64,000 nucleotides of DNA from Mycobacterium sp. NBC_00419. GTDB taxonomy: Bacteria > Actinomycetota > Actinomycetes > Mycobacteriales > Mycobacteriaceae. Below, piece after piece: positions 1-64,000 of this stretch. The stretch is taken from NCBI RefSeq assembly GCF_036023875.1, contig NZ_CP107931.1, positions 4,278,001 to 4,342,000 on the forward strand. The letters are read 5' to 3'. How positions within the stretch are numbered: position 1 is the stretch's first letter; every line of letters begins with the position of its first letter. A program made the translations under genes and the position numbers. The notes under the pieces were generated by a model that was not told the origin of the DNA, did no database searches, and saw nothing but the letters and a program-made list of their open reading frames with translations.

Positions 1-421
1 TCGAGTCGGCGAACGCGCCGAATTCTGTGGCCGCAAAACCGTAGAACTTGTCGGCTTCGGCGTAGCGACTGGGCCGCAGGTACTTCGTCAGGTCGTATTC
101 GGTGACGGGCGCAGGATCGGTCTGGCCGACGACGGTCGCGGAGTAGTCGACCCGTAGGTGGCCGACCGGGGCGTCGAACTTGTGGATGCGGTTGCCGTGC
201 TCGCCGCTGATCTCCGATGCGGTGATCGGGGTGCCGTCCAGAACGAAGGACAGCGACTCGTCGACGTCGGCGCCCGGGTGCGGGGCGACGGCGATCTGAA
301 ACACCAGGGTGGTGGGTGCGGTGATGTCGATGTCGAGTTCGGCGCTGACATGGCGGCGCATCGCGGTATCAGCGGTGGGGCGGGTAGCGCCAGGTGCGAG
401 GACCGCATTGGGTGTGGGCAC
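1..421 (-). CDS. Transglutaminase-like family protein, N-terminal part (runs off the window)
   Basis: About 140 N-terminal residues are visible; the gene continues past base 1. The frame reads through a beta-rich segment (AELDIDITAPTTLVFQIAVA) and then YLRPSRYAEADKF, a pattern typical of the N-terminal domain of bacterial transglutaminase-like proteins. The catalytic Cys-His-Asp domain would lie outside the window, so activity cannot be judged. I chose the GTG at 421 because GGAG lies six bases upstream; an in-frame ATG at 361 is an alternative. A different frame here is also open, but it reads Ser/Pro/Arg-rich nonsense. The family often acts as peptidase or amidase; the substrate is unknown. 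Confidence 0.68.
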   Translation of the reverse strand, partial: MPTPNAVLAPGATRPTADTAMRRHVSAELDIDITAPTTLVFQIAVAPHPGADVDESLSFVLDGTPITASEISGEHGNRIHKFDAPVGHLRVDYSATVVGQTDPAPVTEYDLTKYLRPSRYAEADKFYGFAATEFGAFADS

Positions 422-513
422 GGGAGACTCCTTCGGGGGTGACTCGCCGGGTACCCGTTTTCTTGCACACGCAAGCCCCTGAGGCGCCGGTGGAGACCGC
501 CGTCACATCGGCG

Positions 514-2160
514 TCAGTTGTCGCCCGCGGCCACCAGCGAGCGCAGCTTCACACCCGGGTTGTCCTCACAGAAGCCCTGCATCCGCCACTTCGTGGTGAA
601 CAGCGCCAGCATGACGCCGTCGGTGCGGGTGAGCACTTCCATCGACACCTGCTTCTGGGCGAACTCGGCGTCGTCGGGGTCGATGGCGCGGGCCACCGTG
701 TAGGGCAGCGACTCCAGCGATATCGGCGCGTTGAACTCGGTGGCCATCCGGTGGCTGGCGACTTCGAACTGCATGGGGCCGACGGCGGCCAGGACGGGGG
801 CCTGATCGCCGCGCCGGTCGGACCGCAGAACCTGCACGACGCCCTCTTGGTCGAGTTGCTCGATGCCCTTGCGGAACTGCTTGTGCTTGCTGGGGTCGGT
901 GCCGCGGGCGACAGCGAAGTGCTCGGGGGAGAAGCTCGGGATCGGCGGAAAGTGAACGGGGACATCGCGAAAGAGGGTGTCACCGGGGCGCAGTGAGGCG
1001 GCGTTGGCCAGGCCGATCACATCGCCGGGCCAGGCGCTGTCCAGCGTCGAGCGCTGCTGCCCGAACACCGACTGGGCGTACTTGGTGACGAACGGCTTGC
1101 CGGACGCGGCATGGGTCAGCACGTCGCCGCGTTCGAAGGTGCCCGAGCAGACCCGCGCGTAGGCGATCCGGTCGCGATGCGCCGAGTCCATCCCGGCCTG
1201 CACCTTGAAGACGAAGGCGCTGAACGGTGAGTCCACGGTGCGCAGGTTGCCGTCGACGTCGCGCTGCCCGCTGGGCGGGGGAGCCAGCCGCACGAGGGTG
1301 TCCAGCAGCTGGTTGACCCCGAAGTTCAGCGCCGCCGAGGTGAACAGCACCGGCGTGCCCTTGCCGTCGAGGAAGGCCTCCCGGTCGTAGTCACCGCCGT
1401 CGGCGCTGAGCAGCTCGCATTCCTCGACCGCGTTGTCCCAGTCTTCGCCCGCGGCGTCGTGGGCACGATCAGGGGTGATGTGTTCCTCGGGTGCGGCGGT
1501 GGCACCGCCTGCGGTGCGGGTGAACCGGATGAAATTGCCGGTGCGGCGATCCAGGACCCCTTTGAAGTCCCCGGCGATCCCGACCGGCCACGTCAGCGGC
1601 ATCGGCTTGAGCCCGATGCGTTCGGAGATCTCGTCGAGAAGATCCAGGGCGTACCGGCCCGGGCGGTCCCACTTGTTGATCACGGTCAGGATGGGGATCC
1701 CGCGATGACGGCAGACCTGAAACAGCTTGAGCGTCTGCGGTTCCAGGCCCTTGGCCGCGTCGATCAGCATCACCGCGCAGTCGACGGCGGACAGCACCCG
1801 GTAGGTGTCTTCGGAGAAGTCGGCGTGACCCGGGGTGTCGAGCAGGTTGATCACGCAGTCCTGCCCGTCGGGGGAGGTATAGGGGAACTGCAGTGCCGTC
1901 GAGGTGATGGAGATGCCTCTGGCCTTCTCCATCTCCATCCAGTCCGACACCGTCGAGCGCCGCCCCGCCTTGCCGTGAATCGCGCCCGCCTCGGTGATCA
2001 CCTTGGCGTGCAGGACCAGGGCCTCGGTCAGGGTCGACTTGCCGGCGTCCGGGTGGCTGATCACCGCGAAGGTTCTACGCCGGCCGGCTTCGGCTGACAG
2101 CCGGTTCGCCGCTGCCGTCCCCTTGGGGGACGTCCGTACATCAAGGTCGTGATCACTCAT
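514..2160 (-). CDS. prfC: Peptide chain release factor 3 (RF3)
   Basis: Class-II release factor GTPase that recycles RF1/RF2 from the ribosome after termination. The 548 residues match the family length. G-domain motifs are all visible: P-loop SHPDAGKST at residues 35-43, switch region RGISITSTALQF, G3 DTPGHADF and G4 NKWDRPGR. The later domains, EF-Tu-like domain II and the RF3 C-terminal domain, follow in order and end FTTKWRMQGFCEDNPGVKL. The ATG at 2160 fits the alignment well. It lies 37 bases downstream of the helicase gene on the same strand, so the two may be co-transcribed. RF3 is dispensable and patchily distributed in bacteria; here it looks intact. Confidence 0.96.
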   Translation of the reverse strand: MSDHDLDVRTSPKGTAAANRLSAEAGRRRTFAVISHPDAGKSTLTEALVLHAKVITEAGAIHGKAGRRSTVSDWMEMEKARGISITSTALQFPYTSPDGQDCVINLLDTPGHADFSEDTYRVLSAVDCAVMLIDAAKGLEPQTLKLFQVCRHRGIPILTVINKWDRPGRYALDLLDEISERIGLKPMPLTWPVGIAGDFKGVLDRRTGNFIRFTRTAGGATAAPEEHITPDRAHDAAGEDWDNAVEECELLSADGGDYDREAFLDGKGTPVLFTSAALNFGVNQLLDTLVRLAPPPSGQRDVDGNLRTVDSPFSAFVFKVQAGMDSAHRDRIAYARVCSGTFERGDVLTHAASGKPFVTKYAQSVFGQQRSTLDSAWPGDVIGLANAASLRPGDTLFRDVPVHFPPIPSFSPEHFAVARGTDPSKHKQFRKGIEQLDQEGVVQVLRSDRRGDQAPVLAAVGPMQFEVASHRMATEFNAPISLESLPYTVARAIDPDDAEFAQKQVSMEVLTRTDGVMLALFTTKWRMQGFCEDNPGVKLRSLVAAGDN

Positions 2161-2197
2161 TACGCCCCCGATGGTATTTGGCGGCGACGGGAATCCG

Positions 2198-4738
2198 CTA
2201 ATCCGGCCCGAGGCGGCCGGCGTCGACCACGGCGATCACCGCGGCGCCCGCCTCGTCGGAGGCCTCCAGGTCCACCTCGACCTCGAAGCCCCAGTCGTGG
2301 TCGCCGGCCGGGTCGTCGAGGATCTGGCGCACCCGCCACACCCCTGGCCTGCGGTCGAAGATCAGCATCGCGGGCCCCCGGGCGTCCGCACCGGTCCCCA
2401 GGTCGTCGTGCTCGTCGAAGTAGTCGTCGATCACGTCACGCCACCGCGGGGCTGTCCACCCTGATCCGGAATCCAGCTCGCCGAGGTCGTGGTCGCGGCG
2501 GCGGGCGAAGAGCTCCACCCGCCGGAACAGCGCATTGCGCACCATCGCGGTGAACGCCCGCTCGTTTCCGGTCAGCGGGCGCGGGCGGGCCGGCACCGCC
2601 ACCGGGGCGTCCGGCGACTGCTGCGGGTCTGTGAGCTGTTCCCATTCGTCGAGCAGACTCGAATCGACCTGGCGCACCAGCTCGCCGAGCCATTCCACGA
2701 TGTCGGTGAGTTCCTCGGTGCGCGCGGCGGCGGGCACACCCGATCGCAGCGCCTTGAACGCGTCGGAGAGGTAGCGCAGCACCGCGCCCTCGGAGCGGGT
2801 CAGCCCGTAGACACTGACGAACTCACGAAACGTAAATGCCCGCTCCCACATTTCACGCACCACCGCCTTCGGCGACAGCCGACCGTCGGCGGCCCACGGG
2901 TTGCTGTGCAGGTAGACCTCGAAGGTGTGCCGCAGCAGTTCGTCGAGCGGCTTGGGGTAGGTGACGTCGTCGAGAAGCTCGATGCGCTCGTCGTACTCGA
3001 TGCCCTCGGCCTTCATCTCGGCGACGGCCTCGCCCCTGGCCTTGTTCAGCTGGGCCGCCAGGATCTGACGCGGGTCCTCCAGCGTCGCCTCGATCACCGA
3101 AACAACATCGAGCGCATAGCTTTCCGATGCCGGGTCGAGCACCTCGATCGCCGCGAGTGCGAACGTCGACAGTGGCTGGTTGAGGGCGAAGTCGGGTGGC
3201 AGGTCCACGGTGAGCCGGTAGCGGCGCCCGTCGGGTTCGGGCTCGGCGAGGCGTTCGAGGATCCCGGCCTGCAGCAGCGAGCGGGCGATGCCGACCGCCT
3301 CCCGGATGTGGGTGAGCTGGCGCTTGCGTGGTTCGTGGTTGTCGGTGAGCAGTCGGCGCATCGCGACGAACGGGTCGCCGGGCCGGTCGACGACGTCGAG
3401 GATCATCGCCGTCGACACCTTCATGTTGGAGGTCAGCGGCTCGGGGACGGCTTCGATGAGCCGCGTCATGGTGGACTCGCTCCACGGCACCATGCCCTCA
3501 GGTACTTTGCGGCGCACTAGTTTCCGGCGCTTCTTGGGGTCGTCGGCAACCTTGGCGAACTGCTTGAGGTTCTCCACCTCGTGGTCGGGTGCCTGGACGA
3601 CGACGGTGCCGGCGGTGTCGTACCCGGCGCGTCCGGCCCGCCCGGCGATCTGGTGGAACTCGCGCGCGTTGAGCAGCCGGCTTCGGATGCCGTCGTACTT
3701 CGACAGTGCTGAGAACACCACCGTGCGGATCGGCACGTTGATCCCGACGCCGAGCGTGTCGGTGCCGCAGATGACCTTGAGCAGGCCGGCCTGGGCGAGC
3801 TGTTCGACCAGGCGCCGGTACTTGGGCAGCATCCCGGCGTGGTGCACCCCGATCCCGTGGCGCACCAGTCGCGACAAGGTGGTCCCGAAGGCCGACGAAA
3901 AGCGAAAGGCGCCAATCAGATCGGCGATCGCGGCCTTGTCGTCCTTGCTGCTCACATTCACGCTCATCAGGGCTTGTGCCCGCTCCAGCGCGGAGGCCTG
4001 GGTGAAGTGGACGACATAGATGGGCGCCTGCTTGGTGTCGAGCAGCTCGCCGATGGTCTCGTGCATCGGCGTGGTGGCGTAGGAGAAGAACAGCGGGACC
4101 GGGCGCTCGGCGTCGGCGACCAGCGCCGTGGCCCGGCCGGTGCGACGGGTCAGATCGTTGCGCAGGAATGTGACGTCGCCCAGGGTGGCCGACATCAGCA
4201 GGAACTGCGCCTTCGGCAGTTCCAGCAGCGGCACCTGCCAGGCCCACCCGCGGTCCGGGTCACCGTAGAAATGGAACTCGTCCATGATCACCACGCCGAT
4301 ATCGGCGTCCGCGCCTTCGCGCAGTGCGATGTTGGCCAGCACTTCGGCGGTGCACGTGATGATGGGCGCGCCCGCGTTGACCGCGGCGTCGCCGGTGAGC
4401 ATGCCGACATTGGCGGCCCCGAAGATGGCGCACAGTGCGAAGAACTTCTCACTGACCAACGCCTTGATCGGTGCCGTGTAGTAGCTGCGGCGTCCCGCGG
4501 CCAGCGCCGAGTACAGCGCTCCGGTGGCCACCAGCGACTTTCCCGAGCCGGTCGGCGTGGCCAGTACCACGTTGGCGCCGCTGATCAGCTCGATCAGTGC
4601 TTCTTCCTGGGCCGGATACAGGGTGATGCCGCCGGCCTGGGCCCAGGTAGAGAAGGACTCGAACAGCTCGTCGGGGTCGGCGCCCATCGCACGCAGGGCG
4701 GACAGGTCGCTCGGGTCGTCGAGCAGGGGAGCGGTCAT
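2198..4738 (-). CDS. DEAD/DEAH-box RNA helicase with C-terminal DUF3516-type region
   Basis: A large superfamily-2 helicase of about 846 residues. Visible motifs are Walker A ATPTGSGKS near residue 65, motif II DEFH (a DExH variant), motif III SATLGD, HAGMLPKYRR, and motif VI QIAGRAGRAGYD. The roughly 400-residue C-terminal part is not helicase core and matches the actinobacterial helicase type carrying DUF3516. Its role is probably RNA unwinding in turnover or ribosome biology, inferred from the family only. The start is uncertain: ATG at 4738 (MTAPLLDD) or GTG at 4747; neither has a strong ribosome binding site. It precedes prfC on the same strand, suggesting a translation- or RNA-related transcription unit. 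Confidence 0.88.
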   Translation of the reverse strand: MTAPLLDDPSDLSALRAMGADPDELFESFSTWAQAGGITLYPAQEEALIELISGANVVLATPTGSGKSLVATGALYSALAAGRRSYYTAPIKALVSEKFFALCAIFGAANVGMLTGDAAVNAGAPIITCTAEVLANIALREGADADIGVVIMDEFHFYGDPDRGWAWQVPLLELPKAQFLLMSATLGDVTFLRNDLTRRTGRATALVADAERPVPLFFSYATTPMHETIGELLDTKQAPIYVVHFTQASALERAQALMSVNVSSKDDKAAIADLIGAFRFSSAFGTTLSRLVRHGIGVHHAGMLPKYRRLVEQLAQAGLLKVICGTDTLGVGINVPIRTVVFSALSKYDGIRSRLLNAREFHQIAGRAGRAGYDTAGTVVVQAPDHEVENLKQFAKVADDPKKRRKLVRRKVPEGMVPWSESTMTRLIEAVPEPLTSNMKVSTAMILDVVDRPGDPFVAMRRLLTDNHEPRKRQLTHIREAVGIARSLLQAGILERLAEPEPDGRRYRLTVDLPPDFALNQPLSTFALAAIEVLDPASESYALDVVSVIEATLEDPRQILAAQLNKARGEAVAEMKAEGIEYDERIELLDDVTYPKPLDELLRHTFEVYLHSNPWAADGRLSPKAVVREMWERAFTFREFVSVYGLTRSEGAVLRYLSDAFKALRSGVPAAARTEELTDIVEWLGELVRQVDSSLLDEWEQLTDPQQSPDAPVAVPARPRPLTGNERAFTAMVRNALFRRVELFARRRDHDLGELDSGSGWTAPRWRDVIDDYFDEHDDLGTGADARGPAMLIFDRRPGVWRVRQILDDPAGDHDWGFEVEVDLEASDEAGAAVIAVVDAGRLGPD

Positions 4739-4808
4739 TGTGAGCACCAGCGTGCCTGATCCCCGTCATTCACCCAAGCGGGTGCGGAAACCGGTAGCCT
4801 CGCCCCCG

Positions 4809-5501
4809 ATGGTTGAGGACCTGCACGAGGCGATCGCGTCGGCGCCGATGTTCGGCGGCCTCGACGAGGCGCACGTGGACTTCCTGGCGGGGCAGAGCCG
4901 GTCGATCCACCTGCCATCGGGACAGGTGTTGTTCCGTCGGGGCACCCCCTCGACTGGGTTCTACCTGGTGCGCGACGGCCGGATGCAACTCTCGGTATCG
5001 AACTCCGAGGGTGTCGTGAAGGTTGTGGAGATCCTCTCTCCGGGAAGTGCTTTCGGCCACGCAGTTATGTTTCTGCGTGAGCCGTACCCGGTGGATGCCA
5101 CCGCACTGGCCGACACCACGCTGATCTTCGTGCCTGTCGAGGCGGTCGACCGGCTCCTCGGCGGCGACCCGGCGATGGCACGGATCATGCTCGCCTCGAT
5201 GGCCAAGCGGCTGCAGTCCAAGGTGCAGGACATCGCCATGTTGTCGTTGCAGTCGGCCACCCAGCGGATCATCGCCTACATACTCGGCGCGGTTGCCGGT
5301 CCCGGCGGCAGGGCGAGCAGTGTGGAGTTACCCGCACTCAAGCAAGTGCTGGCCTCGCGGTTGGGGATGACACCGGAGACCTTCTCCAGGGCGATGCGCA
5401 CGCTGTCGTCCGAAGGCCTGATCCAGGTCGACGGATCGACGGTCCAGATTCCCGATGTCGGTGCCCTGGACGGCTACGCCCGCAGTCAGTCGGTGCTGTG
5501 A
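4809..5501 (+). CDS. Crp/Fnr-family regulator, cysteine-free (DNR/NNR-like)
   Basis: A 230-residue protein with an N-terminal cyclic-nucleotide-binding-type beta barrel, a long dimerisation helix (MARIMLASMAKRLQ) and a C-terminal winged helix. The recognition helix contains TPETFSRAM; the E-x2-SR pattern in Fnr and DNR proteins contacts TTGA half-sites. The protein has no cysteine at all, so it cannot hold the Fnr iron-sulphur cluster; a haem-based NO sensor like DNR/NNR or a cAMP-type ligand is possible. Translation starts at ATG 4809; the frame is open further upstream but that part overlaps the helicase gene and looks non-coding. It is followed by a matching TTGA-N6-TCAA box and hcp-hcr, its likely targets. 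Confidence 0.9.
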   Translation: MVEDLHEAIASAPMFGGLDEAHVDFLAGQSRSIHLPSGQVLFRRGTPSTGFYLVRDGRMQLSVSNSEGVVKVVEILSPGSAFGHAVMFLREPYPVDATALADTTLIFVPVEAVDRLLGGDPAMARIMLASMAKRLQSKVQDIAMLSLQSATQRIIAYILGAVAGPGGRASSVELPALKQVLASRLGMTPETFSRAMRTLSSEGLIQVDGSTVQIPDVGALDGYARSQSVL

Positions 5502-5520
5502 CCGGGCGCACATGCTTCCC

Positions 5521-5534
5521 TTGATCTAGGTCAA
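5521..5534. promoter_or_regulatory. FNR/DNR-type box TTGATCTAGGTCAA upstream of hcp
   Basis: TTGA and TCAA half-sites are separated by six bases, the classic Fnr/DNR/NNR operator. It lies 62 bases before the hcp start and directly after a Crp/Fnr gene whose recognition helix carries the E-x2-SR motif expected for these half-sites. Its centre (5527.5) is 41.5 bases from a transcription start predicted at 5569, the class-II activator position. Confidence 0.75.
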
Positions 5535-5556
5535 GGCGGGTCGCCCGCGCCGTTCC

Positions 5557-5562
5557 TAGCGT
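5557..5562 (+). promoter_or_regulatory. Possible -10 element TAGCGT of the hcp promoter
   Basis: TAGCGT resembles a mycobacterial -10 hexamer, and a start seven bases downstream (about 5569) would place the TTGA-N6-TCAA box at -41.5. No good -35 is seen, as expected for an activator-dependent class-II promoter. This is an inference from spacing only. Confidence 0.4.
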
Positions 5563-5595
5563 GAATCTCCTCAGCCGCCGATGCGAGGAGCCCCG

Positions 5596-7278
5596 ATGTT
5601 TTGTTACCAGTGCGAACAGACCGACCGCACCGAATCCCCCGACCGCCCCAACCTGCTGACCTTCGGGTGTTCGGCGACGAAGGGAAACTGCGGGAAGGAC
5701 GCCACCACGGCCGCCCTGCAGGATGTGCTGGTCTACGTCAATCTCGGCGTCGGCCAGTATGCGCAGAAGGCGCGCGAACTCGGCGCGCCCGACCCGGCCT
5801 TCGCTGCGCGGGCCAGTTTCGACCTGTTCACCACGCTGACCAACGTCAACTTCAACGCCACCCGGTTCATGGCCCTGATCGCCGAGGCGGTCGGTGTGCG
5901 CGACGCAGCTAAGAAGGCCTATGAGGCCGCGGCGCGAGCCGCCGGTGTCGAGCCGGAGATCCTGTCCGGAGCGGTCCAATTCGAGCCTGCTGAAACGATT
6001 TCCGGCGTGGTCGCGCAGGCCGCGGAGGTCGGTGTCGACGCCGATCTGGCAACCCTGGGCCCCGATGTCCTCGGCTTGCGCAACCTGAACCTGTACGGGC
6101 TCAAAGGGGTGTGCGCCTACGCCCACCACGCGCACGCACTGGGCTATCGCACCGACGACACCGATGCCGGCATCGAATCCGCCCTGGCCTTCCTGGCCAA
6201 CGACCCATCCGACGCCGACGCGCTGCTGGCGCACGCCCTGGAACTCGGGTCGCTCAACTTCGCGGTGATGGCGATGCTGGATGCGGCCAACACCGGCAGC
6301 TTCGGCAGCCCGGTGCCCACCCCGGTGCGGGTGACGCCGGTGGTCGGCAAGGCCATCCTGGTGTCGGGCCACGATCTGCACGACCTGGCCCGCATCCTCG
6401 AGGCGACCGAGGGAAGCGGCATCAACGTCTACACCCACGGTGAGATGCTGCCCGCCCACGGCTACCCCGAGCTGCACAAGTTCGGCCATCTGGTGGGCAA
6501 CTACGGTGGAGCCTGGCAGGACCAGCAGCGCGACTTCACCGCGTTCCCCGGACCGATCGTGATGACGTCCAACTGCCTGATCGAGCCTCAGCCCGCCTAC
6601 CGAAACCGCATCTTCACGATCGGACCGGTGGGGTGGCCCGGTGTGCGCCATGTCGACACCGCCGACCTGTCGCTGGTGGTCAAGGCCGCCCTGTCGCTGC
6701 CGGGATTCACCACCGAGGTTCCCGCCGAAACCGTCACCACGGGATTCGGCCGCGACGCGGTGCTGTCGGTGGCCGACACCGTGATCCAGGCCGTCAAAGA
6801 CGGTGCGATCAAACGGTTCCTGCTCATCGGCGGTTGCGACGGCGCCGCACCGGGGCGCAACTACTACGCCGACGTCGCTGACCACGCGCCGGCCGACACC
6901 GTGCTGATGACGCTCGGCTGCAACAAGTACCGCTTCAACACCCACGAATTCGGTGAGATCGGCGGTATCCCCAGACTGCTCGACATCGGGCAGTGCAATG
7001 ACAGCTACTCCGCGGTGCAGATCGCGCTGGCATTGGCCGACGCCTTCGACTGCGGTGTCAACGACCTGCCGTTGAGCCTGTTCGTGTCGTGGTTCGAACA
7101 GAAAGCCGCCGCGGTGCTGCTGACCCTGCTGTCGTTGGGTATCCGCAACATCCGGCTCGGCCCGACGTTGCCCGCGTTCCTGACCCCGGCGATCGTGGAC
7201 ATCCTCGTTGAGAAGTTCGCGCTCAAGCCGATCGGCGATCCCGCCCAGGATCTTGCCGATGCCATGGCGGGTAACTGA
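5596..7278 (+). CDS. hcp: Hydroxylamine reductase / hybrid-cluster protein
   Basis: Hybrid-cluster protein of 560 residues, a cytoplasmic iron-sulphur enzyme that reduces hydroxylamine to ammonia in vitro and acts as NO reductase or protein S-nitrosylase in enterics. The N-terminal cysteine cluster is C3, C6, C25 and C32 (MFCYQCEQT then [11 protein letters not shown]). Hybrid-cluster ligand regions are seen as [34 protein letters not shown] and [10 protein letters not shown]. The start is the ATG at 5596, with GAGGAG five bases upstream; an upstream in-frame ATG at 5581 contains that ribosome binding site and is rejected. The stop overlaps the start of hcr by one base. Hcp suggests exposure to nitrosative or micro-oxic conditions. 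Confidence 0.95.
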
Positions 7279-8348
7279 TGACCGAGATCGCCGAGAATCC
7301 TGTGGATACCGAACTGGAGTGCTACGAGGTTGTCCTGGTGACCAGCGAAGGCGAGCAGTCCGCGGTCTCATGTGATTCGCGGACAACGGTTCTCGCAGCT
7401 GCCGAGGCGTCCGGCCTGGTGCTCAAATCGGCATGCCAGGCCGGTGGCTGCGGGGCCTGCTCGGCGGTGTTGTCCGACGGGCGGGTCGAGATGTCCGATC
7501 ACGATCCCGACGTCATCGAAACCCCCGAATCCGATGGTGGGATCCTGCTGTGCCGCAGCTTCCCGCGCACCGATTGCCGTATCGACCTGCCATATGGCCG
7601 CAGCCAGGTGGTCACCGCACCGCCGAGAAGGCACCGCGCCCGGATTCGGGGACTCGACCGGGTCGCCGACGCGGTGATGCGGCTGCGCCTGACTCTGGTT
7701 CCCGAAGCGGACGGATCCTGTTCTGCGGACTTCGAATCCGGCCAGTTCGTCCGGATCAGCGTTCCCGGTAGTGAAGCCCGACGGGCCTATTCACCGGCCA
7801 ACGTCGCGAATTGGGACGGCGAACTGGAGTTCTTCATTCGGCTGCTACCGGGCGGGGTGATGTCGGAGTATCTGACGGGTACGGCCCGGGTTGGTGACGA
7901 GTTGACGGTTACCGCCGCCGACGGCGATTTCACGTTGGCCGAGAACGGGCTTCGGCCTCGGTGGTTCATCGCCGGCGGCACCGGTCTGTCACCGCTGCTG
8001 TCGATGCTGCGCCGGATGGCCGAGTGGGGTGATCCCCAGCCGGCCCGGCTGTTCTTCGGGCTCACCAGGCCCGCCGAGGTGTTCGCCCAGGACGAGCTGG
8101 TGGGGCTCGCTGCAGCGCTCCCGGAGTTCCGGTTCGACACCGTGGTGTGGCGACCCGACCCCCAATGGTCCGGGGCCACCGGCAATCCCGTGGAACTCGC
8201 CGCCGCCGAAGCCGGCCTGCTCGACGAGTGGCCCGATGTTTACGTGTGCGGGCCGCCCCCGATGGTCGACGCCGCATACGCCGAGTTGACCGCTGTCGGC
8301 ATTCCGCGCGACCAGATCCACGCCGAGCGATTCTCGGCGGTGCAGTAA
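7278..8348 (+). CDS. hcr: Hcp reductase: [2Fe-2S] ferredoxin domain fused to FAD/NAD(P)H reductase
   Basis: Probable electron donor for Hcp, 356 residues. The N-terminal plant-type [2Fe-2S] domain has ligands C53, C58, C61 and C92 (ACQAGGCGACS and LLCRS). It is followed by a ferredoxin-NADP-reductase-type module: FAD-binding RRAYSPAN, the nucleotide loop IAGGTGLSPLLS, and VCGPPPMV near the C-terminus. The ferredoxin domain is N-terminal, as in methane monooxygenase reductases, whereas enterobacterial Hcr carries it at the C-terminus. The ATG overlaps the hcp TGA (TGATG), so the two are translationally coupled. The reaction is NAD(P)H to FAD to [2Fe-2S] to Hcp, inferred from context; a monooxygenase reductase role is less likely beside hcp. 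Confidence 0.88.
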   Translation: MTEIAENPVDTELECYEVVLVTSEGEQSAVSCDSRTTVLAAAEASGLVLKSACQAGGCGACSAVLSDGRVEMSDHDPDVIETPESDGGILLCRSFPRTDCRIDLPYGRSQVVTAPPRRHRARIRGLDRVADAVMRLRLTLVPEADGSCSADFESGQFVRISVPGSEARRAYSPANVANWDGELEFFIRLLPGGVMSEYLTGTARVGDELTVTAADGDFTLAENGLRPRWFIAGGTGLSPLLSMLRRMAEWGDPQPARLFFGLTRPAEVFAQDELVGLAAALPEFRFDTVVWRPDPQWSGATGNPVELAAAEAGLLDEWPDVYVCGPPPMVDAAYAELTAVGIPRDQIHAERFSAVQ

Positions 8349-8353
8349 GCGCC

Positions 8354-8998
8354 TCAGTCCCAACCGTTTTCGCTGACGAACTCGGCCAGGGGCCGCCCGA
8401 ACGCCCACTGGTCGAGTTCTAGCGCGGGCCGGTCCGGGAAATCCGGCACCGGTCCCAGGCACAGGATCGCCACCGGTTCGGCGTCATCCGGCATGCCCAG
8501 CAGCTGCGCCAGGCGGCGCGGGTCGAACAGCGACACCCAGCCCATGCCGAGCCCTTCGGCGCGCGCCGCCAGCCACAGATTCTGGATGGCGCACGACACC
8601 GAGGCCAGGTCCATGTGCGGCATGGTGCGCCGCCCGAAGACGTGCGCGTCGCGGCCCTCGCCGAGTGCGACGACCAACAGTTCGGCGCAGTCGAGGATGC
8701 CCTCGACCTTCAGCGCCAGAAACTCATCGGACCGCTCGCCCAGCGCGGTCGCCGTCAGCCGGCGTTCGGAGTCGACCAGGGCGTGGATGCTGCGGCGCAC
8801 CGCGTCGTCGGTGACCCGGATGAACCGCCACGGCTGCATCAGGCCCACGCTGGGGGCGGCGTGCGCGGCGGCCAGCAGCCGGGCCAGCACCTCGTCGTCG
8901 ACCGTCGACCCGGGAACGAAACGCCGCATGTCGCGGCGCTCGGCGATCACCCGATAAACCGCGCGTCGCTGCTCAGGGGCGAATGCGTGGTCGGTCAC
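8354..8998 (-). CDS. bluB: 5,6-dimethylbenzimidazole synthase (BluB)
   Basis: Nitroreductase-fold enzyme that breaks down reduced FMN with oxygen to make the lower ligand of vitamin B12. The 214 residues match BluB length. Diagnostic segments are RRDMRRF near residue 22, AAHAAPSVGLMQPWRFI (flavin contact and lid), TMPHMDLASVSCAIQNLWLAARAEGLGMGWVSLFD, and LCLGPVPDFP near the end. It converges on hcr with a five-base gap, so it is a separate transcription unit read from the opposite side. No other cobalamin gene and no cobalamin riboswitch is seen nearby. Confidence 0.9.
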   Translation of the reverse strand: MTDHAFAPEQRRAVYRVIAERRDMRRFVPGSTVDDEVLARLLAAAHAAPSVGLMQPWRFIRVTDDAVRRSIHALVDSERRLTATALGERSDEFLALKVEGILDCAELLVVALGEGRDAHVFGRRTMPHMDLASVSCAIQNLWLAARAEGLGMGWVSLFDPRRLAQLLGMPDDAEPVAILCLGPVPDFPDRPALELDQWAFGRPLAEFVSENGWD

Positions 8999-9123
8999 CT
9001 GGCCATCCTAGGGACAGGGCACGGTGCGATAACGACGCGGCCGAACCTAGGGATCTCCCGGTCTTCCAGCGGTTATTCTGATCGTCCGGTGTGGCAGTGT
9101 CGCCGCACCACCGAGGAGTCACC

Positions 9124-10068
9124 ATGTCCGCGTCACCAGTGGCCGTCCGCGGCCCGCAGCTGCCGCCGAGCCGGATCGTCAAGGTCCGTGCCGCCGACGG
9201 GACCCGCCTGCATACCGAGGTCTTCGGCCCGGAGGACGGCTACCCGATCGTCCTGGCCCACGGCATCACCTGCGCTCTGCGGGTCTGGCATGAGCAGATC
9301 AACGACCTCTCCCGCGACTACCGCGTCATCGCCTACGACCACCGCGGGCATGGCCGCAGCGGTCTGCCGCACCGGTCGGCGTACAGCCTCGGCCACCTCG
9401 CCGGTGACCTGGACGCCGTCCTGGCCGCCACGCTGCGGCCGGGGGAGCGCGCCGTCATTGCCGGGCACTCGATGGGCGGTATCGCCATCAGTTCCTGGTC
9501 CGATCGCCACCGCGAGAGCGTCGTCGAGCGTGCCGATGCCGTCGCGCTGATCAACACCACCACCGGTGATCTGCTCGAGGAGATCAACCTGCTGCGGGTG
9601 CCCGCTCTGCTGGCTGGGGGCCGGTCGGTGGCGGCCCGACGGATGATCCAGACCTTCGGTGGTGCGCCGCTGCTGCGCGGGGCTCAGCCCGGCAGCCGCT
9701 GGTTCGTCACGTTGATGGCCGTCGGCGCCGAGGCCGACCCGTCGATCGCCGAGTTCATCCATGATCTGTTCGCGACCACCCCGCCGGGGGGCCGCGGAGC
9801 GTGGGCGCGGGTCCTGGTCGACGAGATGGGGCCCCGCCACATCGATCTGTCCGGTCTGACGGTGCCGACCCTGGTGATCGGCTCCACCAACGACCGGCTG
9901 CTGCCGATGTGTCAGGCCCGCAAGATCGCCAAGGCCGCGCCGAATCTGGTCGAACTCGTCGAGGTGCCCGGCGGCCACTGCGCGATCCTCGAACACCCCG
10001 AGACGGTCAACGGCCATCTGCGCTCGTTGGTGCAGTCCGTGGTGGCCGAGCGGCGTATCAGTTCCTGA
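9124..10068 (+). CDS. Alpha/beta hydrolase (Hpx / non-haem haloperoxidase-like)
   Basis: An alpha/beta-hydrolase of 314 residues. The nucleophile elbow is AGHSMGG, the oxyanion region [12 protein letters not shown], the acid lies around [10 protein letters not shown], and the catalytic histidine in [15 protein letters not shown] 9124 is chosen because GAGGAG lies just upstream; a GTG at 9091 is open but has no ribosome binding site. From memory, the neighbouring amine oxidase gene is next to hpx (Rv3171c, annotated as possible non-haem haloperoxidase) in M. tuberculosis in the same convergent arrangement. An esterase or lactonase is as likely as a true haloperoxidase. Its last 11 bases overlap the end of the convergent amine oxidase gene. 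Confidence 0.85.
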
Positions 10069-11404
10069 GTGTCTCCAGTGCTGCGGTGACCTCCGCGGCG
10101 GCGCGCTGACCCGAGCGCACCGCGCCGTCGAGGAAGCCGGTCCATTCGTCGGCGGTCTCGGTGCCCGCCCAGTGCAGCGGTCCGACCGGTGTGCGCAGCA
10201 GCGGACCGAACTGGGTCCACGAGCCCGGGGGCACCGCGGCGGTCGGGCCGCCGGGTGCGAAAGTCTCTGCGCCCCAACAGTGATCGAGATAGTCGATCGG
10301 GTTCTCGGCCTCCACCCCGAACAGCCCGGCGAAGCCCTTGACGGCCTTGTCGCGGCGCTGCTCGGGTGCCAAGGCGTCGAAGCCGCGTGAGTCGACGAAA
10401 CCCAGCAGGACGCCCGGGCCGTCGTCGCCCGGGCTGACGTCGAAGGTGATGAACACCGGGCCCTCGTCGGACAGCGCCTGACCCGAGTGCCCGGCGGTGC
10501 GCCAGAACGGGCGCGGGTAGACGGCGTAGGCCTTGCTCAGCGCGCCCTGGGGCCAGCGCTGCGCCATCAGCTGGTAGTCGATCGGCGGTGCCGGGGCGAT
10601 GTCGATGTCCAGCCGGTGCGCCGGTGGGATGGCCACGATGGCACGGCGCGCCTCGACGACCCCGGCGCTGGAGGTGACGGCGACGGCGTCCTCGGACCAC
10701 TCGATCCGCGACACCACGGCCTCCAGGTGCACGCGGTCGCCGAGTTCGGCGGCCATCTTGGACGCGATCTGCTGGGTGCCGCCGGGAAAGTGGTCCTGCT
10801 GGGCGCCGCCGACGACGTCGAGCATCCGGTCGATGCCGCCCGCGGCCTTGATGTAGCGCACCGCGTGCAGCATCGACACGTCGTCGGGTTCGGCACCCCA
10901 GGTCACGCGCGCCATGATGGCCATCAGGTCGTGCGAGGAGCGGGCCGCGCCGACCTTGCGCAGCCAGCCGCCCAGCGACGTGCTGTCCAGCTCCTTGGCC
11001 TTGCGCGCCGTCCACGGCGTGGCGATGTCGATGCCACGGGCCAGCCGATCGACCTGCCACTGGATGCGGGCGATGTCGAGCAGGCTCACCAGCGACAGCC
11101 GCGGAATGGTGCCCCGGTAGGAGCGCACCCGGCCGCGCCAGCGGATCACGTTGGTTCCGGTGTTGTAGGTCGGCGTTGTCGGGCAGCCCAGTTCGGCGGC
11201 CAGCGCCAGCACGGCATCCTGGGTGGGGCCGACGAACGTGCCGCCGAGGTCGACGGGGACGCCGGCCAGTGTGGTCGTGCTGGAGCGTCCGCCTACCCGG
11301 TCGCGGCCCTCGAGCACCACCACATCCAACCCGGTGCGCGTCAGTTCACGCGCTGCCGTGAGGCCCGCGAACCCCGCCCCGATCACCACTACGTCGTAGC
11401 CCAT
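10058..11404 (-). CDS. aofH: Flavin-containing amine oxidase (AofH-like)
   Basis: FAD-dependent amine oxidase family protein, 448 residues. The N-terminal Rossmann motif [20 protein letters not shown] is followed by the glutamate at the end of the second strand ([13 protein letters not shown]), a typical flavin monoamine oxidase start. The C-terminal flavin segment is [26 protein letters not shown]. The length equals what I recall for M. tuberculosis AofH, and the flanking genes agree. It would oxidise a primary amine to an aldehyde, giving ammonia and hydrogen peroxide; the substrate is unknown. The gene ends inside the hydrolase gene on the opposite strand, an 11-base convergent overlap. 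A copy of the 62-bp repeat lies just upstream of its start. Confidence 0.9.
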
Positions 11405-11428
11405 GGCTCCAGTCTCGCCGCTCCCTCT

Positions 11429-11490
11429 CGCCCAAACCGACGTTTGGGCGGGAAATCACGAGTGGCGTCGTGCAAAACGTCGATCTCGAC
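11429..11490 (+). repeat. Dispersed 62-bp intergenic repeat, copy A
   Basis: This copy begins with a perfect hairpin, CGCCCAAA and TTTGGGCG around a six-base loop (11429-11450), and ends ACGTCGATCTCG. It aligns without gaps over most of its length to copies at 12496-12557 (opposite orientation) and 63808-63869. It fills the gap between aofH and the next minus-strand gene. I know no name for this element. Confidence 0.6.
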
Positions 11491-11497
11491 GGGACCG

Positions 11498-12478
11498 TCA
11501 GCGCGCCAGTTCGTCGACGATCTCGGCGAGCGTCTCGATGGCGATGGGGCCCGGCTGGTAGAGGCAGACGGTGTCGCCGACGCCGTCGACGCGGTCTCGG
11601 ATGTGCGCGGCGATCTGCTTGGGCGTGCCGCAGGCGGCGATGGTGTGCAGGATCTCGTCACTGATGAGTCCCGCCATCTCCTGCCACTTGCCCTGTTTGG
11701 ACATCGCATTCAGCTCGGGCTGAAGATCGCCCCAGCCGTGGATGTCCAGCACCGGGCGGTAGGCCGGGGTCGAGCCGTAGAACGCCAGCAGACGCCGTGT
11801 GGCGTCGTGATCCTCGCCGGCTGACAGGATGATCTCGGGCACCACCGCGAACGACGACTCCGCGCGGCCGGCGGCCGCCAATCCGTCACGTACCGCCGGC
11901 ATCGTCGACTCGCGCAGGAACTTCGCCGAACCGAACGGCATCACCAGCAGCCCGTCGGCCACCTCTGCGGTGGCGCGGGTCAACCGCGGGCCCAGCGCGC
12001 CGACGTAAATCGGCGGCGGCCCAAAAGGATTCGGTCCGGGGTTGAACATCGGCGTCATCAGGGTGTGCCGGTAGTACTCGCCGCGGAAGTCCAGGCGCTC
12101 GCCGGTCTCCCAGGTCGCGAAGATCGCCCGCAACGCGCGGACGAGCTCGCTCATCCGCGCGACCGGCTTGTCGAACGCCACGCCGTAGTGCTTCTCGATC
12201 TGAGCCCGCACCTGGGTGCCCAGTCCCAGGGTGAACCGGCCTTGTGCGAGCAGCTGGTGATCGTAGGCCTGGTGGGCCAACTGGATCGGGTTGCGCGGGA
12301 AGGCGATTGCCACGTTCGTCATCAGATCCAGCCCGCCAACCCCGGCAGCCAGCGTCAGCGGCGCGAACACGTCGTGGGGTCCTTCGAACGTGAAGACGCC
12401 GCTGGCGCCGGCATCACGCAGTTCCCGCGCACGATCGGCCGCATCGGTGAGCCCGAACAGGGCGGTCATGACTTTCAC
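11498..12478 (-). CDS. LLM-class F420-dependent oxidoreductase
   Basis: Luciferase-like (TIM-barrel) F420-dependent oxidoreductase, 326 residues. Typical segments are FEGPHDVFAPLTLAA, NVAIAFPRNPIQLAHQAYD, LGLGTQVRAQIEKHYG and FRGEYYRHTLMTP, then PPPIYVGALGPRLTRATAEVADG, all characteristic of the mycobacterial TIGR03617-like subgroup. It uses reduced F420 for hydride transfer to an unknown substrate. It is flanked on both sides by copies of the 62-bp repeat, which separate it from aofH and from the Rv3169-like gene. A loss or insertion at this spot is therefore conceivable. It starts at ATG 12478. Confidence 0.9.
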   Translation of the reverse strand: MKVMTALFGLTDAADRARELRDAGASGVFTFEGPHDVFAPLTLAAGVGGLDLMTNVAIAFPRNPIQLAHQAYDHQLLAQGRFTLGLGTQVRAQIEKHYGVAFDKPVARMSELVRALRAIFATWETGERLDFRGEYYRHTLMTPMFNPGPNPFGPPPIYVGALGPRLTRATAEVADGLLVMPFGSAKFLRESTMPAVRDGLAAAGRAESSFAVVPEIILSAGEDHDATRRLLAFYGSTPAYRPVLDIHGWGDLQPELNAMSKQGKWQEMAGLISDEILHTIAACGTPKQIAAHIRDRVDGVGDTVCLYQPGPIAIETLAEIVDELAR

Positions 12479-12495
12479 GGTGTACTCACCTAGCG

Positions 12496-12557
12496 ATCGA
12501 GGTCGACGTTCTGGCGGGCTTTACTCGCACATTCGCGCCCGTGTGTTGGTTTCGGCG
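12496..12557 (-). repeat. Dispersed 62-bp intergenic repeat, copy B
   Basis: Read on the minus strand this copy starts CGCCGAAACCAACACACGGG and ends ACGTCGACCTCG, matching copies A and C. The terminal hairpin is degenerate here. It fills most of the gap between the F420 oxidoreductase start and the Rv3169-like gene stop. Confidence 0.6.
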
Positions 12558-12564
12558 CAGGGTA

Positions 12565-13677
12565 TTACGGCGCGACGGTGAGCCAGTCGGCGAAGCCCGA
12601 CGGATCGTGGCGGCCCAGCGCGCCGTGCTCGAACAGGCCCCAGCCCTCCGAGGCCTTACCGCCGTCGTGGCACACCGCGCGCCCGACGTGATCGATGACG
12701 CCGAAGGCGGCGCGGCCGACGACCGCCGGGTCGTTCATGTCATAGGTGAGGCGCTCGGTGAACTTCTCGCCCTTCCACACACCGTGGATCCAGTCCGAGT
12801 CGCCGCCGTAGCCGCCACCGACGTGGATCGGCACGGGCAGCTTGGACTCGACGTCGAAACGCAACGGGGCACCCTTGGCGTCGGTGGCCTCGATGGTGGC
12901 GCCGGTGGGGATTCGGGTGCCGGAGCGGTAGTGGATCTTCACCCGCGGCCAGCCCAGCTGCTCCACCCGGCCGTCGCGCCAGATCCGCGTGCAGTCGTTG
13001 AGCGAGCGGAAGCCGTCGGGGGCCTCCTGGATGATCACCACGATCCCGAAGTCCTCGAACGCCATCGGCACGTACAGCCACCACATGCCTTCGAACGGCG
13101 GGTCGGCCGGCCGGCCGGCGGGCTCTGCCTCACCGATGGGGCGGATACCCCAGGAGCGGTCGCGGCTGCCGATCCAGACCGACGGGTCGACGGTGATCTC
13201 TTCGCCGTCGATCACCAGATGTCCTGCCCAGGAACCCACTTGGGCGAACCGCTGCGCATCCAGCGTCACCCGGTTTCCCTGGCGCATGATGTGCGGCTGC
13301 TCCTGCACGACCGGGTAGAGGCCCTCCCAGGTGAGGTCGGCCGCGATGCCTTCGGTCTCGTCGAGCACGATCCGCAGCTTCTCCAGCGGCTTGTGCACCT
13401 CGACCCGGTAGCCCAGCACGTGCTGGTTGAGCCGGTCCTGGTCGATCGAGTCGGACAGGTGCACCGCGGTCTGGGTGTCGCCGCGGCGTACTAAGAAGAA
13501 GGCGTCCTTGACCCCGAGGTTGGGGTAGTAGCCGAGACCGGTGATCAGGAAGATGTCCCCGGAGCGGTCGTGGGCGTTGAAGTAGGAGCGGTCGTAGAAG
13601 TTGCGGTCCGAGGAGCCCGGCCACGCAATCGGCTGGGGGACTTGGTGAACCGGGAATTCGTCCATAGGTCCGAGCAT
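12565..13677 (-). CDS. Conserved hypothetical protein, Rv3169-like
   Basis: A soluble protein of 370 residues without signal peptide or membrane segment. It is rich in aromatic residues and beta-type segments (FYDRSYFNAHDRSGDIFLIT, DSDWIHGVWKG), resembling the lipocalin-like AttH/hydratase-type fold proteins; this is a fold guess. From memory, M. tuberculosis has a protein of similar length, Rv3169, between an aminoglycoside-phosphotransferase-like gene and aofH, the same order as here. The start is ATG 13677, two bases after the stop of the upstream gene, with GAGGAG upstream; an alternative ATG is at 13665. The frame continues open further upstream inside the phosphotransferase gene but is non-coding there. 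Function is unknown; it is likely co-expressed with the phosphotransferase. Confidence 0.8.
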   Translation of the reverse strand: MLGPMDEFPVHQVPQPIAWPGSSDRNFYDRSYFNAHDRSGDIFLITGLGYYPNLGVKDAFFLVRRGDTQTAVHLSDSIDQDRLNQHVLGYRVEVHKPLEKLRIVLDETEGIAADLTWEGLYPVVQEQPHIMRQGNRVTLDAQRFAQVGSWAGHLVIDGEEITVDPSVWIGSRDRSWGIRPIGEAEPAGRPADPPFEGMWWLYVPMAFEDFGIVVIIQEAPDGFRSLNDCTRIWRDGRVEQLGWPRVKIHYRSGTRIPTGATIEATDAKGAPLRFDVESKLPVPIHVGGGYGGDSDWIHGVWKGEKFTERLTYDMNDPAVVGRAAFGVIDHVGRAVCHDGGKASEGWGLFEHGALGRHDPSGFADWLTVAP

Positions 13678-13679
13678 GG

Positions 13680-14834
<1,155 letters not shown>

Positions 14835-14840
14835 CTATTT

Positions 14841-14860
14841 CGATACGGTAAGTAGCGTTA
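14841..14860. promoter_or_regulatory. Operator-like element upstream of the Rv3168-like gene
   Basis: CGATACGGTAAGTAGCGTTA matches CGATACGCTCAGTAGCGTTA (15915-15934) at 17 of 20 positions. On the minus strand TATAAC (14862-14857) could be the -10 of the phosphotransferase promoter, so the element overlaps the promoter core as a repressor site would. It is probably the binding site of the TetR protein encoded at 15934. Confidence 0.6.
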
Positions 14861-14908
14861 TATAAGCAGACGTTCTGACGGATGACAAGGGCCGGGGGCG
14901 GCGTGGTC

Positions 14909-15433
14909 TCAGTGGGCGGAATCGCCGTGCTGGCGCCGGGTCCCGCACTCTTGCGACGGCCAGGTGGCGTCGGGCGGCAACGTGTCGATGATGCGTTGGG
15001 AGATGGCTGCGAGCTGGCCGACCTGGCTTGCCGTCAACTGGTCGATCACGTACTCGCGCACTGCCGCGACGTGTCCGGGTGCTGTGTCCACCACCTTGGC
15101 CATGCCCTCGTCGGTCAGGGTGGCGATGGTGTAGCGACCGTCCTCCGGATCGGGGCCGCGGCGAACCCAACCGCGCTTCTCCAGCCTGGCGACGGCCTGC
15201 GACAACCGTGACAGCGAGGCCTTCACCGACAGCGCGATCGCGCTCATCCGTAGTTGCCGGCCCGGCGTCTCCGACAGTCGCGCCATGATCACGAACTCGA
15301 AGTGGCTGATGCCGGCGTCGCGCTGCAGTTGCCCGTCGAGCACCGAGGGCAACCGCATGACGACGTTGGCGAACGTGAGCCAGGCCTGTTGTTCGGTGTC
15401 GTCGAGCCACCTCGGCTCGTCGCGGGGCGCCAT
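14909..15433 (-). CDS. MarR-family transcriptional regulator
   Basis: MarR-type winged-helix regulator of 174 residues. The DNA-binding domain spans roughly residues 40-110: GISHFEFVIMARLSETPGRQLRMSAIALSVKASLSRLSQAVARLEKRGWV followed by the wing DPEDGRYTIATLTDEG. It is divergent from the DoxX gene, and two inverted repeats containing ACTTCA/TGAAGT lie in the 81-base gap. It therefore probably represses itself and doxX. The C-terminal tail after residue 155 is low in structure. It starts at ATG 15433. The inducer is unknown; MarR proteins beside DoxX genes are commonly linked to oxidative or phenolic stress. Confidence 0.9.
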   Translation of the reverse strand: MAPRDEPRWLDDTEQQAWLTFANVVMRLPSVLDGQLQRDAGISHFEFVIMARLSETPGRQLRMSAIALSVKASLSRLSQAVARLEKRGWVRRGPDPEDGRYTIATLTDEGMAKVVDTAPGHVAAVREYVIDQLTASQVGQLAAISQRIIDTLPPDATWPSQECGTRRQHGDSAH

Positions 15434-15447
15434 GGCCTCAGCCTAGC

Positions 15448-15468
15448 TTGACTTGAACATTGAAGTCA
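15448..15468. promoter_or_regulatory. MarR operator candidate 1
   Basis: Inverted repeat with arms TGACTT and AAGTCA around a central spacer, in the divergent marR-doxX promoter. It overlaps a candidate doxX -35 (TTGAAC, 15453-15458). With TATCGT (15476-15481) as -10 the spacer is 17 bases. Confidence 0.6.
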
Positions 15469-15480
15469 TCCGCCCTATCG

Positions 15481-15502
15481 TTCACTTCACTATTGAAGTC
15501 AA
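15481..15502. promoter_or_regulatory. MarR operator candidate 2
   Basis: A second inverted repeat, TTCACTTCA and TGAAGTCAA around four bases, 13 bases after the first site. Both sites contain ATTGAAGTCA in the same orientation. This site would cover the doxX transcription start and ends just before its ribosome binding site. Confidence 0.6.
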
Positions 15503-15514
15503 CCGGAGGCAATC

Positions 15515-15892
15515 ATGGATCTTGCACTGTGGATCGTCGCGGGCGTACTGGCGGTGATGTTCGCCGGAGCGGGCGTGTTCAAGCTCGTCTCAACCCCGGA
15601 GAAGCTCGTTGAGTCCGGGATGGGGTGGGCTGCCGACTTCAGCGCCCCCACCGTGAAGTTGATCGGTGCGCTGGAACTGCTCGGCGCGATCGGCCTGGTC
15701 GTGCCTGCCCTGGTGCACGTCGCGCCCGTGCTCGTCCCGCTGGCGGCACTTGGCCTGGCGGTCACCATGATCGGCGCGGCGGTGGTGCACGCGAGGCGCA
15801 AGGAGACGCCGATGATCGCGGTCAACGTGGTGCTGCTGGCGCTGGCCCTGTTCGTCGCGTGGGGGCGGTTCGGCACCTACGCGTTCGCCTGA
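15515..15892 (+). CDS. DoxX-like membrane protein
   Basis: A small integral membrane protein of 125 residues with four predicted transmembrane helices, at about residues 3-22, 45-65, 70-90 and 97-120. It fits the DoxX/DoxD-like family: it opens LWIVAGVLAVMFAGAGVFKLVSTPEKLVESGMG with the typical GxxK loop, then GALELLGAIGLVVPAL. GGAGG (15505-15509) lies five bases before the ATG. It is divergent from the MarR gene, which probably controls it through the two inverted repeats in the gap. Mycobacterial DoxX proteins have been tied to thiol and oxidative stress; the role here is inferred. Confidence 0.88.
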   Translation: MDLALWIVAGVLAVMFAGAGVFKLVSTPEKLVESGMGWAADFSAPTVKLIGALELLGAIGLVVPALVHVAPVLVPLAALGLAVTMIGAAVVHARRKETPMIAVNVVLLALALFVAWGRFGTYAFA

Positions 15893-15914
15893 GGGCCGTA
15901 ACCGAAGGTGATTA

Positions 15915-15934
15915 CGATACGCTCAGTAGCGTTA
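15915..15934. promoter_or_regulatory. Operator-like element at the TetR gene start
   Basis: CGATACGCTCAGTAGCGTTA contains a perfect inverted repeat, ACGCT-CAGT-AGCGT, and ends at the first base of the TetR start codon. Its near copy at 14841-14860 lies in front of the Rv3168-like gene. The position suggests autoregulation and a very short or absent 5' leader. Confidence 0.62.
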
Positions 15935-16536
15935 TGAGCGCTGATCCGTCGTCGGTAGACAAGGCCGGGGTCGCGGGCCGTCCCCGCGATCCTCGCATCG
16001 ACGCCGCCATCCTGCGCGCCGCAGCTGAGCTGCTGGTCGAAATCGGTTACGCCAATCTCACTCTGGCCGCGGTCGCCGAACGGGCAGGCACCACCAAAAC
16101 CGCACTCTACCGGCGGTGGTCGAGCAAGGCGGAGTTGATTCACGAAGCCGCGTTCCCGACCGCGCCGACCGCGCTGGCGACCCCGGCAGGAGATATCGCC
16201 GGCGATGTGCGGGCCATGCTCGCATCAACCCGCGACGTGTTCACCAGCCCGGTGGTACGCGCCGCGCTACCCGGCCTGATCGCCGACATGGGTGCCGATC
16301 CCCGCCTCAATGCGCGGGTGATGGCCCGTTTCACCGGACTCTTCGCGCTGGTGCGCGATCGGCTGGTCGAAGCGGTGCACTGCCGGGAGGTGCACCCCGA
16401 TGTCGAGCCCGACCGGCTGATCGAACTCATCGGTGGGGCGACGATGCTGCGGATGCTGCTGGTGCCCGAAGGTGACCTCGATGAGGACTGGGTGGACCAG
16501 ACGACGGCGATACTGGTGCATGGTGTGGCGCTGTGA
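15934..16536 (+). CDS. TetR-family regulator (Rv3167c-like by position)
   Basis: TetR regulator of 200 residues. The helix-turn-helix spans about residues 20-65: RIDAAILRAAAELLVEIGYANLTLAAVAERAGTTKTALYRRWSSKAELI. A TetR_C-type ligand domain follows. ATG 15934 directly follows an operator-like inverted repeat; the frame is open upstream through the DoxX gene but is non-coding there. From memory, M. tuberculosis Rv3167c is a TetR repressor next to Rv3168-Rv3169-Rv3170, so this is a candidate ortholog. The MarR-DoxX pair has come to lie between it and the Rv3168-like gene. The shared 20-bp element supports control of that gene. It is followed 16 bases later by an SDR gene on the same strand. Confidence 0.9.
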   Translation: MSADPSSVDKAGVAGRPRDPRIDAAILRAAAELLVEIGYANLTLAAVAERAGTTKTALYRRWSSKAELIHEAAFPTAPTALATPAGDIAGDVRAMLASTRDVFTSPVVRAALPGLIADMGADPRLNARVMARFTGLFALVRDRLVEAVHCREVHPDVEPDRLIELIGGATMLRMLLVPEGDLDEDWVDQTTAILVHGVAL

Positions 16537-16552
16537 GTGAAAGGACCGTGTC

Positions 16553-17440
16553 GTGACCGGACGCTTGGCGGGACGTACTGCGATTGTCACCGGAGCCAGC
16601 CGCGGCCTTGGCAGGGCGACGGCGCTGGCCCTGGCAGCCGAGGGTGCCGCGGTGGCGGTGGTCGCACGCACCCAGCAGCAGTGGGACGAACGACTTCCCG
16701 GCACCATCGGGGAGACGGTCGCCGCCATCGAGGCCGCCGGCGGCACCGCGGTGGCCATCCAGGCGGATCTGCTTGAGCGCGAGGATATTCCGCGTCTCGT
16801 CGACGAGGCGCGGGCCGCGCTGGGCCCGATCACCGTCCTGGTCAACAATGCCGCCTTCACCGCTCCCGGCCGGCCCCCGAAGGCTGGCGCGGCCCCGAAG
16901 CAGGCCAAGCCCGCCGGTGCCGCCAGAACCGGCAACGCGGACTGGCCCGGATTCCTGTCGATCCCGCTCGGCGCCTACCGGCGGCATTTCGAGATCGGGG
17001 CGTTCGCGTCCTATGAGCTGATGCAGCTGGTCTGCCCGGACATGTTGGACGCCGGGTTCGGCTCCATCATCAACGTCACCTCGGTGGCCTCCAGGGTGCC
17101 GGGCGACGGGCCCTACCACGACTTCGCCGGCGGCGTCCTGCCGGGATACGGCGGTTCCAAGGCGGCGGTGGAACACCTGACCTGGTGTGCCGCATTCGAT
17201 CTGCAACGGCACAACATCGCCGTCAACGCGCTGGCGCCGTCGCGGCCGATCCCTACCCCTGGGCTGTCCTACTACCGCAGCGAATTCGACAGCGTGTCAC
17301 CTGACGGCGAGTTCGCCCGCGCCGCAGTTGAACTGGCGCTGGTCGACCCCAATGTGGTGACGGGCCGGACCATCGGGCACTTCGAGGTCCTCGACGGCAG
17401 CTTCAGCCCGTTCACCAACATCCGCAGCGCCATCGGCTAG
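16553..17440 (+). CDS. Short-chain dehydrogenase/reductase
   Basis: SDR-family NAD(P)-dependent oxidoreductase of 295 residues. It has the cofactor loop TGASRGLGRA near residue 14, LVNNAAFTAP (the NNA motif), catalytic Ser in INVTSVAS, and YGGSK (the Tyr-x3-Lys pair). An insertion of about 30 residues after NNA (GRPPKAGAAPKQAKPAGAAR) is Ala/Pro/Lys-rich and unusual, perhaps a flexible loop. The start is GTG 16553 with AAAGGA upstream. It is likely co-transcribed with the TetR gene ending 16 bases before. The substrate is unknown. It converges on the enoyl-CoA hydratase gene across a 20-base gap. Confidence 0.88.
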   Translation: MTGRLAGRTAIVTGASRGLGRATALALAAEGAAVAVVARTQQQWDERLPGTIGETVAAIEAAGGTAVAIQADLLEREDIPRLVDEARAALGPITVLVNNAAFTAPGRPPKAGAAPKQAKPAGAARTGNADWPGFLSIPLGAYRRHFEIGAFASYELMQLVCPDMLDAGFGSIINVTSVASRVPGDGPYHDFAGGVLPGYGGSKAAVEHLTWCAAFDLQRHNIAVNALAPSRPIPTPGLSYYRSEFDSVSPDGEFARAAVELALVDPNVVTGRTIGHFEVLDGSFSPFTNIRSAIG

Positions 17441-17460
17441 GTCGCGCGTCGCGTTCGGTA

Positions 17461-18225
17461 CTAGCCCTTGATCTGGCGCTTGTTGCGGTCGGTCACCTCG
17501 CGCTGGCGGGCGGCAAGCTCCGCGGTGTCGACGTGGGAGTTGGCCGACACCACACGTTCGGCCTTCAGCGCCGGGTCGGTGATGGCGGCCGTACCGCTGC
17601 GGTAGATCTCCTTCAGGCCCGACATCACCGGCCCGGGAACCTCGGAAATCTGGGCAGCCAACTCCAGTGCACGTCCCAGAAGCTGTTCGTGGGCAACGAC
17701 TTCGGTGACCAGACCGATCTTCTCGGCGCGCGCCGCGTCGACCACCTCACCGGTCATCGACAGCCGCCGGGCCATCCCGGAGCCGACCAGCCGCGGCAGC
17801 CGCGCGGTCATCCCACCGCCGGGCAGGATGCCGACCCGGGCGTGGGTGTCGGCGAACACCGCGCGCTCCGACGCGATCAGGAAGTCGCACGCCAGCGCGA
17901 TCTCGAGGCCGCCGGTGAACGTCGCACCGTTGATCGCCCCGATCACCGGCTTGCCCAGTGCCACTAGACGGTTCATGCAGTTCATCTTGTCGAAGCGGGA
18001 GAAGTAGTCCATCCCGAGGTGCTGAGCCTGCTTGAGGTCCACGCCCGCGCAGAACGCCGGGTCGGTGCCAGTGAGTACCACCGCGCGAACCGCGTCGTCG
18101 GCGTCGGCCTCGTCGAGCGCGGCATACAGGGTTTCGAACAGCTCGGTGCTCAGCGCGTTGCGCACCTCGGGACGGTTCATCGTCAGGACCCGGACGGCGC
18201 CGCGGTCCTCGCTCAGAAGGATCAT
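17461..18225 (-). CDS. Enoyl-CoA hydratase/isomerase (crotonase family)
   Basis: Crotonase-fold protein of 254 residues. Oxyanion-hole segments are CAGVDLKQAQ and NGATFTGGLEIALACD. The two catalytic glutamates of classical hydratases would fall near GGLEIAL, where a Glu is present, and around ILPGGGMTARLPRLVG, where the usual E/D is not obvious; its chemistry may therefore differ from simple hydration. The ATG overlaps the nuoN stop by one base (TGATG), so it is the last gene of the nuo transcription unit and probably translated by coupling. I do not know a respiratory role for it; the placement may simply exploit nuo expression. Confidence 0.86.
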   Translation of the reverse strand: MILLSEDRGAVRVLTMNRPEVRNALSTELFETLYAALDEADADDAVRAVVLTGTDPAFCAGVDLKQAQHLGMDYFSRFDKMNCMNRLVALGKPVIGAINGATFTGGLEIALACDFLIASERAVFADTHARVGILPGGGMTARLPRLVGSGMARRLSMTGEVVDAARAEKIGLVTEVVAHEQLLGRALELAAQISEVPGPVMSGLKEIYRSGTAAITDPALKAERVVSANSHVDTAELAARQREVTDRNKRQIKG

Positions 18226-19790
18226 CAGGTCAAGAATCTAGCCGCATTGTTCGCCAGGTCCAGCAGCGGCTGCGGCAACGCCCCGAGCGCGAAGGTGATC
18301 GCGGCCGTCAGGGTGATGGTCGCGACACTCAGCGAGCTCGGGGTGATGACCTCGGGGGCGTCCTCGGGCGGGTCGGTGAAGAACATCAGCACGATGACCC
18401 GGACGTAGAAGTAGGCGGCGATCGCCGAGGCGAGCACGCCGACCACCACCAGTGGGATGGCTCCGCCCTGACCGGCCGCCTTGAACACCGCGAACTTGCT
18501 GACGAATCCGCTGGTGAGCGGGATTCCGGCGAACGCAAGCAGGAACAGTGAAAACACCGCGCCGACAAGCGGATAGCGGCGACCCAGGCCGGCCCAGCGG
18601 GCCATCGAGGTTTCCTCGGCCCCGTTGGCGTCGCGCACCACGCTGACCACTGCGAAGGCGCCCAGCGTGGAGAACGCGTAGGCGAACAGGTAGAACAGCG
18701 TGGCCGACAGTCCGGGCCGATTCCCGGCGATCACACCGGTCAGGATGAAACCAGCGTGCGCCACCGCCGAGTAGGCCAGCATCCGCTTGACGTCGGTCTG
18801 CGTCACCGCGGTGACGGTGCCGACGACCATCGTCAGGATGGCCACCACCCACAACACCGGGCGCCAGCCGTGGTGCAGCGCGGGCAGCGCGACGTAGAAC
18901 ACCCGCAGCATCGCGCCGAACGCGGCGACCTTGGTGGCCGCGGCCATGAATCCGGTGATCGGGGTGGGGGCGCCCTGGTAGACGTCGGGCACCCACGAAT
19001 GGAACGGCACTGCACCGACTTTGAACAGCAGGCCGACGGTGACCAGGCCGGTACCGACGAGGGCCAGCGTGGTGTCGCCGGGTGTGGTGGCGATGGCCTG
19101 CTGGATGCCGGTCAGGCTCATCGTGCCGGCGTACCCGTACAGCATGGCGATGCCGAAGAGGAAGAACGCCGACGAGAATGCCCCGAGCAGAAAGTATTTC
19201 AGTGCCGCTTCCTGGGACAGGAGTCGACGGCGGCGGGCCAGCCCGCACATCAGGTACAGCGGGAGCGAGAAGACCTCCAGTGCGATGAACATCGTCAGGA
19301 AGTCACCGGCCGCGGGGAACAGCATCATCCCGCCGATGGCGAACATCGTCAGCGGAAAGACCTCGGTCTGGATCAGACCCGCCTTGGTGGCCACCTTCTC
19401 GGCCACGCTGCCCGGCACGGTCGAGGCATCCGCGGTGAACGCATCCAAAGCCACTGCACCGTCAGGTGATTCCGCCGGGGTGCGCCGTTCAGCGATCAGC
19501 AGCACACTGAGTATCCCGATGAGCAGAATGGTGCCCTGCAGGAACAGGGCGGGTCGGTCGATGTCGACGGCACCGACGATCACCGACTGCCCGAGCCCGT
19601 CGCCGAGGTCGCGGGCCAGCCTGGCGACTGCGAGCAGTGCGGCCACCAGAGCGGCAAGGCTCAATGCGACCTGCGTGAGATAGCGGGGCTTTCGCGGCAG
19701 GAACGCTTCGACGAGCACGCCTGCCACCGCCGCACCGAAGACGATCAACATCGGTGCCAGCTGGCTGTATTCGATGCTGGGCGGCGTCAT
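18225..19790 (-). CDS. nuoN: NADH-quinone oxidoreductase subunit N
   Basis: Antiporter-like proton-pumping membrane subunit of complex I, 521 residues and about 14 transmembrane helices. Complex I/antiporter signatures include the conserved lysine region LLFKVGAVPFHSWVPDVYQGAPTPITGFMAAATKVAAFG and DVKRMLAYSAVAHAG. The start ATG overlaps the nuoM stop by four bases (ATGA). It is the last nuo gene, followed by the coupled enoyl-CoA hydratase. An N-terminal extra hydrophobic stretch and a hydrophilic insertion around residues 110-135 (PAESPDGAVALDAFTADAST) are seen. Confidence 0.96.
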   Translation of the reverse strand: MTPPSIEYSQLAPMLIVFGAAVAGVLVEAFLPRKPRYLTQVALSLAALVAALLAVARLARDLGDGLGQSVIVGAVDIDRPALFLQGTILLIGILSVLLIAERRTPAESPDGAVALDAFTADASTVPGSVAEKVATKAGLIQTEVFPLTMFAIGGMMLFPAAGDFLTMFIALEVFSLPLYLMCGLARRRRLLSQEAALKYFLLGAFSSAFFLFGIAMLYGYAGTMSLTGIQQAIATTPGDTTLALVGTGLVTVGLLFKVGAVPFHSWVPDVYQGAPTPITGFMAAATKVAAFGAMLRVFYVALPALHHGWRPVLWVVAILTMVVGTVTAVTQTDVKRMLAYSAVAHAGFILTGVIAGNRPGLSATLFYLFAYAFSTLGAFAVVSVVRDANGAEETSMARWAGLGRRYPLVGAVFSLFLLAFAGIPLTSGFVSKFAVFKAAGQGGAIPLVVVGVLASAIAAYFYVRVIVLMFFTDPPEDAPEVITPSSLSVATITLTAAITFALGALPQPLLDLANNAARFLT

Positions 19791-21382
19791 GGCCGCGCTC
19801 CTTCCGCGACGGTGGGAGCCGGGTCGGGCTGGTGGATGGACGTCAGGGTCGCCGTGACGGCCGGATTGATCACGTCCAGTGCGATCTTCGGGTACACCCC
19901 GAGCGCGATCAGCAGGGCGATCAACGGGGCCACCACCACAAGCTCACGGCGGCCCAGATCGCGCACGGTCTCGTTGCCCTCGGTGACCGGGCCCGTCATC
20001 ATCCGCTGATACATCCACAGGATGTAGAGCGCCGAGAGCACCAGCGCGATCGTCGCACAGACCGCGAACACCGGATACCGGGTGAATGTGCCGATGAGAA
20101 CCAGGAATTCACTGATGAACGGTGCCAGACCGGGCAGCGACAACGTCGCCAGACCCGAGATCAGGAACGTGCCGGCCAGCACCGGCGCCACCTTCTGCAC
20201 CCCGCCGTAGGCGGCGATGACGCGCGTACCGCGCCGGCTCACCAGGAACCCGGCGATCAGGAACAGTGCGGCGGTCGAGATGCCGTGGTTGACCATGTAC
20301 AGCGTGGAGCCGGCCTGGCCCTGGCTGGTCATCACGAAAATGCCCAGGATGATGAAGCCGAAGTGACTGATCGAGGTGTAGGCGATCAGCCGCATGACAT
20401 CGGTCTGGCCGATCGCCAGGATCGCGCCGTAGACGATCCCGATCACGGCCAGGGCGACGATGACGGGCCGGAAGTACACCGCCGAATCGGGGAACAGCGG
20501 CAGGCAATACCGGAGCATGCCGAAGGTGCCGACCTTGTCCATCACCGCCATCATCAACACCGCCGAGGCAGGCGTGGCCTGCACGGCCGCATCAGGCAGC
20601 CACCGGTGAAACGGCCACAGTGGGGCCTTGACCGCGAAGGCGAACATGAAGCCGAGGAACAGCGCGTTGGCCACACCGGGTTGCAGGGCGAAATGCCCGG
20701 TGGACACGGCGTCGGCGATCGCCCGGAAGTCGAAGGTGCCGGCGTCGAAGGCCTTGCTGGTGGCGGTGACCACGTACAACCCGATGACGGCGGCCAGCAT
20801 GACCAGGCCGCCGAACAGGTTGTACAGCAGGAACTTCACCGCGGCCTTCGGAGCCGCGGAGGCGGCGACATCGGATTCAGTCCTGTTTCCTCCCCCGAAG
20901 CCACCGATGAGGAAGTACATCGGGATGAGCATCGCCTCGAAGAACACGTAGAACAGCAGGATGTCGAGGGCGGCCAGCGACATCAGGACCATGCCCTCGA
21001 CCGCGAGCGTCAGGGCGATGTAGCTGTGCGTCCCGCGTCCCGACAGTCCCGGCCGGTCGTCGGCGTCGTTCCATCCGGCGATCATCAGAAGCGGTACCAG
21101 TACCGCTGTCAGGACCACCAGAACCAGGGCGATGCCATCCAACCCGAGGATGTAGCCGGTGCCGAACGACGGGATCCACGGATGGTCTTCGACGAACTGG
21201 AACTGTTCACCGCCGGGCTGGAACCGCGCGGCCAGCACCAGCGACAGCACGAGTACCGCCAGCGCGACGAAAAGACCCGCGTACTTGGCGAATTGGCGCA
21301 GCGAGGCGGGTAGCACAATGATCACCGCCGCGCCGACGACGGGGATGGCCCACAGCAGGGTCAGCCACGGGATGGTCGTCAT
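19787..21382 (-). CDS. nuoM: NADH-quinone oxidoreductase subunit M
   Basis: Antiporter-like membrane subunit, 531 residues with about 14 transmembrane segments. The conserved core is FAVKAPLWPFHRWLPDAAVQATPASAVLMMAVMDKVGTFG and TDVMRLIAYTSISHFGFIILG. The glutamate in the first helices that matters for pumping is present in VFFEAMLIPMYFLIGG. It sits four bases after the nuoL stop and overlaps nuoN by four bases. The cytoplasmic and periplasmic loops look ordinary. Confidence 0.96.
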   Translation of the reverse strand: MTTIPWLTLLWAIPVVGAAVIIVLPASLRQFAKYAGLFVALAVLVLSLVLAARFQPGGEQFQFVEDHPWIPSFGTGYILGLDGIALVLVVLTAVLVPLLMIAGWNDADDRPGLSGRGTHSYIALTLAVEGMVLMSLAALDILLFYVFFEAMLIPMYFLIGGFGGGNRTESDVAASAAPKAAVKFLLYNLFGGLVMLAAVIGLYVVTATSKAFDAGTFDFRAIADAVSTGHFALQPGVANALFLGFMFAFAVKAPLWPFHRWLPDAAVQATPASAVLMMAVMDKVGTFGMLRYCLPLFPDSAVYFRPVIVALAVIGIVYGAILAIGQTDVMRLIAYTSISHFGFIILGIFVMTSQGQAGSTLYMVNHGISTAALFLIAGFLVSRRGTRVIAAYGGVQKVAPVLAGTFLISGLATLSLPGLAPFISEFLVLIGTFTRYPVFAVCATIALVLSALYILWMYQRMMTGPVTEGNETVRDLGRRELVVVAPLIALLIALGVYPKIALDVINPAVTATLTSIHQPDPAPTVAEGARP

Positions 21383-21386
21383 CAGC

Positions 21387-23270
21387 TCACCCCCATGTCC
21401 TGATCAGCACGGCGGCGATCACCAGTGCGGCACCGGCCAGCATCGACAGCGCGTAGGAGCGGGCGAAGCCGGTCTGCATCTGCCCCAGGCGGTCTGACAC
21501 CCGGCCCACCAGAGTCGCCAGCCCGTTGGCGGCGCCGTCGACGCCCTTGTCGTCGAACACCACCAGCGCCTTGGTCAGTTCCTGGCCGCCGCGCATGAAC
21601 GTCGCTTCGTTGAGGGCGTCGCCGTAGAGGTCGCGCCGCGCGGCGACGGTCAGCGCCGACACGTCCTGCGGCGCCGTCTGCGCAACGTTGTGCATGGCGT
21701 ACTGCCGGTAGGCGACGGCGACACCGATGGCCACGACACCCAGCACGGTCGTGGTCATGACCCAGGCCGGGATGGTGTGTTCGGCCTCGTGGCTGCCGAC
21801 CACCGGCTCCAGCCAGTTCTGCAGGGTGTGCCCGATTGCCAGTACCGCGCCCGCCCCGACCGAACCAACGGCCAGCACGATCATCGGCCAGGTCATCACG
21901 TGCGGGGATTCGTGCGGATGGCTATTGGGCTTCCACCGCTTCTGCCCGAAGAACGTCAGCAGCATCACGCGGGTCATGTAGAAGGCGGTGATGCCGGCAC
22001 CGAGCAGGGCAGCACCGCCGAGCAGCCACCCCCTGAGGCCGCCTGAATTGAAAGCGGTTTCGATGATGGCGTCCTTGGAGAAGAACCCGGCGAAGGGCGG
22101 CACCCCGATGATGGCCAAGTAGCCCAGGCCGAACGTCACGAAGGTGATCGGCAGCAGCGAACGCAGGCCACCGTAGCGGCGCATGTCGGTCTCGTCGTCC
22201 ATCGCGTGCATCACCGACCCGGCGCCGAGGAACAGACCGGCCTTGAAGAAGCCGTGAGTGATCAGATGCATGATGGCCACCGCGTAGCCCGCCGGCCCCA
22301 GGCCCGCGGCGAGCACCATGTAGCCGATCTGGGACATCGTGGAGGCGGCCAGCGCCTTCTTGATGTCGTCCTTGGCGCAGCCGATGATCGCGCCGAACAG
22401 CAGCGTCACCGCGCCGACGATGACGACCGCGGTCTGGGCGGCCGGTGCGGCGTTGAAGACCGGGCCCGAACGCACGATCAGGTACACCCCGGCGGTCACC
22501 ATCGTCGCGGCGTGGATCAGGGCCGAGACCGGGGTGGGGCCCTCCATGGCGTCACCCAGCCAGGACTGCAGCGGCACCTGGGCGCTCTTGCCGCAGGCGC
22601 CGAGTAGCAACAGCAGGCCGACGGCGGTCAGTGCGCCGTTCGTCATGCCCGGCACCGCGGCGAACACTGTGCTGAAGGTGACCGACCCGACTGAGGCGAA
22701 CAACACCATCAGCGCGATCGCCAGCCCCATGTCGCCCACGCGGTTGACCACGAAGGCCTTCTTGGCTGCGGCGGCGGCACTGGGCTTGTGCGACCAGAAA
22801 CCGATCAGCAGGTAGGACGCCAAACCCACGCCCTCCCAGCCCATGTAGAGGCCGAGGTAGTTGTCGGCGAGCACCAGCAGCAGCATCGCGGCGACGAACA
22901 GGTTGAGGTAGGCAAAAAACCGGCGGCGGGCGGGATCATGCGCCATGTAGCCGACGGAGTAGATGTGGATCAACGCACCCACCCCGGTGATCAGCAGCAC
23001 GAAGCAGACCGACAGCGCGTCGAGTTGCAGGCCGAAGTCCACCTTCAGCACCCCGACCGGCACCCAGGAGAACAACACCTCATGCACGCTGCGCTCCTCG
23101 GCGGGCAGGCCGAGAAGGTGGGTGAACAGCACTGCGCCACAGGCGAAAGCGCCGATCACCGTCGCGCAGCCCAGCAGATGGCCCCACGCGTCGGTGGCTT
23201 TTCCGCCCAGCAGCAGCACGACTGCCCCGGCCAGGGGCAGCGCAATGGTCAACCAGAGCAGCGTCGTCAT
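21387..23270 (-). CDS. nuoL: NADH-quinone oxidoreductase subunit L
   Basis: The largest antiporter-like subunit, 627 residues, with the long C-terminal amphipathic helix region that spans the membrane arm. Motifs: [56 protein letters not shown] and [21 protein letters not shown] 23270 lies one base from the nuoK stop. Length and order are standard, and the gene precedes nuoM by four bases. Confidence 0.96.
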
Positions 23271-23271
23271 A

Positions 23272-23571
23272 TCAATGCCGCAGCAGGTGGGCGTCGTCGA
23301 CGTTGGCGCTTCGTCGGGTCCGGAAGATGGTCATGATGATGGCCAGGCCGACCACCACCTCGCAGGCCGCCACCACCATGGTGAAGAACGCGACCACCTG
23401 GCCGTCGAGATGGCCGTGCATGCGGGAGAACGTGACGAATGCCAGATTGCAGGCATTGAGCATCAACTCCACGCACATGAACATGATGATGGCGTTGCGC
23501 CGCAACAACACCCCGGATGCGCCAATGGTGAACAGCAGCACCGACAGGTAGAGGTAGTTGGCCGGGTTCAC
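23272..23571 (-). CDS. nuoK: NADH-quinone oxidoreductase subunit K
   Basis: A small membrane subunit of 99 residues with three transmembrane helices. The two buried glutamates of the proton path are visible in [14 protein letters not shown] and [14 protein letters not shown]. The start is GTG 23571, overlapping the nuoJ stop by four bases (GTGA). The surrounding frame stays open upstream to 23859, but that part lies within nuoJ and is not coding. Confidence 0.95.
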
Positions 23572-24326
23572 TGCTCGCCGTCCCTGCCCTCGGGTACCGA
23601 CACCGATTGGCGCTGGGTGATCATCGACACCGAGGAGTCCTCGTCGGAGCCGTCGGGCAGCCAGGCGAAGGTGTCGACGGCATTGTGCCGGGCGAAGACG
23701 CCGGGCGCCGGTAGCGGGGTGGCCCGCTGGCCGGTGCGGAAGCGTTCGACGACCATCTCGCGCTGCGACTTTCGCCGCTCGAAGCGTTCCCGGTGAGCCA
23801 GCACCATCGCACCCAGCGCCGCAGTGATCAGCAGCGCGCTGGTGAGTTCGAAGGCCCACAGATCGCGGGTGAAGATCAGGGTCGCCAGGCCTTCGACGTT
23901 GCCGCCCTGGTTGGCCTGCGCCAAGCCGGTGAAGCCCGTCGTCGCCACCGAGCCGATACCGGCGATCAGCAGGATCCCGAAGCCGAGGCCGGCCACGATG
24001 GCCGCGACACGTTGCCCCCGAATGGTTTCCACCAGGGACTCCGAGGAGTCGACACCGATGAGCATCAACACGAACAGGAACAGCATCATCACCGCGCCGG
24101 TGTAGACCACCACCTGGACCACGCCGAGGAACAGTGCCTCCTGCGCCACGTAGATCATCGCCAGCGCGATCATGGTCGAGGCCAGGAAGATGGCGGCGTA
24201 GACGGCTTTGGGTGCGGCGACCACACCGATGGCCCCGGCGACGGCGATCGCGCCCAGGATCCAGAACGCCACCGCCTCGGATGTCGAGGTATGGGTCAGT
24301 GTTTCGGCTGCCAGCAGCGTGATCAC
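23568..24326 (-). CDS. nuoJ: NADH-quinone oxidoreductase subunit J
   Basis: A membrane subunit of 252 residues with five transmembrane helices in the first 175 residues, including the conserved [33 protein letters not shown] (pi-bulge helix TM3). A hydrophilic C-terminal tail of about 75 residues ([22 protein letters not shown] onward) is long compared with enterobacterial NuoJ but common in actinobacteria. The start is GTG 24326, overlapping nuoI by four bases. Confidence 0.95.
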
Positions 24327-24889
24327 CGGGTCACCTCCTCGGAGCCGGGGATGCCGGGCCTGATCCCCGGGTCGCTTCGCTCCTGCCCGCCGACCCTGCC
24401 CAGGTAGTAGTCGTCGTCGGTGGTGCCCGGCGCCATCGGGTGTGGCGGCGGTTGCATGCCCGGCTGCAGCGGCGCCAGCAGCTTGTCCTTGCCGTAGATC
24501 AGGTCACCGCGGTTGTCGTCGGCCATCTCGTAGATGTTGGTCATCGTCAGCGCACGGGTGGGGCAGGCCTCGATGCACAGTCCGCAGCCGATGCAGCGCA
24601 GATAGTTGATCTGATACACCCGGCCGTAGCGCTCGCCGGGGGAGAAGCGTTCGGCCTCGGTGTTGTCGGCGCCTTCCACATAGATCGCGTCGGCGGGGCA
24701 GGCCCATGCGCACAGCTCACAGCCGATGCACTTCTCCAGGCCGTCGGGGTAGCGGTTGAGTTGGTGGCGGCCGTGGTAGCGCGGCGCCACCGGGCCCGGC
24801 GTCTCGGGATACCCCTCGGTGATCGGGCGCTTGAACATCGCACCGAAGGTGACACCGAAACCCTTGACGGCGTCGAGGAACTTAGGCAT
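24323..24889 (-). CDS. nuoI: NADH-quinone oxidoreductase subunit I (2x[4Fe-4S])
   Basis: Peripheral-arm ferredoxin-type subunit of 188 residues carrying clusters N6a and N6b. The two binding motifs are [12 protein letters not shown] and [12 protein letters not shown]. It connects NuoG electrons to NuoB and quinone. The C-terminal extension after residue 130 is Pro/Gly-rich ([15 protein letters not shown]). Its ATG overlaps the nuoH end by eight bases. Confidence 0.96.
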
Positions 24890-26123
24890 CGGCTTTCTCC
24901 TTGGCTGTTATCGGGCCGAGCGCCGGCAGGCCGGGCATTGGAGGTATCGGGAACGCGCCGGCATCGGCGGGCGGTGCCGGCGCCTCCGGGTGACGGTCAG
25001 CCCGCCTGCGGCGCAACGCCTTGACCGCCAGCAGGACCAGCAGCAGTGCAGCGGCGGCGAGCAGGCCCGGGATCACACCGGTGACCCCGCTGGCGTGCAG
25101 AACCGCGACGATCATGATCCACACCAGCGACACCGGGATCAGTAGCTTCCAGCCCAGGGCCATGAACTGGTCGTAGCGCATGCGGGGCAGCGTGGCCCGC
25201 AGCCACATGAACACGAACAGGAACGTCCACACCTTGGCCACGAACCAGATCAGCGGCAACCAGCCGGTGTTGGCCCCGGGAATCAGGCTCAGCGGCCACG
25301 GTGCGTGCCAGCCGCCGAGGAACAGCGTGGTCGCCAGGGCCGAGACGGTGGTCATGTTGACGTACTCGGCCAGCATGAACATCGCGAACTTCAACGAGCT
25401 GTACTCGGTATGGAAGCCGCCCACCAGTTCGCCCTCGGCCTCCGGCAGGTCGAAGGGGGCGCGGTTGGTCTCGCCGACCATCGCCGTGACGTACACCGCG
25501 AACGACGGCAGCAGCAGGAAGACGTACCACGTCTTCTCCTGGGCGGCAACGATTCCCGATGTCGACATGGTTCCGGAGTAGACGAACACCGCTGCGAACG
25601 ACAGCGCCATCGCGATCTCGTAGGAGACCACCTGGGCGCTGGAACGCAGACCGCCCAGCAGCGGGTAGGTCGATCCTGAGGCCCACCCGGCCAGGACGAT
25701 CCCGTACACGCCGATCGAGGTGACGGCCAGGATGAACAGGACTGCCACCGGCAGGTCGGTCAACTGCAGGGGAGTCTGGTGGCCGAACACCGACACCACC
25801 GGACCCAACGGGATGACGGAAAAGGCCGTGATCGCCGGAATCACCGAAATGATCGGTGCCAGAAGGTAAATGGGCTTGTCTACCCCGGTGGGTGTCAGCC
25901 CTTCCTTCAGTGCGAGTTTGATGCCGTCGGCCAGGGACTGCAGCAGACCGAACGGTCCCACCCGGTTCGGGCCGTAGCGCATCTGCATGCGGCCCAGGAT
26001 CTTGCGTTCGGCGAGGATCGCGACCAGCACGGTCAGCAGCAGGAACACGAAGATCGCCAGCGCCTTGATCAGGATCAGCCACCACGGGTCGTGGCCGAAC
26101 ACCGTCATGTCCGGATAACTCAC
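24882..26123 (-). CDS. nuoH: NADH-quinone oxidoreductase subunit H
   Basis: Membrane subunit at the quinone site, 413 residues and eight core helices. Signatures are [35 protein letters not shown] and [28 protein letters not shown] chose GTG 26123 because it overlaps the nuoG stop (GTGA), the pattern at most junctions of this operon; ATG 26108 ([10 protein letters not shown]) is equally possible and matches the N-terminus I recall from M. tuberculosis. The frame upstream of 26123 is inside nuoG and non-coding. Confidence 0.95.
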
Positions 26124-28504
26124 GGCGCCTCCCGCTCGATCTGGACCACGGTGCCGGTGGTGACGGCGAGCTCGTCGTGGACCGCGCTGCCGGGTGATTT
26201 CAGCGGCAACCACACGACGCCGTCGGGCATCTCGGTGATCACCAGCGGCAGGGTGACCGCACCGCGCCCGCTGGACACGCTGACCACATCCCCTTCGGCG
26301 GCGCCGATTCCCGCCGCGGTCGCCGGCGACAACCGCACCACCGCGGGCCGCGCGGTTCCCGCCAGATACGGCTCACCATCCTGTAAGCGGGCGTCGTCCA
26401 ACAACATCCGCCAGCCGGCCAGCACCGCCTCGCCACTGTCGAGCGACGGCGCCCGTCCTGGCGGCACCTCGGGTGCCGCTGCCCGGGCCCCGTCCCAGCC
26501 GCCCAGTGCGGCCAGCTCGGTGCGGGCCTGCTCGGCGGTACGGAACCCGAGGTCGGCGCCGAGTTCGTCGGCCATCGTCTGCAACACCCGCAGATCGGCG
26601 AACGCGTTGGACGGCAGCGCCGGTTCGAACGGCCGGTTGCGGCCCTCCCAGTTGGTGAACGAACCCGCCTTCTCGGCGACCGGCGCCACCGGGAACACGA
26701 CGTCGGCGAGCGCGGTCACCGCCGACTCGCGCAGCTCCAGGCTCACCACGAACCCCGCGGCTTCGATGGCCGCAAGCGTGGTGTGCGGGTCGGGCAGGTC
26801 GGCGGGATCCACGCCGCCGACCAGTAGCGCGTCGAGCTCACCGTCGGCGGCGGCGGCAAGGATGCCGCTGGTGTCGCGGCCCTCCTCGGCAACGAGCTCG
26901 TCGACATGCCAAGCGGCTCTGAGCTGTTCGCGGGCCGCCGCGTCGGTCACCGGCCGGCCGCCGGGCAGCAGGTTGGGCAGGCATCCGGCGTCCAGAGCGC
27001 CGCGTTCCCCGGCGCGGCGCGGAATCCAGGCCAGCCGCGCGCCGGTCCGCTGTGCCAACCGGCAGGCGGCCGACAACGCCCCCGGGCTGGTGGCCAGCCG
27101 CTCACCGACGAGGATGACCGCACCGGGTTCGGACAACAGCGCCTCGTCGAGGCTGTCCAGCGCCGCGGCCTCTCCACCGGGTGCGGTCGTCAGGACGTGC
27201 GCGGCCAGCTTCACCGACCCGCGCGAGGCCAGCGGCGCCACCGCCACTACCTTGAGCCCTCGTTTGCGGACCGCCTTGCGCAACCGCAGGAACACGATCG
27301 GCGATTCTTCCTCCGGCTCGAATCCGGCCAGCACGACCACCGGCGCAGTTTCCAGATCGGCGTAGCTGACGGGCCTTCGCCCGGCAACGTGCGCGGCCAG
27401 GAACTGCGCCTCCTCCACCGAATGGGGGCGGCTGCGCATGTCGATGTCGTTGGTGCGCAGCACCATTCGGGCGAACTTGGAGTAGGCGTAGGCGTCCTCG
27501 GTGGTCACCCTGCCACCGACCAGGACACCGGTGCGCCCTGCCGTCAGCCCGGCGACGGCGGTCGCGATGGCCTCCGACCACGAGGCATGGCGGAGCCCGC
27601 CGTCGTCGTCGCGAACCAGGGGAGTGGTGATCCGGTCGCCCAGGGTCGGGTAGGTGAATGCCCAGCGGCCCTTGTCGCAGTTCCACTCCTCGTTGACCTC
27701 GGGGTCGTCGCCGGCCAGCCGACGCAGCACGACACCGCGGCGATGATCGGTGCGCTGGGCGCAACCCGATGCGCAGTGTTCGCACGCACTGGGACTGGAG
27801 ACGAGGTCGAACGGGCGGGCACGGAAGCGGTAGGCGGTTCCGGTCAGCGCGCCCACCGGGCAGATCTGGACGGTGTTGCCACTGAAGTACGAGTCGAACG
27901 GCTCACCGGTGGCGATCCCGACCTGCTGCAGTGCACCGCGTTCGAGCAATTCAATGAACGGGTCCCCGGCGATCTGGGTGGAGAACCGGGTGCACCGCGC
28001 ACACAGCACACACCGCTCACGGTCGAGCAAGACCTGCCTGGACAGGTTGATCGGCTTGGGGAAGGTGCGTTTGATGTCGGTGAACCGGGTCTCCACCCGC
28101 CCGTTGGACATCGCCTGGTTCTGCAGCGGGCATTCCCCACCCTTGTCGCACACCGGGCAGTCCAGCGGGTGGTTGATCAGCAGCAGCTCCATCACGCCGT
28201 GCTGGGCCTTGTCGGCGGACTCGGAGGTGTACTGGGTGCGCACCACCATGCCCTCGGTGACGGTGATCGTGCACGAGGCCATCGGCTTGCGTTGGCCTTC
28301 GACCTCGACCAGGCACTGCCGGCAGGCGCCCACCGGGTCGAGCAGCGGGTGGTCGCAGAACCGGGGGATCTGCACGCCCATCAACTCGGCGGCGCGAATC
28401 ACCAACGTGCCCTTGGGAACCGCCAACTCGACATCGTCGATCACGAGGTTGACCATCTCGACTGACGCAACCGGTGGCGCACCTGCATCTTTGGCCTGTG
28501 TCAC
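26120..28504 (-). CDS. nuoG: NADH-quinone oxidoreductase subunit G
   Basis: The largest peripheral subunit, 794 residues. The N-terminal [2Fe-2S] domain ([23 protein letters not shown]) is followed by the His-Cys region [13 protein letters not shown], a [4Fe-4S] ferredoxin-like segment ([10 protein letters not shown]) and [11 protein letters not shown] (possible N7 site). A molybdopterin-oxidoreductase-like domain without cofactor role makes up the rest. GTG 28504 overlaps the nuoF stop by four bases. The length is close to the roughly 800 residues of mycobacterial NuoG. Confidence 0.96.
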
Positions 28505-29814
28505 GCTCCCACTCCTTCCGGTGCGGCCAGCATCGAGGCATACGGATCGATGGGGCAGGTGCCATCCAGGTGCGCCTCGTACTCCTCGCGGAAGTACTTG
28601 ATCGAGGAGATGATCGGCGAGGCCGCACCGTCGCCCAACGCGCAGAACGACTTTCCGAAGATGGTGTCGGAGATGTCGAGCAGCTTGTCGATGTCCTCGG
28701 CGGTCCCGCGGCCCGTCTCGAGCCGCTCGTAGATCTGGGCCAGCCAGTAGGTGCCCTCCCGGCACGGTGTGCACTTGCCGCACGACTCGTGGGCGTAGAA
28801 CTGGGTCCACCGGCGCACCGCGCGGACCACACAGGTGGTCTCGTCGAAGATCTGAAGAGCCTTGGTGCCCAGCATCGACCCCACCGAGGCCATACCCTCG
28901 TAATCCAGTGGCACGTCGAGGTGTTCGGGGGTCAGCAGCGGAGTCGACGACCCGCCCGGTGTCCAGAACTTCAACTCGTGCCCGGCGCGGATACCGCCCG
29001 CATAGTCGAGCAGTTCGCGCAGCGTGATGCCCAGCGGCGCCTCGTACTGACCGGGCCGCGTCACATGCCCGGACAGCGAGTACAGCGTGAAGCCGGGGGA
29101 CTTCTCCGTCCCCATCGACTTGAACCAGTCCACCCCGCGCTGCAGGATCGGCGGGACGCTGGCGATCGACTCGACATTGTTGACGACGGTGGGGCAGGCG
29201 TACAGGCCGGCGACCGCCGGGAACGGCGGACGCAGCCGGGGCTGGCCGCGACGGCCCTCCAGCGAGTCCAGCAGTGCGGTCTCCTCACCACAGATGTAGG
29301 CGCCCGCACCGGCGTGCACGATCAGGTCGAGATCGAATCCCGAGCCCAGGATGTCGGTGCCGAGGTAGCCCGCCGCGTAGGCCTCGGCCACCGCGTTCTG
29401 CAACCGGCGCAGCACCGGCACCACCTCACCGCGCACATAGATGAACGCGTGCCGGGCCCGAATCGCGTACGCCGCGATGATCGCCCCTTCCACCAGGAAG
29501 TGCGGGGTAGTGAACAGCAGCGGAATGTCCTTGCAGGTGCCGGGCTCCGACTCGTCGGCGTTGATCACCAGATACTTCGGCTTGGCCCCCGCGCCGGTGG
29601 CCTCCTGCGGGATGAACGACCACTTGGTGCCGGTAGGAAATCCCGCACCGCCGCGCCCGCGCAGCCCGGATTCCTTGACCGTCGTGATGACGTCGTCGGG
29701 CTTCATGCCCAGCGCGGTGCGCAGCCCCCGGTAGCCGTCATGGCGCAGATAGGTGGCCAGAGTCCACGGTTCGGGTTCGTCCCAGAACCGGCTCAGCACC
29801 GGCGTCAGCTTCAT
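28501..29814 (-). CDS. nuoF: NADH-quinone oxidoreductase subunit F (NADH and FMN site)
   Basis: NADH dehydrogenase flavoprotein, 437 residues. The FMN/NADH glycine-rich loop is [16 protein letters not shown], the second nucleotide segment [21 protein letters not shown], and the N3 [4Fe-4S] ligands lie in [13 protein letters not shown] with a further Cys near FCALGDGA. It overlaps nuoE by four bases at its start (ATGA) and nuoG by four at its end. Confidence 0.96.
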
Positions 29815-30521
29815 TGCGCTCCGTCCTCACCCAACGACCGGGCCACCCGCAGGCCGGCCAGAGTGGCGTCACCCGGCAGGCTGGTGTCGACGACGTCGGG
29901 GCCGACGCCGGCGAGCGTGCGGGCGGTCTCGCGGAACGTGCACAGCGCGGCACCGCGGGTGGGTGTGACGGCCTCGCCCTCGCGCAGGGCCGCGACGAGT
30001 TCGCGTGCGCTCGAAGGGGTCTGGTTGTCGAAGAACTCCCAGTTGACCATCACCACCGGGGCGTAGTCGCAGGCGGCGTTGCACTCGATGTGTTCGAGGG
30101 TGATCCGCCCATCGGCGGTGGTCTGGCCCGGGTGAACTGCCAGTTCGGTTTCGAGAGCCTCGAGGATGGCGTCCCCACCCATGATCGCGCACAGCGTATT
30201 GGTGCAGACCCCGACCAGATACTCGCCGGTCGCCGTGCGCCGATACATCGAATAGAACGTCGCCACCGCCGTCACCTCGGCATCGGTGAGTCCTAACTGA
30301 TTGGCGCAGAACGCGATTCCAGCCTTCGTCAGGTAGCCGTCCTCGGACTGCACCAGATGCAGCAGCGGCAGCAGCGCCGAGCGCGGCTGCGGGTAGCGCC
30401 CGACGATGGTTGCCGCGTCGGCGGCCAGTCGCTCCACCACGTCGGCCGGATAGACGTCCTGCCCACCGATCGGCGGCCCCGGTTCGTCGGGGCGCGGGCC
30501 CAACACCAGATCGACGCTCAC
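29811..30521 (-). CDS. nuoE: NADH-quinone oxidoreductase subunit E
   Basis: Thioredoxin-fold subunit holding the N1a [2Fe-2S] cluster, 236 residues. Ligands appear as GVCTNTLCAIMGG and HIECNAACDYAPVVMVN. The start is GTG 30521 with GGAG six bases before it. A 36-base gap to nuoD is the only real internal gap of the operon. Confidence 0.95.
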   Translation of the reverse strand: MSVDLVLGPRPDEPGPPIGGQDVYPADVVERLAADAATIVGRYPQPRSALLPLLHLVQSEDGYLTKAGIAFCANQLGLTDAEVTAVATFYSMYRRTATGEYLVGVCTNTLCAIMGGDAILEALETELAVHPGQTTADGRITLEHIECNAACDYAPVVMVNWEFFDNQTPSSARELVAALREGEAVTPTRGAALCTFRETARTLAGVGPDVVDTSLPGDATLAGLRVARSLGEDGAQ

Positions 30522-30557
30522 CTGTCACTCCATCCACGGTCGACGCTCATCGGGCTC

Positions 30558-31868
30558 TCACCTATCCACGCCACCCATCACCGGATCGATCGATGCCACC
30601 GACGCGATCACGTCGGCAACCATGCCGCCCTCGCACATCGCCGCGACCGCTTGCAGATTCGTGAACGACGGGTCCCGGTAGTGCACCCGGTAGGGGCGCG
30701 TGCCGCCGTCGGACACCATGTGCACGCCGAGTTCGCCACGGGGCGACTCGACCGCGATGTAGACCTGGCCCGCCGGCACCCGGAAGCCCTCCGTGACGAG
30801 CTTGAAGTGGTGGATCAGCCCCTCCATCGAGGTGCCCATGATCTTGGCGATGTGCGCCGGGGAGTTCCCCAGCCCGTCCGGACCGAGTTTCAGATCGGCA
30901 GGCCACGCCAGCTTCTTGTCGGAGATCATCACCGGCCCCGGCTCGAGCCGGTCCAGACACTGGCGCACGATCTTCACCGACTCGTACATCTCCTTGACCC
31001 GGATCAGGTATCGCCCATAGCAATCGGCACCGGTGTCGGTGATGACGTCGAAGTCGTAAGTCTCGTAACCGCAATACGGTTGGCTCTTGCGCAGATCGTG
31101 CGGCAGGCCGGTGGAGCGCAGCACCGGCCCGGTGATACCCAGGGCCATGCAGCCGGTCAGATCCAAGTAGCCGATGCCCTGGGTGCGGCCCTTCCAGATG
31201 TAGCTCTCGGTCAACAGGTTGCCGAGCTCGTCGAGGTGACCTGGCAGCACCCCCAGCAGTTCTTCGAGCCGCGCCGGGCCGTCCTCGGGCAGATCGGCGG
31301 CCACCCCGCCGGGCCGGATGTAGGCGTTGTTCATCCGCAGCCCGGTGACGGCCTCGAAGAACGACAGGATCAGGTCGCGGTCCCGGAAACCGAAGAACAT
31401 CGGTGACATCGCACCCAGTTCCATGCCGCCGGTGGCCAGTGCCACCAGGTGCGAGGAGATCCGGTTCAGCTCCATCAGCATCACCCGGATCACCGAGGCC
31501 CGTTCGGGGATGTCATCGGTGATGCCCAAAAGCCGTTCCACGCCAAGGCAATACGCGGTCTCATTGAAGAACGGCGACAGGTAGTCCATCCGCGTCACGA
31601 ACGTCACACCCTGCGTCCAGTTGCGGTACTCGAGGTTCTTCTCGATTCCGGTGTGCAGATAGCCGATGCCGCACCGGGCTTCGGTCACCGTCTCGCCCTC
31701 GATCTCCAGGATCAACCGCAACACCCCGTGGGTGGAGGGGTGCTGGGGACCCATGTTGACCACGATCCGTTCGCCGACCTCGCCCTGGCGTGCGGCGGCC
31801 ACCAACTCGTCCCAGTCCTGACCGCCCAGGACGACCACGCCGTCCTCATCGTCGATGTGCGTACTCAT
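30558..31868 (-). CDS. nuoD: NADH-quinone oxidoreductase subunit D
   Basis: Quinone-site 49-kDa-type subunit, 436 residues, related to hydrogenase large subunits. Signatures are [34 protein letters not shown] and [25 protein letters not shown]. The nuoC stop and nuoD start overlap by one base (TGATG). It forms the quinone cavity together with NuoB. Confidence 0.96.
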
Positions 31869-32539
31869 CAGTGATACGACCTGCGTTCGTCCGGCGGGGG
31901 AATCTGGGCGCCCTGAAACTCCACCGGTATTCCGCCCAGCGGGTAGTCCTTGCGTTGCGGATGCCCCACCCAGTCGTCGGGCATCTCGATCCGGGTCAGC
32001 CCGGGATGACCGTCGAAGATGATGCCGAAGAAGTCGTAGGTCTCCCGCTCGTGCCAGTCACAGGTCGGATACACCGAAAACAGCGAGGGGATATGGGGAT
32101 CGGCGTCCGGGCAGGCCACCTCCAGCTGAACCCGCCGGTTGTGGGTGATCGACAACAGCGGGTAGAAGGCGCGCAGTTCCCGGGCCGCGTCGTCCGGGTA
32201 GTGCACTCCCGAGACCCCGCAACACAATTCGAACCGCAGCGCCTCGTCATCGCGCAGCGCGGAGGCCACCGCGGGCAGGTGTGCGCGGGCGATGTCGAGG
32301 GTCAGCTGGTCGCCGAACACCACCACCCGTTCGACGGCGGCGCCGAACACGTCGGCTCCCAGGACCTCGGCAAGCCGGTCGACGATCTCGTCGAAGTAGC
32401 CGCCGTAGGGCCGCGGTGTGCTGCCCGGCAGGGCGACCTCGCGCACCAGCCGGCCGTAACCGGAGGTGTCGCCGCTGCCGTTGATGCCGAACATGCCCCG
32501 GCGCACGCCGATGACCTCACCGCTGCTGTCTTCATTCAC
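31868..32539 (-). CDS. nuoC: NADH-quinone oxidoreductase subunit C
   Basis: Peripheral 30-kDa-type subunit, 223 residues. The family signature is [21 protein letters not shown] with [21 protein letters not shown] 32539 overlaps the nuoB stop (GTGA) and is the sensible start; the frame further upstream runs through nuoB and is non-coding. The N-terminal segment [20 protein letters not shown] is typical for actinobacterial NuoC. Confidence 0.95.
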
Positions 32540-33090
32540 CGCAGCAGCCCCTTCAGTTCGATCGTGGGCTTCGCCGACAGGGCGGCCTGCTCGGCGGCCG
32601 CCACCACCTCGTCGCGGTGCACGCCCAGCGGCATCTCGGCGATCTTGGCGTGCAGCGTGAGGATCGCGTGCAGCAGCATCTCGGGCCGCGGCGGGCAGCC
32701 GGGCAGATAGATGTCGACCGGGACGATGTGGTCGACGCCCTGCACCACCGCGTAGTTGTTGAACATCCCGCCACTGGAGGCGCATACGCCCATCGCCAGG
32801 ACCCATTTGGGCTCGGCCATCTGGTCGTAGACCTGCCGCAGGACCGGGCCCATCTTCTGGCTCACCCGTCCCGCGACGATCATCAGGTCGGCTTGGCGCG
32901 GGGTGGCCGAGAAGCGTTCCATCCCGAACCGGGCGATGTCGAACCGCGGCCCCGCCGTCGCCATCATCTCGATGGCGCAGCACGCCAGCCCGAACGTCGC
33001 CGGCCACAGCGACCCTTTACGGACGTACCCGGCGACCTTCTCCACCGTGGACAGCAGAATGCCGCCCGGCAGCTGTTCCTCTAATCCCAT
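32536..33090 (-). CDS. nuoB: NADH-quinone oxidoreductase subunit B (N2 cluster)
   Basis: Holds the terminal [4Fe-4S] cluster N2, 184 residues. The tandem cysteines [11 protein letters not shown] and the later ligands [11 protein letters not shown] and LPGCPPRPE are present. ATG 33090 ([10 protein letters not shown]) overlaps the nuoA end by 10 bases. The open frame continues to 33315 within nuoA but is not coding there. Confidence 0.96.
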
Positions 33091-33440
33091 TCCAGGCCGC
33101 CTCGCCGCCACACGTACCCGTAGGCCACGAACACCGTGGCCATGAAGATCAGCATCTCCACCAGCGCGAAAGTCCCGAGTTGGTCGAACGCGACCGCCCA
33201 CGGGTAGAGGAAGACGATCTCGATGTCGAAGACGATGAACAACATCGCGGTCAGGTAGTACTTGATGGGGAACCGCTGGCCGATCGCCCCGCCGGCGACC
33301 GGCTCGATCCCGCACTCATAGGCCTCAAGCTTGGCTCGGTTGTACCGCCGGGGGCCGATCACCAGGGCGATGACCACCGACACCACCGCAAAACCCGCCG
33401 CAATGGCTCCCAGCACCAAGATGGGTGTGTAGAGACTCAT
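33081..33440 (-). CDS. nuoA: NADH-quinone oxidoreductase subunit A
   Basis: A small membrane subunit of 119 residues with three transmembrane helices. The loop [42 protein letters not shown] is diagnostic. ATG 33440 is chosen over GTG 33461, because GGGAG lies 12-13 bases before the ATG and the protein then begins [10 protein letters not shown] as in relatives. It is the first gene of the nuo operon; a CRP-like site lies 34-49 bases upstream of the ATG. Confidence 0.95.
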
Positions 33441-33473
33441 ACCGCTGTGCCACTCCCTCACTTGGGCTTGTGA

Positions 33474-33489
33474 TGTGAGCTATGACACA
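33474..33489. promoter_or_regulatory. CRP-like binding site upstream of nuoA
   Basis: TGTGAGCTATGACACA fits the mycobacterial CRP consensus TGTGA-N6-TCACA with one mismatch. It lies in the 162-base gap between nuoA and the receiver gene, close to where the nuo promoter must be. Two further GTGA half-sites lie nearby. Activation or repression cannot be decided, since I cannot place the transcription start. Confidence 0.5.
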
Positions 33490-33602
33490 GCCTAGCGATC
33501 TTGTGACGTGGGCCGACGCGTTTTCGTTAGAGTCGCTTCAAGAACTGGTCGCCGCCCCCCTCCAATTGAGAGGGCAAGAGCGACAGTCTAATTGGCGTTT
33601 GG

Positions 33603-34007
33603 CTACCGGACTGGAGCGCGCAACAGCTCCACCACGGCCTCGCCCAGCCTGATCGGGTCGATCGGGTGCGGTACCGCCGCCTCGGCCCGCGACCAGTTGG
33701 CCAGCCAGGCATCGTCGGGCCGGCCGGTCAGCACCAGCACCGGCGGGCAGTGGTCCAGCTCATCCTTGAGCTGCTTGGCGATGCCCAGGCCACCGACCGG
33801 AGCGGCCTCGCCGTCGAGGATCACCAAGTCGAACCCGCCGCCGTCCATCAGCTGGATCACCATCGGTCCGGTGGCGACGTCGGTGTAGGTCAGCTCCGGC
33901 AGTTCGGGATGCACCCGCTTGCCCAGCGCCAGCCGAACCTGCTCCCGGGTGCGGGCATTGCTGCTGTACACCAGGACGTGGATGGGCTGCGCGCCGGAGC
34001 CAGACAC
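33603..34007 (-). CDS. Stand-alone response-regulator receiver domain, degenerate (Rv3143-like)
   Basis: A single CheY-like receiver of 134 residues without output domain. The phosphoacceptor Asp is present (FDLVILDGEAAP), and so is the Thr (LVLTGRPDD). The acidic pair after strand 1 reads SSN (HVLVYSSNARTRE) and the conserved Lys-Pro near the end reads His-Pro (AVPHPIDP). Phosphorylation chemistry is therefore doubtful. From memory, M. tuberculosis Rv3143 is a receiver of similar size just upstream of nuoA, so the linkage is conserved. No histidine kinase is nearby. It may act by protein contact, possibly linked to nuo or the electron chain. Confidence 0.88.
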   Translation of the reverse strand: MSGSGAQPIHVLVYSSNARTREQVRLALGKRVHPELPELTYTDVATGPMVIQLMDGGGFDLVILDGEAAPVGGLGIAKQLKDELDHCPPVLVLTGRPDDAWLANWSRAEAAVPHPIDPIRLGEAVVELLRAPVR

Positions 34008-34048
34008 GCCGCCGATGCTACTGCGAAAATCCCTGCCCGGTCTGCGGA

Positions 34049-34576
34049 TTAGCGGTCAGCTTTGGTGAAGACGAGATCGGCTGACAGCGTGGTGGTGGTC
34101 GGCAGCATGCCCAGCGGGTTGCCGCCGACACCGAACCTGGTCCGGTCCAGGGCGGTCTTCGTCGACACCCGCACCGCGTCGTCGCCGAGTCGCTCGAGCG
34201 TGGCAGGCAGCGTCAGTGTTTCGGTGGTGCCCCGCACCGTGAGGTCGGCGCGCAGGTCGGCGGTGCGCTCACCGGTGGGTTCGACCGCGGTGACGACGAC
34301 GGTGATCTCCGGATGCGCACCGGCAGCGAAAAAGTCGTCCGCGCGCAGATGCTCGTCCCGTTTGCCGATCCCCGTTTTCAGCGACGCCACCCGGATATCG
34401 ATCCGGCCGGACACGGCGCCGTTCGCGGCGATCTCACCGTGTCCGCTCACATCGGTGAATTCGCCGTTGACCGGCACCAGGCCCCACAGGGTTTTGTTGG
34501 TGAACCGCACCGTGGAGCGCGCTGGCGCCACCGTCCACGTCCCGGGGCTCTCGATCAGCCCTTGCAGCACCGTCAT
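34049..34576 (-). CDS. YceI-family lipid-binding-like protein
   Basis: A YceI-like lipocalin-type beta barrel of 175 residues. The start TWTVAPARSTVRFTNKTLWGLVPVNGEF and the core GRIDIRVASLKTGIGKRDEHLRADDFF are characteristic. There is no signal peptide, so it is probably cytoplasmic, unlike E. coli YceI. The fold binds isoprenoid-type lipids in characterised members. It is the last gene of the minus-strand catabolic cluster, 16 bases after the SnoaL-like gene. A carrier or chaperone for a hydrophobic substrate is an inference. Confidence 0.88.
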   Translation of the reverse strand: MTVLQGLIESPGTWTVAPARSTVRFTNKTLWGLVPVNGEFTDVSGHGEIAANGAVSGRIDIRVASLKTGIGKRDEHLRADDFFAAGAHPEITVVVTAVEPTGERTADLRADLTVRGTTETLTLPATLERLGDDAVRVSTKTALDRTRFGVGGNPLGMLPTTTTLSADLVFTKADR

Positions 34577-34592
34577 GTGGCCTCCTTGCAGC

Positions 34593-34979
34593 TCATTGCA
34601 GCAGCGGGTTCAGGTCTGCGGGATCGAGGTATTCGTCGATACGCCGGATCAAGCCGTGCTCGTTCAACTTCACCACTAGACACACCCGCAGCGCCACACT
34701 TTCACCTCCGCGGGTGGTGGCGTGCAGGATGTGCTGTTGGACGAAGCCGTTGTCGAAGGCTTCGCGGTCCAGTACCTCGTAGCGGCGTGCGGTGGTGGCG
34801 CCGACGAACCACTCGATGACGCCCAGGGCGCGTGGCTTGTCGCGTTCGCGTCCACCGCCTTGGCGCCACACGACGACGTCGTCGGACCACAGGGCGGTCA
34901 GGGTCGGGATGTCACCGGTCTCGATGGCGGCGAACAACCGGTCGGCGACGTCGAGGATCTCGGTTCGGGTCGGGCTCAT
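34593..34979 (-). CDS. SnoaL-like / NTF2-fold protein
   Basis: A small NTF2-fold protein of 128 residues, with the typical opening EILDVADRLFAAIETGDIPTLTALWSDDVVVW and the closing LIRRIDEYLDPADLNPL. Members are ketosteroid-isomerase-like enzymes or binding proteins; no clear catalytic Asp/Tyr set is recognisable. ATG 34979 overlaps the stop of the DUF6285 gene by four bases (ATGA), showing it belongs to the same operon. The upstream open frame to 35054 is non-coding. Confidence 0.85.
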   Translation of the reverse strand: MSPTRTEILDVADRLFAAIETGDIPTLTALWSDDVVVWRQGGGRERDKPRALGVIEWFVGATTARRYEVLDREAFDNGFVQQHILHATTRGGESVALRVCLVVKLNEHGLIRRIDEYLDPADLNPLLQ

Positions 34980-35329
34980 GGCGCTCCTGTGTCGGGCCGG
35001 TCGTAGCCGGGGTGGGCGATGGCCAGCCGATGCCGCACCAGGGCCCGAAGGCATGGCACGACGTCCGCGGCGCGCTCGTCGAGATCGCCGGCGCGGATCG
35101 CGGCGGCCAGTGCGTCCTCGTCGGAGTAGCCGAGCCCGGACAGGGCCGCCAACGGTTCGGTGGCGCTGCGGTCGAGCAACTCGCGTTCGACCGTGCGCAG
35201 CACATTGACGGCCACCAGCGCATGGAAATTGACTGACCCGCTGGTGTTTGCGCGAACGTCGCCTTCGAGGAACTCGGCCACCGCCGCGACGAGTTCGGCC
35301 GCGGTGGGCCGCCCGTTGAGCCCGCTCAT
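34976..35329 (-). CDS. DUF6285 family protein (LvaB-like partner of the phosphotransferase)
   Basis: A small helical soluble protein of 117 residues. The family pattern RPTAAELVAAVAEFLEGDV, then FHALVAVNVLRTVEREL, is visible at the N-terminus. ATG 35329 overlaps the upstream phosphotransferase stop by four bases. In Pseudomonas putida levulinate catabolism the small protein LvaB is needed together with the kinase LvaA to phosphorylate 4-hydroxyvaleryl-CoA; this gene sits in the equivalent place. Homology to LvaB is inferred from size and context and needs a profile search. The C-terminal part (CLRALVRHRLAIAHPGYDRP) is rich in Arg/His. Confidence 0.8.
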   Translation of the reverse strand: MSGLNGRPTAAELVAAVAEFLEGDVRANTSGSVNFHALVAVNVLRTVERELLDRSATEPLAALSGLGYSDEDALAAAIRAGDLDERAADVVPCLRALVRHRLAIAHPGYDRPDTGAP

Positions 35330-36297
35330 GCCACCCCCTCCAGCAGGTCGAGGACGTCCCACTCGGTTTCGCAGACGCGCCTACCGATCGCGGCCAGTTC
35401 CACCGAGCGGCTCTGGCCCGACAGGTGACGTTCGGCCTGGAATCGGCAGATCACCCCCCAGCGCAGCGTCGCCAGCACCAGCCACCAGCGCAGGGCCTCC
35501 CGGTCGACGGGCGCGCCGCCGGCCTGCTCATAGGCGCCGACGAACTCGTCGATGCTGCCCAGACCGCCTGCCGCGCGGCTGGCCGGCGCACCGAAACGCC
35601 ATGCGCGGATGCAGAACCAGGCCAGGTCCTCGTAGATCTCGCCGATGTGCACCAGTTCCCAGTCCAGCACCGCGGCCAGATTCGAGCCGTCCACGATGAG
35701 GTTGCCCATACGGAAGTCGCCGTGTACCAGGACCGCAGCAGAGCGCGGTGGCCGGTTGGCGGCCAGCCAGCGGAACGCCCACTCGAATGTGGCTGTGGTG
35801 TCGCCCATTTCGTCAAGGCGCTGATGCCACTCGCCGAGCTGCTCCTGTTCGGCGAGATCCGGCGCATCGGTGCGGGCCCGGTGAATGGCGGCCAGCGCTG
35901 CCGCGCATTGACGCAACAAACCGGCCCGGCCGTCCTCGTCGAGGGTGCGCTGGATGCGCCGGACAATCGTCTCGCCGGCGATCTCGTCGCAGATCAGAAA
36001 CGGATTGCCCAGGGCCGCTGGGGAATTGGATGCGGCGAGGATGGTGGGAACCGGTGCTCCCGCCTCGGCTGCCGCGGCCTGCACTGCTGCCTCGAGCTCC
36101 ATACCGGCGTGGACGTCGTCGGGTGGTCCGGTGCGCAGGATCAGAGCGCGGCGCGCCGATCCGGTCAGCGCCTCGAATGCCCATGTGGTGCGGCTGGCCC
36201 CGCCGGTCAGCGCCCGCAAGTTCACCACCTCGGTCGTCGCGCCCAGCAGTGGGCGCAGTACCGCGGTGAGGTCGGCGGAGAGTTGTTCGGCTGCCAC
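35326..36297 (-). CDS. Phosphotransferase (APH) family kinase, LvaA/ACAD11-like
   Basis: APH-fold kinase of 323 residues. The N-lobe has TGGASRTTWAF, the catalytic loop is VLVHGDFRMGNLIV (HGD), and the metal-binding segment is AVLDWELVHIGEIYEDLAWFCIRAW. It lies between an acyl-CoA dehydrogenase gene (one base before) and DUF6285 (four-base overlap). That set resembles LvaA-LvaB-LvaC of levulinate catabolism and, as a fusion, mammalian ACAD10/ACAD11. In those systems the kinase phosphorylates the 4-hydroxyl of a 4-hydroxyacyl-CoA so that phosphate can be eliminated. An antibiotic-resistance role is unlikely. Confidence 0.87.
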   Translation of the reverse strand: MAAEQLSADLTAVLRPLLGATTEVVNLRALTGGASRTTWAFEALTGSARRALILRTGPPDDVHAGMELEAAVQAAAAEAGAPVPTILAASNSPAALGNPFLICDEIAGETIVRRIQRTLDEDGRAGLLRQCAAALAAIHRARTDAPDLAEQEQLGEWHQRLDEMGDTTATFEWAFRWLAANRPPRSAAVLVHGDFRMGNLIVDGSNLAAVLDWELVHIGEIYEDLAWFCIRAWRFGAPASRAAGGLGSIDEFVGAYEQAGGAPVDREALRWWLVLATLRWGVICRFQAERHLSGQSRSVELAAIGRRVCETEWDVLDLLEGVA

Positions 36298-36298
36298 C

Positions 36299-37543
36299 TC
36301 AGCGGGCCGGCTTTCCGAACTTGAACATCCGCTGGGCCACCCGGCGCATCTGAATCTCCTCGGCGCCTTCGGTGATCCGGTAGCGGCGGTGATGACGGTA
36401 GATGTGCTCGAACGGTTCGTGGCGGCTGTAGCCGATTCCGCCGTGCACCTGCATGGCCCGGTCGGCGGCCTCGCACACCAGCCGGTTGGCCCGGTAGTTG
36501 GCCATCGACACCTTGTCGGAGACCTCGAGGTGGTGATTGCGGTCGAGCTCCCACGCGGCGTAGTAGACCAGCAGGCGCACCATCTGCGCCTCGGTCTGCA
36601 GTTCTACCAGCGGCCACTGGATGGCCTGGTTTACCGACAGCGGCTTGCCGAAGGTGACCCGCTGCCCGGCATACTCGACTGCGCGGTCGATGCAGTACTG
36701 GGCGGCGCCCAGGCTGCTGGCGGCCTGACGAATTCTGTTCTCGTGCAGGAAGGTCTGGGCCACCTCCAGCCCGTGGTCGAGCTGGCCGAGCACCGCGTCG
36801 GCGGGTACCCGCACATCGCGCAGTTCCACCTCGGCGTGGTCGCTGGGCATGTTGAAGGTCCACCAGTAGTAGGGCACCTCGAATCCCTTGGCGTCGCACG
36901 GGACGAGGAACGCGGTGATGCCGCGGGCCTGGCCCGCCTCGCCGGAGGTCCGGGCGAACACCAGATCGTGGGTGGCGCGGTGCACACCGGTGTTCCAGCG
37001 CTTGGTGCCGTTGATCACCCAGTCTTGGCCGTCGCGTTCGGCCCGGGTCTCCAGCCAGGTGGCGTCGGAACCGTGGTCGGGTTCTGTCAGCCCGAACGCC
37101 ATCGACCGCGTGCCGGTCAGCATGGCTTCGATCCAGTCCTTCTTCTGATCGTCGGTGCCGAACCTGTCCATCATGATGACCTGGGGGAAGTTGCCGACGA
37201 TGGACGATTCGTCCTGGAGGTCGTTGTGCAGCCCGAGACCCTTGTGGGCCAGGTGTTCCCGGATGACGGCCATGTCGAGGTTGGTGCCGTCGCGGCCGCC
37301 GAACTTCGAGGGCAGTCCGTAGCGCAGCCAGCCGGCCTTGTCGGCGCGACGGCGCATCTCGTCGAGCAGGTCTTCCCATTCCCGACGCGGGATGCCGCCG
37401 TTGTCGACGTCGGTCCTGGCGAACTCGCGGCGCCGGTCGAAGTACTGCATGTGCTCACGCTCGAGCGGTTTGATCTCGGCCTCGATGAAGGCGTCCATCT
37501 CGGCCAGAAGTGGTGGAAGGTGTTCGGGCAGCGTGAAATCCAC
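36299..37543 (-). CDS. Acyl-CoA dehydrogenase family protein (LvaC/ACAD11-like)
   Basis: FAD-dependent acyl-CoA dehydrogenase fold, 414 residues. Segments include MAFGLTEPDHGSDATWLETRAE (flavin and substrate contacts), WVINGTKRWNTGV, RVTFGKPLSVNQAIQWPL, and HGGIGYSRHEPFEHIYRHHRRYRITEGAEEIQ near the end, where the Glu of TEGAEEIQ aligns with the usual catalytic base. With the neighbouring kinase and DUF6285 it may isomerise a 4-phosphoacyl-CoA through elimination and rehydration to a 3-hydroxyacyl-CoA instead of simple dehydrogenation. The ordinary beta-oxidation reaction remains possible. ATG 37543 lies 15 bases after the TetR stop. Confidence 0.92.
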   Translation of the reverse strand: MDFTLPEHLPPLLAEMDAFIEAEIKPLEREHMQYFDRRREFARTDVDNGGIPRREWEDLLDEMRRRADKAGWLRYGLPSKFGGRDGTNLDMAVIREHLAHKGLGLHNDLQDESSIVGNFPQVIMMDRFGTDDQKKDWIEAMLTGTRSMAFGLTEPDHGSDATWLETRAERDGQDWVINGTKRWNTGVHRATHDLVFARTSGEAGQARGITAFLVPCDAKGFEVPYYWWTFNMPSDHAEVELRDVRVPADAVLGQLDHGLEVAQTFLHENRIRQAASSLGAAQYCIDRAVEYAGQRVTFGKPLSVNQAIQWPLVELQTEAQMVRLLVYYAAWELDRNHHLEVSDKVSMANYRANRLVCEAADRAMQVHGGIGYSRHEPFEHIYRHHRRYRITEGAEEIQMRRVAQRMFKFGKPAR

Positions 37544-37558
37544 GGTGATCTCCTTGCT

Positions 37559-38185
37559 CTAGAAGCCGTACAGGGTTTTCTTCCAAATGGTGGACAGGGT
37601 GGCGATGGCTTCGGCATCGGAGAGCCGGACCCCAAGGCCCGCCGTGTCGGGGCGCAGGCACACCGTGGTGAACTGCTCGAAGAGAAGTGCGATCGCCAGC
37701 GCGGTGTGCTCGGCGTTGAGGGTACCGGCGTGACCCTGCTCCTGTGCGCGGCGCACCGAGGCGGCGACGATGTCGATGCCGAACTGGCGGAACTGGTTCT
37801 GCAGTGCCGCGAACCGGGGTTGGGTCGCGGCGAGCTGGTCGACGGCCACCATGATGCCGATGTTCTGCTTGAACATCTCCCAATACGCGTGCACCACCGT
37901 GTGGAAGAAGCCGTCGTCGTGGGGTGACTCGGGCAGGTGCACCCGTAGCCCGGACGGGAGGACCACGTCACGCAGGAACTCCTCGGCAAGGGCGGCCAGC
38001 AGGTCCTCTTTGTCGCCGAAGTACCGATAGAACACCGCCGGCGACTTACCGGCCGCCGACGTGATGTCGGACAGGGTGGTGCCGTGGAAGCCCCTCTCGG
38101 CGAACAACTTCCGCGCCGCATGCTCGATCGCCTGCTGGGTCTGACGACCCTTACTGCTCAGCGTGCGCGGGGCGTCGGCGGGCAC
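37559..38185 (-). CDS. TetR-family regulator within the catabolic cluster
   Basis: TetR regulator of 208 residues. Its helix-turn-helix lies at about residues 15-60 (QTQQAIEHAARKLFAERGFHGTTLSDITSAAGKSPAVFYRYFGDKEDLL). The ligand domain is of TetR_C type. The gene sits inside the operon between the HMG-CoA-lyase-like gene (two-base gap) and the dehydrogenase, so it is expressed with its likely targets. The 9-bp inverted repeat at 42669-42694, upstream of the first gene, is the best candidate operator; no other operator-like space exists in the cluster. Confidence 0.9.
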   Translation of the reverse strand: MPADAPRTLSSKGRQTQQAIEHAARKLFAERGFHGTTLSDITSAAGKSPAVFYRYFGDKEDLLAALAEEFLRDVVLPSGLRVHLPESPHDDGFFHTVVHAYWEMFKQNIGIMVAVDQLAATQPRFAALQNQFRQFGIDIVAASVRRAQEQGHAGTLNAEHTALAIALLFEQFTTVCLRPDTAGLGVRLSDAEAIATLSTIWKKTLYGF

Positions 38186-38187
38186 GG

Positions 38188-39093
38188 TCAGTTCAGGATC
38201 CGGTCACCGGCGCGCAGCAGTGCGCTGGGCAACTCGTGTCCGACGACGGATTGCGCGACGCGGGCGGCGTCGATGGCGGACGGCAGGTCGACACCGGTGT
38301 CGATCCCGCTGTCACGGAGCAGGTAGGCCAGGTCTTCGGTGGCGATGTTGCCGCTGGCGCCGGGGGCGAACGGGCAGCCGCCCAGGCCGCCGACCGAGGA
38401 GTCCAGCCGCCTGACCCCGGCGGCGACCGCGGCGTAGGCGCTGGCCAGGCCGGCCCCCCGGGTGTTGTGGAAATGGGCGCCCAACGGCAGCTCGCCGATG
38501 CGCGGCAGCACCTGGTTCACCAGGACGGTCACCCGCCCGGGCGTGGCGGTACCGATGGTGTCCGCGATCGCCAACCGGTCGGCACCGGAATCGCAAGCGG
38601 CGTCGACGATGTCGAGCACCCGCTGGGTCGGCGTCGGCCCGTCGAAGGGGCAATCCCACGCGGTTGCGATGATCACCTCGACACTGACGCCGGAATCGTG
38701 GGCGATCGCCACGATGTCGGCGATCTGCGCGGTGGCCTCCGCGCTGCTGCGCCCCACGTTGGCCCGGCTGTGACCGTCGGCCGCCGATACCACGTATTCC
38801 ACCGACCGCAGTCCCGCCGCGATCGCCCGCTTGGCGCCGTTGGCGCTGGCCACCAACGCCGAGAATTCGATGTCGGGATAGTCGCCCAGGTGGGCCGCCA
38901 GCTCGGGTGCGTCGGCCAGTGCCGGCACCTTCGACGGCGAGACGAACGCGGTGGCCTCGACCTCGCGGACGCCGGTTGCCGCGATCGCGGCCAACAGTTC
39001 GAGCTTGGCGCTCAACGGAATCGGCGCCTCGATCTGCAGACCGTCGCGCAGCGCGACTTCGCGGATCGTGACGTGCGAGGGCAGCGTGGTCAC
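38188..39093 (-). CDS. Hydroxymethylglutaryl-CoA lyase family protein
   Basis: A TIM-barrel DRE-TIM metallolyase of 301 residues. The HMGL-like signature begins VTIREVALRDGLQIE (metal-binding Asp and catalytic Arg). Further motifs are FVSPSKVPALADAPEL, the metal histidines in LGAHFHNTRGAGLASAY, and the catalytic cysteine loop GGLGGCPFAPGASGNIATEDL. It should cleave a 3-hydroxy-3-methylglutaryl-CoA-like substrate to acetyl-CoA and a keto acid. In this cluster it may act downstream of the kinase/dehydrogenase trio. It overlaps the CoA-transferase stop by four bases (ATGA). The exact substrate is unknown; related lyases act on longer 3-hydroxy-3-methylacyl-CoAs. Confidence 0.9.
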   Translation of the reverse strand: MTTLPSHVTIREVALRDGLQIEAPIPLSAKLELLAAIAATGVREVEATAFVSPSKVPALADAPELAAHLGDYPDIEFSALVASANGAKRAIAAGLRSVEYVVSAADGHSRANVGRSSAEATAQIADIVAIAHDSGVSVEVIIATAWDCPFDGPTPTQRVLDIVDAACDSGADRLAIADTIGTATPGRVTVLVNQVLPRIGELPLGAHFHNTRGAGLASAYAAVAAGVRRLDSSVGGLGGCPFAPGASGNIATEDLAYLLRDSGIDTGVDLPSAIDAARVAQSVVGHELPSALLRAGDRILN

Positions 39094-40331
39094 AGCACCC
39101 CCTGGAATTCCAGGTCGGCGATCTCGTTGGCCTTGAGCCCCAGCAGGTCGCCGTACACCTCGCTGTTGTGTTGGCCGGGCCGCGCGGGGCCGGCATTGCG
39201 GACACTACCCGGGCTCTCCGACAGCACCGGAATGACGCCGGGTCCCAGCACGTTTCGGCCGATGCCTTCGTCGTAGTGTTCGACCAGCATGCCGCGGGCC
39301 TGCAGCTGCGGATCGCGCACCACCTCGGCGACGGTGTTGATCGGCCCGCTGATGACACCGGCGGCACTGAGGGTGTCGATGACGTCATCGGGCTGACGCT
39401 GGGCGGCCCAGTCGCCGATGATCTTGTCCAGCTCGTCCTGGTTGCGGCCGCGTGCCACGTGGTCGACGAACCGGTCGTCGGTGGCCAGTTCGGGTTGGCC
39501 CATCGCTGCGCACAGCCGGCGGAACACGGTGTCCTGATTGGCGGCGATCACCACCCAGCTGCCGTCGGCGGTGCGGTAGATGTTCGACGGCGCAATGCCT
39601 TCCAGCCGGGTGCCCGACGGTCCGCGCACGATGCCGCCGACGTCGTAGTCCGGGATGGTGGATTCCTGGATGGCCAGGCACGCTTCGGTCAGGGCGGCGT
39701 CGACGACCTGCCCCTCGCCGGTGACGGTGCGCCGGTAGAGCGCAGCCAGCGCGCCCTGTGTGGCGAACATTCCGGCCAGGCTGTCGCCCAGCGACAGGGC
39801 CAGCCGCGGCGGGGGACCGCCGGGGAAGCCGTTCATATGGCGCAGGCCGCTGGCGGCCTCGGCCACCGACGCGTAGCCGGCCTTGTTGGCGTCCGGTCCG
39901 GTCTGACCGTAGCCGGAGATCCGGACCAGGATGATGCCCTTGTTGTGTTGGCGCAGAACGTCATAGCCCAGCCCCCACTTCTCCAGGGTGCCGGGGCGGA
40001 AGTTCTCGACGATGATGTCGGAACGTTCGACGAGCTTGAGGAACAGCTCACGGCCGCGGGGCTCGCGCAGGTTCAGGGTGATGCACTTCTTGTTGCGCGC
40101 GTGCACGGTCCAAAAGAAGTGGTGCCCGTCGATCTCGGCTTGCCCCCAGGTGCGGATCGGGTCGGGGGAGCCGGGCGGTTCGATCTTGACGACCTCGGCG
40201 CCCATGTCGCCGAGCAGCCGGCCGGCGAACGGTCCGGAGATCAGCGTGCCGACTTCGATGACCCGGATACCGTCGAGTGCGCCGGTGGGTGGCGCGGTGT
40301 TTCGGCTCTTGCTCCTGCGCTCGGGTTCCAT
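39090..40331 (-). CDS. CaiB/BaiF-family CoA-transferase
   Basis: Class III CoA-transferase of 413 residues. The opening GIRVIEVGTLISGPFAGRLLGDMGAEVVKIEPPGSPDP is typical; the catalytic Asp position of the family falls around SLGDSLAGMFATQGALAAL. It moves CoA between carboxylic acids (for example from succinyl-CoA) and so could activate the cluster's substrate; no acyl-CoA synthetase gene is present nearby. It starts at ATG 40331 beside the hydrolase stop, without a gap. A racemase of the same fold is a less likely alternative. Confidence 0.92.
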   Translation of the reverse strand: MEPERRSKSRNTAPPTGALDGIRVIEVGTLISGPFAGRLLGDMGAEVVKIEPPGSPDPIRTWGQAEIDGHHFFWTVHARNKKCITLNLREPRGRELFLKLVERSDIIVENFRPGTLEKWGLGYDVLRQHNKGIILVRISGYGQTGPDANKAGYASVAEAASGLRHMNGFPGGPPPRLALSLGDSLAGMFATQGALAALYRRTVTGEGQVVDAALTEACLAIQESTIPDYDVGGIVRGPSGTRLEGIAPSNIYRTADGSWVVIAANQDTVFRRLCAAMGQPELATDDRFVDHVARGRNQDELDKIIGDWAAQRQPDDVIDTLSAAGVISGPINTVAEVVRDPQLQARGMLVEHYDEGIGRNVLGPGVIPVLSESPGSVRNAGPARPGQHNSEVYGDLLGLKANEIADLEFQGVL

Positions 40332-41525
40332 CTAGTCCGCCTTCGCGAAATCGTGTCGCACCAACCAGTCGGTCACCACGCCGACCGCCCTGGCCAGCGT
40401 CTCACGCTGGTCGGGACCGGAGTAGTAGTGGTTGGCACCGTCGATCTCGTGCATCTCCTTGTCCGGATGGCCGATCGCCTCGAACAGCCGCCGGGTGTGG
40501 CTGGGCGTGCATGCGTCGTCGGCGAGGTTTCCGATCACCAGCGAAGGCACCGTGATGTCCGCGCCGCACTGCACGCCGTCGCCGTTGGCATCGTCGTAGC
40601 TCCATTGCGACAGCCAGCTGCGCAGTGAGCAGAACCGGGCCAGGCCGATCGGACTCATGTTCACCACCGCAGGATCGCCCAGATAGCAGGTGCCGGGGGT
40701 GCGATCGTTGGGATCGACGGCGGGGTCGAGCCAGCGCGGGTCGGCCATGGTGCCGTGCACCACGAACGCGTACTCGGCTACGTCCGCGCCGGGGGCACCG
40801 CTGCCCTTCAGCTCGGCCAGTTTCGCCTTGACCCACGCCGTGATCCGGCGGTTGCGCTCGATCTGCGCCCGGCGGTAGCGGGCCAGGAACTCGGCGGTGT
40901 ACGGCGGCTGGTTGGGGTTGTCCGGGTTGTAAAGGTCGAGTTCGGGATCGCGCTTGGTGGGGTCGGACTCGTCGAGGATCGAGGCGTCCAGCCACTCGGT
41001 CAGCGTGCCGTGGCGGCTGATGTGCGCGGCCAGCAGCATGATGCCGTCGGCCGGGATCAGGCCCAGCGTGGTCAGGTCGGGGCCGTCGCCGGACGGGCTG
41101 GCGGTGACGGTCGGCTTCTGCGCCTGCTGCTGGTAGAACATCGACAGCGAGCCGCCGCCACTCCAGCCGGCCAGCACCACCTTCGAGTAGCCGAGCCGGT
41201 TCTTGGCGTCCTTGATCGCCTCACCGAGATCCTGGACCACCTTCTCCATCAGCAATGCGGAGTCGGTGCCGCGGAATCGGCTGTTGCAGTAGATGACGTG
41301 GTGGCCGGCACGGGCCAGTGCGTTGATCATCGGCAGGTAGGCGCCGCCGCCGATCGGGTGCATGAACACCAGCACGGTGTCGGACGGCTCGGTTGGCTTC
41401 AGCAGATAGCTTTCCAGGACCACCAGCTCGGCGACGCCGCCGTAGACGTCACGAACACCCGAATCATTCTGGTAGGCAATGAGATACGGGATCCGCTCGT
41501 AGGCCCGCTTCGCCGGAGTCGCCAT
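40332..41525 (-). CDS. Alpha/beta hydrolase
   Basis: An alpha/beta-hydrolase of 397 residues. The oxyanion strand is LVFMHPIGGGAYLPM, the nucleophile elbow VLAGWSGGGSLSMFY (GWSGG), and the C-terminal acid/His region NLADDACTPSHTRR and IDGANHYYSGP. The size and long lid (residues 180-290) suggest a hydrophobic substrate. ATG 41525 (MATPAKRAYERIP) lies one base after the stop of the dioxygenase-like gene; the open frame upstream of it is inside that gene and non-coding. It may open a lactone or ester to give the hydroxy acid used by the rest of the cluster (inference). Confidence 0.88.
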   Translation of the reverse strand: MATPAKRAYERIPYLIAYQNDSGVRDVYGGVAELVVLESYLLKPTEPSDTVLVFMHPIGGGAYLPMINALARAGHHVIYCNSRFRGTDSALLMEKVVQDLGEAIKDAKNRLGYSKVVLAGWSGGGSLSMFYQQQAQKPTVTASPSGDGPDLTTLGLIPADGIMLLAAHISRHGTLTEWLDASILDESDPTKRDPELDLYNPDNPNQPPYTAEFLARYRRAQIERNRRITAWVKAKLAELKGSGAPGADVAEYAFVVHGTMADPRWLDPAVDPNDRTPGTCYLGDPAVVNMSPIGLARFCSLRSWLSQWSYDDANGDGVQCGADITVPSLVIGNLADDACTPSHTRRLFEAIGHPDKEMHEIDGANHYYSGPDQRETLARAVGVVTDWLVRHDFAKAD

Positions 41526-41526
41526 C

Positions 41527-42630
41527 TCAGTGCTGCCCGAGATCATTGGCCAACACCTCGGCCGACGGAACGAGTCGCTGCCGGGTGTCGATGGCGATGA
41601 CCTGCCAGTCCACGCTGGTGTAGTCGTCGAACTTGCGCCGGGCACGTTCCCGGGCCTTCTCCGGCGCGCCGTGATGAACGCCCTGGGGCGCGTGGCTGAT
41701 CAGTCCCGGCGGCATCGGGATGCCGTACAGGGAGCCGCCGTGGAAGAACGCGATCTCGTCGAAGTCGACGTTGCGGTGATACCAGGGCGTGCGTTCAGTG
41801 CCGGGGACGGTCTCGGCCGGCTTGGGCAGGAAGTTGCAGACGTAGACGCCGGTCGCCTCCATGAAGAGATGGACCATCGGCGGCAGGTGCACGCTGTCCG
41901 AGGTGATGACGTTGTAGTCGGCGATATTGAAGGTGAACGCGTAGTTGTCCCCGCGCCAACCCTCGACGTCGATCGGGTTGTGCGGATAGCTGAGTGTCGT
42001 CGTCTGCACGCCGTCGATCGGGCGGTGGTAGAGCCGCACCTCGTATTCGTCGCGGCCGTCGTCCTCGATAGCTTCCGGTTCGGGAATCACGGCCTGCGAC
42101 GGGTCGAAGGGCCAATGCCTGCCCAGCGGGCCTGCCGGGGGCACCCGGAACTCGTCGGTGGCCTCGATGATCAGCCAGGTGCTATCGGTAGTTGGCAGCT
42201 GCCGCCACGTGCACGCCTTGGGCAGGTATATCCAGTCACCGGTGCGGTAGCTCAGTGGCCCGAACTCGGTCTCCAGGCGACCGGAGCCCTGGTGGACGAA
42301 GCACAACAGGTCACCGTCGATGTAGCGGACATAGAAGGGCATCTCCTGGCTGCGCCGGCTCAGCGAAATGCGGCAGTCGGAGTTGGAGAACAGCAGCAGC
42401 GGGGCCCCGGCCGCGTCCGTGGCGTCACTCGGTTTGAGCTCACTTGCCAGGACATCCACAGGTCGCAACGGGCCGGTGGCGCGAAATTCCGTGGGATCGT
42501 TACGCCGGTAGATGTTGGCCGTCCGTCCGGTGAACCCACCCCGGCCTAATTCGTCGTCCTTGAGGCCGTCCAGGTCGGCGTGAACTCGCCGAGGAGTCTT
42601 GCCTTTGCGCAGGTGAGTGAACGATTCCAT
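41527..42630 (-). CDS. Homogentisate 1,2-dioxygenase-like protein
   Basis: A cupin-type protein of 367 residues resembling homogentisate 1,2-dioxygenase but shorter than the roughly 430-440 residues of the classical enzyme. The C-terminal metal region is present: WYHRNVDFDEIAFFHGG holds the expected His and Glu, followed by PQGVHHGAPE. In the classical pathway it would open an aromatic ring to maleylacetoacetate, but the isomerase and hydrolase genes of that pathway are not nearby. It may therefore act on another dihydroxy-aromatic compound. ATG 42630 has GGGAG upstream; the frame extends to 42762 but is not coding there. It is the first gene of the cluster. Confidence 0.82.
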   Translation of the reverse strand: MESFTHLRKGKTPRRVHADLDGLKDDELGRGGFTGRTANIYRRNDPTEFRATGPLRPVDVLASELKPSDATDAAGAPLLLFSNSDCRISLSRRSQEMPFYVRYIDGDLLCFVHQGSGRLETEFGPLSYRTGDWIYLPKACTWRQLPTTDSTWLIIEATDEFRVPPAGPLGRHWPFDPSQAVIPEPEAIEDDGRDEYEVRLYHRPIDGVQTTTLSYPHNPIDVEGWRGDNYAFTFNIADYNVITSDSVHLPPMVHLFMEATGVYVCNFLPKPAETVPGTERTPWYHRNVDFDEIAFFHGGSLYGIPMPPGLISHAPQGVHHGAPEKARERARRKFDDYTSVDWQVIAIDTRQRLVPSAEVLANDLGQH

Positions 42631-42668
42631 GGAATCTCCCGAGGTGGGCGAGGGGGTGTGAGCGTCCA

Positions 42669-42694
42669 GAAAACTAAAAGTGACATTAGTTTTC
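42669..42694. promoter_or_regulatory. Inverted repeat, candidate operator of the catabolic cluster
   Basis: Perfect 9-bp arms GAAAACTAA and TTAGTTTTC are separated by eight bases. The repeat is AT-rich in a GC-rich genome, and lies 39 bases upstream of the first gene of the minus-strand cluster. It is likely the binding site of the TetR protein at 37559, and could also affect the divergent antigen-85 gene. Confidence 0.6.
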
Positions 42695-42759
42695 GTTTGA
42701 GGCGCTGACAAGGGTCGAAACGCGAATGCGCCACGCCGTGGACTTTCACACCCTCGTGA

Positions 42760-43806
<1,047 letters not shown>

Positions 43807-43816
43807 GACAACTAGT

Positions 43817-43856
43817 CGAAAGCGGGCCGTCGGCAATAGCCGGCGGCCCGCTTTCG
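43817..43856 (+). terminator. Strong hairpin terminator after the antigen-85 gene
   Basis: Arms CGAAAGCGGGCCGTCGG and CCGGCGGCCCGCTTTCG form a 17-bp stem with a single G-T wobble around a six-base loop, starting 10 bases after the stop. There is no T-run, in line with the I-shaped terminators common in mycobacteria. Confidence 0.85.
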
Positions 43857-43905
43857 TATGTCGGGCACCGTTGTGCGGGGGAGGGTGCACCCCTAACATG
43901 GACAG

Positions 43906-46194
43906 GTGTCCAGACAACTGTCGGATGAGGGTGCGCACACCGTCCACCGGGTGACCTGCCCGCTGTGCGAGGCTATGTGCGGCCTTCGCGTCAGCGTCAG
44001 CAACGGCCAGGTGACCGACATCCGCGGCAATCCCGACGACGTCTTCTCGGCCGGCCACATCTGTCCGAAGGGCACGGCGCTGGGTCACCTGCACACCGAT
44101 CCCGACCGGCTGCGCACTCCGATGGTCAAGCAGCCCAATGGAACCCATGTCGCCGTCTCATGGGACGAGGCGTTCGCCGAGGCGGAGCGCGTCCTTCGGC
44201 CGATCCTCGACACCGACGGCGCCCGGGCCGTGTCGGTCTACGTCGGCAACCCGGTGGCCCACAACCTCTCGCTGGCCACCTACATCGGTGCAGTGGTCGG
44301 GATGGGCGCCGCAGCGGGCATGGGCGCGTACTACTCGCCGGGCACCGTCGACCAATGGCCGCTGAATGTGGTCGGCACACTGCTGTTCGGGGGCATGTGG
44401 AACGCGCCGATCCCGGACCTAGAACGCACCGATCACCTCGTCGTGATCGGCGCCAATCCGGCTGCCTCCCAAGGGTCGATGCTCTCAGCACCCGATGTCG
44501 TGGGCCATCTCGCGGCGATCCGTCGCCGCGGTGGTTCGGTGATCGTGCTCGACCCCCGGCGCACCGAGACCGCCCAACGCGCATCCGAATGGGTGCCGAT
44601 CCGTCCGGGTACCGACGCGCTGGTGTTGTTCGCGATCCTGCGCACCCTGGCCGCGGACGGACTGCTGCGCGACCACCCGCATCTGCATGGCAAGGTGCAG
44701 GGTCTCGACGAGGTGATTGCCCTCGCCGAGCCGTTCTCCCCGGAAGCGGTCGCCGGGCCCAGCGGCATACCGGCACCGGTCATCCGCAGGCTCGCCCACG
44801 ATCTGGCCGCGGCGTCGAATCCTGTGCTGTACAGCCGGATCGGGGCGTGTACCCAGGAGTTCGGCACCCTGGCCACCTGGCTGGTGTTCGTCCTCAATGC
44901 GGCATTGGGAGCCGTCGACCGGCTCGGGGGAGCGGTCTTCCCGGCCCCCGCGGTGTACTCGCCGATGTTCATGAAGCCGCCCGACCAGACCGGACCCCGT
45001 TGGGAGTTCGGCAGGTTCGCCTCGCGGGTGCGCGGAGTCGGTGAGGTGCTGGGCCAGTACCCGGTGAGCTGTCTGGCCGAGGAGATCACGACGCCGGGCG
45101 ACGGCCGCATCCGCGGACTGATCACGGTTGCCGGCAACCCGGCCGTTTCGGCCCCGGCTGCCGGGCGCGTCGGCGAAGCGCTGGCGTCACTGGATGCGCT
45201 TATCTGCGTGGACAATTGGCTCAACGAGACCACCCGGCACGCGCACGTCATCTTTCCGGGACTCTCCCCGCTGGAACGCCCGCATGCTGACGACCTGTAC
45301 TGGATGTACGCCCTGTCGTCGTGTCTGAAATGGTCCGAACCGGTGTTCGCGACCGACACCGCACGGCCGGCGGAGTGGGAGGTGTTGCTGCGGCTGGCCG
45401 GCGCGCTGCTGGGGACACCGGTGCCCGAGGTCGACGTGGCGGCGATGGATGACCTGTACACCGGGGGACTGGTGGCCACCATGTGCATGCAGCCCGGAAC
45501 ACCGCTGAGTGGGCATGACCCCAACGAGGTGATGGAAGTACTGAAAGGGCAAGGCCCGGAACGGATCTACGACCTCTACGTGCGGAGCGGCCCGTGGGGT
45601 GACGGCCTGGGGACCAGGCCGGGCGGTCTCACCCTGGACTCGCTGCGCGCCCACCCCGATGGCCTGCGCCTCGCTGAGCTCGAGGGCGGCCGCCTGGACG
45701 CCGCGGTGAGCACCCCCTCGGGCGCCGTCGAACTGGTGCATGACATCTTCGTCGATGACGTGCCCAGGCTGCGTGCCCGGCTCGACCGGGCTGACGACAC
45801 CCTGGTGCTGACCAGCAGGCGGCATCTGCGGTCCAACAACTCGTGGCTGCACAACGTGCCGTCGCTGATGCGTGGGCGCGATCGGTGCACGCTGCTGATC
45901 CATCCCGACGACGCGAGCGGAATCGGTCTCAGCGACGGTGATGTTGCCGAAGTCAGCACCTCGGAGGGCAAGGTCTCGGTACCCATCGAGGTCAGCGACG
46001 ACATGATGCCCGGGGTGGTGTCGCTGCCGCACGGGTGGGGTCACGGCCAGCCGGGCACCCGCCTGGGTGTGGCCAATGCTCACCCCGGGGTGAACTCGAA
46101 CCTGCTCAACCCGCCGGACCTGATCGACGTCCCCAGTAACACGCAGGTCGTCAACGGCGTGCCCTGCCGGGTGCGCCCTTGTGCGAGTGGCTAG
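43906..46194 (+). CDS. Molybdopterin oxidoreductase, [4Fe-4S] (Rv0197-like)
   Basis: A bis-MGD-type oxidoreductase of 762 residues. The N-terminal [4Fe-4S] motif is CPLCEAMCGL and later HICPKG, followed by the three molybdopterin-binding domains (VVIGANPAASQGSML, VLDPRRTETAQRA, and the C-terminal dinucleotide-binding domain ending LLNPPDLIDVPSNTQVVNGVP). There is no twin-arginine signal, so it is cytoplasmic. The Mo ligand residue is not obvious in the LLFGGMWNAP region. The length equals what I recall of M. tuberculosis Rv0197. The start is GTG 43906. It converges on the MarR gene and their stop codons overlap within CTAG. Substrate and partner are unknown. Confidence 0.9.
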   Translation: MSRQLSDEGAHTVHRVTCPLCEAMCGLRVSVSNGQVTDIRGNPDDVFSAGHICPKGTALGHLHTDPDRLRTPMVKQPNGTHVAVSWDEAFAEAERVLRPILDTDGARAVSVYVGNPVAHNLSLATYIGAVVGMGAAAGMGAYYSPGTVDQWPLNVVGTLLFGGMWNAPIPDLERTDHLVVIGANPAASQGSMLSAPDVVGHLAAIRRRGGSVIVLDPRRTETAQRASEWVPIRPGTDALVLFAILRTLAADGLLRDHPHLHGKVQGLDEVIALAEPFSPEAVAGPSGIPAPVIRRLAHDLAAASNPVLYSRIGACTQEFGTLATWLVFVLNAALGAVDRLGGAVFPAPAVYSPMFMKPPDQTGPRWEFGRFASRVRGVGEVLGQYPVSCLAEEITTPGDGRIRGLITVAGNPAVSAPAAGRVGEALASLDALICVDNWLNETTRHAHVIFPGLSPLERPHADDLYWMYALSSCLKWSEPVFATDTARPAEWEVLLRLAGALLGTPVPEVDVAAMDDLYTGGLVATMCMQPGTPLSGHDPNEVMEVLKGQGPERIYDLYVRSGPWGDGLGTRPGGLTLDSLRAHPDGLRLAELEGGRLDAAVSTPSGAVELVHDIFVDDVPRLRARLDRADDTLVLTSRRHLRSNNSWLHNVPSLMRGRDRCTLLIHPDDASGIGLSDGDVAEVSTSEGKVSVPIEVSDDMMPGVVSLPHGWGHGQPGTRLGVANAHPGVNSNLLNPPDLIDVPSNTQVVNGVPCRVRPCASG

Positions 46195-46637
46195 TCGCTG
46201 ACTGAATCGGCCAGGCGATTCAGGAGTTCGGTGAGCAGCACCTGCTCCTTTGTCGACAGGACGCCCAACAGTTCGTCCGCCGCCGCGGTGTAGGCCACCG
46301 CCCAGGCGTCGGCCTGACGGCGGCCGGCCGCGGTGGTCTGCAGAAGCGTCACGCGCCGGTCGGAGTCGTCGGCGCACCGTTCGACCAGCCCCTCACGGAC
46401 CAGTGCATCGGTCAGGGTGGATGCGGTGCCCTGGGTGACGCCGACCGCGCGGGCCAGATCGGTGAGCCGCACCGGACCGCACCGGTTCACCTCGAATAGG
46501 AGCTTCGATCGCGGGGTAGACACTCCGTGATCGCCGAGCCGCTCGTCGAGCGCGCGTACCAGGGTCTTGCCCGCGCGCCCGAATGCATCGGCGAGTTGGG
46601 CGGCCCGGGAGTCGGCTCCGGGTGCTGATTGCGGAAT
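46191..46637 (-). CDS. MarR-family regulator, apparent ATT start codon
   Basis: MarR-type winged-helix regulator of about 148 residues. Coding sequence clearly continues upstream of the first ordinary start (GTG 46523): RAAQLADAFGRAGKTLVRALDERLGDHG joins directly to STPRSKLLFEVNRCGPVRLTD. No ATG, GTG or TTG exists in that frame before an in-frame TGA at 46646-46644. ATT at 46637 has a perfect AGGAGG nine bases upstream and gives the usual MarR length. A GTG 46523 start would cut off the dimerisation helix. The helix-turn-helix is DLARAVGVTQGTASTLTDALVREGLV, the wing DSDRRVTLLQTT. It is divergent from the aldo/keto reductase gene, its probable target. Confidence 0.8.
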   Translation of the reverse strand: MPQSAPGADSRAAQLADAFGRAGKTLVRALDERLGDHGVSTPRSKLLFEVNRCGPVRLTDLARAVGVTQGTASTLTDALVREGLVERCADDSDRRVTLLQTTAAGRRQADAWAVAYTAAADELLGVLSTKEQVLLTELLNRLADSVSD

Positions 46638-46688
46638 CTGACCTCACCTCCTGGGGTTGACAAGGAGCGTACCGCCCTCGCAATATAG

Positions 46689-46700
46689 TTTGAGATCAAA
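46689..46700. promoter_or_regulatory. MarR operator candidate in the marR-akr gap
   Basis: TTTGAGATCAAA is an inverted repeat (TTTGA and TCAAA around two bases) between the divergent MarR and reductase genes. It follows TTGACA (46657-46662) and an AT-rich stretch (CAATATAG) that could form a plus-strand promoter, so repressor binding would cover the promoter core. Confidence 0.5.
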
Positions 46701-46741
46701 TCATTCGACATCAATGGATATCAACGAGAACGGAATGGTCC

Positions 46742-47596
46742 ATGCCACACTTCCCACTCGCCGGATTCAACGTCCATCGCATCGGGTTCGGCGCCATGCA
46801 GCTGCCAGGGCCCGGAGTCTTCGGCCCGCCCAAAGACCGCGACCAGGCTTTGGCGGTGCTGCGCCGCGCGGTCGACTCCGGCGTCGACCACATCGACACC
46901 GCGCAGTTCTACGGACCGGACGTCGCCAACGAACTGATCCGCGAAGCGCTACACCCGTACCCGGACAACCTGGCCTTGGTTAGCAAGGTGGGGGCACGCC
47001 GCGACGAAGCCGGTGACTGGCTGCCCGACGCCGAACCGGACCGGCTACGCGCCGGGATCGAGGACAACCTGCGCAGCCTAGGCGTCGACCACCTTGCCGC
47101 GGTCAACCTGCGGGTACTCGGTGAGGACGAACCCAGCCAGCTGTTCACCGACCAGATCGGCGCCATGGTGCAGGCCCGCGACGACGGGCTGATCGGCGGA
47201 ATCGGGCTGAGCAACGTCAGCTACGAACAGTTGTTACACGCACTGGACATCACCGAAATCGCCTGTGTGCAAAACCCGTTCAACCTGGTCGACCGGTCGT
47301 CGCAGTCCGTGCTCGACGAGTGCATCGCCCGCGATATCGCGTTCGTGCCGTTCTTCCCGCTCGGCTCGGCGTTCCACGACGTCAATCCCGTGCTGTCGCA
47401 CCACCTGATCGAGCAGGCCGCGGACCGTTTGGGATACACCCCGGCCCAGATCGCGCTGGCTTGGACGCTCGGCGTTGCCGACAACGTGCTGCTGATCCCG
47501 GGCACGTCGTCACTGAGCCACCTCGAGGAGAACCTCGCCGTCGCCGACATCGAGATCGACGACCAGACCCGGCACGAGCTGAACGCCGTCGCCTGA
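46742..47596 (+). CDS. Aldo/keto reductase family protein
   Basis: AKR-fold (TIM barrel) NADPH-dependent protein of 284 residues. Catalytic Asp52 (HIDTA), Tyr57 (QFYG) and Lys82 (LVSKVGA) are present. The histidine of the tetrad, normally in a DLYxxH segment, is replaced: VNLRVLGEDEP has Gly127 there. The C-terminal cofactor region IPGTSSLSHLEENLAV is normal. It is divergent from the MarR gene and 103 bases apart from the ATT codon. An altered tetrad occurs in some AKRs with changed reaction (for example 5-beta reduction has Glu), but Gly is odd. It abuts the fadE23 stop without a gap. Confidence 0.88.
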   Translation: MPHFPLAGFNVHRIGFGAMQLPGPGVFGPPKDRDQALAVLRRAVDSGVDHIDTAQFYGPDVANELIREALHPYPDNLALVSKVGARRDEAGDWLPDAEPDRLRAGIEDNLRSLGVDHLAAVNLRVLGEDEPSQLFTDQIGAMVQARDDGLIGGIGLSNVSYEQLLHALDITEIACVQNPFNLVDRSSQSVLDECIARDIAFVPFFPLGSAFHDVNPVLSHHLIEQAADRLGYTPAQIALAWTLGVADNVLLIPGTSSLSHLEENLAVADIEIDDQTRHELNAVA

Positions 47597-48811
47597 CTAC
47601 TTCAGCTCGGTGGACGACATCCCGAGCAGCCGGCGGGCCACCACTAGCTGCTGGATCTGCTGGGTGCCCTCGAAGATGTCCAGGATCTTCGAGTCGCGCG
47701 CCCACTTCTCCAGCAGCGTCTGCTCGGAATAGCCTGCGGTGCCAGCCAATTCGACTGCTTTGAGAGTGATGTCGCTGGCGACCCTGGCGGCCTTGGCCTT
47801 GCCCATCGAGGCCTCTTTGGAGTTCGGGATCGAGTTGTCGGCCTGCCATGCCGATCGCACGGTCAGCAGGTAGCCGGCTTCCCAGTCGGCCTCCATCCGC
47901 AGGAACTCCGCTGCCGGTGCACTCTGGGCGTGCGCGGGCTTGTCGTAGGAGATCTCCACACCCGCCTCGGTCAGCAGCGTGCGCAGTTCCTCCAGCGCGG
48001 CGCGCGCCACACCGACAGCCATCGCCGCCACGATCGGGCGGGTGTTGTCGAAGGTCTCCATCACCCCGGCGAAGCCCTTTTCGACTTCGATCTCCGGGCT
48101 GCCGAGCAGGTTGTCCTTGGGAATGCGGACATTCTCGAAGCGGATCGCGGCGGTGTCGGAAGCCTTGATGCCCAGCTTGTGCTCGAGGCGCTCAACGGTG
48201 ACGCCGGGGTACTCCCTCGGCACGATGAACGACTTGATCGCCGCGCGGCCCTTGGACTTGTCGAGTGTCGCCCACACCACGATGTGGCTGGCGCGCGAAC
48301 CTGCTGTGACGTAGATCTTTTCGCCGTTGATGACGTACTCGTCACCGTCGAGCACGGCCGTGGTCGTCACCGCCGCGGAGTCCGAGCCGAACGACGGCTC
48401 GGTGATGGCCATCGCCGCCCAGACATTCTTGCCGAGCCGCGCGAGCTGCTCGTCGGTGGCCACTCCCGCGATCGCCGCGTTGCCGAGTCCCTGCCGGGGC
48501 ACCGACAACAGCAATGCGATGTCACCCCAGGAGATCTCGAGCGAATTGAGCAGCGCGGACATGTTGCCGCCGTTGACGTTTCCCTTGGGGCCGTCCTCGC
48601 TGTCGCGGAACGCGTCGGTGCCCGCGAACGAGATCGTGTTGGCCTCCGAGAGGCCCTCGAACAGCGTGGCCAGGGTATCGAGCTCGACGGGGTAGGCGTG
48701 CTCACTGAGGTCGTACTTGCGCGAGATCGGGCGAAGCATCTCCGCGGCGGCCTGGTGTGCCTTCTCGATGACGGCTTCCAGCTTGCGCGGCATTTCCAGA
48801 TTGATTGCCAT
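47597..48811 (-). CDS. fadE23: Acyl-CoA dehydrogenase FadE23-like
   Basis: Acyl-CoA dehydrogenase, 404 residues. Key segments are WAAMAITEPSFGSDSAAVTTTA, YVINGEKIYVTAGSRASHIVVWATLDK, IRFENVRIPKDNLLG and the catalytic Glu in KILDIFEGTQQIQQLVVARRLLG. It is the second gene after fadE24 with a 30-base gap; adjacent mycobacterial FadE pairs often form alpha2-beta2 complexes, so a FadE24-FadE23 complex is plausible. From memory, the pair is Rv3140/Rv3139 in M. tuberculosis and is induced by isoniazid. Its 3' end abuts the reductase gene on the other strand. Confidence 0.92.
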   Translation of the reverse strand: MAINLEMPRKLEAVIEKAHQAAAEMLRPISRKYDLSEHAYPVELDTLATLFEGLSEANTISFAGTDAFRDSEDGPKGNVNGGNMSALLNSLEISWGDIALLLSVPRQGLGNAAIAGVATDEQLARLGKNVWAAMAITEPSFGSDSAAVTTTAVLDGDEYVINGEKIYVTAGSRASHIVVWATLDKSKGRAAIKSFIVPREYPGVTVERLEHKLGIKASDTAAIRFENVRIPKDNLLGSPEIEVEKGFAGVMETFDNTRPIVAAMAVGVARAALEELRTLLTEAGVEISYDKPAHAQSAPAAEFLRMEADWEAGYLLTVRSAWQADNSIPNSKEASMGKAKAARVASDITLKAVELAGTAGYSEQTLLEKWARDSKILDIFEGTQQIQQLVVARRLLGMSSTELK

Positions 48812-48841
48812 GACAGTCTTTTCCGTTCGTCAGGAGAGGAT

Positions 48842-50224
48842 CTAGAGGACCACGACACCCTCGGCGACGCCGATGGCCCGCAGATCGCGGTACCAGCGTT
48901 CGACCGGGTGTTCCTTGGTGAATCCGTGGCCGCCGAGCAGCTGGACGCCGTCCAGCCCGATCTGCATGGCCTTGTCCGTTCCGAGCTTCTTGGCCAGTGC
49001 GGCCTCGCGCGCGAACGGCAGGCCCTGCTCGGCCCGGGATGCCCCGCGCCAGGTGATCAGCCGCAAGCCGTCGAGTTCGATGGCGATGTTGGCGCACATG
49101 AACGCCACCGCCTGGCGGCGGGCGATCGGCTCGCCGAACGCTTCCCGTTCCTTGACGTAGGGGATGACGTAGTCGAGCACCGCGTGCGACGTGCCGACCG
49201 CCAGCGCGGCCCAGCCCAGGCGGGCCAGCGCGATGGCTTCGGAGTAGTCGCTGTCGGTGGCACCGTCCTCGCCGAGGCGAGCCGAGAGCGGGACGGTCAC
49301 CTTGTCCAGTTCCACCTGGCCCAGCGCGGCGGCGCGGATCCCCATGCTGCGGTCGGCCTTCACCGATACGCCCTCGGTCGACGCCTCGACGATGAACAGC
49401 GCAGGCTTACCGTTGAGTTGTGCTGCCACGATGAACAATTCGGCTTCGGCAGCGGCAGGTACCAGCGACTTGACGCCGTCGAGACGGTAGCCGCTCGGGG
49501 TGCGCACCGCGGTGGTCTTCAGTGCGGTGGGGTCGAACAGGGCGTGCGGTTCGGCGATCGCCACACAGGCCTGCGGCACGCGCTCACCGGCGAACTCGGC
49601 AAGGTAGGTGGCCTGCTGGTCGGCGCTGCCCCAGTGGGTGAGAGCCGAGGCGACGCCGCCGGGCGCCAGGATCGGCAGGGCCAATCCCATGTCGCCGTAG
49701 GACAAGGCCTCGGCAACCAGTGCATTGGTGATCGTCGTGCGATGCTCGGCGATTCCGTCGAAGTCCTCGGGCACGTTGATCGCGGTGATACCGAGTTCGG
49801 CGGCCTTGGCGATCAGATCGGCGGGATAGGCGGCCGCCTCGTCAGCGTCGTGGGCGGCCGGCCGCAGGATCTCTTCGGCGAATTCCCGCACCGTCTCCAG
49901 GATCATCTTCTGGTCGTCGTCGGGGGTGAGGTCGAAGTAGTCGGCGCCACTGGGGCGCAGGCGAGTCGGCTCCTTGCCGATTCCCTGGATCTTCTTGAAC
50001 TGGCGGGTGGTGGCGCCGGCGGTGGAGAAGGCCTGCTTGACGCCGTACTTGATGCCCCGGTTGAGGGGATCGCGCAGGTTGTAGCGGTCCAGGAATTCCT
50101 GACCCAGCAGGGGAGTGATGAGCGCCAGGCCGATGTCGGTGGCGGAGCGCTTGTGCTTGTAGGCGCCGACCGCACTGTCGCGGGCCCGCGCGCTTTTCGA
50201 CGTGGAGGGAAGGGTGTTGGTCAT
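48842..50224 (-). CDS. fadE24: Acyl-CoA dehydrogenase FadE24-like
   Basis: Acyl-CoA dehydrogenase of 460 residues with an N-terminal extension of about 100 residues before the usual fold (starting QKMILETVREFAEEILRP). Segments include ACVAIAEPHALFDPTALKTTAVRTPSGYRLDGVKSLV and VQLLGGHGFTKEHPVERWYRDLRAIGVAEGVVVL at the very end, where the Glu of AEG is the likely catalytic base. It is the first gene of the fadE24-fadE23 unit. A long inverted repeat (50274-50297) lies 50 bases before its ATG and probably binds a repressor. From memory, it corresponds to Rv3139. Substrate unknown. Confidence 0.92.
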   Translation of the reverse strand: MTNTLPSTSKSARARDSAVGAYKHKRSATDIGLALITPLLGQEFLDRYNLRDPLNRGIKYGVKQAFSTAGATTRQFKKIQGIGKEPTRLRPSGADYFDLTPDDDQKMILETVREFAEEILRPAAHDADEAAAYPADLIAKAAELGITAINVPEDFDGIAEHRTTITNALVAEALSYGDMGLALPILAPGGVASALTHWGSADQQATYLAEFAGERVPQACVAIAEPHALFDPTALKTTAVRTPSGYRLDGVKSLVPAAAEAELFIVAAQLNGKPALFIVEASTEGVSVKADRSMGIRAAALGQVELDKVTVPLSARLGEDGATDSDYSEAIALARLGWAALAVGTSHAVLDYVIPYVKEREAFGEPIARRQAVAFMCANIAIELDGLRLITWRGASRAEQGLPFAREAALAKKLGTDKAMQIGLDGVQLLGGHGFTKEHPVERWYRDLRAIGVAEGVVVL

Positions 50225-50273
50225 ATCGGCAGCCTCATAGGTGGTGGGCGGTGCTGATCAAGGTGACGCAACC

Positions 50274-50297
50274 GTATCTTACTCTGGAGTAAGGTAC
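50274..50297. promoter_or_regulatory. Inverted repeat in the fadE24 promoter
   Basis: Arms GTATCTTACTC and GAGTAAGGTAC are separated by TG; they pair at 10 of 11 positions. The shape and length suit a TetR-type regulator of fatty-acid genes. It lies between the hisN stop and the fadE24 start, so fadE24 has its own regulated promoter. No regulator gene is adjacent. Confidence 0.65.
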
Positions 50298-50316
50298 GAA
50301 GATCCTGTTAGCTATT

Positions 50317-51111
50317 TCACACGCCGGACAGGCTTGCGAGCACCGCGTCGTGAAGGAGGCCGTTGCTGGCCACCGCGTCCCCACCGTGCGGGCCGTCGGC
50401 CCCGGCCAGGCTGGTAAATCGGCCGCCGGCCTCGCGCACCAGGATGTCGAGGGCAGCCAGGTCCCAGAGCTTGACCTCGGGTTCGGCAGCGACGTCGACC
50501 GCACCCTCGGCCACCAGGCAATACGAGAAGAAGTCGCCGTAGCCGCGCACCCGCCACACCGCGTCGGTCAATCCGATGAAGTTCTCGCGCAGGCCACGCT
50601 CCGCCCACCCGGACAGGCTGGAGAACGACAGGCTGGCCGACGCCAGATCGGCGACACCGGACACGGTCAGTCGCCTCGGCTCGGCCCCGCCGGCGGCGGT
50701 GTAGGCGCCGAGTCCGGATCCGGCCCACCACCGCCGTCCCAACGCCGGTGCGCTCACCACGCCGACGATTGGCACGCCGTCGTCGAGCAGGGCGATCAGG
50801 CTGGCCCAGATCGGCACGCCGCGTACGAAGTTCTTGGTGCCGTCGATCGGGTCGATCACCCACTGCCTGCCACTGAATACGGCCGTCCCGCCGTACTCCT
50901 CACCGAGCACGGCGTCGTCGGGCCGCTGATCGGCCAGCACCCCACGTACGTCGGCCTCGACGGCCTGGTCGGCGTCGGTCACCGGGGTCAGGTCGGGTTT
51001 GGTGTCGATGCGCAGATCCAGTGCGCCGAACCGGTCCAGCGTGATCACGTCGGCCCGGTCCGCAAGAGCCAGTGCCACCGCCAGGTCATCACGTACGCCG
51101 CCGCCGCTCAT
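50317..51111 (-). CDS. hisN: Histidinol-phosphatase / inositol-monophosphatase family
   Basis: A Mg-dependent FIG-superfamily phosphatase of 264 residues. Metal-binding motifs are VLGEEYGG (GEE), [18 protein letters not shown] (DPIDGT) and [17 protein letters not shown] (WD). From memory, M. tuberculosis Rv3137 of nearly the same length, next to fadE24, has been shown to be the histidinol-phosphatase HisN; I follow that. It would make histidinol in histidine synthesis. The start is ATG 51111; an open frame upstream to 51651 is non-coding antisense to the two following genes. It is divergent from the small membrane protein gene, with a 15-base gap. Confidence 0.88.
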
Positions 51112-51126
51112 AGCTGCAGTCCTACC

Positions 51127-51492
51127 ATGGCTTGCATGTGGGAATTCGCGGTGCTGCTGCTGATCATTGGGGCGCTGGTCCTCGTCCTCGGGCCACGCTT
51201 GATGCGCAACCGCGGTCCGCGCGGCGAAATGGTGCAGGGCACGCTGCTGGTGACCGGGGTCAGCCCGCGCCCTGATGTCGAGGGTGAGCAGTTCGTCACG
51301 ATCAGCGGCGTGATCAACGGTCCGACGGTCAACGAGCATGTCGTCTACCAGCGGATGGCCGTTGACGTCGGCAGCTGGCCGAGCATGGGCCAGCTGATCC
51401 CGGTGGTCTACTCGCCGAAGAACCCGGACAACTGGGTATTCGGCACGCGCCCCGACCCGCTGACCCCGCCACCTGCGCAGCCGTACAGTTAG
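51127..51492 (+). CDS. Small membrane-anchored protein, DUF3592-like
   Basis: A protein of 121 residues with one N-terminal transmembrane helix ([22 protein letters not shown]) and an extracytoplasmic or cytoplasmic beta domain ([29 protein letters not shown]). Its end is PNNPDNW-like, with a Pro-rich tail. The [11 protein letters not shown] segment resembles DUF3592 proteins, where a similar Y-x-P-x-(N/D)P motif ends the domain. Two starts are possible, ATG 51127 and ATG 51136; neither has a good ribosome binding site. Function unknown. It is 44 bases ahead of the split-barrel protein gene. Confidence 0.7.
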
Positions 51493-51535
51493 GCCGCTGT
51501 AAGCCTCCGCAGCTGGCGCCAACGACAGGAATTCG

Positions 51536-51943
51536 ATGTCCCAACCCCTTCCCGAGGGACTGCTCGACCTGCTGCGCCGGCCTAGCCCGTGCTTTCTGGC
51601 CACTCTGATGCCCGACGGATCGCCGCAGCTGACCGAGACGTGGGTCACCACCGACGGCGTTCACATCGTCGTCAACATCGTTGAGGGCATGCAGAAGGCG
51701 CGCAACCTGGCCCTCGACCCGCGCGTCGCCGTCAACGTCGTCGATCCGGACAACGTCTACCGGTACTACGCGATACGCGGTCGCGTGGTGTCGACGACGA
51801 CCGAGGGCGGCCGGCAGAGCATCGACGAGATCTCGCACAAATACCTGGGGATCCCGTACCCGAACTTCAGCGGCAACCCCGACGAGACGCGCGTCATCGT
51901 CACCATCGCTGCCGATTCGATCACCCCGCCGGCTCGCGACTGA
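51536..51943 (+). CDS. PPOX-class F420/FMN-binding split-barrel protein
   Basis: Split beta-barrel protein of 135 residues of the pyridoxamine-oxidase-like F420 family. The start [37 protein letters not shown] and [24 protein letters not shown] are typical, as is [16 protein letters not shown]. It likely uses F420 for a reductive reaction or binds it. Substrate unknown. Its end is nine bases from the stop of the convergent TetR gene. Confidence 0.9.
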
Positions 51944-51952
51944 GAGTCACAT

Positions 51953-52495
51953 CTAGGCATGCGGCGCCTGGTCGATGAGGCGGTCGATCACGGCCAGCAG
52001 TCCCTCGTCGACCTCGGTTCGGGTGCGCTGGCCGCCCAGTGCGCTCGACATCGCGTTGTAGTAGAGGCCGTCGCCGATCAATTTGATCGCGCGGGCGAGG
52101 TCACGGTCGCCGAGGGCCTCGTCGAGTGCGTTGAGCCACTGATCGGAGATCGACTCGATCGCGGCCCGCGCCCGCGGGTCACCGGCCTGCTGAAGCCGCG
52201 CGACGGCGACCAGGGTGCGGTCCAGCTGGGTATCGGCGTAGTGCGACGTGCGGATGTAGTGCCGGGCCGGTCCGTCGGCGGAATTGCGCATCTCGTCGAC
52301 GTCGTCGGCCGCCAGCGCGACCAGCCGGTCGCACAGTGCTTCGGCGAGTTGGTCCTTGCTGGGGAAGTGGTAGAGAAGCCCGCCCTTGGACACCCCGGCT
52401 TTGGCGGCTACCGCCTCCAGCGTGGCGTGCCGTTCTCCGTCGATGGCGAGCACGTCGGCGTACGCGTCGAGAATGCGTTCGCGCGAGGTCGTCAT
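51953..52495 (-). CDS. TetR-family regulator of the MFS gene
   Basis: TetR regulator of 180 residues with the helix-turn-helix at about residues 5-50 (RERILDAYADVLAIDGERHATLEAVAAKAGVSKGGLLYHFPSKDQL). It is divergent from a major-facilitator gene, and the gap holds a perfect 24-bp palindrome, an ideal TetR operator. Repression of the transporter and itself is the natural reading. The C-terminal ligand pocket is not of a type I can assign to a drug. Confidence 0.92.
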   Translation of the reverse strand: MTTSRERILDAYADVLAIDGERHATLEAVAAKAGVSKGGLLYHFPSKDQLAEALCDRLVALAADDVDEMRNSADGPARHYIRTSHYADTQLDRTLVAVARLQQAGDPRARAAIESISDQWLNALDEALGDRDLARAIKLIGDGLYYNAMSSALGGQRTRTEVDEGLLAVIDRLIDQAPHA

Positions 52496-52520
52496 CGCGC
52501 TGAGTTTAATTCGTTTTCGG

Positions 52521-52544
52521 ACTGTACCGTCCGGACGGTACAGT
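52521..52544. promoter_or_regulatory. Perfect 24-bp palindrome, TetR operator
   Basis: ACTGTACCGTCC is followed directly by its exact reverse complement GGACGGTACAGT. It is central in the gap between the divergent TetR and MFS genes, 25 bases from the TetR ATG and 33 from the MFS start. The length and perfect symmetry point to a TetR dimer or dimer pair. Confidence 0.85.
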
Positions 52545-52577
52545 TGAGGGCATCCAAACGATCTAGGAGTGATACAA

Positions 52578-53795
52578 GTGCGGGCCTACATGGAGCTCAT
52601 CCGAGTGCCAGGTGTGGTGGGCGTGACCGCGTCGCAGCTGTTCGCGCGGCTGCCTCTCGGTCTGTTGTCGCTGGCCATCCTGCTGCACGTCCAGGAGCGG
52701 ACCGGGTCCTATGCGATCGGTGGCGCGGTTGTCGCCGCCGCCAGCATCGGCGAGGCGATTGCGATGCCCATGACCGCGCGTCTGCTCGGCCGGATCGGCA
52801 TGACGATCACCCTGCTGTCGGCAGCTTTGGTCAACGGAATCTCGATGGCAGTGCTGGCCTTCTCCCATGCCTCCTCGAGCGTGCTCATGGTGCTGGGATT
52901 CCTGGTCGGCGCGTCGGTGCCGCCGCTGCTGCCCGCCGTGCGGGCGCTATATCCGCAGATGGTTCCCGGTGAGGGACTGCGGGCGCTGTTCGCCCTCGAT
53001 ACCACCGCCCAGGAGCTCATCTGGGTGATCGGCCCGGTGGCCGCCACCTTCCTGGCGTCGGCGGTGTCGACGTCACTTCCGCTGCTGTTCTCCGGCGTCG
53101 TCACCGTGGTGGGAACCTGCTGGTTCCTGCTCAGTGCCCGGCGATTCCGGCCGCGGATCACCCGCAGCAGCGCAGCCTTCGGCAAGGTCCTCCGGCAGCC
53201 GTCGGTGATCCTGGCGATGGTCGCCAGCCTGGCGCTGGTGGCGTCGTTCATGGCCCTGGAGGTCGGTGTTCTGGCGCTGTTCGGCGAGGACAAGATCTCA
53301 GCCGGCGTGGCACTGGCCGCAGCCAGCGTGGGTTCTCTGGTCGGCGGAATCGTCCTGGGCCACCGTCGCCTCGGTGTGCGCGGGCTGACGCTGTCGTTGT
53401 TGGCAGTGGCCCTGGGCACCGTGATGTTCGGGCTGGCCGACAGCTACGTGCTGCAGCTTGCCGCGCTGTTCGCCTCGGGGCTGGGCTTCGCGCCGGCGCT
53501 GGCCGCGCTCTACGTCATGGTCTCGCACGAGACCGACGAGCAGTCCGCGGCAGAGGCGTTCGGATGGCTCAACAGCGGTGCGCTCGTGGGTGGCGCCATG
53601 GGTACGGCCCTGGGCGGCGTGATCGCCGATTCATCCGGCCCGTTCGGCGTCTTCATGGCGTCGGCGGCGCTGGCCGTGCTGGCCGCGTGCACCCCGCTGG
53701 TGGCCCGCAGCGCCGGACCGGTCAGCGGGCTGTCAGTCGGACCGGGGGTCGTCGAGGACGACGACCGCCTGTGCCGTACCAGCCCCTCGGCGTAG
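52578..53795 (+). CDS. Major facilitator superfamily transporter
   Basis: A membrane transporter of 405 residues with 12 predicted helices in two bundles and a central loop around residue 195 (SARRFRPRITRSS). It starts RVPGVVGVTASQLFARLPLGLLSLAILLHVQERTGSY, a type common among actinobacterial MFS exporters. GTG 52578 is chosen because AGGAG lies eight bases upstream; GTG 52569 and ATG 52590 are alternatives. It is controlled by the divergent TetR. Efflux of a small toxic compound is the likely role; the substrate is unknown. Its C-terminal tail ends seven bases from the convergent fprA. Confidence 0.9.
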   Translation: MRAYMELIRVPGVVGVTASQLFARLPLGLLSLAILLHVQERTGSYAIGGAVVAAASIGEAIAMPMTARLLGRIGMTITLLSAALVNGISMAVLAFSHASSSVLMVLGFLVGASVPPLLPAVRALYPQMVPGEGLRALFALDTTAQELIWVIGPVAATFLASAVSTSLPLLFSGVVTVVGTCWFLLSARRFRPRITRSSAAFGKVLRQPSVILAMVASLALVASFMALEVGVLALFGEDKISAGVALAAASVGSLVGGIVLGHRRLGVRGLTLSLLAVALGTVMFGLADSYVLQLAALFASGLGFAPALAALYVMVSHETDEQSAAEAFGWLNSGALVGGAMGTALGGVIADSSGPFGVFMASAALAVLAACTPLVARSAGPVSGLSVGPGVVEDDDRLCRTSPSA

Positions 53796-53802
53796 CCGGG
53801 CC

Positions 53803-55167
53803 TCAGCGGCGTCCGACGCGCAACATCTCGGCGACGTTGGCGATCTTCACCCGCGGCCGGCCGTGCGGTTCGCCCGCGGACCGCTCGTGCTCGTCGATGG
53901 CCCGCCAGTGGTCGTCGGTCACCAGGTGCGGCTGCCGTTGGGCCAGCCACTCAACCAGCTCGTCGCCGTGGTCGGGCCCGACCTCCCGCAGGGTGACACC
54001 GGCCAGCCCGGCAAGCAGCGTCTCGACGGTGTCCGCGGAGTCCTTCTTGTTGGATCCGATCACGCCCGAGGGGCCGCGCTTGATCCAGCCGACGACGTAC
54101 TCGTGGGCGCGCCCGGCGATCCGGCCCTCCTGGTGGGGAATGGTGCCCGCGCCGTCGTCGAACGGCAGGCCCGGCACCGGGACGCCGCGGTAGCCGACGG
54201 CCCGGACCACCAGCTGCGCCGGCAGCGTCTCCCGCTCGCCGGTGTCCTTGGCCACCACCCTGCCGTCCTCGGCGAGCAACTCGTTGCGGCCCAGCACAAT
54301 AGATTCCACCCGCTCGGCACCGAGGATCTCGATCGGTGAGGTGCGAAACCGGAACACGATGCGGCGGTGGCCCGCGTGCTGCTCGGCGGCGGCGTAGTCG
54401 CGCAACACCTTGATGTTGGCCCGCGCCAGCTTGCCTGCCGCCTCGGCGTCCTCGTCGGTGATGTCGGCCAGATCCGCAGGGTCGACCACCACGTCGACGC
54501 CATTGAGTTCGCCGAGCTCACGCAACTCCAGCGTGGTGAACGTCGACTGCAGCGGCCCGCGGCGACCCAGGATCACCACCTCCTCGACCCCGCGGTCATG
54601 CAGTGACTGCAGCGCGTGATCGGCGATGTCGGTATTGGCGAGTGCTTCGGGGTCGCTCACCAGAATCCGGGCGACGTCGAGTGCGACGTTGCCGACCCCG
54701 ACGACGACGGCGCGGCCGCTGGAGATGTCCGGTGCCATCTCCTCGAAGTGTGGGTGCGCGTTGTACCAACCGACGAAGTCGACGGCCGCCACGCTTCCGG
54801 CCAGCTCCTCACCGGGGATGTGCAGTGCCCGGTCGGACTGCGCGCCTACGGCGTAGACCACCGCGTCGTAGCGTTCGGTGAGTTCCTCGGCGGTCACGTC
54901 CTGACCCACATTGAGGTTGCCGAAGAAGCGGAACCGGGGATCGCTCGACGTCTTCTCGAAGGTCTTGCTGATTGACTTGATCTTCGGATGGTCCGGTGCC
55001 ACTCCGGAGCGGACCAGCCCCCACGGCGTCGGCAACATCTCGAGCATGTCCACGCGCACGTCGGGTCCGCCGCCGGCGACGGAGCCGTCGGCGAACCGCA
55101 GCAGCGACGCCGCAGCGAAGTATCCCGAGGGGCCTGCGCCGACGATCGCGACGTAGTAAGGACGCAT
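53803..55167 (-). CDS. fprA: NADPH-ferredoxin reductase FprA (adrenodoxin-reductase type)
   Basis: FAD-dependent ferredoxin/NADP reductase of 454 residues, about the length of M. tuberculosis FprA. Motifs are VAIVGAGPSGYFAAASLLRF (FAD), TPWGLVRSGVAPDHPKIKSI, VVGVGNVALDVARIL (NADPH) and GWIKRGPSGVIGSNKKDSADTV near the C-terminus. It passes NADPH electrons to ferredoxins that serve cytochromes P450 and other enzymes. The start is ATG 55167 (MRPYYVAIVG); the open frame upstream is Arg-rich and non-coding. It is divergent from prfB, as in M. tuberculosis, across a 184-base gap in which I see no clear operator. Confidence 0.94.
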   Translation of the reverse strand: MRPYYVAIVGAGPSGYFAAASLLRFADGSVAGGGPDVRVDMLEMLPTPWGLVRSGVAPDHPKIKSISKTFEKTSSDPRFRFFGNLNVGQDVTAEELTERYDAVVYAVGAQSDRALHIPGEELAGSVAAVDFVGWYNAHPHFEEMAPDISSGRAVVVGVGNVALDVARILVSDPEALANTDIADHALQSLHDRGVEEVVILGRRGPLQSTFTTLELRELGELNGVDVVVDPADLADITDEDAEAAGKLARANIKVLRDYAAAEQHAGHRRIVFRFRTSPIEILGAERVESIVLGRNELLAEDGRVVAKDTGERETLPAQLVVRAVGYRGVPVPGLPFDDGAGTIPHQEGRIAGRAHEYVVGWIKRGPSGVIGSNKKDSADTVETLLAGLAGVTLREVGPDHGDELVEWLAQRQPHLVTDDHWRAIDEHERSAGEPHGRPRVKIANVAEMLRVGRR

Positions 55168-55351
55168 CTTCGAACTCCTGTCCGGTCCGAACTGCTCGCG
55201 AGTGGGCTGGCGCGTCGCAGTCGGGAAGCGTCGCGTAAACGCGCGGCGCACATCCTGGTTACAGCAGTGATGTTAAACGCGTCGGCCCCGAGACTGCCGG
55301 GAACACCGCCGTGGATCACAACGCGCCGTGACGCCGGTAACCTGAGGAGCC

Positions 55352-56464
55352 GTGGACCTCGACCGACAGTCTGACATCGCCGCCCTTGATTCCACCCTGA
55401 CCACGGTGGAGCGGGTGCTCGACGTGGACGGGCTGCGCGCCAAGATCGACAAGCTCGAACACGAGGCCGCCGACCCCAACCTGTGGAACGACCAGAGCCA
55501 CGCCCAGAAGGTCACCAGCGAGCTGTCGCACGCCCAGTCTGAGCTGCGCCGCGTAGAGGACTTACGCAGCCGCCTGGCGGACCTGCCGGTGCTCTACGAG
55601 ATGGCTGCCGAGGAAGAGGGCGCGGGCGCTGCCGATGCCCTGGCCGAAGCCGACGCCGAACTGAAGTCACTGCAGGCCGACATTGAGGTACTCGAGGTCC
55701 GGACCCTGCTGGCCGGCGAGTACGACGAGCGCGAGGCCCTGGTCAACATCCGTTCCGGCGCGGGTGGCGTCGACGCCGCCGACTGGGCCGAGATGCTGAT
55801 GCGGATGTACATCCGCTGGGCCGAGCAGCACAAGTACCCCGTGGAGGTGTTCGACACCTCCTACGCCGAAGAGGCGGGCATCAAGAGCGCGACCTTCGCC
55901 GTCCACGCGCCCTACGCCTACGGCACGCTCTCGGTCGAGCAGGGCACCCACCGGCTGGTGCGCATCAGCCCGTTCGACAACCAGAACCGCCGCCAGACCT
56001 CGTTCGCCGAAGTCGAGGTGCTGCCCGTGGTGGAGACCACCGACCACATCGAGATCCCCGAGACGGATCTGCGGGTCGACGTATACCGCTCCAGCGGGCC
56101 GGGCGGGCAGTCGGTGAACACCACCGACTCGGCGGTTCGACTCACCCACATCCCCACCGGTATCGTGGTGACCTGCCAGAACGAGAAATCGCAGTTGCAG
56201 AACAAGGTTTCGGCGATGCGGGTGCTGCAGGCCAAACTGCTGGAACGCAAGCGGCAGGAAGAGCGCGCCGAGATGGACGCGCTGAAAGGCGAGGGCGGCA
56301 GCTCCTGGGGAAACCAGATGCGCTCCTACGTTCTGCACCCCTACCAAATGGTCAAGGATCTGCGCACCGAATACGAGGTCGGCAGTCCTACGGCGGTACT
56401 GGATGGGGACATCGACGGATTCCTGGAAGCGGGAATCAGGTGGCGTAACCGAAAAGATGATTAG
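55352..56464 (+). CDS. prfB: Peptide chain release factor 2
   Basis: Class-I release factor reading UGA and UAA, 370 residues. The GGQ peptidyl-hydrolysis loop is [28 protein letters not shown]; the stop-codon tripeptide SPF lies in [20 protein letters not shown] 55352 with GAGGAG upstream starts the full-length protein in one frame. The programmed frameshift found near the start of E. coli prfB is absent, so expression is not autoregulated that way. The stop overlaps the next gene by eight bases. Confidence 0.96.
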
Positions 56465-57428
56465 CAACTATCTGGCCGCAGGCTTCGGGCAGCGCTGGAG
56501 CGATTTCTGGCACGGCGAGTACGGCGTGTGGATCGTCACCCGCGGCGTGCGGATTGCGTTGTTGGTCATCGGGGCGCTCTTGGCGGCCCGCTTCATCACC
56601 TGGCTGGCTCGCCGAATCACCCGGCGCATCGACGCCCGATACCAACAGACCGATCAGCTGGTGCGTACCGAGAGCGCCAAACACCAGCAAGCGGTGGCTT
56701 CCGTGGTCTCCTGGGTGTCCATCGCCCTGGTATTCGTCATGGTCGTCGTCGAAATCGGTGATGTCCTGTCGATCCCGGTCAGTTCGCTGGCAGCGCCAGC
56801 GGCAGTCCTGGGCGCCGCGTTGGGCTTCGGTGCCCAGAACCTCGTCAAGGACATGCTCGCCGGGTTCTTCATCATCACCGAACGTCAATACGGCTTCGGG
56901 GACCTCGTCCAGCTGAGCATGGTCGGCGCGCCCGCAGATTCACTCGGCACCGTCGAGGAGGTCACCCTGCGGGTGACCAAGCTCAGAACCGTCGAGGGCG
57001 AGATGTATACGGTTCCGAACGGCAACATCGTCAGGTCGCTGAACCTGTCCAAGGACTGGGCGCGTGCGGTCGTCGATGTACCGGTGCCGACGTCGGCCGA
57101 CCTCAACCGAGTCAACGACCTGCTGCACAAGGTCTGCAGTGACGCCATGCTCGACGAGGATCTACGCAAGTTGCTGCTCGACGAACCGGCATTGATGGGT
57201 GTGGAGAGCATCGAGGTCGACACGGTCAACCTGCGCATCGTGGCTCGCACGTTGCCCGGGAAGCAATTCGATGTCGGCCGCCGTCTACGTGTGATGGTGA
57301 TCGCCGCACTGAGCAAGGCAGGCATCACCTCGCCGACGGAGAAGGCACCGACCTTGGGCGGTATCACCGCGTCGGGAACCACCGAGGAAGCGGCCGCGGT
57401 TCGTAACCAGGAAGGACAGCGACAGTGA
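56457..57428 (+). CDS. MscS-family mechanosensitive ion channel protein
   Basis: A small-conductance mechanosensitive channel family protein of 323 residues. Helices run at about residues 25-45, 75-100 and 103-125, with the pore-lining pattern [42 protein letters not shown]. The beta domain and C-terminal alpha/beta region follow, then a short low-complexity tail ([16 protein letters not shown]). ATG 56457 overlaps the prfB end by eight bases; GTG 56445 is an alternative. It probably relieves turgor on osmotic downshift. From memory, M. tuberculosis Rv3104c occupies this place. Confidence 0.88.
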
Positions 57429-57925
57429 CGTCGCTCCGGAAGTGGAAGCGCGACGACCGCGGCTGGCCCAACTACCTGCCGGGCGGTCGGATCCGCACGT
57501 CGACAGCGGCTTTGATTGTCGCCTTCGTCGCCCTGTTCTGGATCTACCAGAACTACGAACCCCCGCCGCCTGCGCCTGATCCGGCCACCCAGGTGGTGCC
57601 GCCCGGCTTCGTCCCGGACCCGTCCTACACCTGGGTACCGCGCACCGACGTCCAGCGGCGCACCCAGACACCGACGACCACCACGACGACCAGCGAGACG
57701 CCGACGACCTCACCGACCTCGCCTACCGAGTCCACCTCGCCGGGCGAGACATCGCCGACCTCGCCCACGTCACCGACGTCGCCGACCTCACCGACATCGC
57801 CGACGACGACCACCCCGGCACCGCCCGGAGTGCCGCCTCTGCCCGGTGCGCCCAGCCCGACGCCCACCCCGTCAGCCGTGCCGGGCCAGGGTCCGATGTC
57901 GACGCCTGCCGCGCCGACGCAGTAA
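57425..57925 (+). CDS. Membrane-anchored proline/threonine-rich protein (Rv3103c-like)
   Basis: A protein of 166 residues. A short charged N-terminus ([21 protein letters not shown]) precedes one transmembrane helix at residues 27-42 ([17 protein letters not shown]). After [34 protein letters not shown], the exported part is almost wholly Pro/Thr/Ser, including six tandem TSP triplets at residues 109-126. GTG 57425 overlaps the channel gene stop by four bases (GTGA). The location between an MscS-like gene and ftsE suggests an envelope role; O-mannosylation of the Thr/Pro tail is plausible in mycobacteria. Function unknown. Confidence 0.88.
57749..57805 (+). repeat. Tandem 9-bp repeat encoding Thr-Ser-Pro units
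   Basis: Six consecutive TSP codon triplets (about 57 bases, units such as ACGTCACCG) in the proline-rich gene. Synonymous third bases vary between units, so it is an old repeat under coding constraint, but such runs can change length by slippage. Confidence 0.75.
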
Positions 57926-57960
57926 CCCGCGAGACCAGACAGCTACACTGGCGTGCCGTG

Positions 57961-58650
57961 ATGATCACCCTTGACCATGTCAGCAAGCAGTACAAGTCGT
58001 CGGCCCGCCCAGCCCTCGACAATGTCAGCGTCAAGATCGACAAGGGTGAGTTCGTCTTCCTCATCGGCCCGTCGGGTTCGGGCAAGTCGACGTTCATGCG
58101 ACTGTTGCTGGCCGAAGAGACCCCGACCTCCGGTGAGCTCCAGGTATCGAAGTTCCACGTCAACAAGCTGTCGGGTCGCCACATCCCCAAACTGCGCCAG
58201 GTGATCGGCTGCGTGTTCCAGGACTTCCGGCTGCTACAGCAGAAGAGCGTCTTCGAGAACGTCGCGTTCGCCCTCGAGGTGATCGGCAAGAAGCCCGACA
58301 CCATCAACCGGGTGGTACCCGAGGTCCTGGAGATGGTCGGGCTGTCCGGCAAGGCCAACCGGTTGCCCGGCGAACTGTCCGGCGGTGAGCAGCAGCGCGT
58401 CGCGATCGCGCGGGCGTTCGTCAACCGCCCGCTGGTGCTGCTGGCCGACGAGCCCACCGGAAACCTCGACCCCGACACCAGCAAGGACATCATGGACCTG
58501 CTCGAACGGATCAACCGGACGGGCACCACGGTGCTGATGGCCACCCACGACCACCACATCGTCGACTCCATGCGCCAGCGCGTGGTCGAGCTGTCCCTTG
58601 GCAGGCTTGTGCGCGACGAGCAGCGTGGCGTCTACGGAATGGATCGTTAA
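57961..58650 (+). CDS. ftsE: Cell division ATP-binding protein FtsE
   Basis: ABC-type ATPase of 229 residues that with FtsX activates peptidoglycan hydrolases (RipC in mycobacteria) at the septum. Motifs are Walker [11 protein letters not shown]-loop VFQDFRLL, signature [14 protein letters not shown], Walker [12 protein letters not shown] and the H-loop [11 protein letters not shown] 57961 (MITLDHV) matches the known N-terminus; the preceding GTG 57958 is not needed. ftsX follows without a gap. Confidence 0.96.
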
Positions 58651-59547
58651 GTGCGCTTCGGCTTCCTGGTCAACGAGGTCTTCACCGGACTTCGCCGCAA
58701 CGTCACGATGACCGTGGCGATGATCGTGACGACGGCGATCTCGCTCGGGCTCTTCGGCGGTGGTCTGCTGGTGCTGCGGCTGGCCGACCAGTCCCGGCAC
58801 ATCTACCTCGACCGCGTCGAGAGCCAGGTCTTCCTGACCAACGACATCTCGGCCAACGACCCGACGTGCGACGGCGACGTGTGCAAGGCGCTGCGCACCA
58901 AGATCGAGGGCCTCGACGACGTCAAGTCGGTGCGCTTCCTCAACCAGACCGAAGCGTATGACGACGCGATCGCCAAGAACCCCCAGTTCAAGGACCTCGC
59001 GAGCAAGGATGCCTTCCCGGCGTCGTTCATCGTCAAGCTCGACAACCCCGAGCAGCACAAGGGTTTCGACGCGGCGATGCAGGGCCAGCCCGGTGTCCTC
59101 AACGTGCTCAACCAGAAGGAACTGATCGACCGGCTGTTCGCTGTGCTCGACGGGTTGTCCAACGTCGCCTTCGCGGTCGCCGTGGTGCAGGCCATCGGTG
59201 CGATTCTGTTGATCGCCAACATGGTTCAAGTCGCGGCCTACACCAGACGCACCGAGATCGGCATCATGCGAATGGTCGGCGCGACCCGCTGGTACACCCA
59301 GCTGCCGTTCCTTCTCGAGGCGGTGCTGGCGGCGCTGATCGGGGTGTTCTTCGCGATCGTCGGGCTGATCGTGGTGCGTGCGATGTTCCTGGAGAGGGCG
59401 CTCGACCAGTTCTATCGAGCCAATCTCATCGCCAAGGTCAACTACGCCGACATCCTCTATTTCGTGACGCCGTGGCTGGTGTTCCTGGGTGTCGCCATGT
59501 CCGGAGTCACTGCGTACGTCACCTTGCGCCTCTACGTGCGGAGGTAG
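58651..59547 (+). CDS. ftsX: Cell division membrane protein FtsX
   Basis: A four-helix membrane protein of 298 residues. Helix 1 ([25 protein letters not shown]) is followed by the large extracytoplasmic domain of about 120 residues with two cysteines ([13 protein letters not shown]). Then come three C-terminal helices ([21 protein letters not shown] and onward) and the cytoplasmic [18 protein letters not shown] coupling segment. GTG 58651 directly follows the ftsE stop. It transmits FtsE ATP hydrolysis to a periplasmic hydrolase. Confidence 0.96.
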
Positions 59548-59549
59548 CT

Positions 59550-60056
59550 GTGTCGAAGAAGACGCCGGCCAACAAGGCAGGTGACGTCAGGGGCGGCAAG
59601 AAGATCGTCGCCACCAACCGCAAGGCGCGGCACAACTATTCGATCCTCGACACCTACGAGGCCGGTGTGGTTCTGCAGGGCACCGAGGTCAAAAGCCTGC
59701 GCGACGGGCAGGCGTCGTTGGCCGACGCGTTCGCCACCGTCGACGACGGTGAGATCTGGCTGCGCAACCTGCACATCCCGGAATATCACCACGGCAGCTG
59801 GACCAACCACGCACCGCGGCGCAACCGCAAGCTGCTGTTGCACCGGAGCCAGATCGACAACCTGGTCGGCAAGATTCGCGACGGCAACCTCACCCTGGTG
59901 CCGTTGTCGCTGTACTTCAGCGAGGGCCGGGTCAAGGTCGAACTTGCACTGGCCAGAGGTAAACAAGCTCACGACAAACGACAGGACCTGGCCCGCCGCG
60001 ACGCCGAGCGTGAGGTGGTACGCGAGCTCGGCAGGCGCGCCAAGGGCATGTCCTGA
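59550..60056 (+). CDS. smpB: tmRNA-binding protein SmpB
   Basis: An OB-fold protein of 168 residues that brings tmRNA to stalled ribosomes. Segments: [67 protein letters not shown], and the basic C-terminal tail [19 protein letters not shown] 59550 is chosen because GGAGG lies five bases before it, two bases after the ftsX stop; the open frame upstream overlaps ftsX. Its partner RNA begins at 63966 in this window, with four genes in between. Confidence 0.95.
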
Positions 60057-60073
60057 TCGGCGTCCTGCTGGCG

Positions 60074-60898
60074 TTGGCCGCGGCGATCGGGTACGGCGTC
60101 AGCGACTTCGTCGGCGGTATCGCCTCGCGGCGCGTCGCCGCGCTGCGGGTGGTGCTGATCTCGTATCCGGTCGCGATGGTCATGCTCGGCGTGCTGGCAG
60201 TCGTGGTGGGCGGCACCATCTCCACCCCGGCGGTCGTGTGGGGGCTGCTGTGCGGCGTGAGCCAGGCGTTCGGAGTGTGGTGGTTCTACGCCGCGCTGGG
60301 CTCAGGCCCGATCTCGGTGGTGTCACCACTGACCGCGGTGCTCGTGGCGGGGGTGCCGGTAGGTGTCGGCCTGGCGCTGGGGGAGCGGCCTGGGGTGATC
60401 GCCGGTGTGGGTACCGTACTGGCGCTAATCGCCGTGGTGCTGGTCAGCCGGGAGGCCACCGACGGGGATGTGAGCCTGCACCGGTTCACCAAAACCGTTG
60501 CGTGGCTGACGATCGGCTCGGGTCTGGCCTTCGGGCTCAACTTCGTGCTGATTCACCAGGCGCCGGTGGACGCCAAGATGTGGCCACTGTTCTTCGCGCG
60601 AATCTCGGCGACGGCGATCGTGCTGACCGTCGCCGCGTTCACCGGTAACTTCCGTGCGCCGCAGGGTGTTGCGATGCGGCTGGCGCTGGCCGCCGCGGTA
60701 CTAGACGCCGTCTCCAACGTGGCGATGCTGCTGGCGCTGCAGGCCTCGATGCTCTCACTGGCGGGTGTGCTGATGGCGCTGTACCCGGCCGCCACTGTGC
60801 TGCTGGCCATTGTGGTCCTGCGTGAGCGGGTCACCCGCTGGCAGGTTGCGGGCATGGTGCTCGCGTTGGCGGCGGTGGCGATGATCTCGGTGCACTGA
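60074..60898 (+). CDS. EamA/DMT-family transporter
   Basis: Drug/metabolite transporter superfamily protein of 274 residues with ten predicted helices in two EamA repeats (AAAIGYGVSDFVGGIASRR to VLVSREA, then TVAWLTIGSGLAFGLNFVLI to the end). The second repeat ends LMALYPAATVLLAIVVLRERVTRWQVAGMVLALAAVAMISVH. The start is uncertain: TTG 60074 is the only ordinary codon; CTG 60053 would add seven residues (IGVLLAL) that complete helix 1. It follows smpB by 17 bases. Substrate unknown. Confidence 0.82.
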   Translation: MAAAIGYGVSDFVGGIASRRVAALRVVLISYPVAMVMLGVLAVVVGGTISTPAVVWGLLCGVSQAFGVWWFYAALGSGPISVVSPLTAVLVAGVPVGVGLALGERPGVIAGVGTVLALIAVVLVSREATDGDVSLHRFTKTVAWLTIGSGLAFGLNFVLIHQAPVDAKMWPLFFARISATAIVLTVAAFTGNFRAPQGVAMRLALAAAVLDAVSNVAMLLALQASMLSLAGVLMALYPAATVLLAIVVLRERVTRWQVAGMVLALAAVAMISVH

Positions 60899-60899
60899 T

Positions 60900-62081
60900 T
60901 CAACGCAGCGTCTCACTGGGGACGTCGAAGCGCTCCTGGTAGGCGCGGAAGCGTTCGCGGAGCTCGTCGGCGTCCAGGCCGGTGTCGGCCCAGGTGTAGC
61001 GATTACCGCCGCCGTCGCCGGGGTTGGCCGAAAGGTGTTCGCGCATGCGCTGTTCGGCCTGGGGTGTGAGATCGCGGCCGATGCGGTCGTAGACCGCACC
61101 GATGGTGGCGAATGGGTCAGCCATGAAGTCAGCGAAGCGCACATGGATGATCCGGTCGGCTCCCGGCAATCCCTCGTCCACCCAGCCCATCATGCGCTCG
61201 AGTCCCAGGATGTTCTCCTCGGCGCACTGCCCGGCCACCCGCTGCACCGACGACTTGTCGCTGACCAGCTTCTGCAGATACGCCATCAGCGCGCTGATCG
61301 AGGAGATGACCACCAGCGGATCGCGGTGGGTCTGCACCAGGATCGCGTCAGGGTATTCGGCGAGCACCGTGTCCAGGTTCCACAGATGCGCCGGGCTTTT
61401 CAGTAGCCACTGGCCCGGCACGCCGGACTGCAAGTGCTGCAGGAACTTCCGGTGATATCGGTAGGCCGCGGCGTGGTCGGCCTCATGCATTAGCCAGCGC
61501 TGGTAGTTGGGCAGCAAGTACTGGGTGCTGTAGGTCATGCTGCAGAAGGTGCCCATGGTGATCCGCACGCATTCCTGACCGCCGCGCGCGCTCATCGGAT
61601 GGAACTTCATGAACCCCGGGTTCAGCTGCTCACTCATCTCGAGCGCCGCTTCGGTTTGGGCGATCCGCGGATCGGTCTCGTAGGTCTGCGGCTGCGGCAC
61701 CGGGAAGGGCTGGTCGACCTCCCAGGTCAGGGGGGCGCGAAGGTCGGGATCCTGGGTCAGCAGGTCATAGAGAATCGTGGTGCCGGTGCGGGGCTGGCCC
61801 AAGATGATGATCGGGCGTTCGATCTTCTCCTGCGCGATCTCCGGGTGCTCGCTGCGCCAGGCGGTGATCTGCAACCGGTTACGCAGCGGCACAATGACAT
61901 CCGCTGCCGCGATCTCGACGCCGATGGGCGAGAGGTCGTCGGCGTCGATGAATGCGTCGAGCAGGCGGTCGAGGTTGTCGCGCCAGCCGTCGTTGTCACC
62001 GAAGTCGTCACTGCCGGCGAGCTCACATGCCTGCTCGATCAGCTTGTCGGCGTCCAGGCGCGCGGCGATCGCACTGGTCAT
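60900..62081 (-). CDS. Sulfotransferase family protein
   Basis: A PAPS-dependent sulfotransferase-fold protein of 393 residues. The phosphosulfate-binding loop is IIILGQPRTGTTILYDLL near residue 90; the 3'-phosphate segment is VQTHRDPLVVISSISALMAYLQ; and WLLKSPAHLWNLD is typical of the actinobacterial family. It could sulfate a lipid, steroid or glycolipid; substrate unknown. ATG 62081 overlaps the DUF1214 gene stop by four bases (ATGA), so they form an operon with the TetR gene. The frame upstream is non-coding. Confidence 0.9.
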   Translation of the reverse strand: MTSAIAARLDADKLIEQACELAGSDDFGDNDGWRDNLDRLLDAFIDADDLSPIGVEIAAADVIVPLRNRLQITAWRSEHPEIAQEKIERPIIILGQPRTGTTILYDLLTQDPDLRAPLTWEVDQPFPVPQPQTYETDPRIAQTEAALEMSEQLNPGFMKFHPMSARGGQECVRITMGTFCSMTYSTQYLLPNYQRWLMHEADHAAAYRYHRKFLQHLQSGVPGQWLLKSPAHLWNLDTVLAEYPDAILVQTHRDPLVVISSISALMAYLQKLVSDKSSVQRVAGQCAEENILGLERMMGWVDEGLPGADRIIHVRFADFMADPFATIGAVYDRIGRDLTPQAEQRMREHLSANPGDGGGNRYTWADTGLDADELRERFRAYQERFDVPSETLR

Positions 62082-63160
62082 CGCTGAACCTCCTTGTCCA
62101 CAAGACGAACTGAGACCTCGGGTGCTGTCGGGTTGTCCAGCCAGCGCAGGGTGATGAACCCTCGTCGCCGTCCACCGGTGTCCAGCCAGTAGCCCTCGCC
62201 GCTGTCCTCGGCGCCGATGTTGATCCGGATCGCGCCGTCCGCGCCGGGCTCGACGCCCGCGTTGGTCACCGAACTCTGGCGCACCAGGGGCTCGAGGCAT
62301 TCATGCCAGATGTTCTCCAAAGTGATCGACCAGTAGCGGGTTTCGGGCGGCCGGAATTCCAGGTGAAGGCTCTGATGCGCCTCGAGGTCGAACAGGCCGA
62401 GCATGTAGAGGTTGTCCGGTGTGGTGTTCTCCCCGCCGAGGGCGCCGGCCTCCGAGGTGATCAACGTGTTCGGGTTGTCCAGCAGATCCGGACGCACGGT
62501 GCGATGCAGTGTCGTCAGCTTCACGATCGTCCAGCCCAGGGCGGTCAGCTGCTCGGCCAGTTGCTCATCGGTCACCGGCGCCGATGGTTCCTGGTCGCCG
62601 AGACGCGAAATATGAAGCTCTACAGGGACTTCGGTCTGCGGATCGGAGACGTAGTCGCGGACGACGATCGAGGTGGCGTCCTCGGGAATCTGGACGAACT
62701 GGGCGCCGTCGAGGTCGGTGTCGGTGGGCTTGGCCGCGGCGAAGACGATGTCGAATCGGCCGTCGTCGTCGAGCACGAGGTCGCGATCCGACAGGTAGTT
62801 GCTCATCCGCCGCGGGTTCAGCCCGGTGCCGGCGAGCACCTGCAGACCGAGGTAGGTCGACGTGCCGCGGGTGCCGGTGAGCCGGTAGGCACGGTCGCCG
62901 CTGATCATCGCCAGGGGATAGGAGCCGTGCGGGTTCGGGCCGCCGACGAAGCGTGAGGACGTGCACATCTGCACGAAGTGCGGATGATCCGGATCGGTGT
63001 CGACGGACAGTTCCGTGCACAGTGCCGTCACCCGGTTGAGCACCCGCAGCCCCTCGAGGAGTTCGCGTTCGTCGCGGGCATCCTGGGTGATCATCTCGGT
63101 CGTGTCGGCCAGGACCTTGCGGACGAAACCCCACGCCTCCAGTGACTTCTCGCCACTCAT
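62078..63160 (-). CDS. DUF1214-like protein
   Basis: A soluble protein of 360 residues that matches DUF1214/DUF1254-type proteins in its second half: TRYWSITLENIWHECLEPL and the end GEGYWLDTGGRRRGFITLRWLDNP resemble the family. No catalytic motif is known. It lies between a TetR gene and a sulfotransferase gene, an arrangement that suggests a shared hydrophobic substrate. The start is ATG 63160 with GAGG six bases upstream; ATG 63172, overlapping the TetR stop (ATGA), is the alternative. Confidence 0.75.
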   Translation of the reverse strand: MSGEKSLEAWGFVRKVLADTTEMITQDARDERELLEGLRVLNRVTALCTELSVDTDPDHPHFVQMCTSSRFVGGPNPHGSYPLAMISGDRAYRLTGTRGTSTYLGLQVLAGTGLNPRRMSNYLSDRDLVLDDDGRFDIVFAAAKPTDTDLDGAQFVQIPEDATSIVVRDYVSDPQTEVPVELHISRLGDQEPSAPVTDEQLAEQLTALGWTIVKLTTLHRTVRPDLLDNPNTLITSEAGALGGENTTPDNLYMLGLFDLEAHQSLHLEFRPPETRYWSITLENIWHECLEPLVRQSSVTNAGVEPGADGAIRINIGAEDSGEGYWLDTGGRRRGFITLRWLDNPTAPEVSVRLVDKEVQR

Positions 63161-63168
63161 CGGCTGCC

Positions 63169-63765
63169 TCATTTCTGGTCGGTGATCGAGCACGGCGCCA
63201 TCGAGGCGACCGCGCGGGAGATTCGTTCGGACAGCGAGCCGCCGTCGCGCAGCCAGTCGTCGAGGGAGATCCGGACGGCGGCCATCGTCAGGGCGCCGAT
63301 GAGGCGCGGCCGCGGATCGTCGACGGTCAGGTCGGGCAGGCGCGGGGCGATGGTCTCGGCGATCGCGTTCTCGAAGCTCAGGTAGGACAGCAGGGTCCAG
63401 GCGCGCAGGCTCAGCGAGTCACGGGTCTGGCGCTCGATGTCGGCGATCGTGTCCGAGATCGCCTCGAATCCGTCGCCGAGTTCGCAGAATGCCGCGGTGA
63501 GGGCATCGATCGCGGAAAGTTGCGGGGCCTGCCGGCGCAGCGCGTCGGTGATCGCGGAGATCCACATCGCGGTGAAGCCTTCGGCGACCGCGTACTCCTT
63601 GGATTCGAAGTACCGGAAGAAGGTGGCCCTGGCGACGTCGGCTTCGGCGGCGATGCGGTCGGCGGTGGCCGCCGCCAGGCCGTCGTCCATGACCAGCCGT
63701 GCGGCGGCGCCGGCGATGCGTTCCCTGGTCCGCTGACCCTTCCGGACACGCACGCTGCCAGCCAC
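63169..63765 (-). CDS. TetR-family regulator of the sulfotransferase operon
   Basis: TetR regulator of 198 residues with the helix-turn-helix RTRERIAGAAARLVMDDGLAAATADRIAAEADVARATFFRYFESKEYAV. GTG 63765 may start a leaderless message: TACATT (63777-63772 on the minus strand) would be a -10 with a start at the GTG itself. A small inverted repeat overlaps that -10, suggesting autoregulation of the three-gene unit. GTG 63753 is an alternative start. Confidence 0.88.
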   Translation of the reverse strand: MAGSVRVRKGQRTRERIAGAAARLVMDDGLAAATADRIAAEADVARATFFRYFESKEYAVAEGFTAMWISAITDALRRQAPQLSAIDALTAAFCELGDGFEAISDTIADIERQTRDSLSLRAWTLLSYLSFENAIAETIAPRLPDLTVDDPRPRLIGALTMAAVRISLDDWLRDGGSLSERISRAVASMAPCSITDQK

Positions 63766-63776
63766 GAGGTCAATGT

Positions 63777-63787
63777 AGACAAAGTCT
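63777..63787. promoter_or_regulatory. Small inverted repeat AGACAAAGTCT in the TetR promoter
   Basis: Arms AGAC and GTCT around AAA, 12 bases upstream of the TetR GTG and touching the proposed -10. Short, so chance is possible, but the place suits an autorepressor site. Confidence 0.35.
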
Positions 63788-63807
63788 CACTTTCGTACCC
63801 GTCTTTT

Positions 63808-63869
63808 CGCCCAAACGCACACACGGGCGCAGAAGTCCCAGGAAGAGCCCGCCATTGCGTCGATCTCGG
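63808..63869 (+). repeat. Dispersed 62-bp intergenic repeat, copy C
   Basis: It starts CGCCCAAACGCACACACGGG and ends GCGTCGATCTCG, aligned to copies A and B with one small shift in the middle. The gap between the TetR gene and tmRNA holds this copy and little else I can recognise. Confidence 0.58.
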
Positions 63870-63965
63870 CACCGGTGCTGTCGGTGCCCGGGATTAATGT
63901 GCTTTCGGACGCGGTTGTAGACCGCGTACCATTGGAAATCCGGTCGAACCTCGGCCGGGGTGCGA

Positions 63966-64000
63966 GGGGCTGAAGGGTTTCGACTTCGCGCATCGAATCA
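63966..64000 (+). ncRNA. ssrA: Transfer-messenger RNA, 5' end (runs off the window)
   Basis: The last 35 bases match the start of mycobacterial tmRNA: GGGGCTGAA followed by GGGTTTCGACTTCGCGCATC. This forms the 5' half of the tRNA-like acceptor and D-arm region, which pairs with the 3' end outside the window. The ribosome-rescue partner smpB lies 4 kb upstream on the same strand. The tag-coding region and resume codon are not visible. One base seems changed or added near position 63974 relative to the M. tuberculosis sequence I remember. Confidence 0.85.

Follow-up and report, generated by a model that had tools for sequence, protein, structure and literature searches.

Is a mycobacterial trio of genes for an acyl-CoA dehydrogenase (ACAD), an APH-fold kinase and a DUF6285 protein an LvaABC module like that of the levulinate operon, or a variant of one? 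The trio lies on the minus strand of the window (the whole 64,000-nucleotide stretch of DNA that was analysed), where a preliminary description had placed it. The 414-aa dehydrogenase (36299..37543, minus strand) has Pfam ACAD domains, the 323-aa kinase (35326..36297, minus strand) matches PF01636 at 122.4 bits (cut-off 23.2), and the 117-aa DUF6285 protein (34976..35329, minus strand) matches PF19802 at 78.3 bits (cut-off 28.1). The kinase gene begins one base past the dehydrogenase stop, and it overlaps the DUF6285 gene by four bases. Coordinates and Pfam domains therefore bear out the three-gene set and the spacing first described. A mycobacterium had also been named as the host, and this is supported because the nearest named genes of class B, as we call the clade of the window dehydrogenase, come from Mycolicibacterium and Mycobacterium and are 93-95% identical to the window's.

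The kinase matches LvaA along its full length (33% identity over 325 columns, 155 bits). Against the APH(3') model of antibiotic kinases it reaches 41.5 bits (cut-off 205), from a program different from that behind the LvaA score. Its catalytic loop, HGDFRMGN (residues 192-199; 35701..35724, minus strand), includes H192, D194, R196, G198 and N199, and its LDWE motif (residues 211-214; 35656..35667, minus strand), which we take to bind metal, includes D212, W213 and E214, all invariant among 13 aligned kinases. Both motifs read in the preliminary description, HGD (within VHGDFRMGN) and LDWE, are present. By sequence, the kinase tests as an LvaA-type enzyme, with phosphorylation of a hydroxyacyl-CoA as its predicted activity. 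On a kinase tree of 68 rows, the partner classes interchange; the tree omits the very long branches L184 and L186, two haloarchaeal kinases, and five near-duplicate, duplicate or fragment rows, and eight unlinked class B genomes are marked on it. A 72-row tree that includes L184 and L186 has more partner switches.

The link between the DUF6285 protein and LvaB runs through the family profile, since direct BLASTP of the window protein against the annotated LvaB is not significant (E 3.1). The annotated lvaB product of p12939-PER scores 85.3 bits on PF19802, against the cut-off of 28.1 and the 78.3 bits of the window protein, and judged by this profile DUF6285 is the LvaB family, although the Pfam name still reads 'unknown function'. 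The AlphaFold2 model is predicted to be all-helical, with five helices and a pLDDT of 90; Foldseek returned no match to it in the PDB at E ≤ 0.001, and a profile search for solved relatives found none. We found no mention of DUF6285 in the literature searched, and the available excerpts of the LvaB reports describe a 12 kDa partner required alongside LvaA and state nothing further of it (PMC6692424, PMC12440821, PMC11342911).

Among loci chosen by DUF6285, an LvaA-like kinase occurs in the same stretch at 40 of 40 same-family loci (a subset of 54 places) and at 19 of 20 from the phylum (59/60 overall), which indicates that the pairing is more than chance. Kinase-DUF6285 fusions account for 25 of the 40 and 3 of the 20. 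At the sole locus lacking a kinase (L142) the stretch stops at a contig end, and at another (L061) the dehydrogenase gene sits between the kinase and DUF6285 genes. Pfam and hhalign (two-row alignment, probability 1.7%) gave no support for identifying the small protein in the haloarchaeal trios as DUF6285.

Does the dehydrogenase, in turn, resemble LvaC? Four ACAD11 residues, R626, H634, R637 and D753, are reported to be necessary for phosphate removal; in the available excerpts of that report, non-conservative changes did most damage at R626, H634 and R637, and the step was abolished when D753 became Asn (PMC12440821). At these positions the window dehydrogenase has F, Q, S and E, a set that recurs across class B in actinobacteria, alphaproteobacteria and haloarchaea. 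The clamp residues R, H and R are present in the plasmid LvaC and in a host HCMR/Asp dehydrogenase that we presumptively name FadE2-like. In class B the pocket helix that carries R626...HCMR in ACAD11 and LvaC spans residues 265-276 (FLHENRIRQAAS; 36716..36751, minus strand), and the catalytic position, Asp753 in ACAD11, is Glu392 (36368..36370, minus strand). The aligned residues show that the phosphate clamp is missing from class B, whether by loss or from the outset, and that Glu takes the place of the catalytic Asp. Common to class B and class A (the LvaC/FadE2-like HCMR/Asp dehydrogenases) are Q624 and H597, near FAD, the latter being His in 25/25 class A and 19/19 class B rows. The invariant polar residues of class B include R272, Q273, E112 and H236, and its pocket helix has an invariant Arg-Gln, which differs from the prevailing pair in class A and in other dehydrogenases.

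Phylogeny places class B (18 rows; clade support 100/100) as sister to class A (22 rows) with support of 100/93, in an ACAD tree from which ACAD10/11 themselves are absent. Glutaryl-CoA dehydrogenase is not among its rows, and 9 of 70 rows were omitted, being long branches, duplicates or L165, an anomalous sequence that grouped within class A; a quick tree with the nine restored gives A+B (with L165) 85 by SH-aLRT. The window dehydrogenase is 30% identical to LvaC, and this identity, together with the clade being sister to LvaC/ACAD11, makes it likely that class B keeps a related function in handling a phosphorylated acyl-CoA. Profile and sequence comparison with LvaA, LvaB and LvaC thus divides the preliminary description: its LvaA-like kinase, with catalytic residues intact, and its LvaB-like DUF6285 protein hold, whereas its LvaC-type dehydrogenase has the wrong signature (F/Q/S for the clamp, Glu for Asp) and falls in the wrong clade.

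Across 396 genomes of the phylum, DUF6285 occurs in 21 of 21 with class B and in 18 of 375 without it, counts that ignore kinship. At 14 of 80 class B loci there is no nearby kinase match, and in 3 of these 14 the stretch stops no more than 0.9 kb from the class B match. A wider kinase profile run near the lone class B genes (L242-L267) added one weak match (28 bits, L243), and no kinase lies within 9 kb of class B at L091. By Pfam, ten open reading frames near the lone genes L243, L248 and L262 encode a P450, dehydratase, binding protein, helicase or exonuclease, or match nothing. Three genomes, G095 (L068/L085), G119 (L058/L084) and G092 (L060/L074), carry both modules, which are therefore unlikely to be simple equivalents. 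In G023, a separate class B gene lies ~1.3 kb from another APH kinase (L184).

The trio belongs to a larger minus-strand block. At its head is a homogentisate-dioxygenase-like cupin (41527..42630, likely start ATG 42630; PDB 3zds, E 1.9e-11) that scores 46.5 bits on TIGR01015, far under the cut-off of 510.75. It is followed by an alpha/beta hydrolase (40332..41525, likely start ATG 41525; Pfam matches), a family III, CaiB-like CoA-transferase (39090..40331; PF02515, 404.5 bits), an HMG-CoA lyase family protein (38188..39093; NF004283, 281.7 bits, cut-off 246) and, inside the block, a TetR-family regulator (37559..38185; PF00440, 61.7 bits), all conserved. After the trio comes a SnoaL-like protein (34593..34979, minus strand; PF12680, 39.8 bits) that adjoins the trio in relatives. 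Neither an LvaD reductase nor an LvaE acyl-CoA synthetase is among the genes annotated on this strand between 34049 and 42630, and we found no paper on the trio in mycobacteria, or on its gene set, in the literature searched. Elsewhere in the host genome, three HCMR/Asp dehydrogenases adjoin kinases without DUF6285. Phosphorylation and isomerisation of a 4-hydroxyacyl-CoA, proposed for the trio in the preliminary description, fits these three loci better. The literature located for FadE2 together with 4-hydroxy compounds mostly concerns steroids.

So, what might the trio do? We regard it, with slightly better than even confidence, as a variant Lva / ACAD10-11 module. The kinase-LvaB pair would phosphorylate a hydroxyacyl-CoA at its hydroxyl; the product would pass to the class B flavoenzyme, at the point occupied by LvaC in the lva pathway. 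The polar residues invariant in class B may bind this product, after which the enzyme would oxidise it or release its phosphate. Because the mycobacterial block keeps an HMG-CoA-lyase-type enzyme alongside a CoA-transferase, a hydroxy acid that is branched or carboxylated might conceivably be the substrate: the transferase would convert it to its CoA ester, and the lyase would cleave it at the end. More tentatively, and with the balance somewhat against it, class B may represent another type of flavoenzyme coupled to a kinase, one so far undescribed, that handles a phosphoacyl-CoA other than by the redox-neutral elimination of ACAD10/11 (e.g., oxidation with phosphate expulsion to a dienoyl-CoA, electrons passing to ETF), on substrates of a class for which no need of phosphorylation is yet known. 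Counted against the variant-module reading were the change of all four ACAD11 residues and the ranking of ordinary dehydrogenases above ACAD11, as well as the dual-module genomes, the G023 locus, the class B loci lacking a kinase, the haloarchaeal small protein with no detectable match to DUF6285, and the disregard of kinship in the co-occurrence counts.

We rather doubt that class B works as a conventional flavin dehydrogenase, with a Glu base and electrons passing to ETF, that acts at another step before or after the kinase while a different enzyme handles the phosphorylated intermediate. The lack of a clamp suits this, as do the catalytic Glu, the Ala-Ala in place of Cys-Met and the Tyr at ACAD11 position 733, which occur in most of 26 other dehydrogenases and hardly in class A. 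A single-sequence search places 1ukw (E 8.6e-50) ahead of ACAD11 (1.3e-37), Foldseek with the class B model puts 1ukw and human SCAD first and ACAD11 at rank 17, and the same genome has unlinked class A enzymes. Against it stand the grouping of class B with class A, the co-occurrence with DUF6285 and the invariant Arg-Gln. That class B is a functional LvaC, converting a 4-phosphoacyl-CoA, by elimination of phosphate, to the 2-enoyl-CoA and on to the 3-hydroxyacyl-CoA with R272/Q273 in place of the clamp, we consider unlikely: all four residues important in ACAD11 (PMC12440821, excerpts) are altered, and the modules coexist in three genomes. Points for it are the sister clade, the G023 block, the interchange of partners among the kinases of the tree, and R272 (ACAD11 position 633), seven residues past 626 and four before 637, which by helix periodicity should be on about the same face as both, residues 258-294 forming one helix in the model. 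Very unlikely, finally, is action of the kinase pair on a non-acyl-CoA hydroxylated small molecule, with the dehydrogenase as a pathway neighbour. In its favour are the breadth of the APH-fold family, nine further host matches to the window kinase (26-36% identical) and the minority of genomes in which class B stands unlinked; the LvaA and APH(3') scores, and the kinase partner of DUF6285 at nearly every fetched locus, argue the other way.

The LvaB family is tied to many kinase fusions and trios, which offer ready material for testing it. With a clade sister to the ACAD10/11-type lyases that has the same kinase and lacks the supposedly essential residues, the flavin 'rebound' mechanism becomes directly testable: phosphate may be expelled by ways other than the clamp, or phosphorylation may serve some other reaction. 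An answer would also name a catabolic block kept across many mycobacteria.

The parallels with known systems are close but incomplete. In LvaABC, as in the trio, the kinase gene overlaps the LvaB/DUF6285 gene by four bases and an ACAD-fold enzyme is added (PMC6692424, PMC12440821, PMC11342911, excerpts), whereas the third enzyme of the window lacks the R...HCMR clamp and the Asp. In place of LvaD and LvaE types, the window has the CoA-transferase, HMG-CoA-lyase type, alpha/beta hydrolase, dioxygenase-like cupin, TetR and SnoaL genes. Mammalian ACAD10 and ACAD11 likewise couple a kinase to an ACAD, and in structural alignment the class B model reaches its highest Z with ACAD11 structures, one other family tying; the trio differs in its separate chains, its extra LvaB subunit and its changes at R626, H634, R637 and D753. 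We know of no kinase partner for glutaryl-CoA dehydrogenase. This enzyme is an ACAD with a charged residue in its acyl pocket, an analogous Arg (PMC12440821, excerpts). The host FadE2-like protein and the other HCMR/Asp dehydrogenases have the ACAD fold and belong with class B to the A+B superclade, but unlike class B they have both the clamp and the Asp.

Three minus-strand genes make up the trio: one for an acyl-CoA dehydrogenase at 36299-37543, one for an APH-fold kinase at 35326-36297 and one for a DUF6285 protein of 117 residues at 34976-35329, with 1 base between dehydrogenase and kinase and a 4-base overlap between the kinase and DUF6285 genes. Position and layout are as stated in the preliminary description, and profiles support each family assignment. 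The kinase, proposed there as the counterpart of LvaA, is indeed LvaA-like by sequence (33% identity over 325 columns, catalytic residues intact), and the solved structures closest to it in sequence include the kinase domain of ACAD11 and 3dxp, a kinase deposited under the name 'putative acyl-CoA dehydrogenase'. The window encodes a further APH-fold kinase of 379 aa (PF01636; 13680-14819, minus), distant from that of the trio.

The suggestion that the small protein corresponds to LvaB also held, as judged by profile. A complete lva operon is present on the Pseudomonas plasmid p12939-PER; the gene annotated lvaB in it overlaps the kinase gene by 4 bases and encodes a protein that reaches 85.3 bits on PF19802. 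The link was made through this profile because direct BLASTP between the window protein and the plasmid LvaB gave no significant match (E 3.1). By this measure DUF6285 is the LvaB family, and in other Lva-type clusters a DUF6285 gene adjoins the kinase. The domain is fused to the kinase C-terminus in 25 of 40 loci from the host's family and 3 of 20 from its phylum, and 59 of the 60 fetched loci include a kinase within the stretch (at L061, with the dehydrogenase between the two). Such fusions and proximity agree with LvaB as a kinase partner, as indicated by the pull-down of Rand et al. recounted in PMC6692424. DUF6285 is predicted to form five helices (model pLDDT 90); structure and profile searches gave no convincing solved relative.

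The dehydrogenase, which had been proposed as the LvaC counterpart, is by its signature residues not LvaC. In mouse ACAD11, R626, H634, R637 and D753 are reported to take part in binding or processing of the 4-phosphate; the strongest disruption came from non-conservative substitutions at the first three, and the ACAD step was lost when Asn replaced the catalytic Asp (PMC12440821). In the window enzyme the corresponding residues are F, Q, S and E. All four ACAD11 residues are kept in the plasmid LvaC and in a host protein that we take to be FadE2-like from its phosphatase and transhydrogenase-like neighbours (G000:C1 3001788-3003035, minus; L013 5789-7036). The gene for the latter overlaps a tyrosine-phosphatase-family gene (PF13350) by 4 bases, and none of the genome's matches to the trio kinase lies nearby. 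In four clusters with class A enzymes, those having the LvaC/ACAD11-type HCMR clamp and catalytic Asp (L095, L096, L100, L102), kinase-DUF6285 is followed by a histidine phosphatase family gene.

The window enzyme belongs to a sister clade, class B, scored by the pair R-Q at positions 633-634 together with Glu at 753 (ACAD11 numbering). Of the 40 family loci, 29 have class B, with the other signature positions identical too, 7 have class A instead and 4 neither class nearby. The complete set is present at 76 of 80 named loci retrieved with other peptide patterns; among the remaining four, S is replaced by A once, one sequence breaks off short of the catalytic residue, and two are unreadable. 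In a plasmid sequence (L091) G takes the place of S.

Class B and DUF6285 occur together. Of 396 phylum genomes, drawn alike by both searches, 39 have DUF6285 and 21, all of them within those 39, have class B (E ≤ 1e-110); the chance of this overlap is 1.5e-24 treating genomes as independent and 1.1e-12 by genus, with kinship uncorrected. The two genes are on different contigs or >1 Mb apart in 8 of the 21 (G181, G186, G238, G259, G301, G396, G454, G520). DUF6285 was also found in 15 of 15 picked named class B genomes (one probably the same genome as G454), including 11 where no kinase was found beside class B. Of 20 fetched loci with kinase and DUF6285 from other families of the phylum (L134-L151, L153), 16 lack both class A and class B enzymes within the stretch, and 8 genomes of those 16 encode class B elsewhere. 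Two haloarchaeal plasmids (L088, L089) encode a class B dehydrogenase, an APH kinase and a 159-residue protein without a DUF6285 match, possibly an unrelated replacement for LvaB.

Dehydrogenase partners interchange. In a 68-row kinase tree the partner class changes at least 3 times among linked genes, and 5 times including unlinked class B. In G023 the mycobacterial block comes together with SnoaL, a kinase/DUF6285 fusion and an enzyme of class A; identity is 64% for its CoA-transferase and 58% for its lyase, against 45% and 40% for the next matches in the G023 genome. Two observations count against a simple swap: G023 keeps a separate class B gene near another APH kinase, and the genomes G095, G119 and G092 each have both modules, one with class A and one with class B. 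The evidence is best read as a variant module: by homology, the kinase-LvaB pair would phosphorylate a hydroxyacyl-CoA and, as clade, co-occurrence and partner interchange suggest, class B would process the phosphorylated product with a rebuilt pocket.

The block runs on one strand: a conserved cupin distantly like homogentisate 1,2-dioxygenase at its head (41527-42630, minus), an alpha/beta hydrolase, a family III CoA-transferase, an HMG-CoA-lyase family protein, TetR, the trio, a SnoaL-like protein and YceI. Its upstream part keeps this order in 9 of 10 extended regions of relatives (in two, TetR is preceded by an additional gap); in the tenth, G085, the trio is present and the upstream part absent within the stretch fetched. 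The CoA-transferase and lyase hint at a hydroxy acid that is branched or carboxylated, a weak hint because class B genes outside mycobacteria are flanked by different genes. Both genes occur at 56 of 80 class B loci (counted from the locus table), mostly records named Mycobacterium or Mycolicibacterium, the remainder being uncultured or misnamed bins.

The flavin chemistry is described as unsettled even for ACAD10/11 (PMC12440821, PMC11342911), which makes a natural variant without the clamp useful. The host's single DUF6285 gene is that of the window. At least five class A dehydrogenases were found among the host paralogues examined, three beside APH kinases (G000:C1, about 5073194-5075418, L187; 2479141-2482296, L186; 2498614-2500610, L008/L173). 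These three pairs, which resemble a two-protein LvaA/LvaC or ACAD10/11 in split form, are probably ordinary 4-hydroxyacyl-CoA systems of this bacterium.
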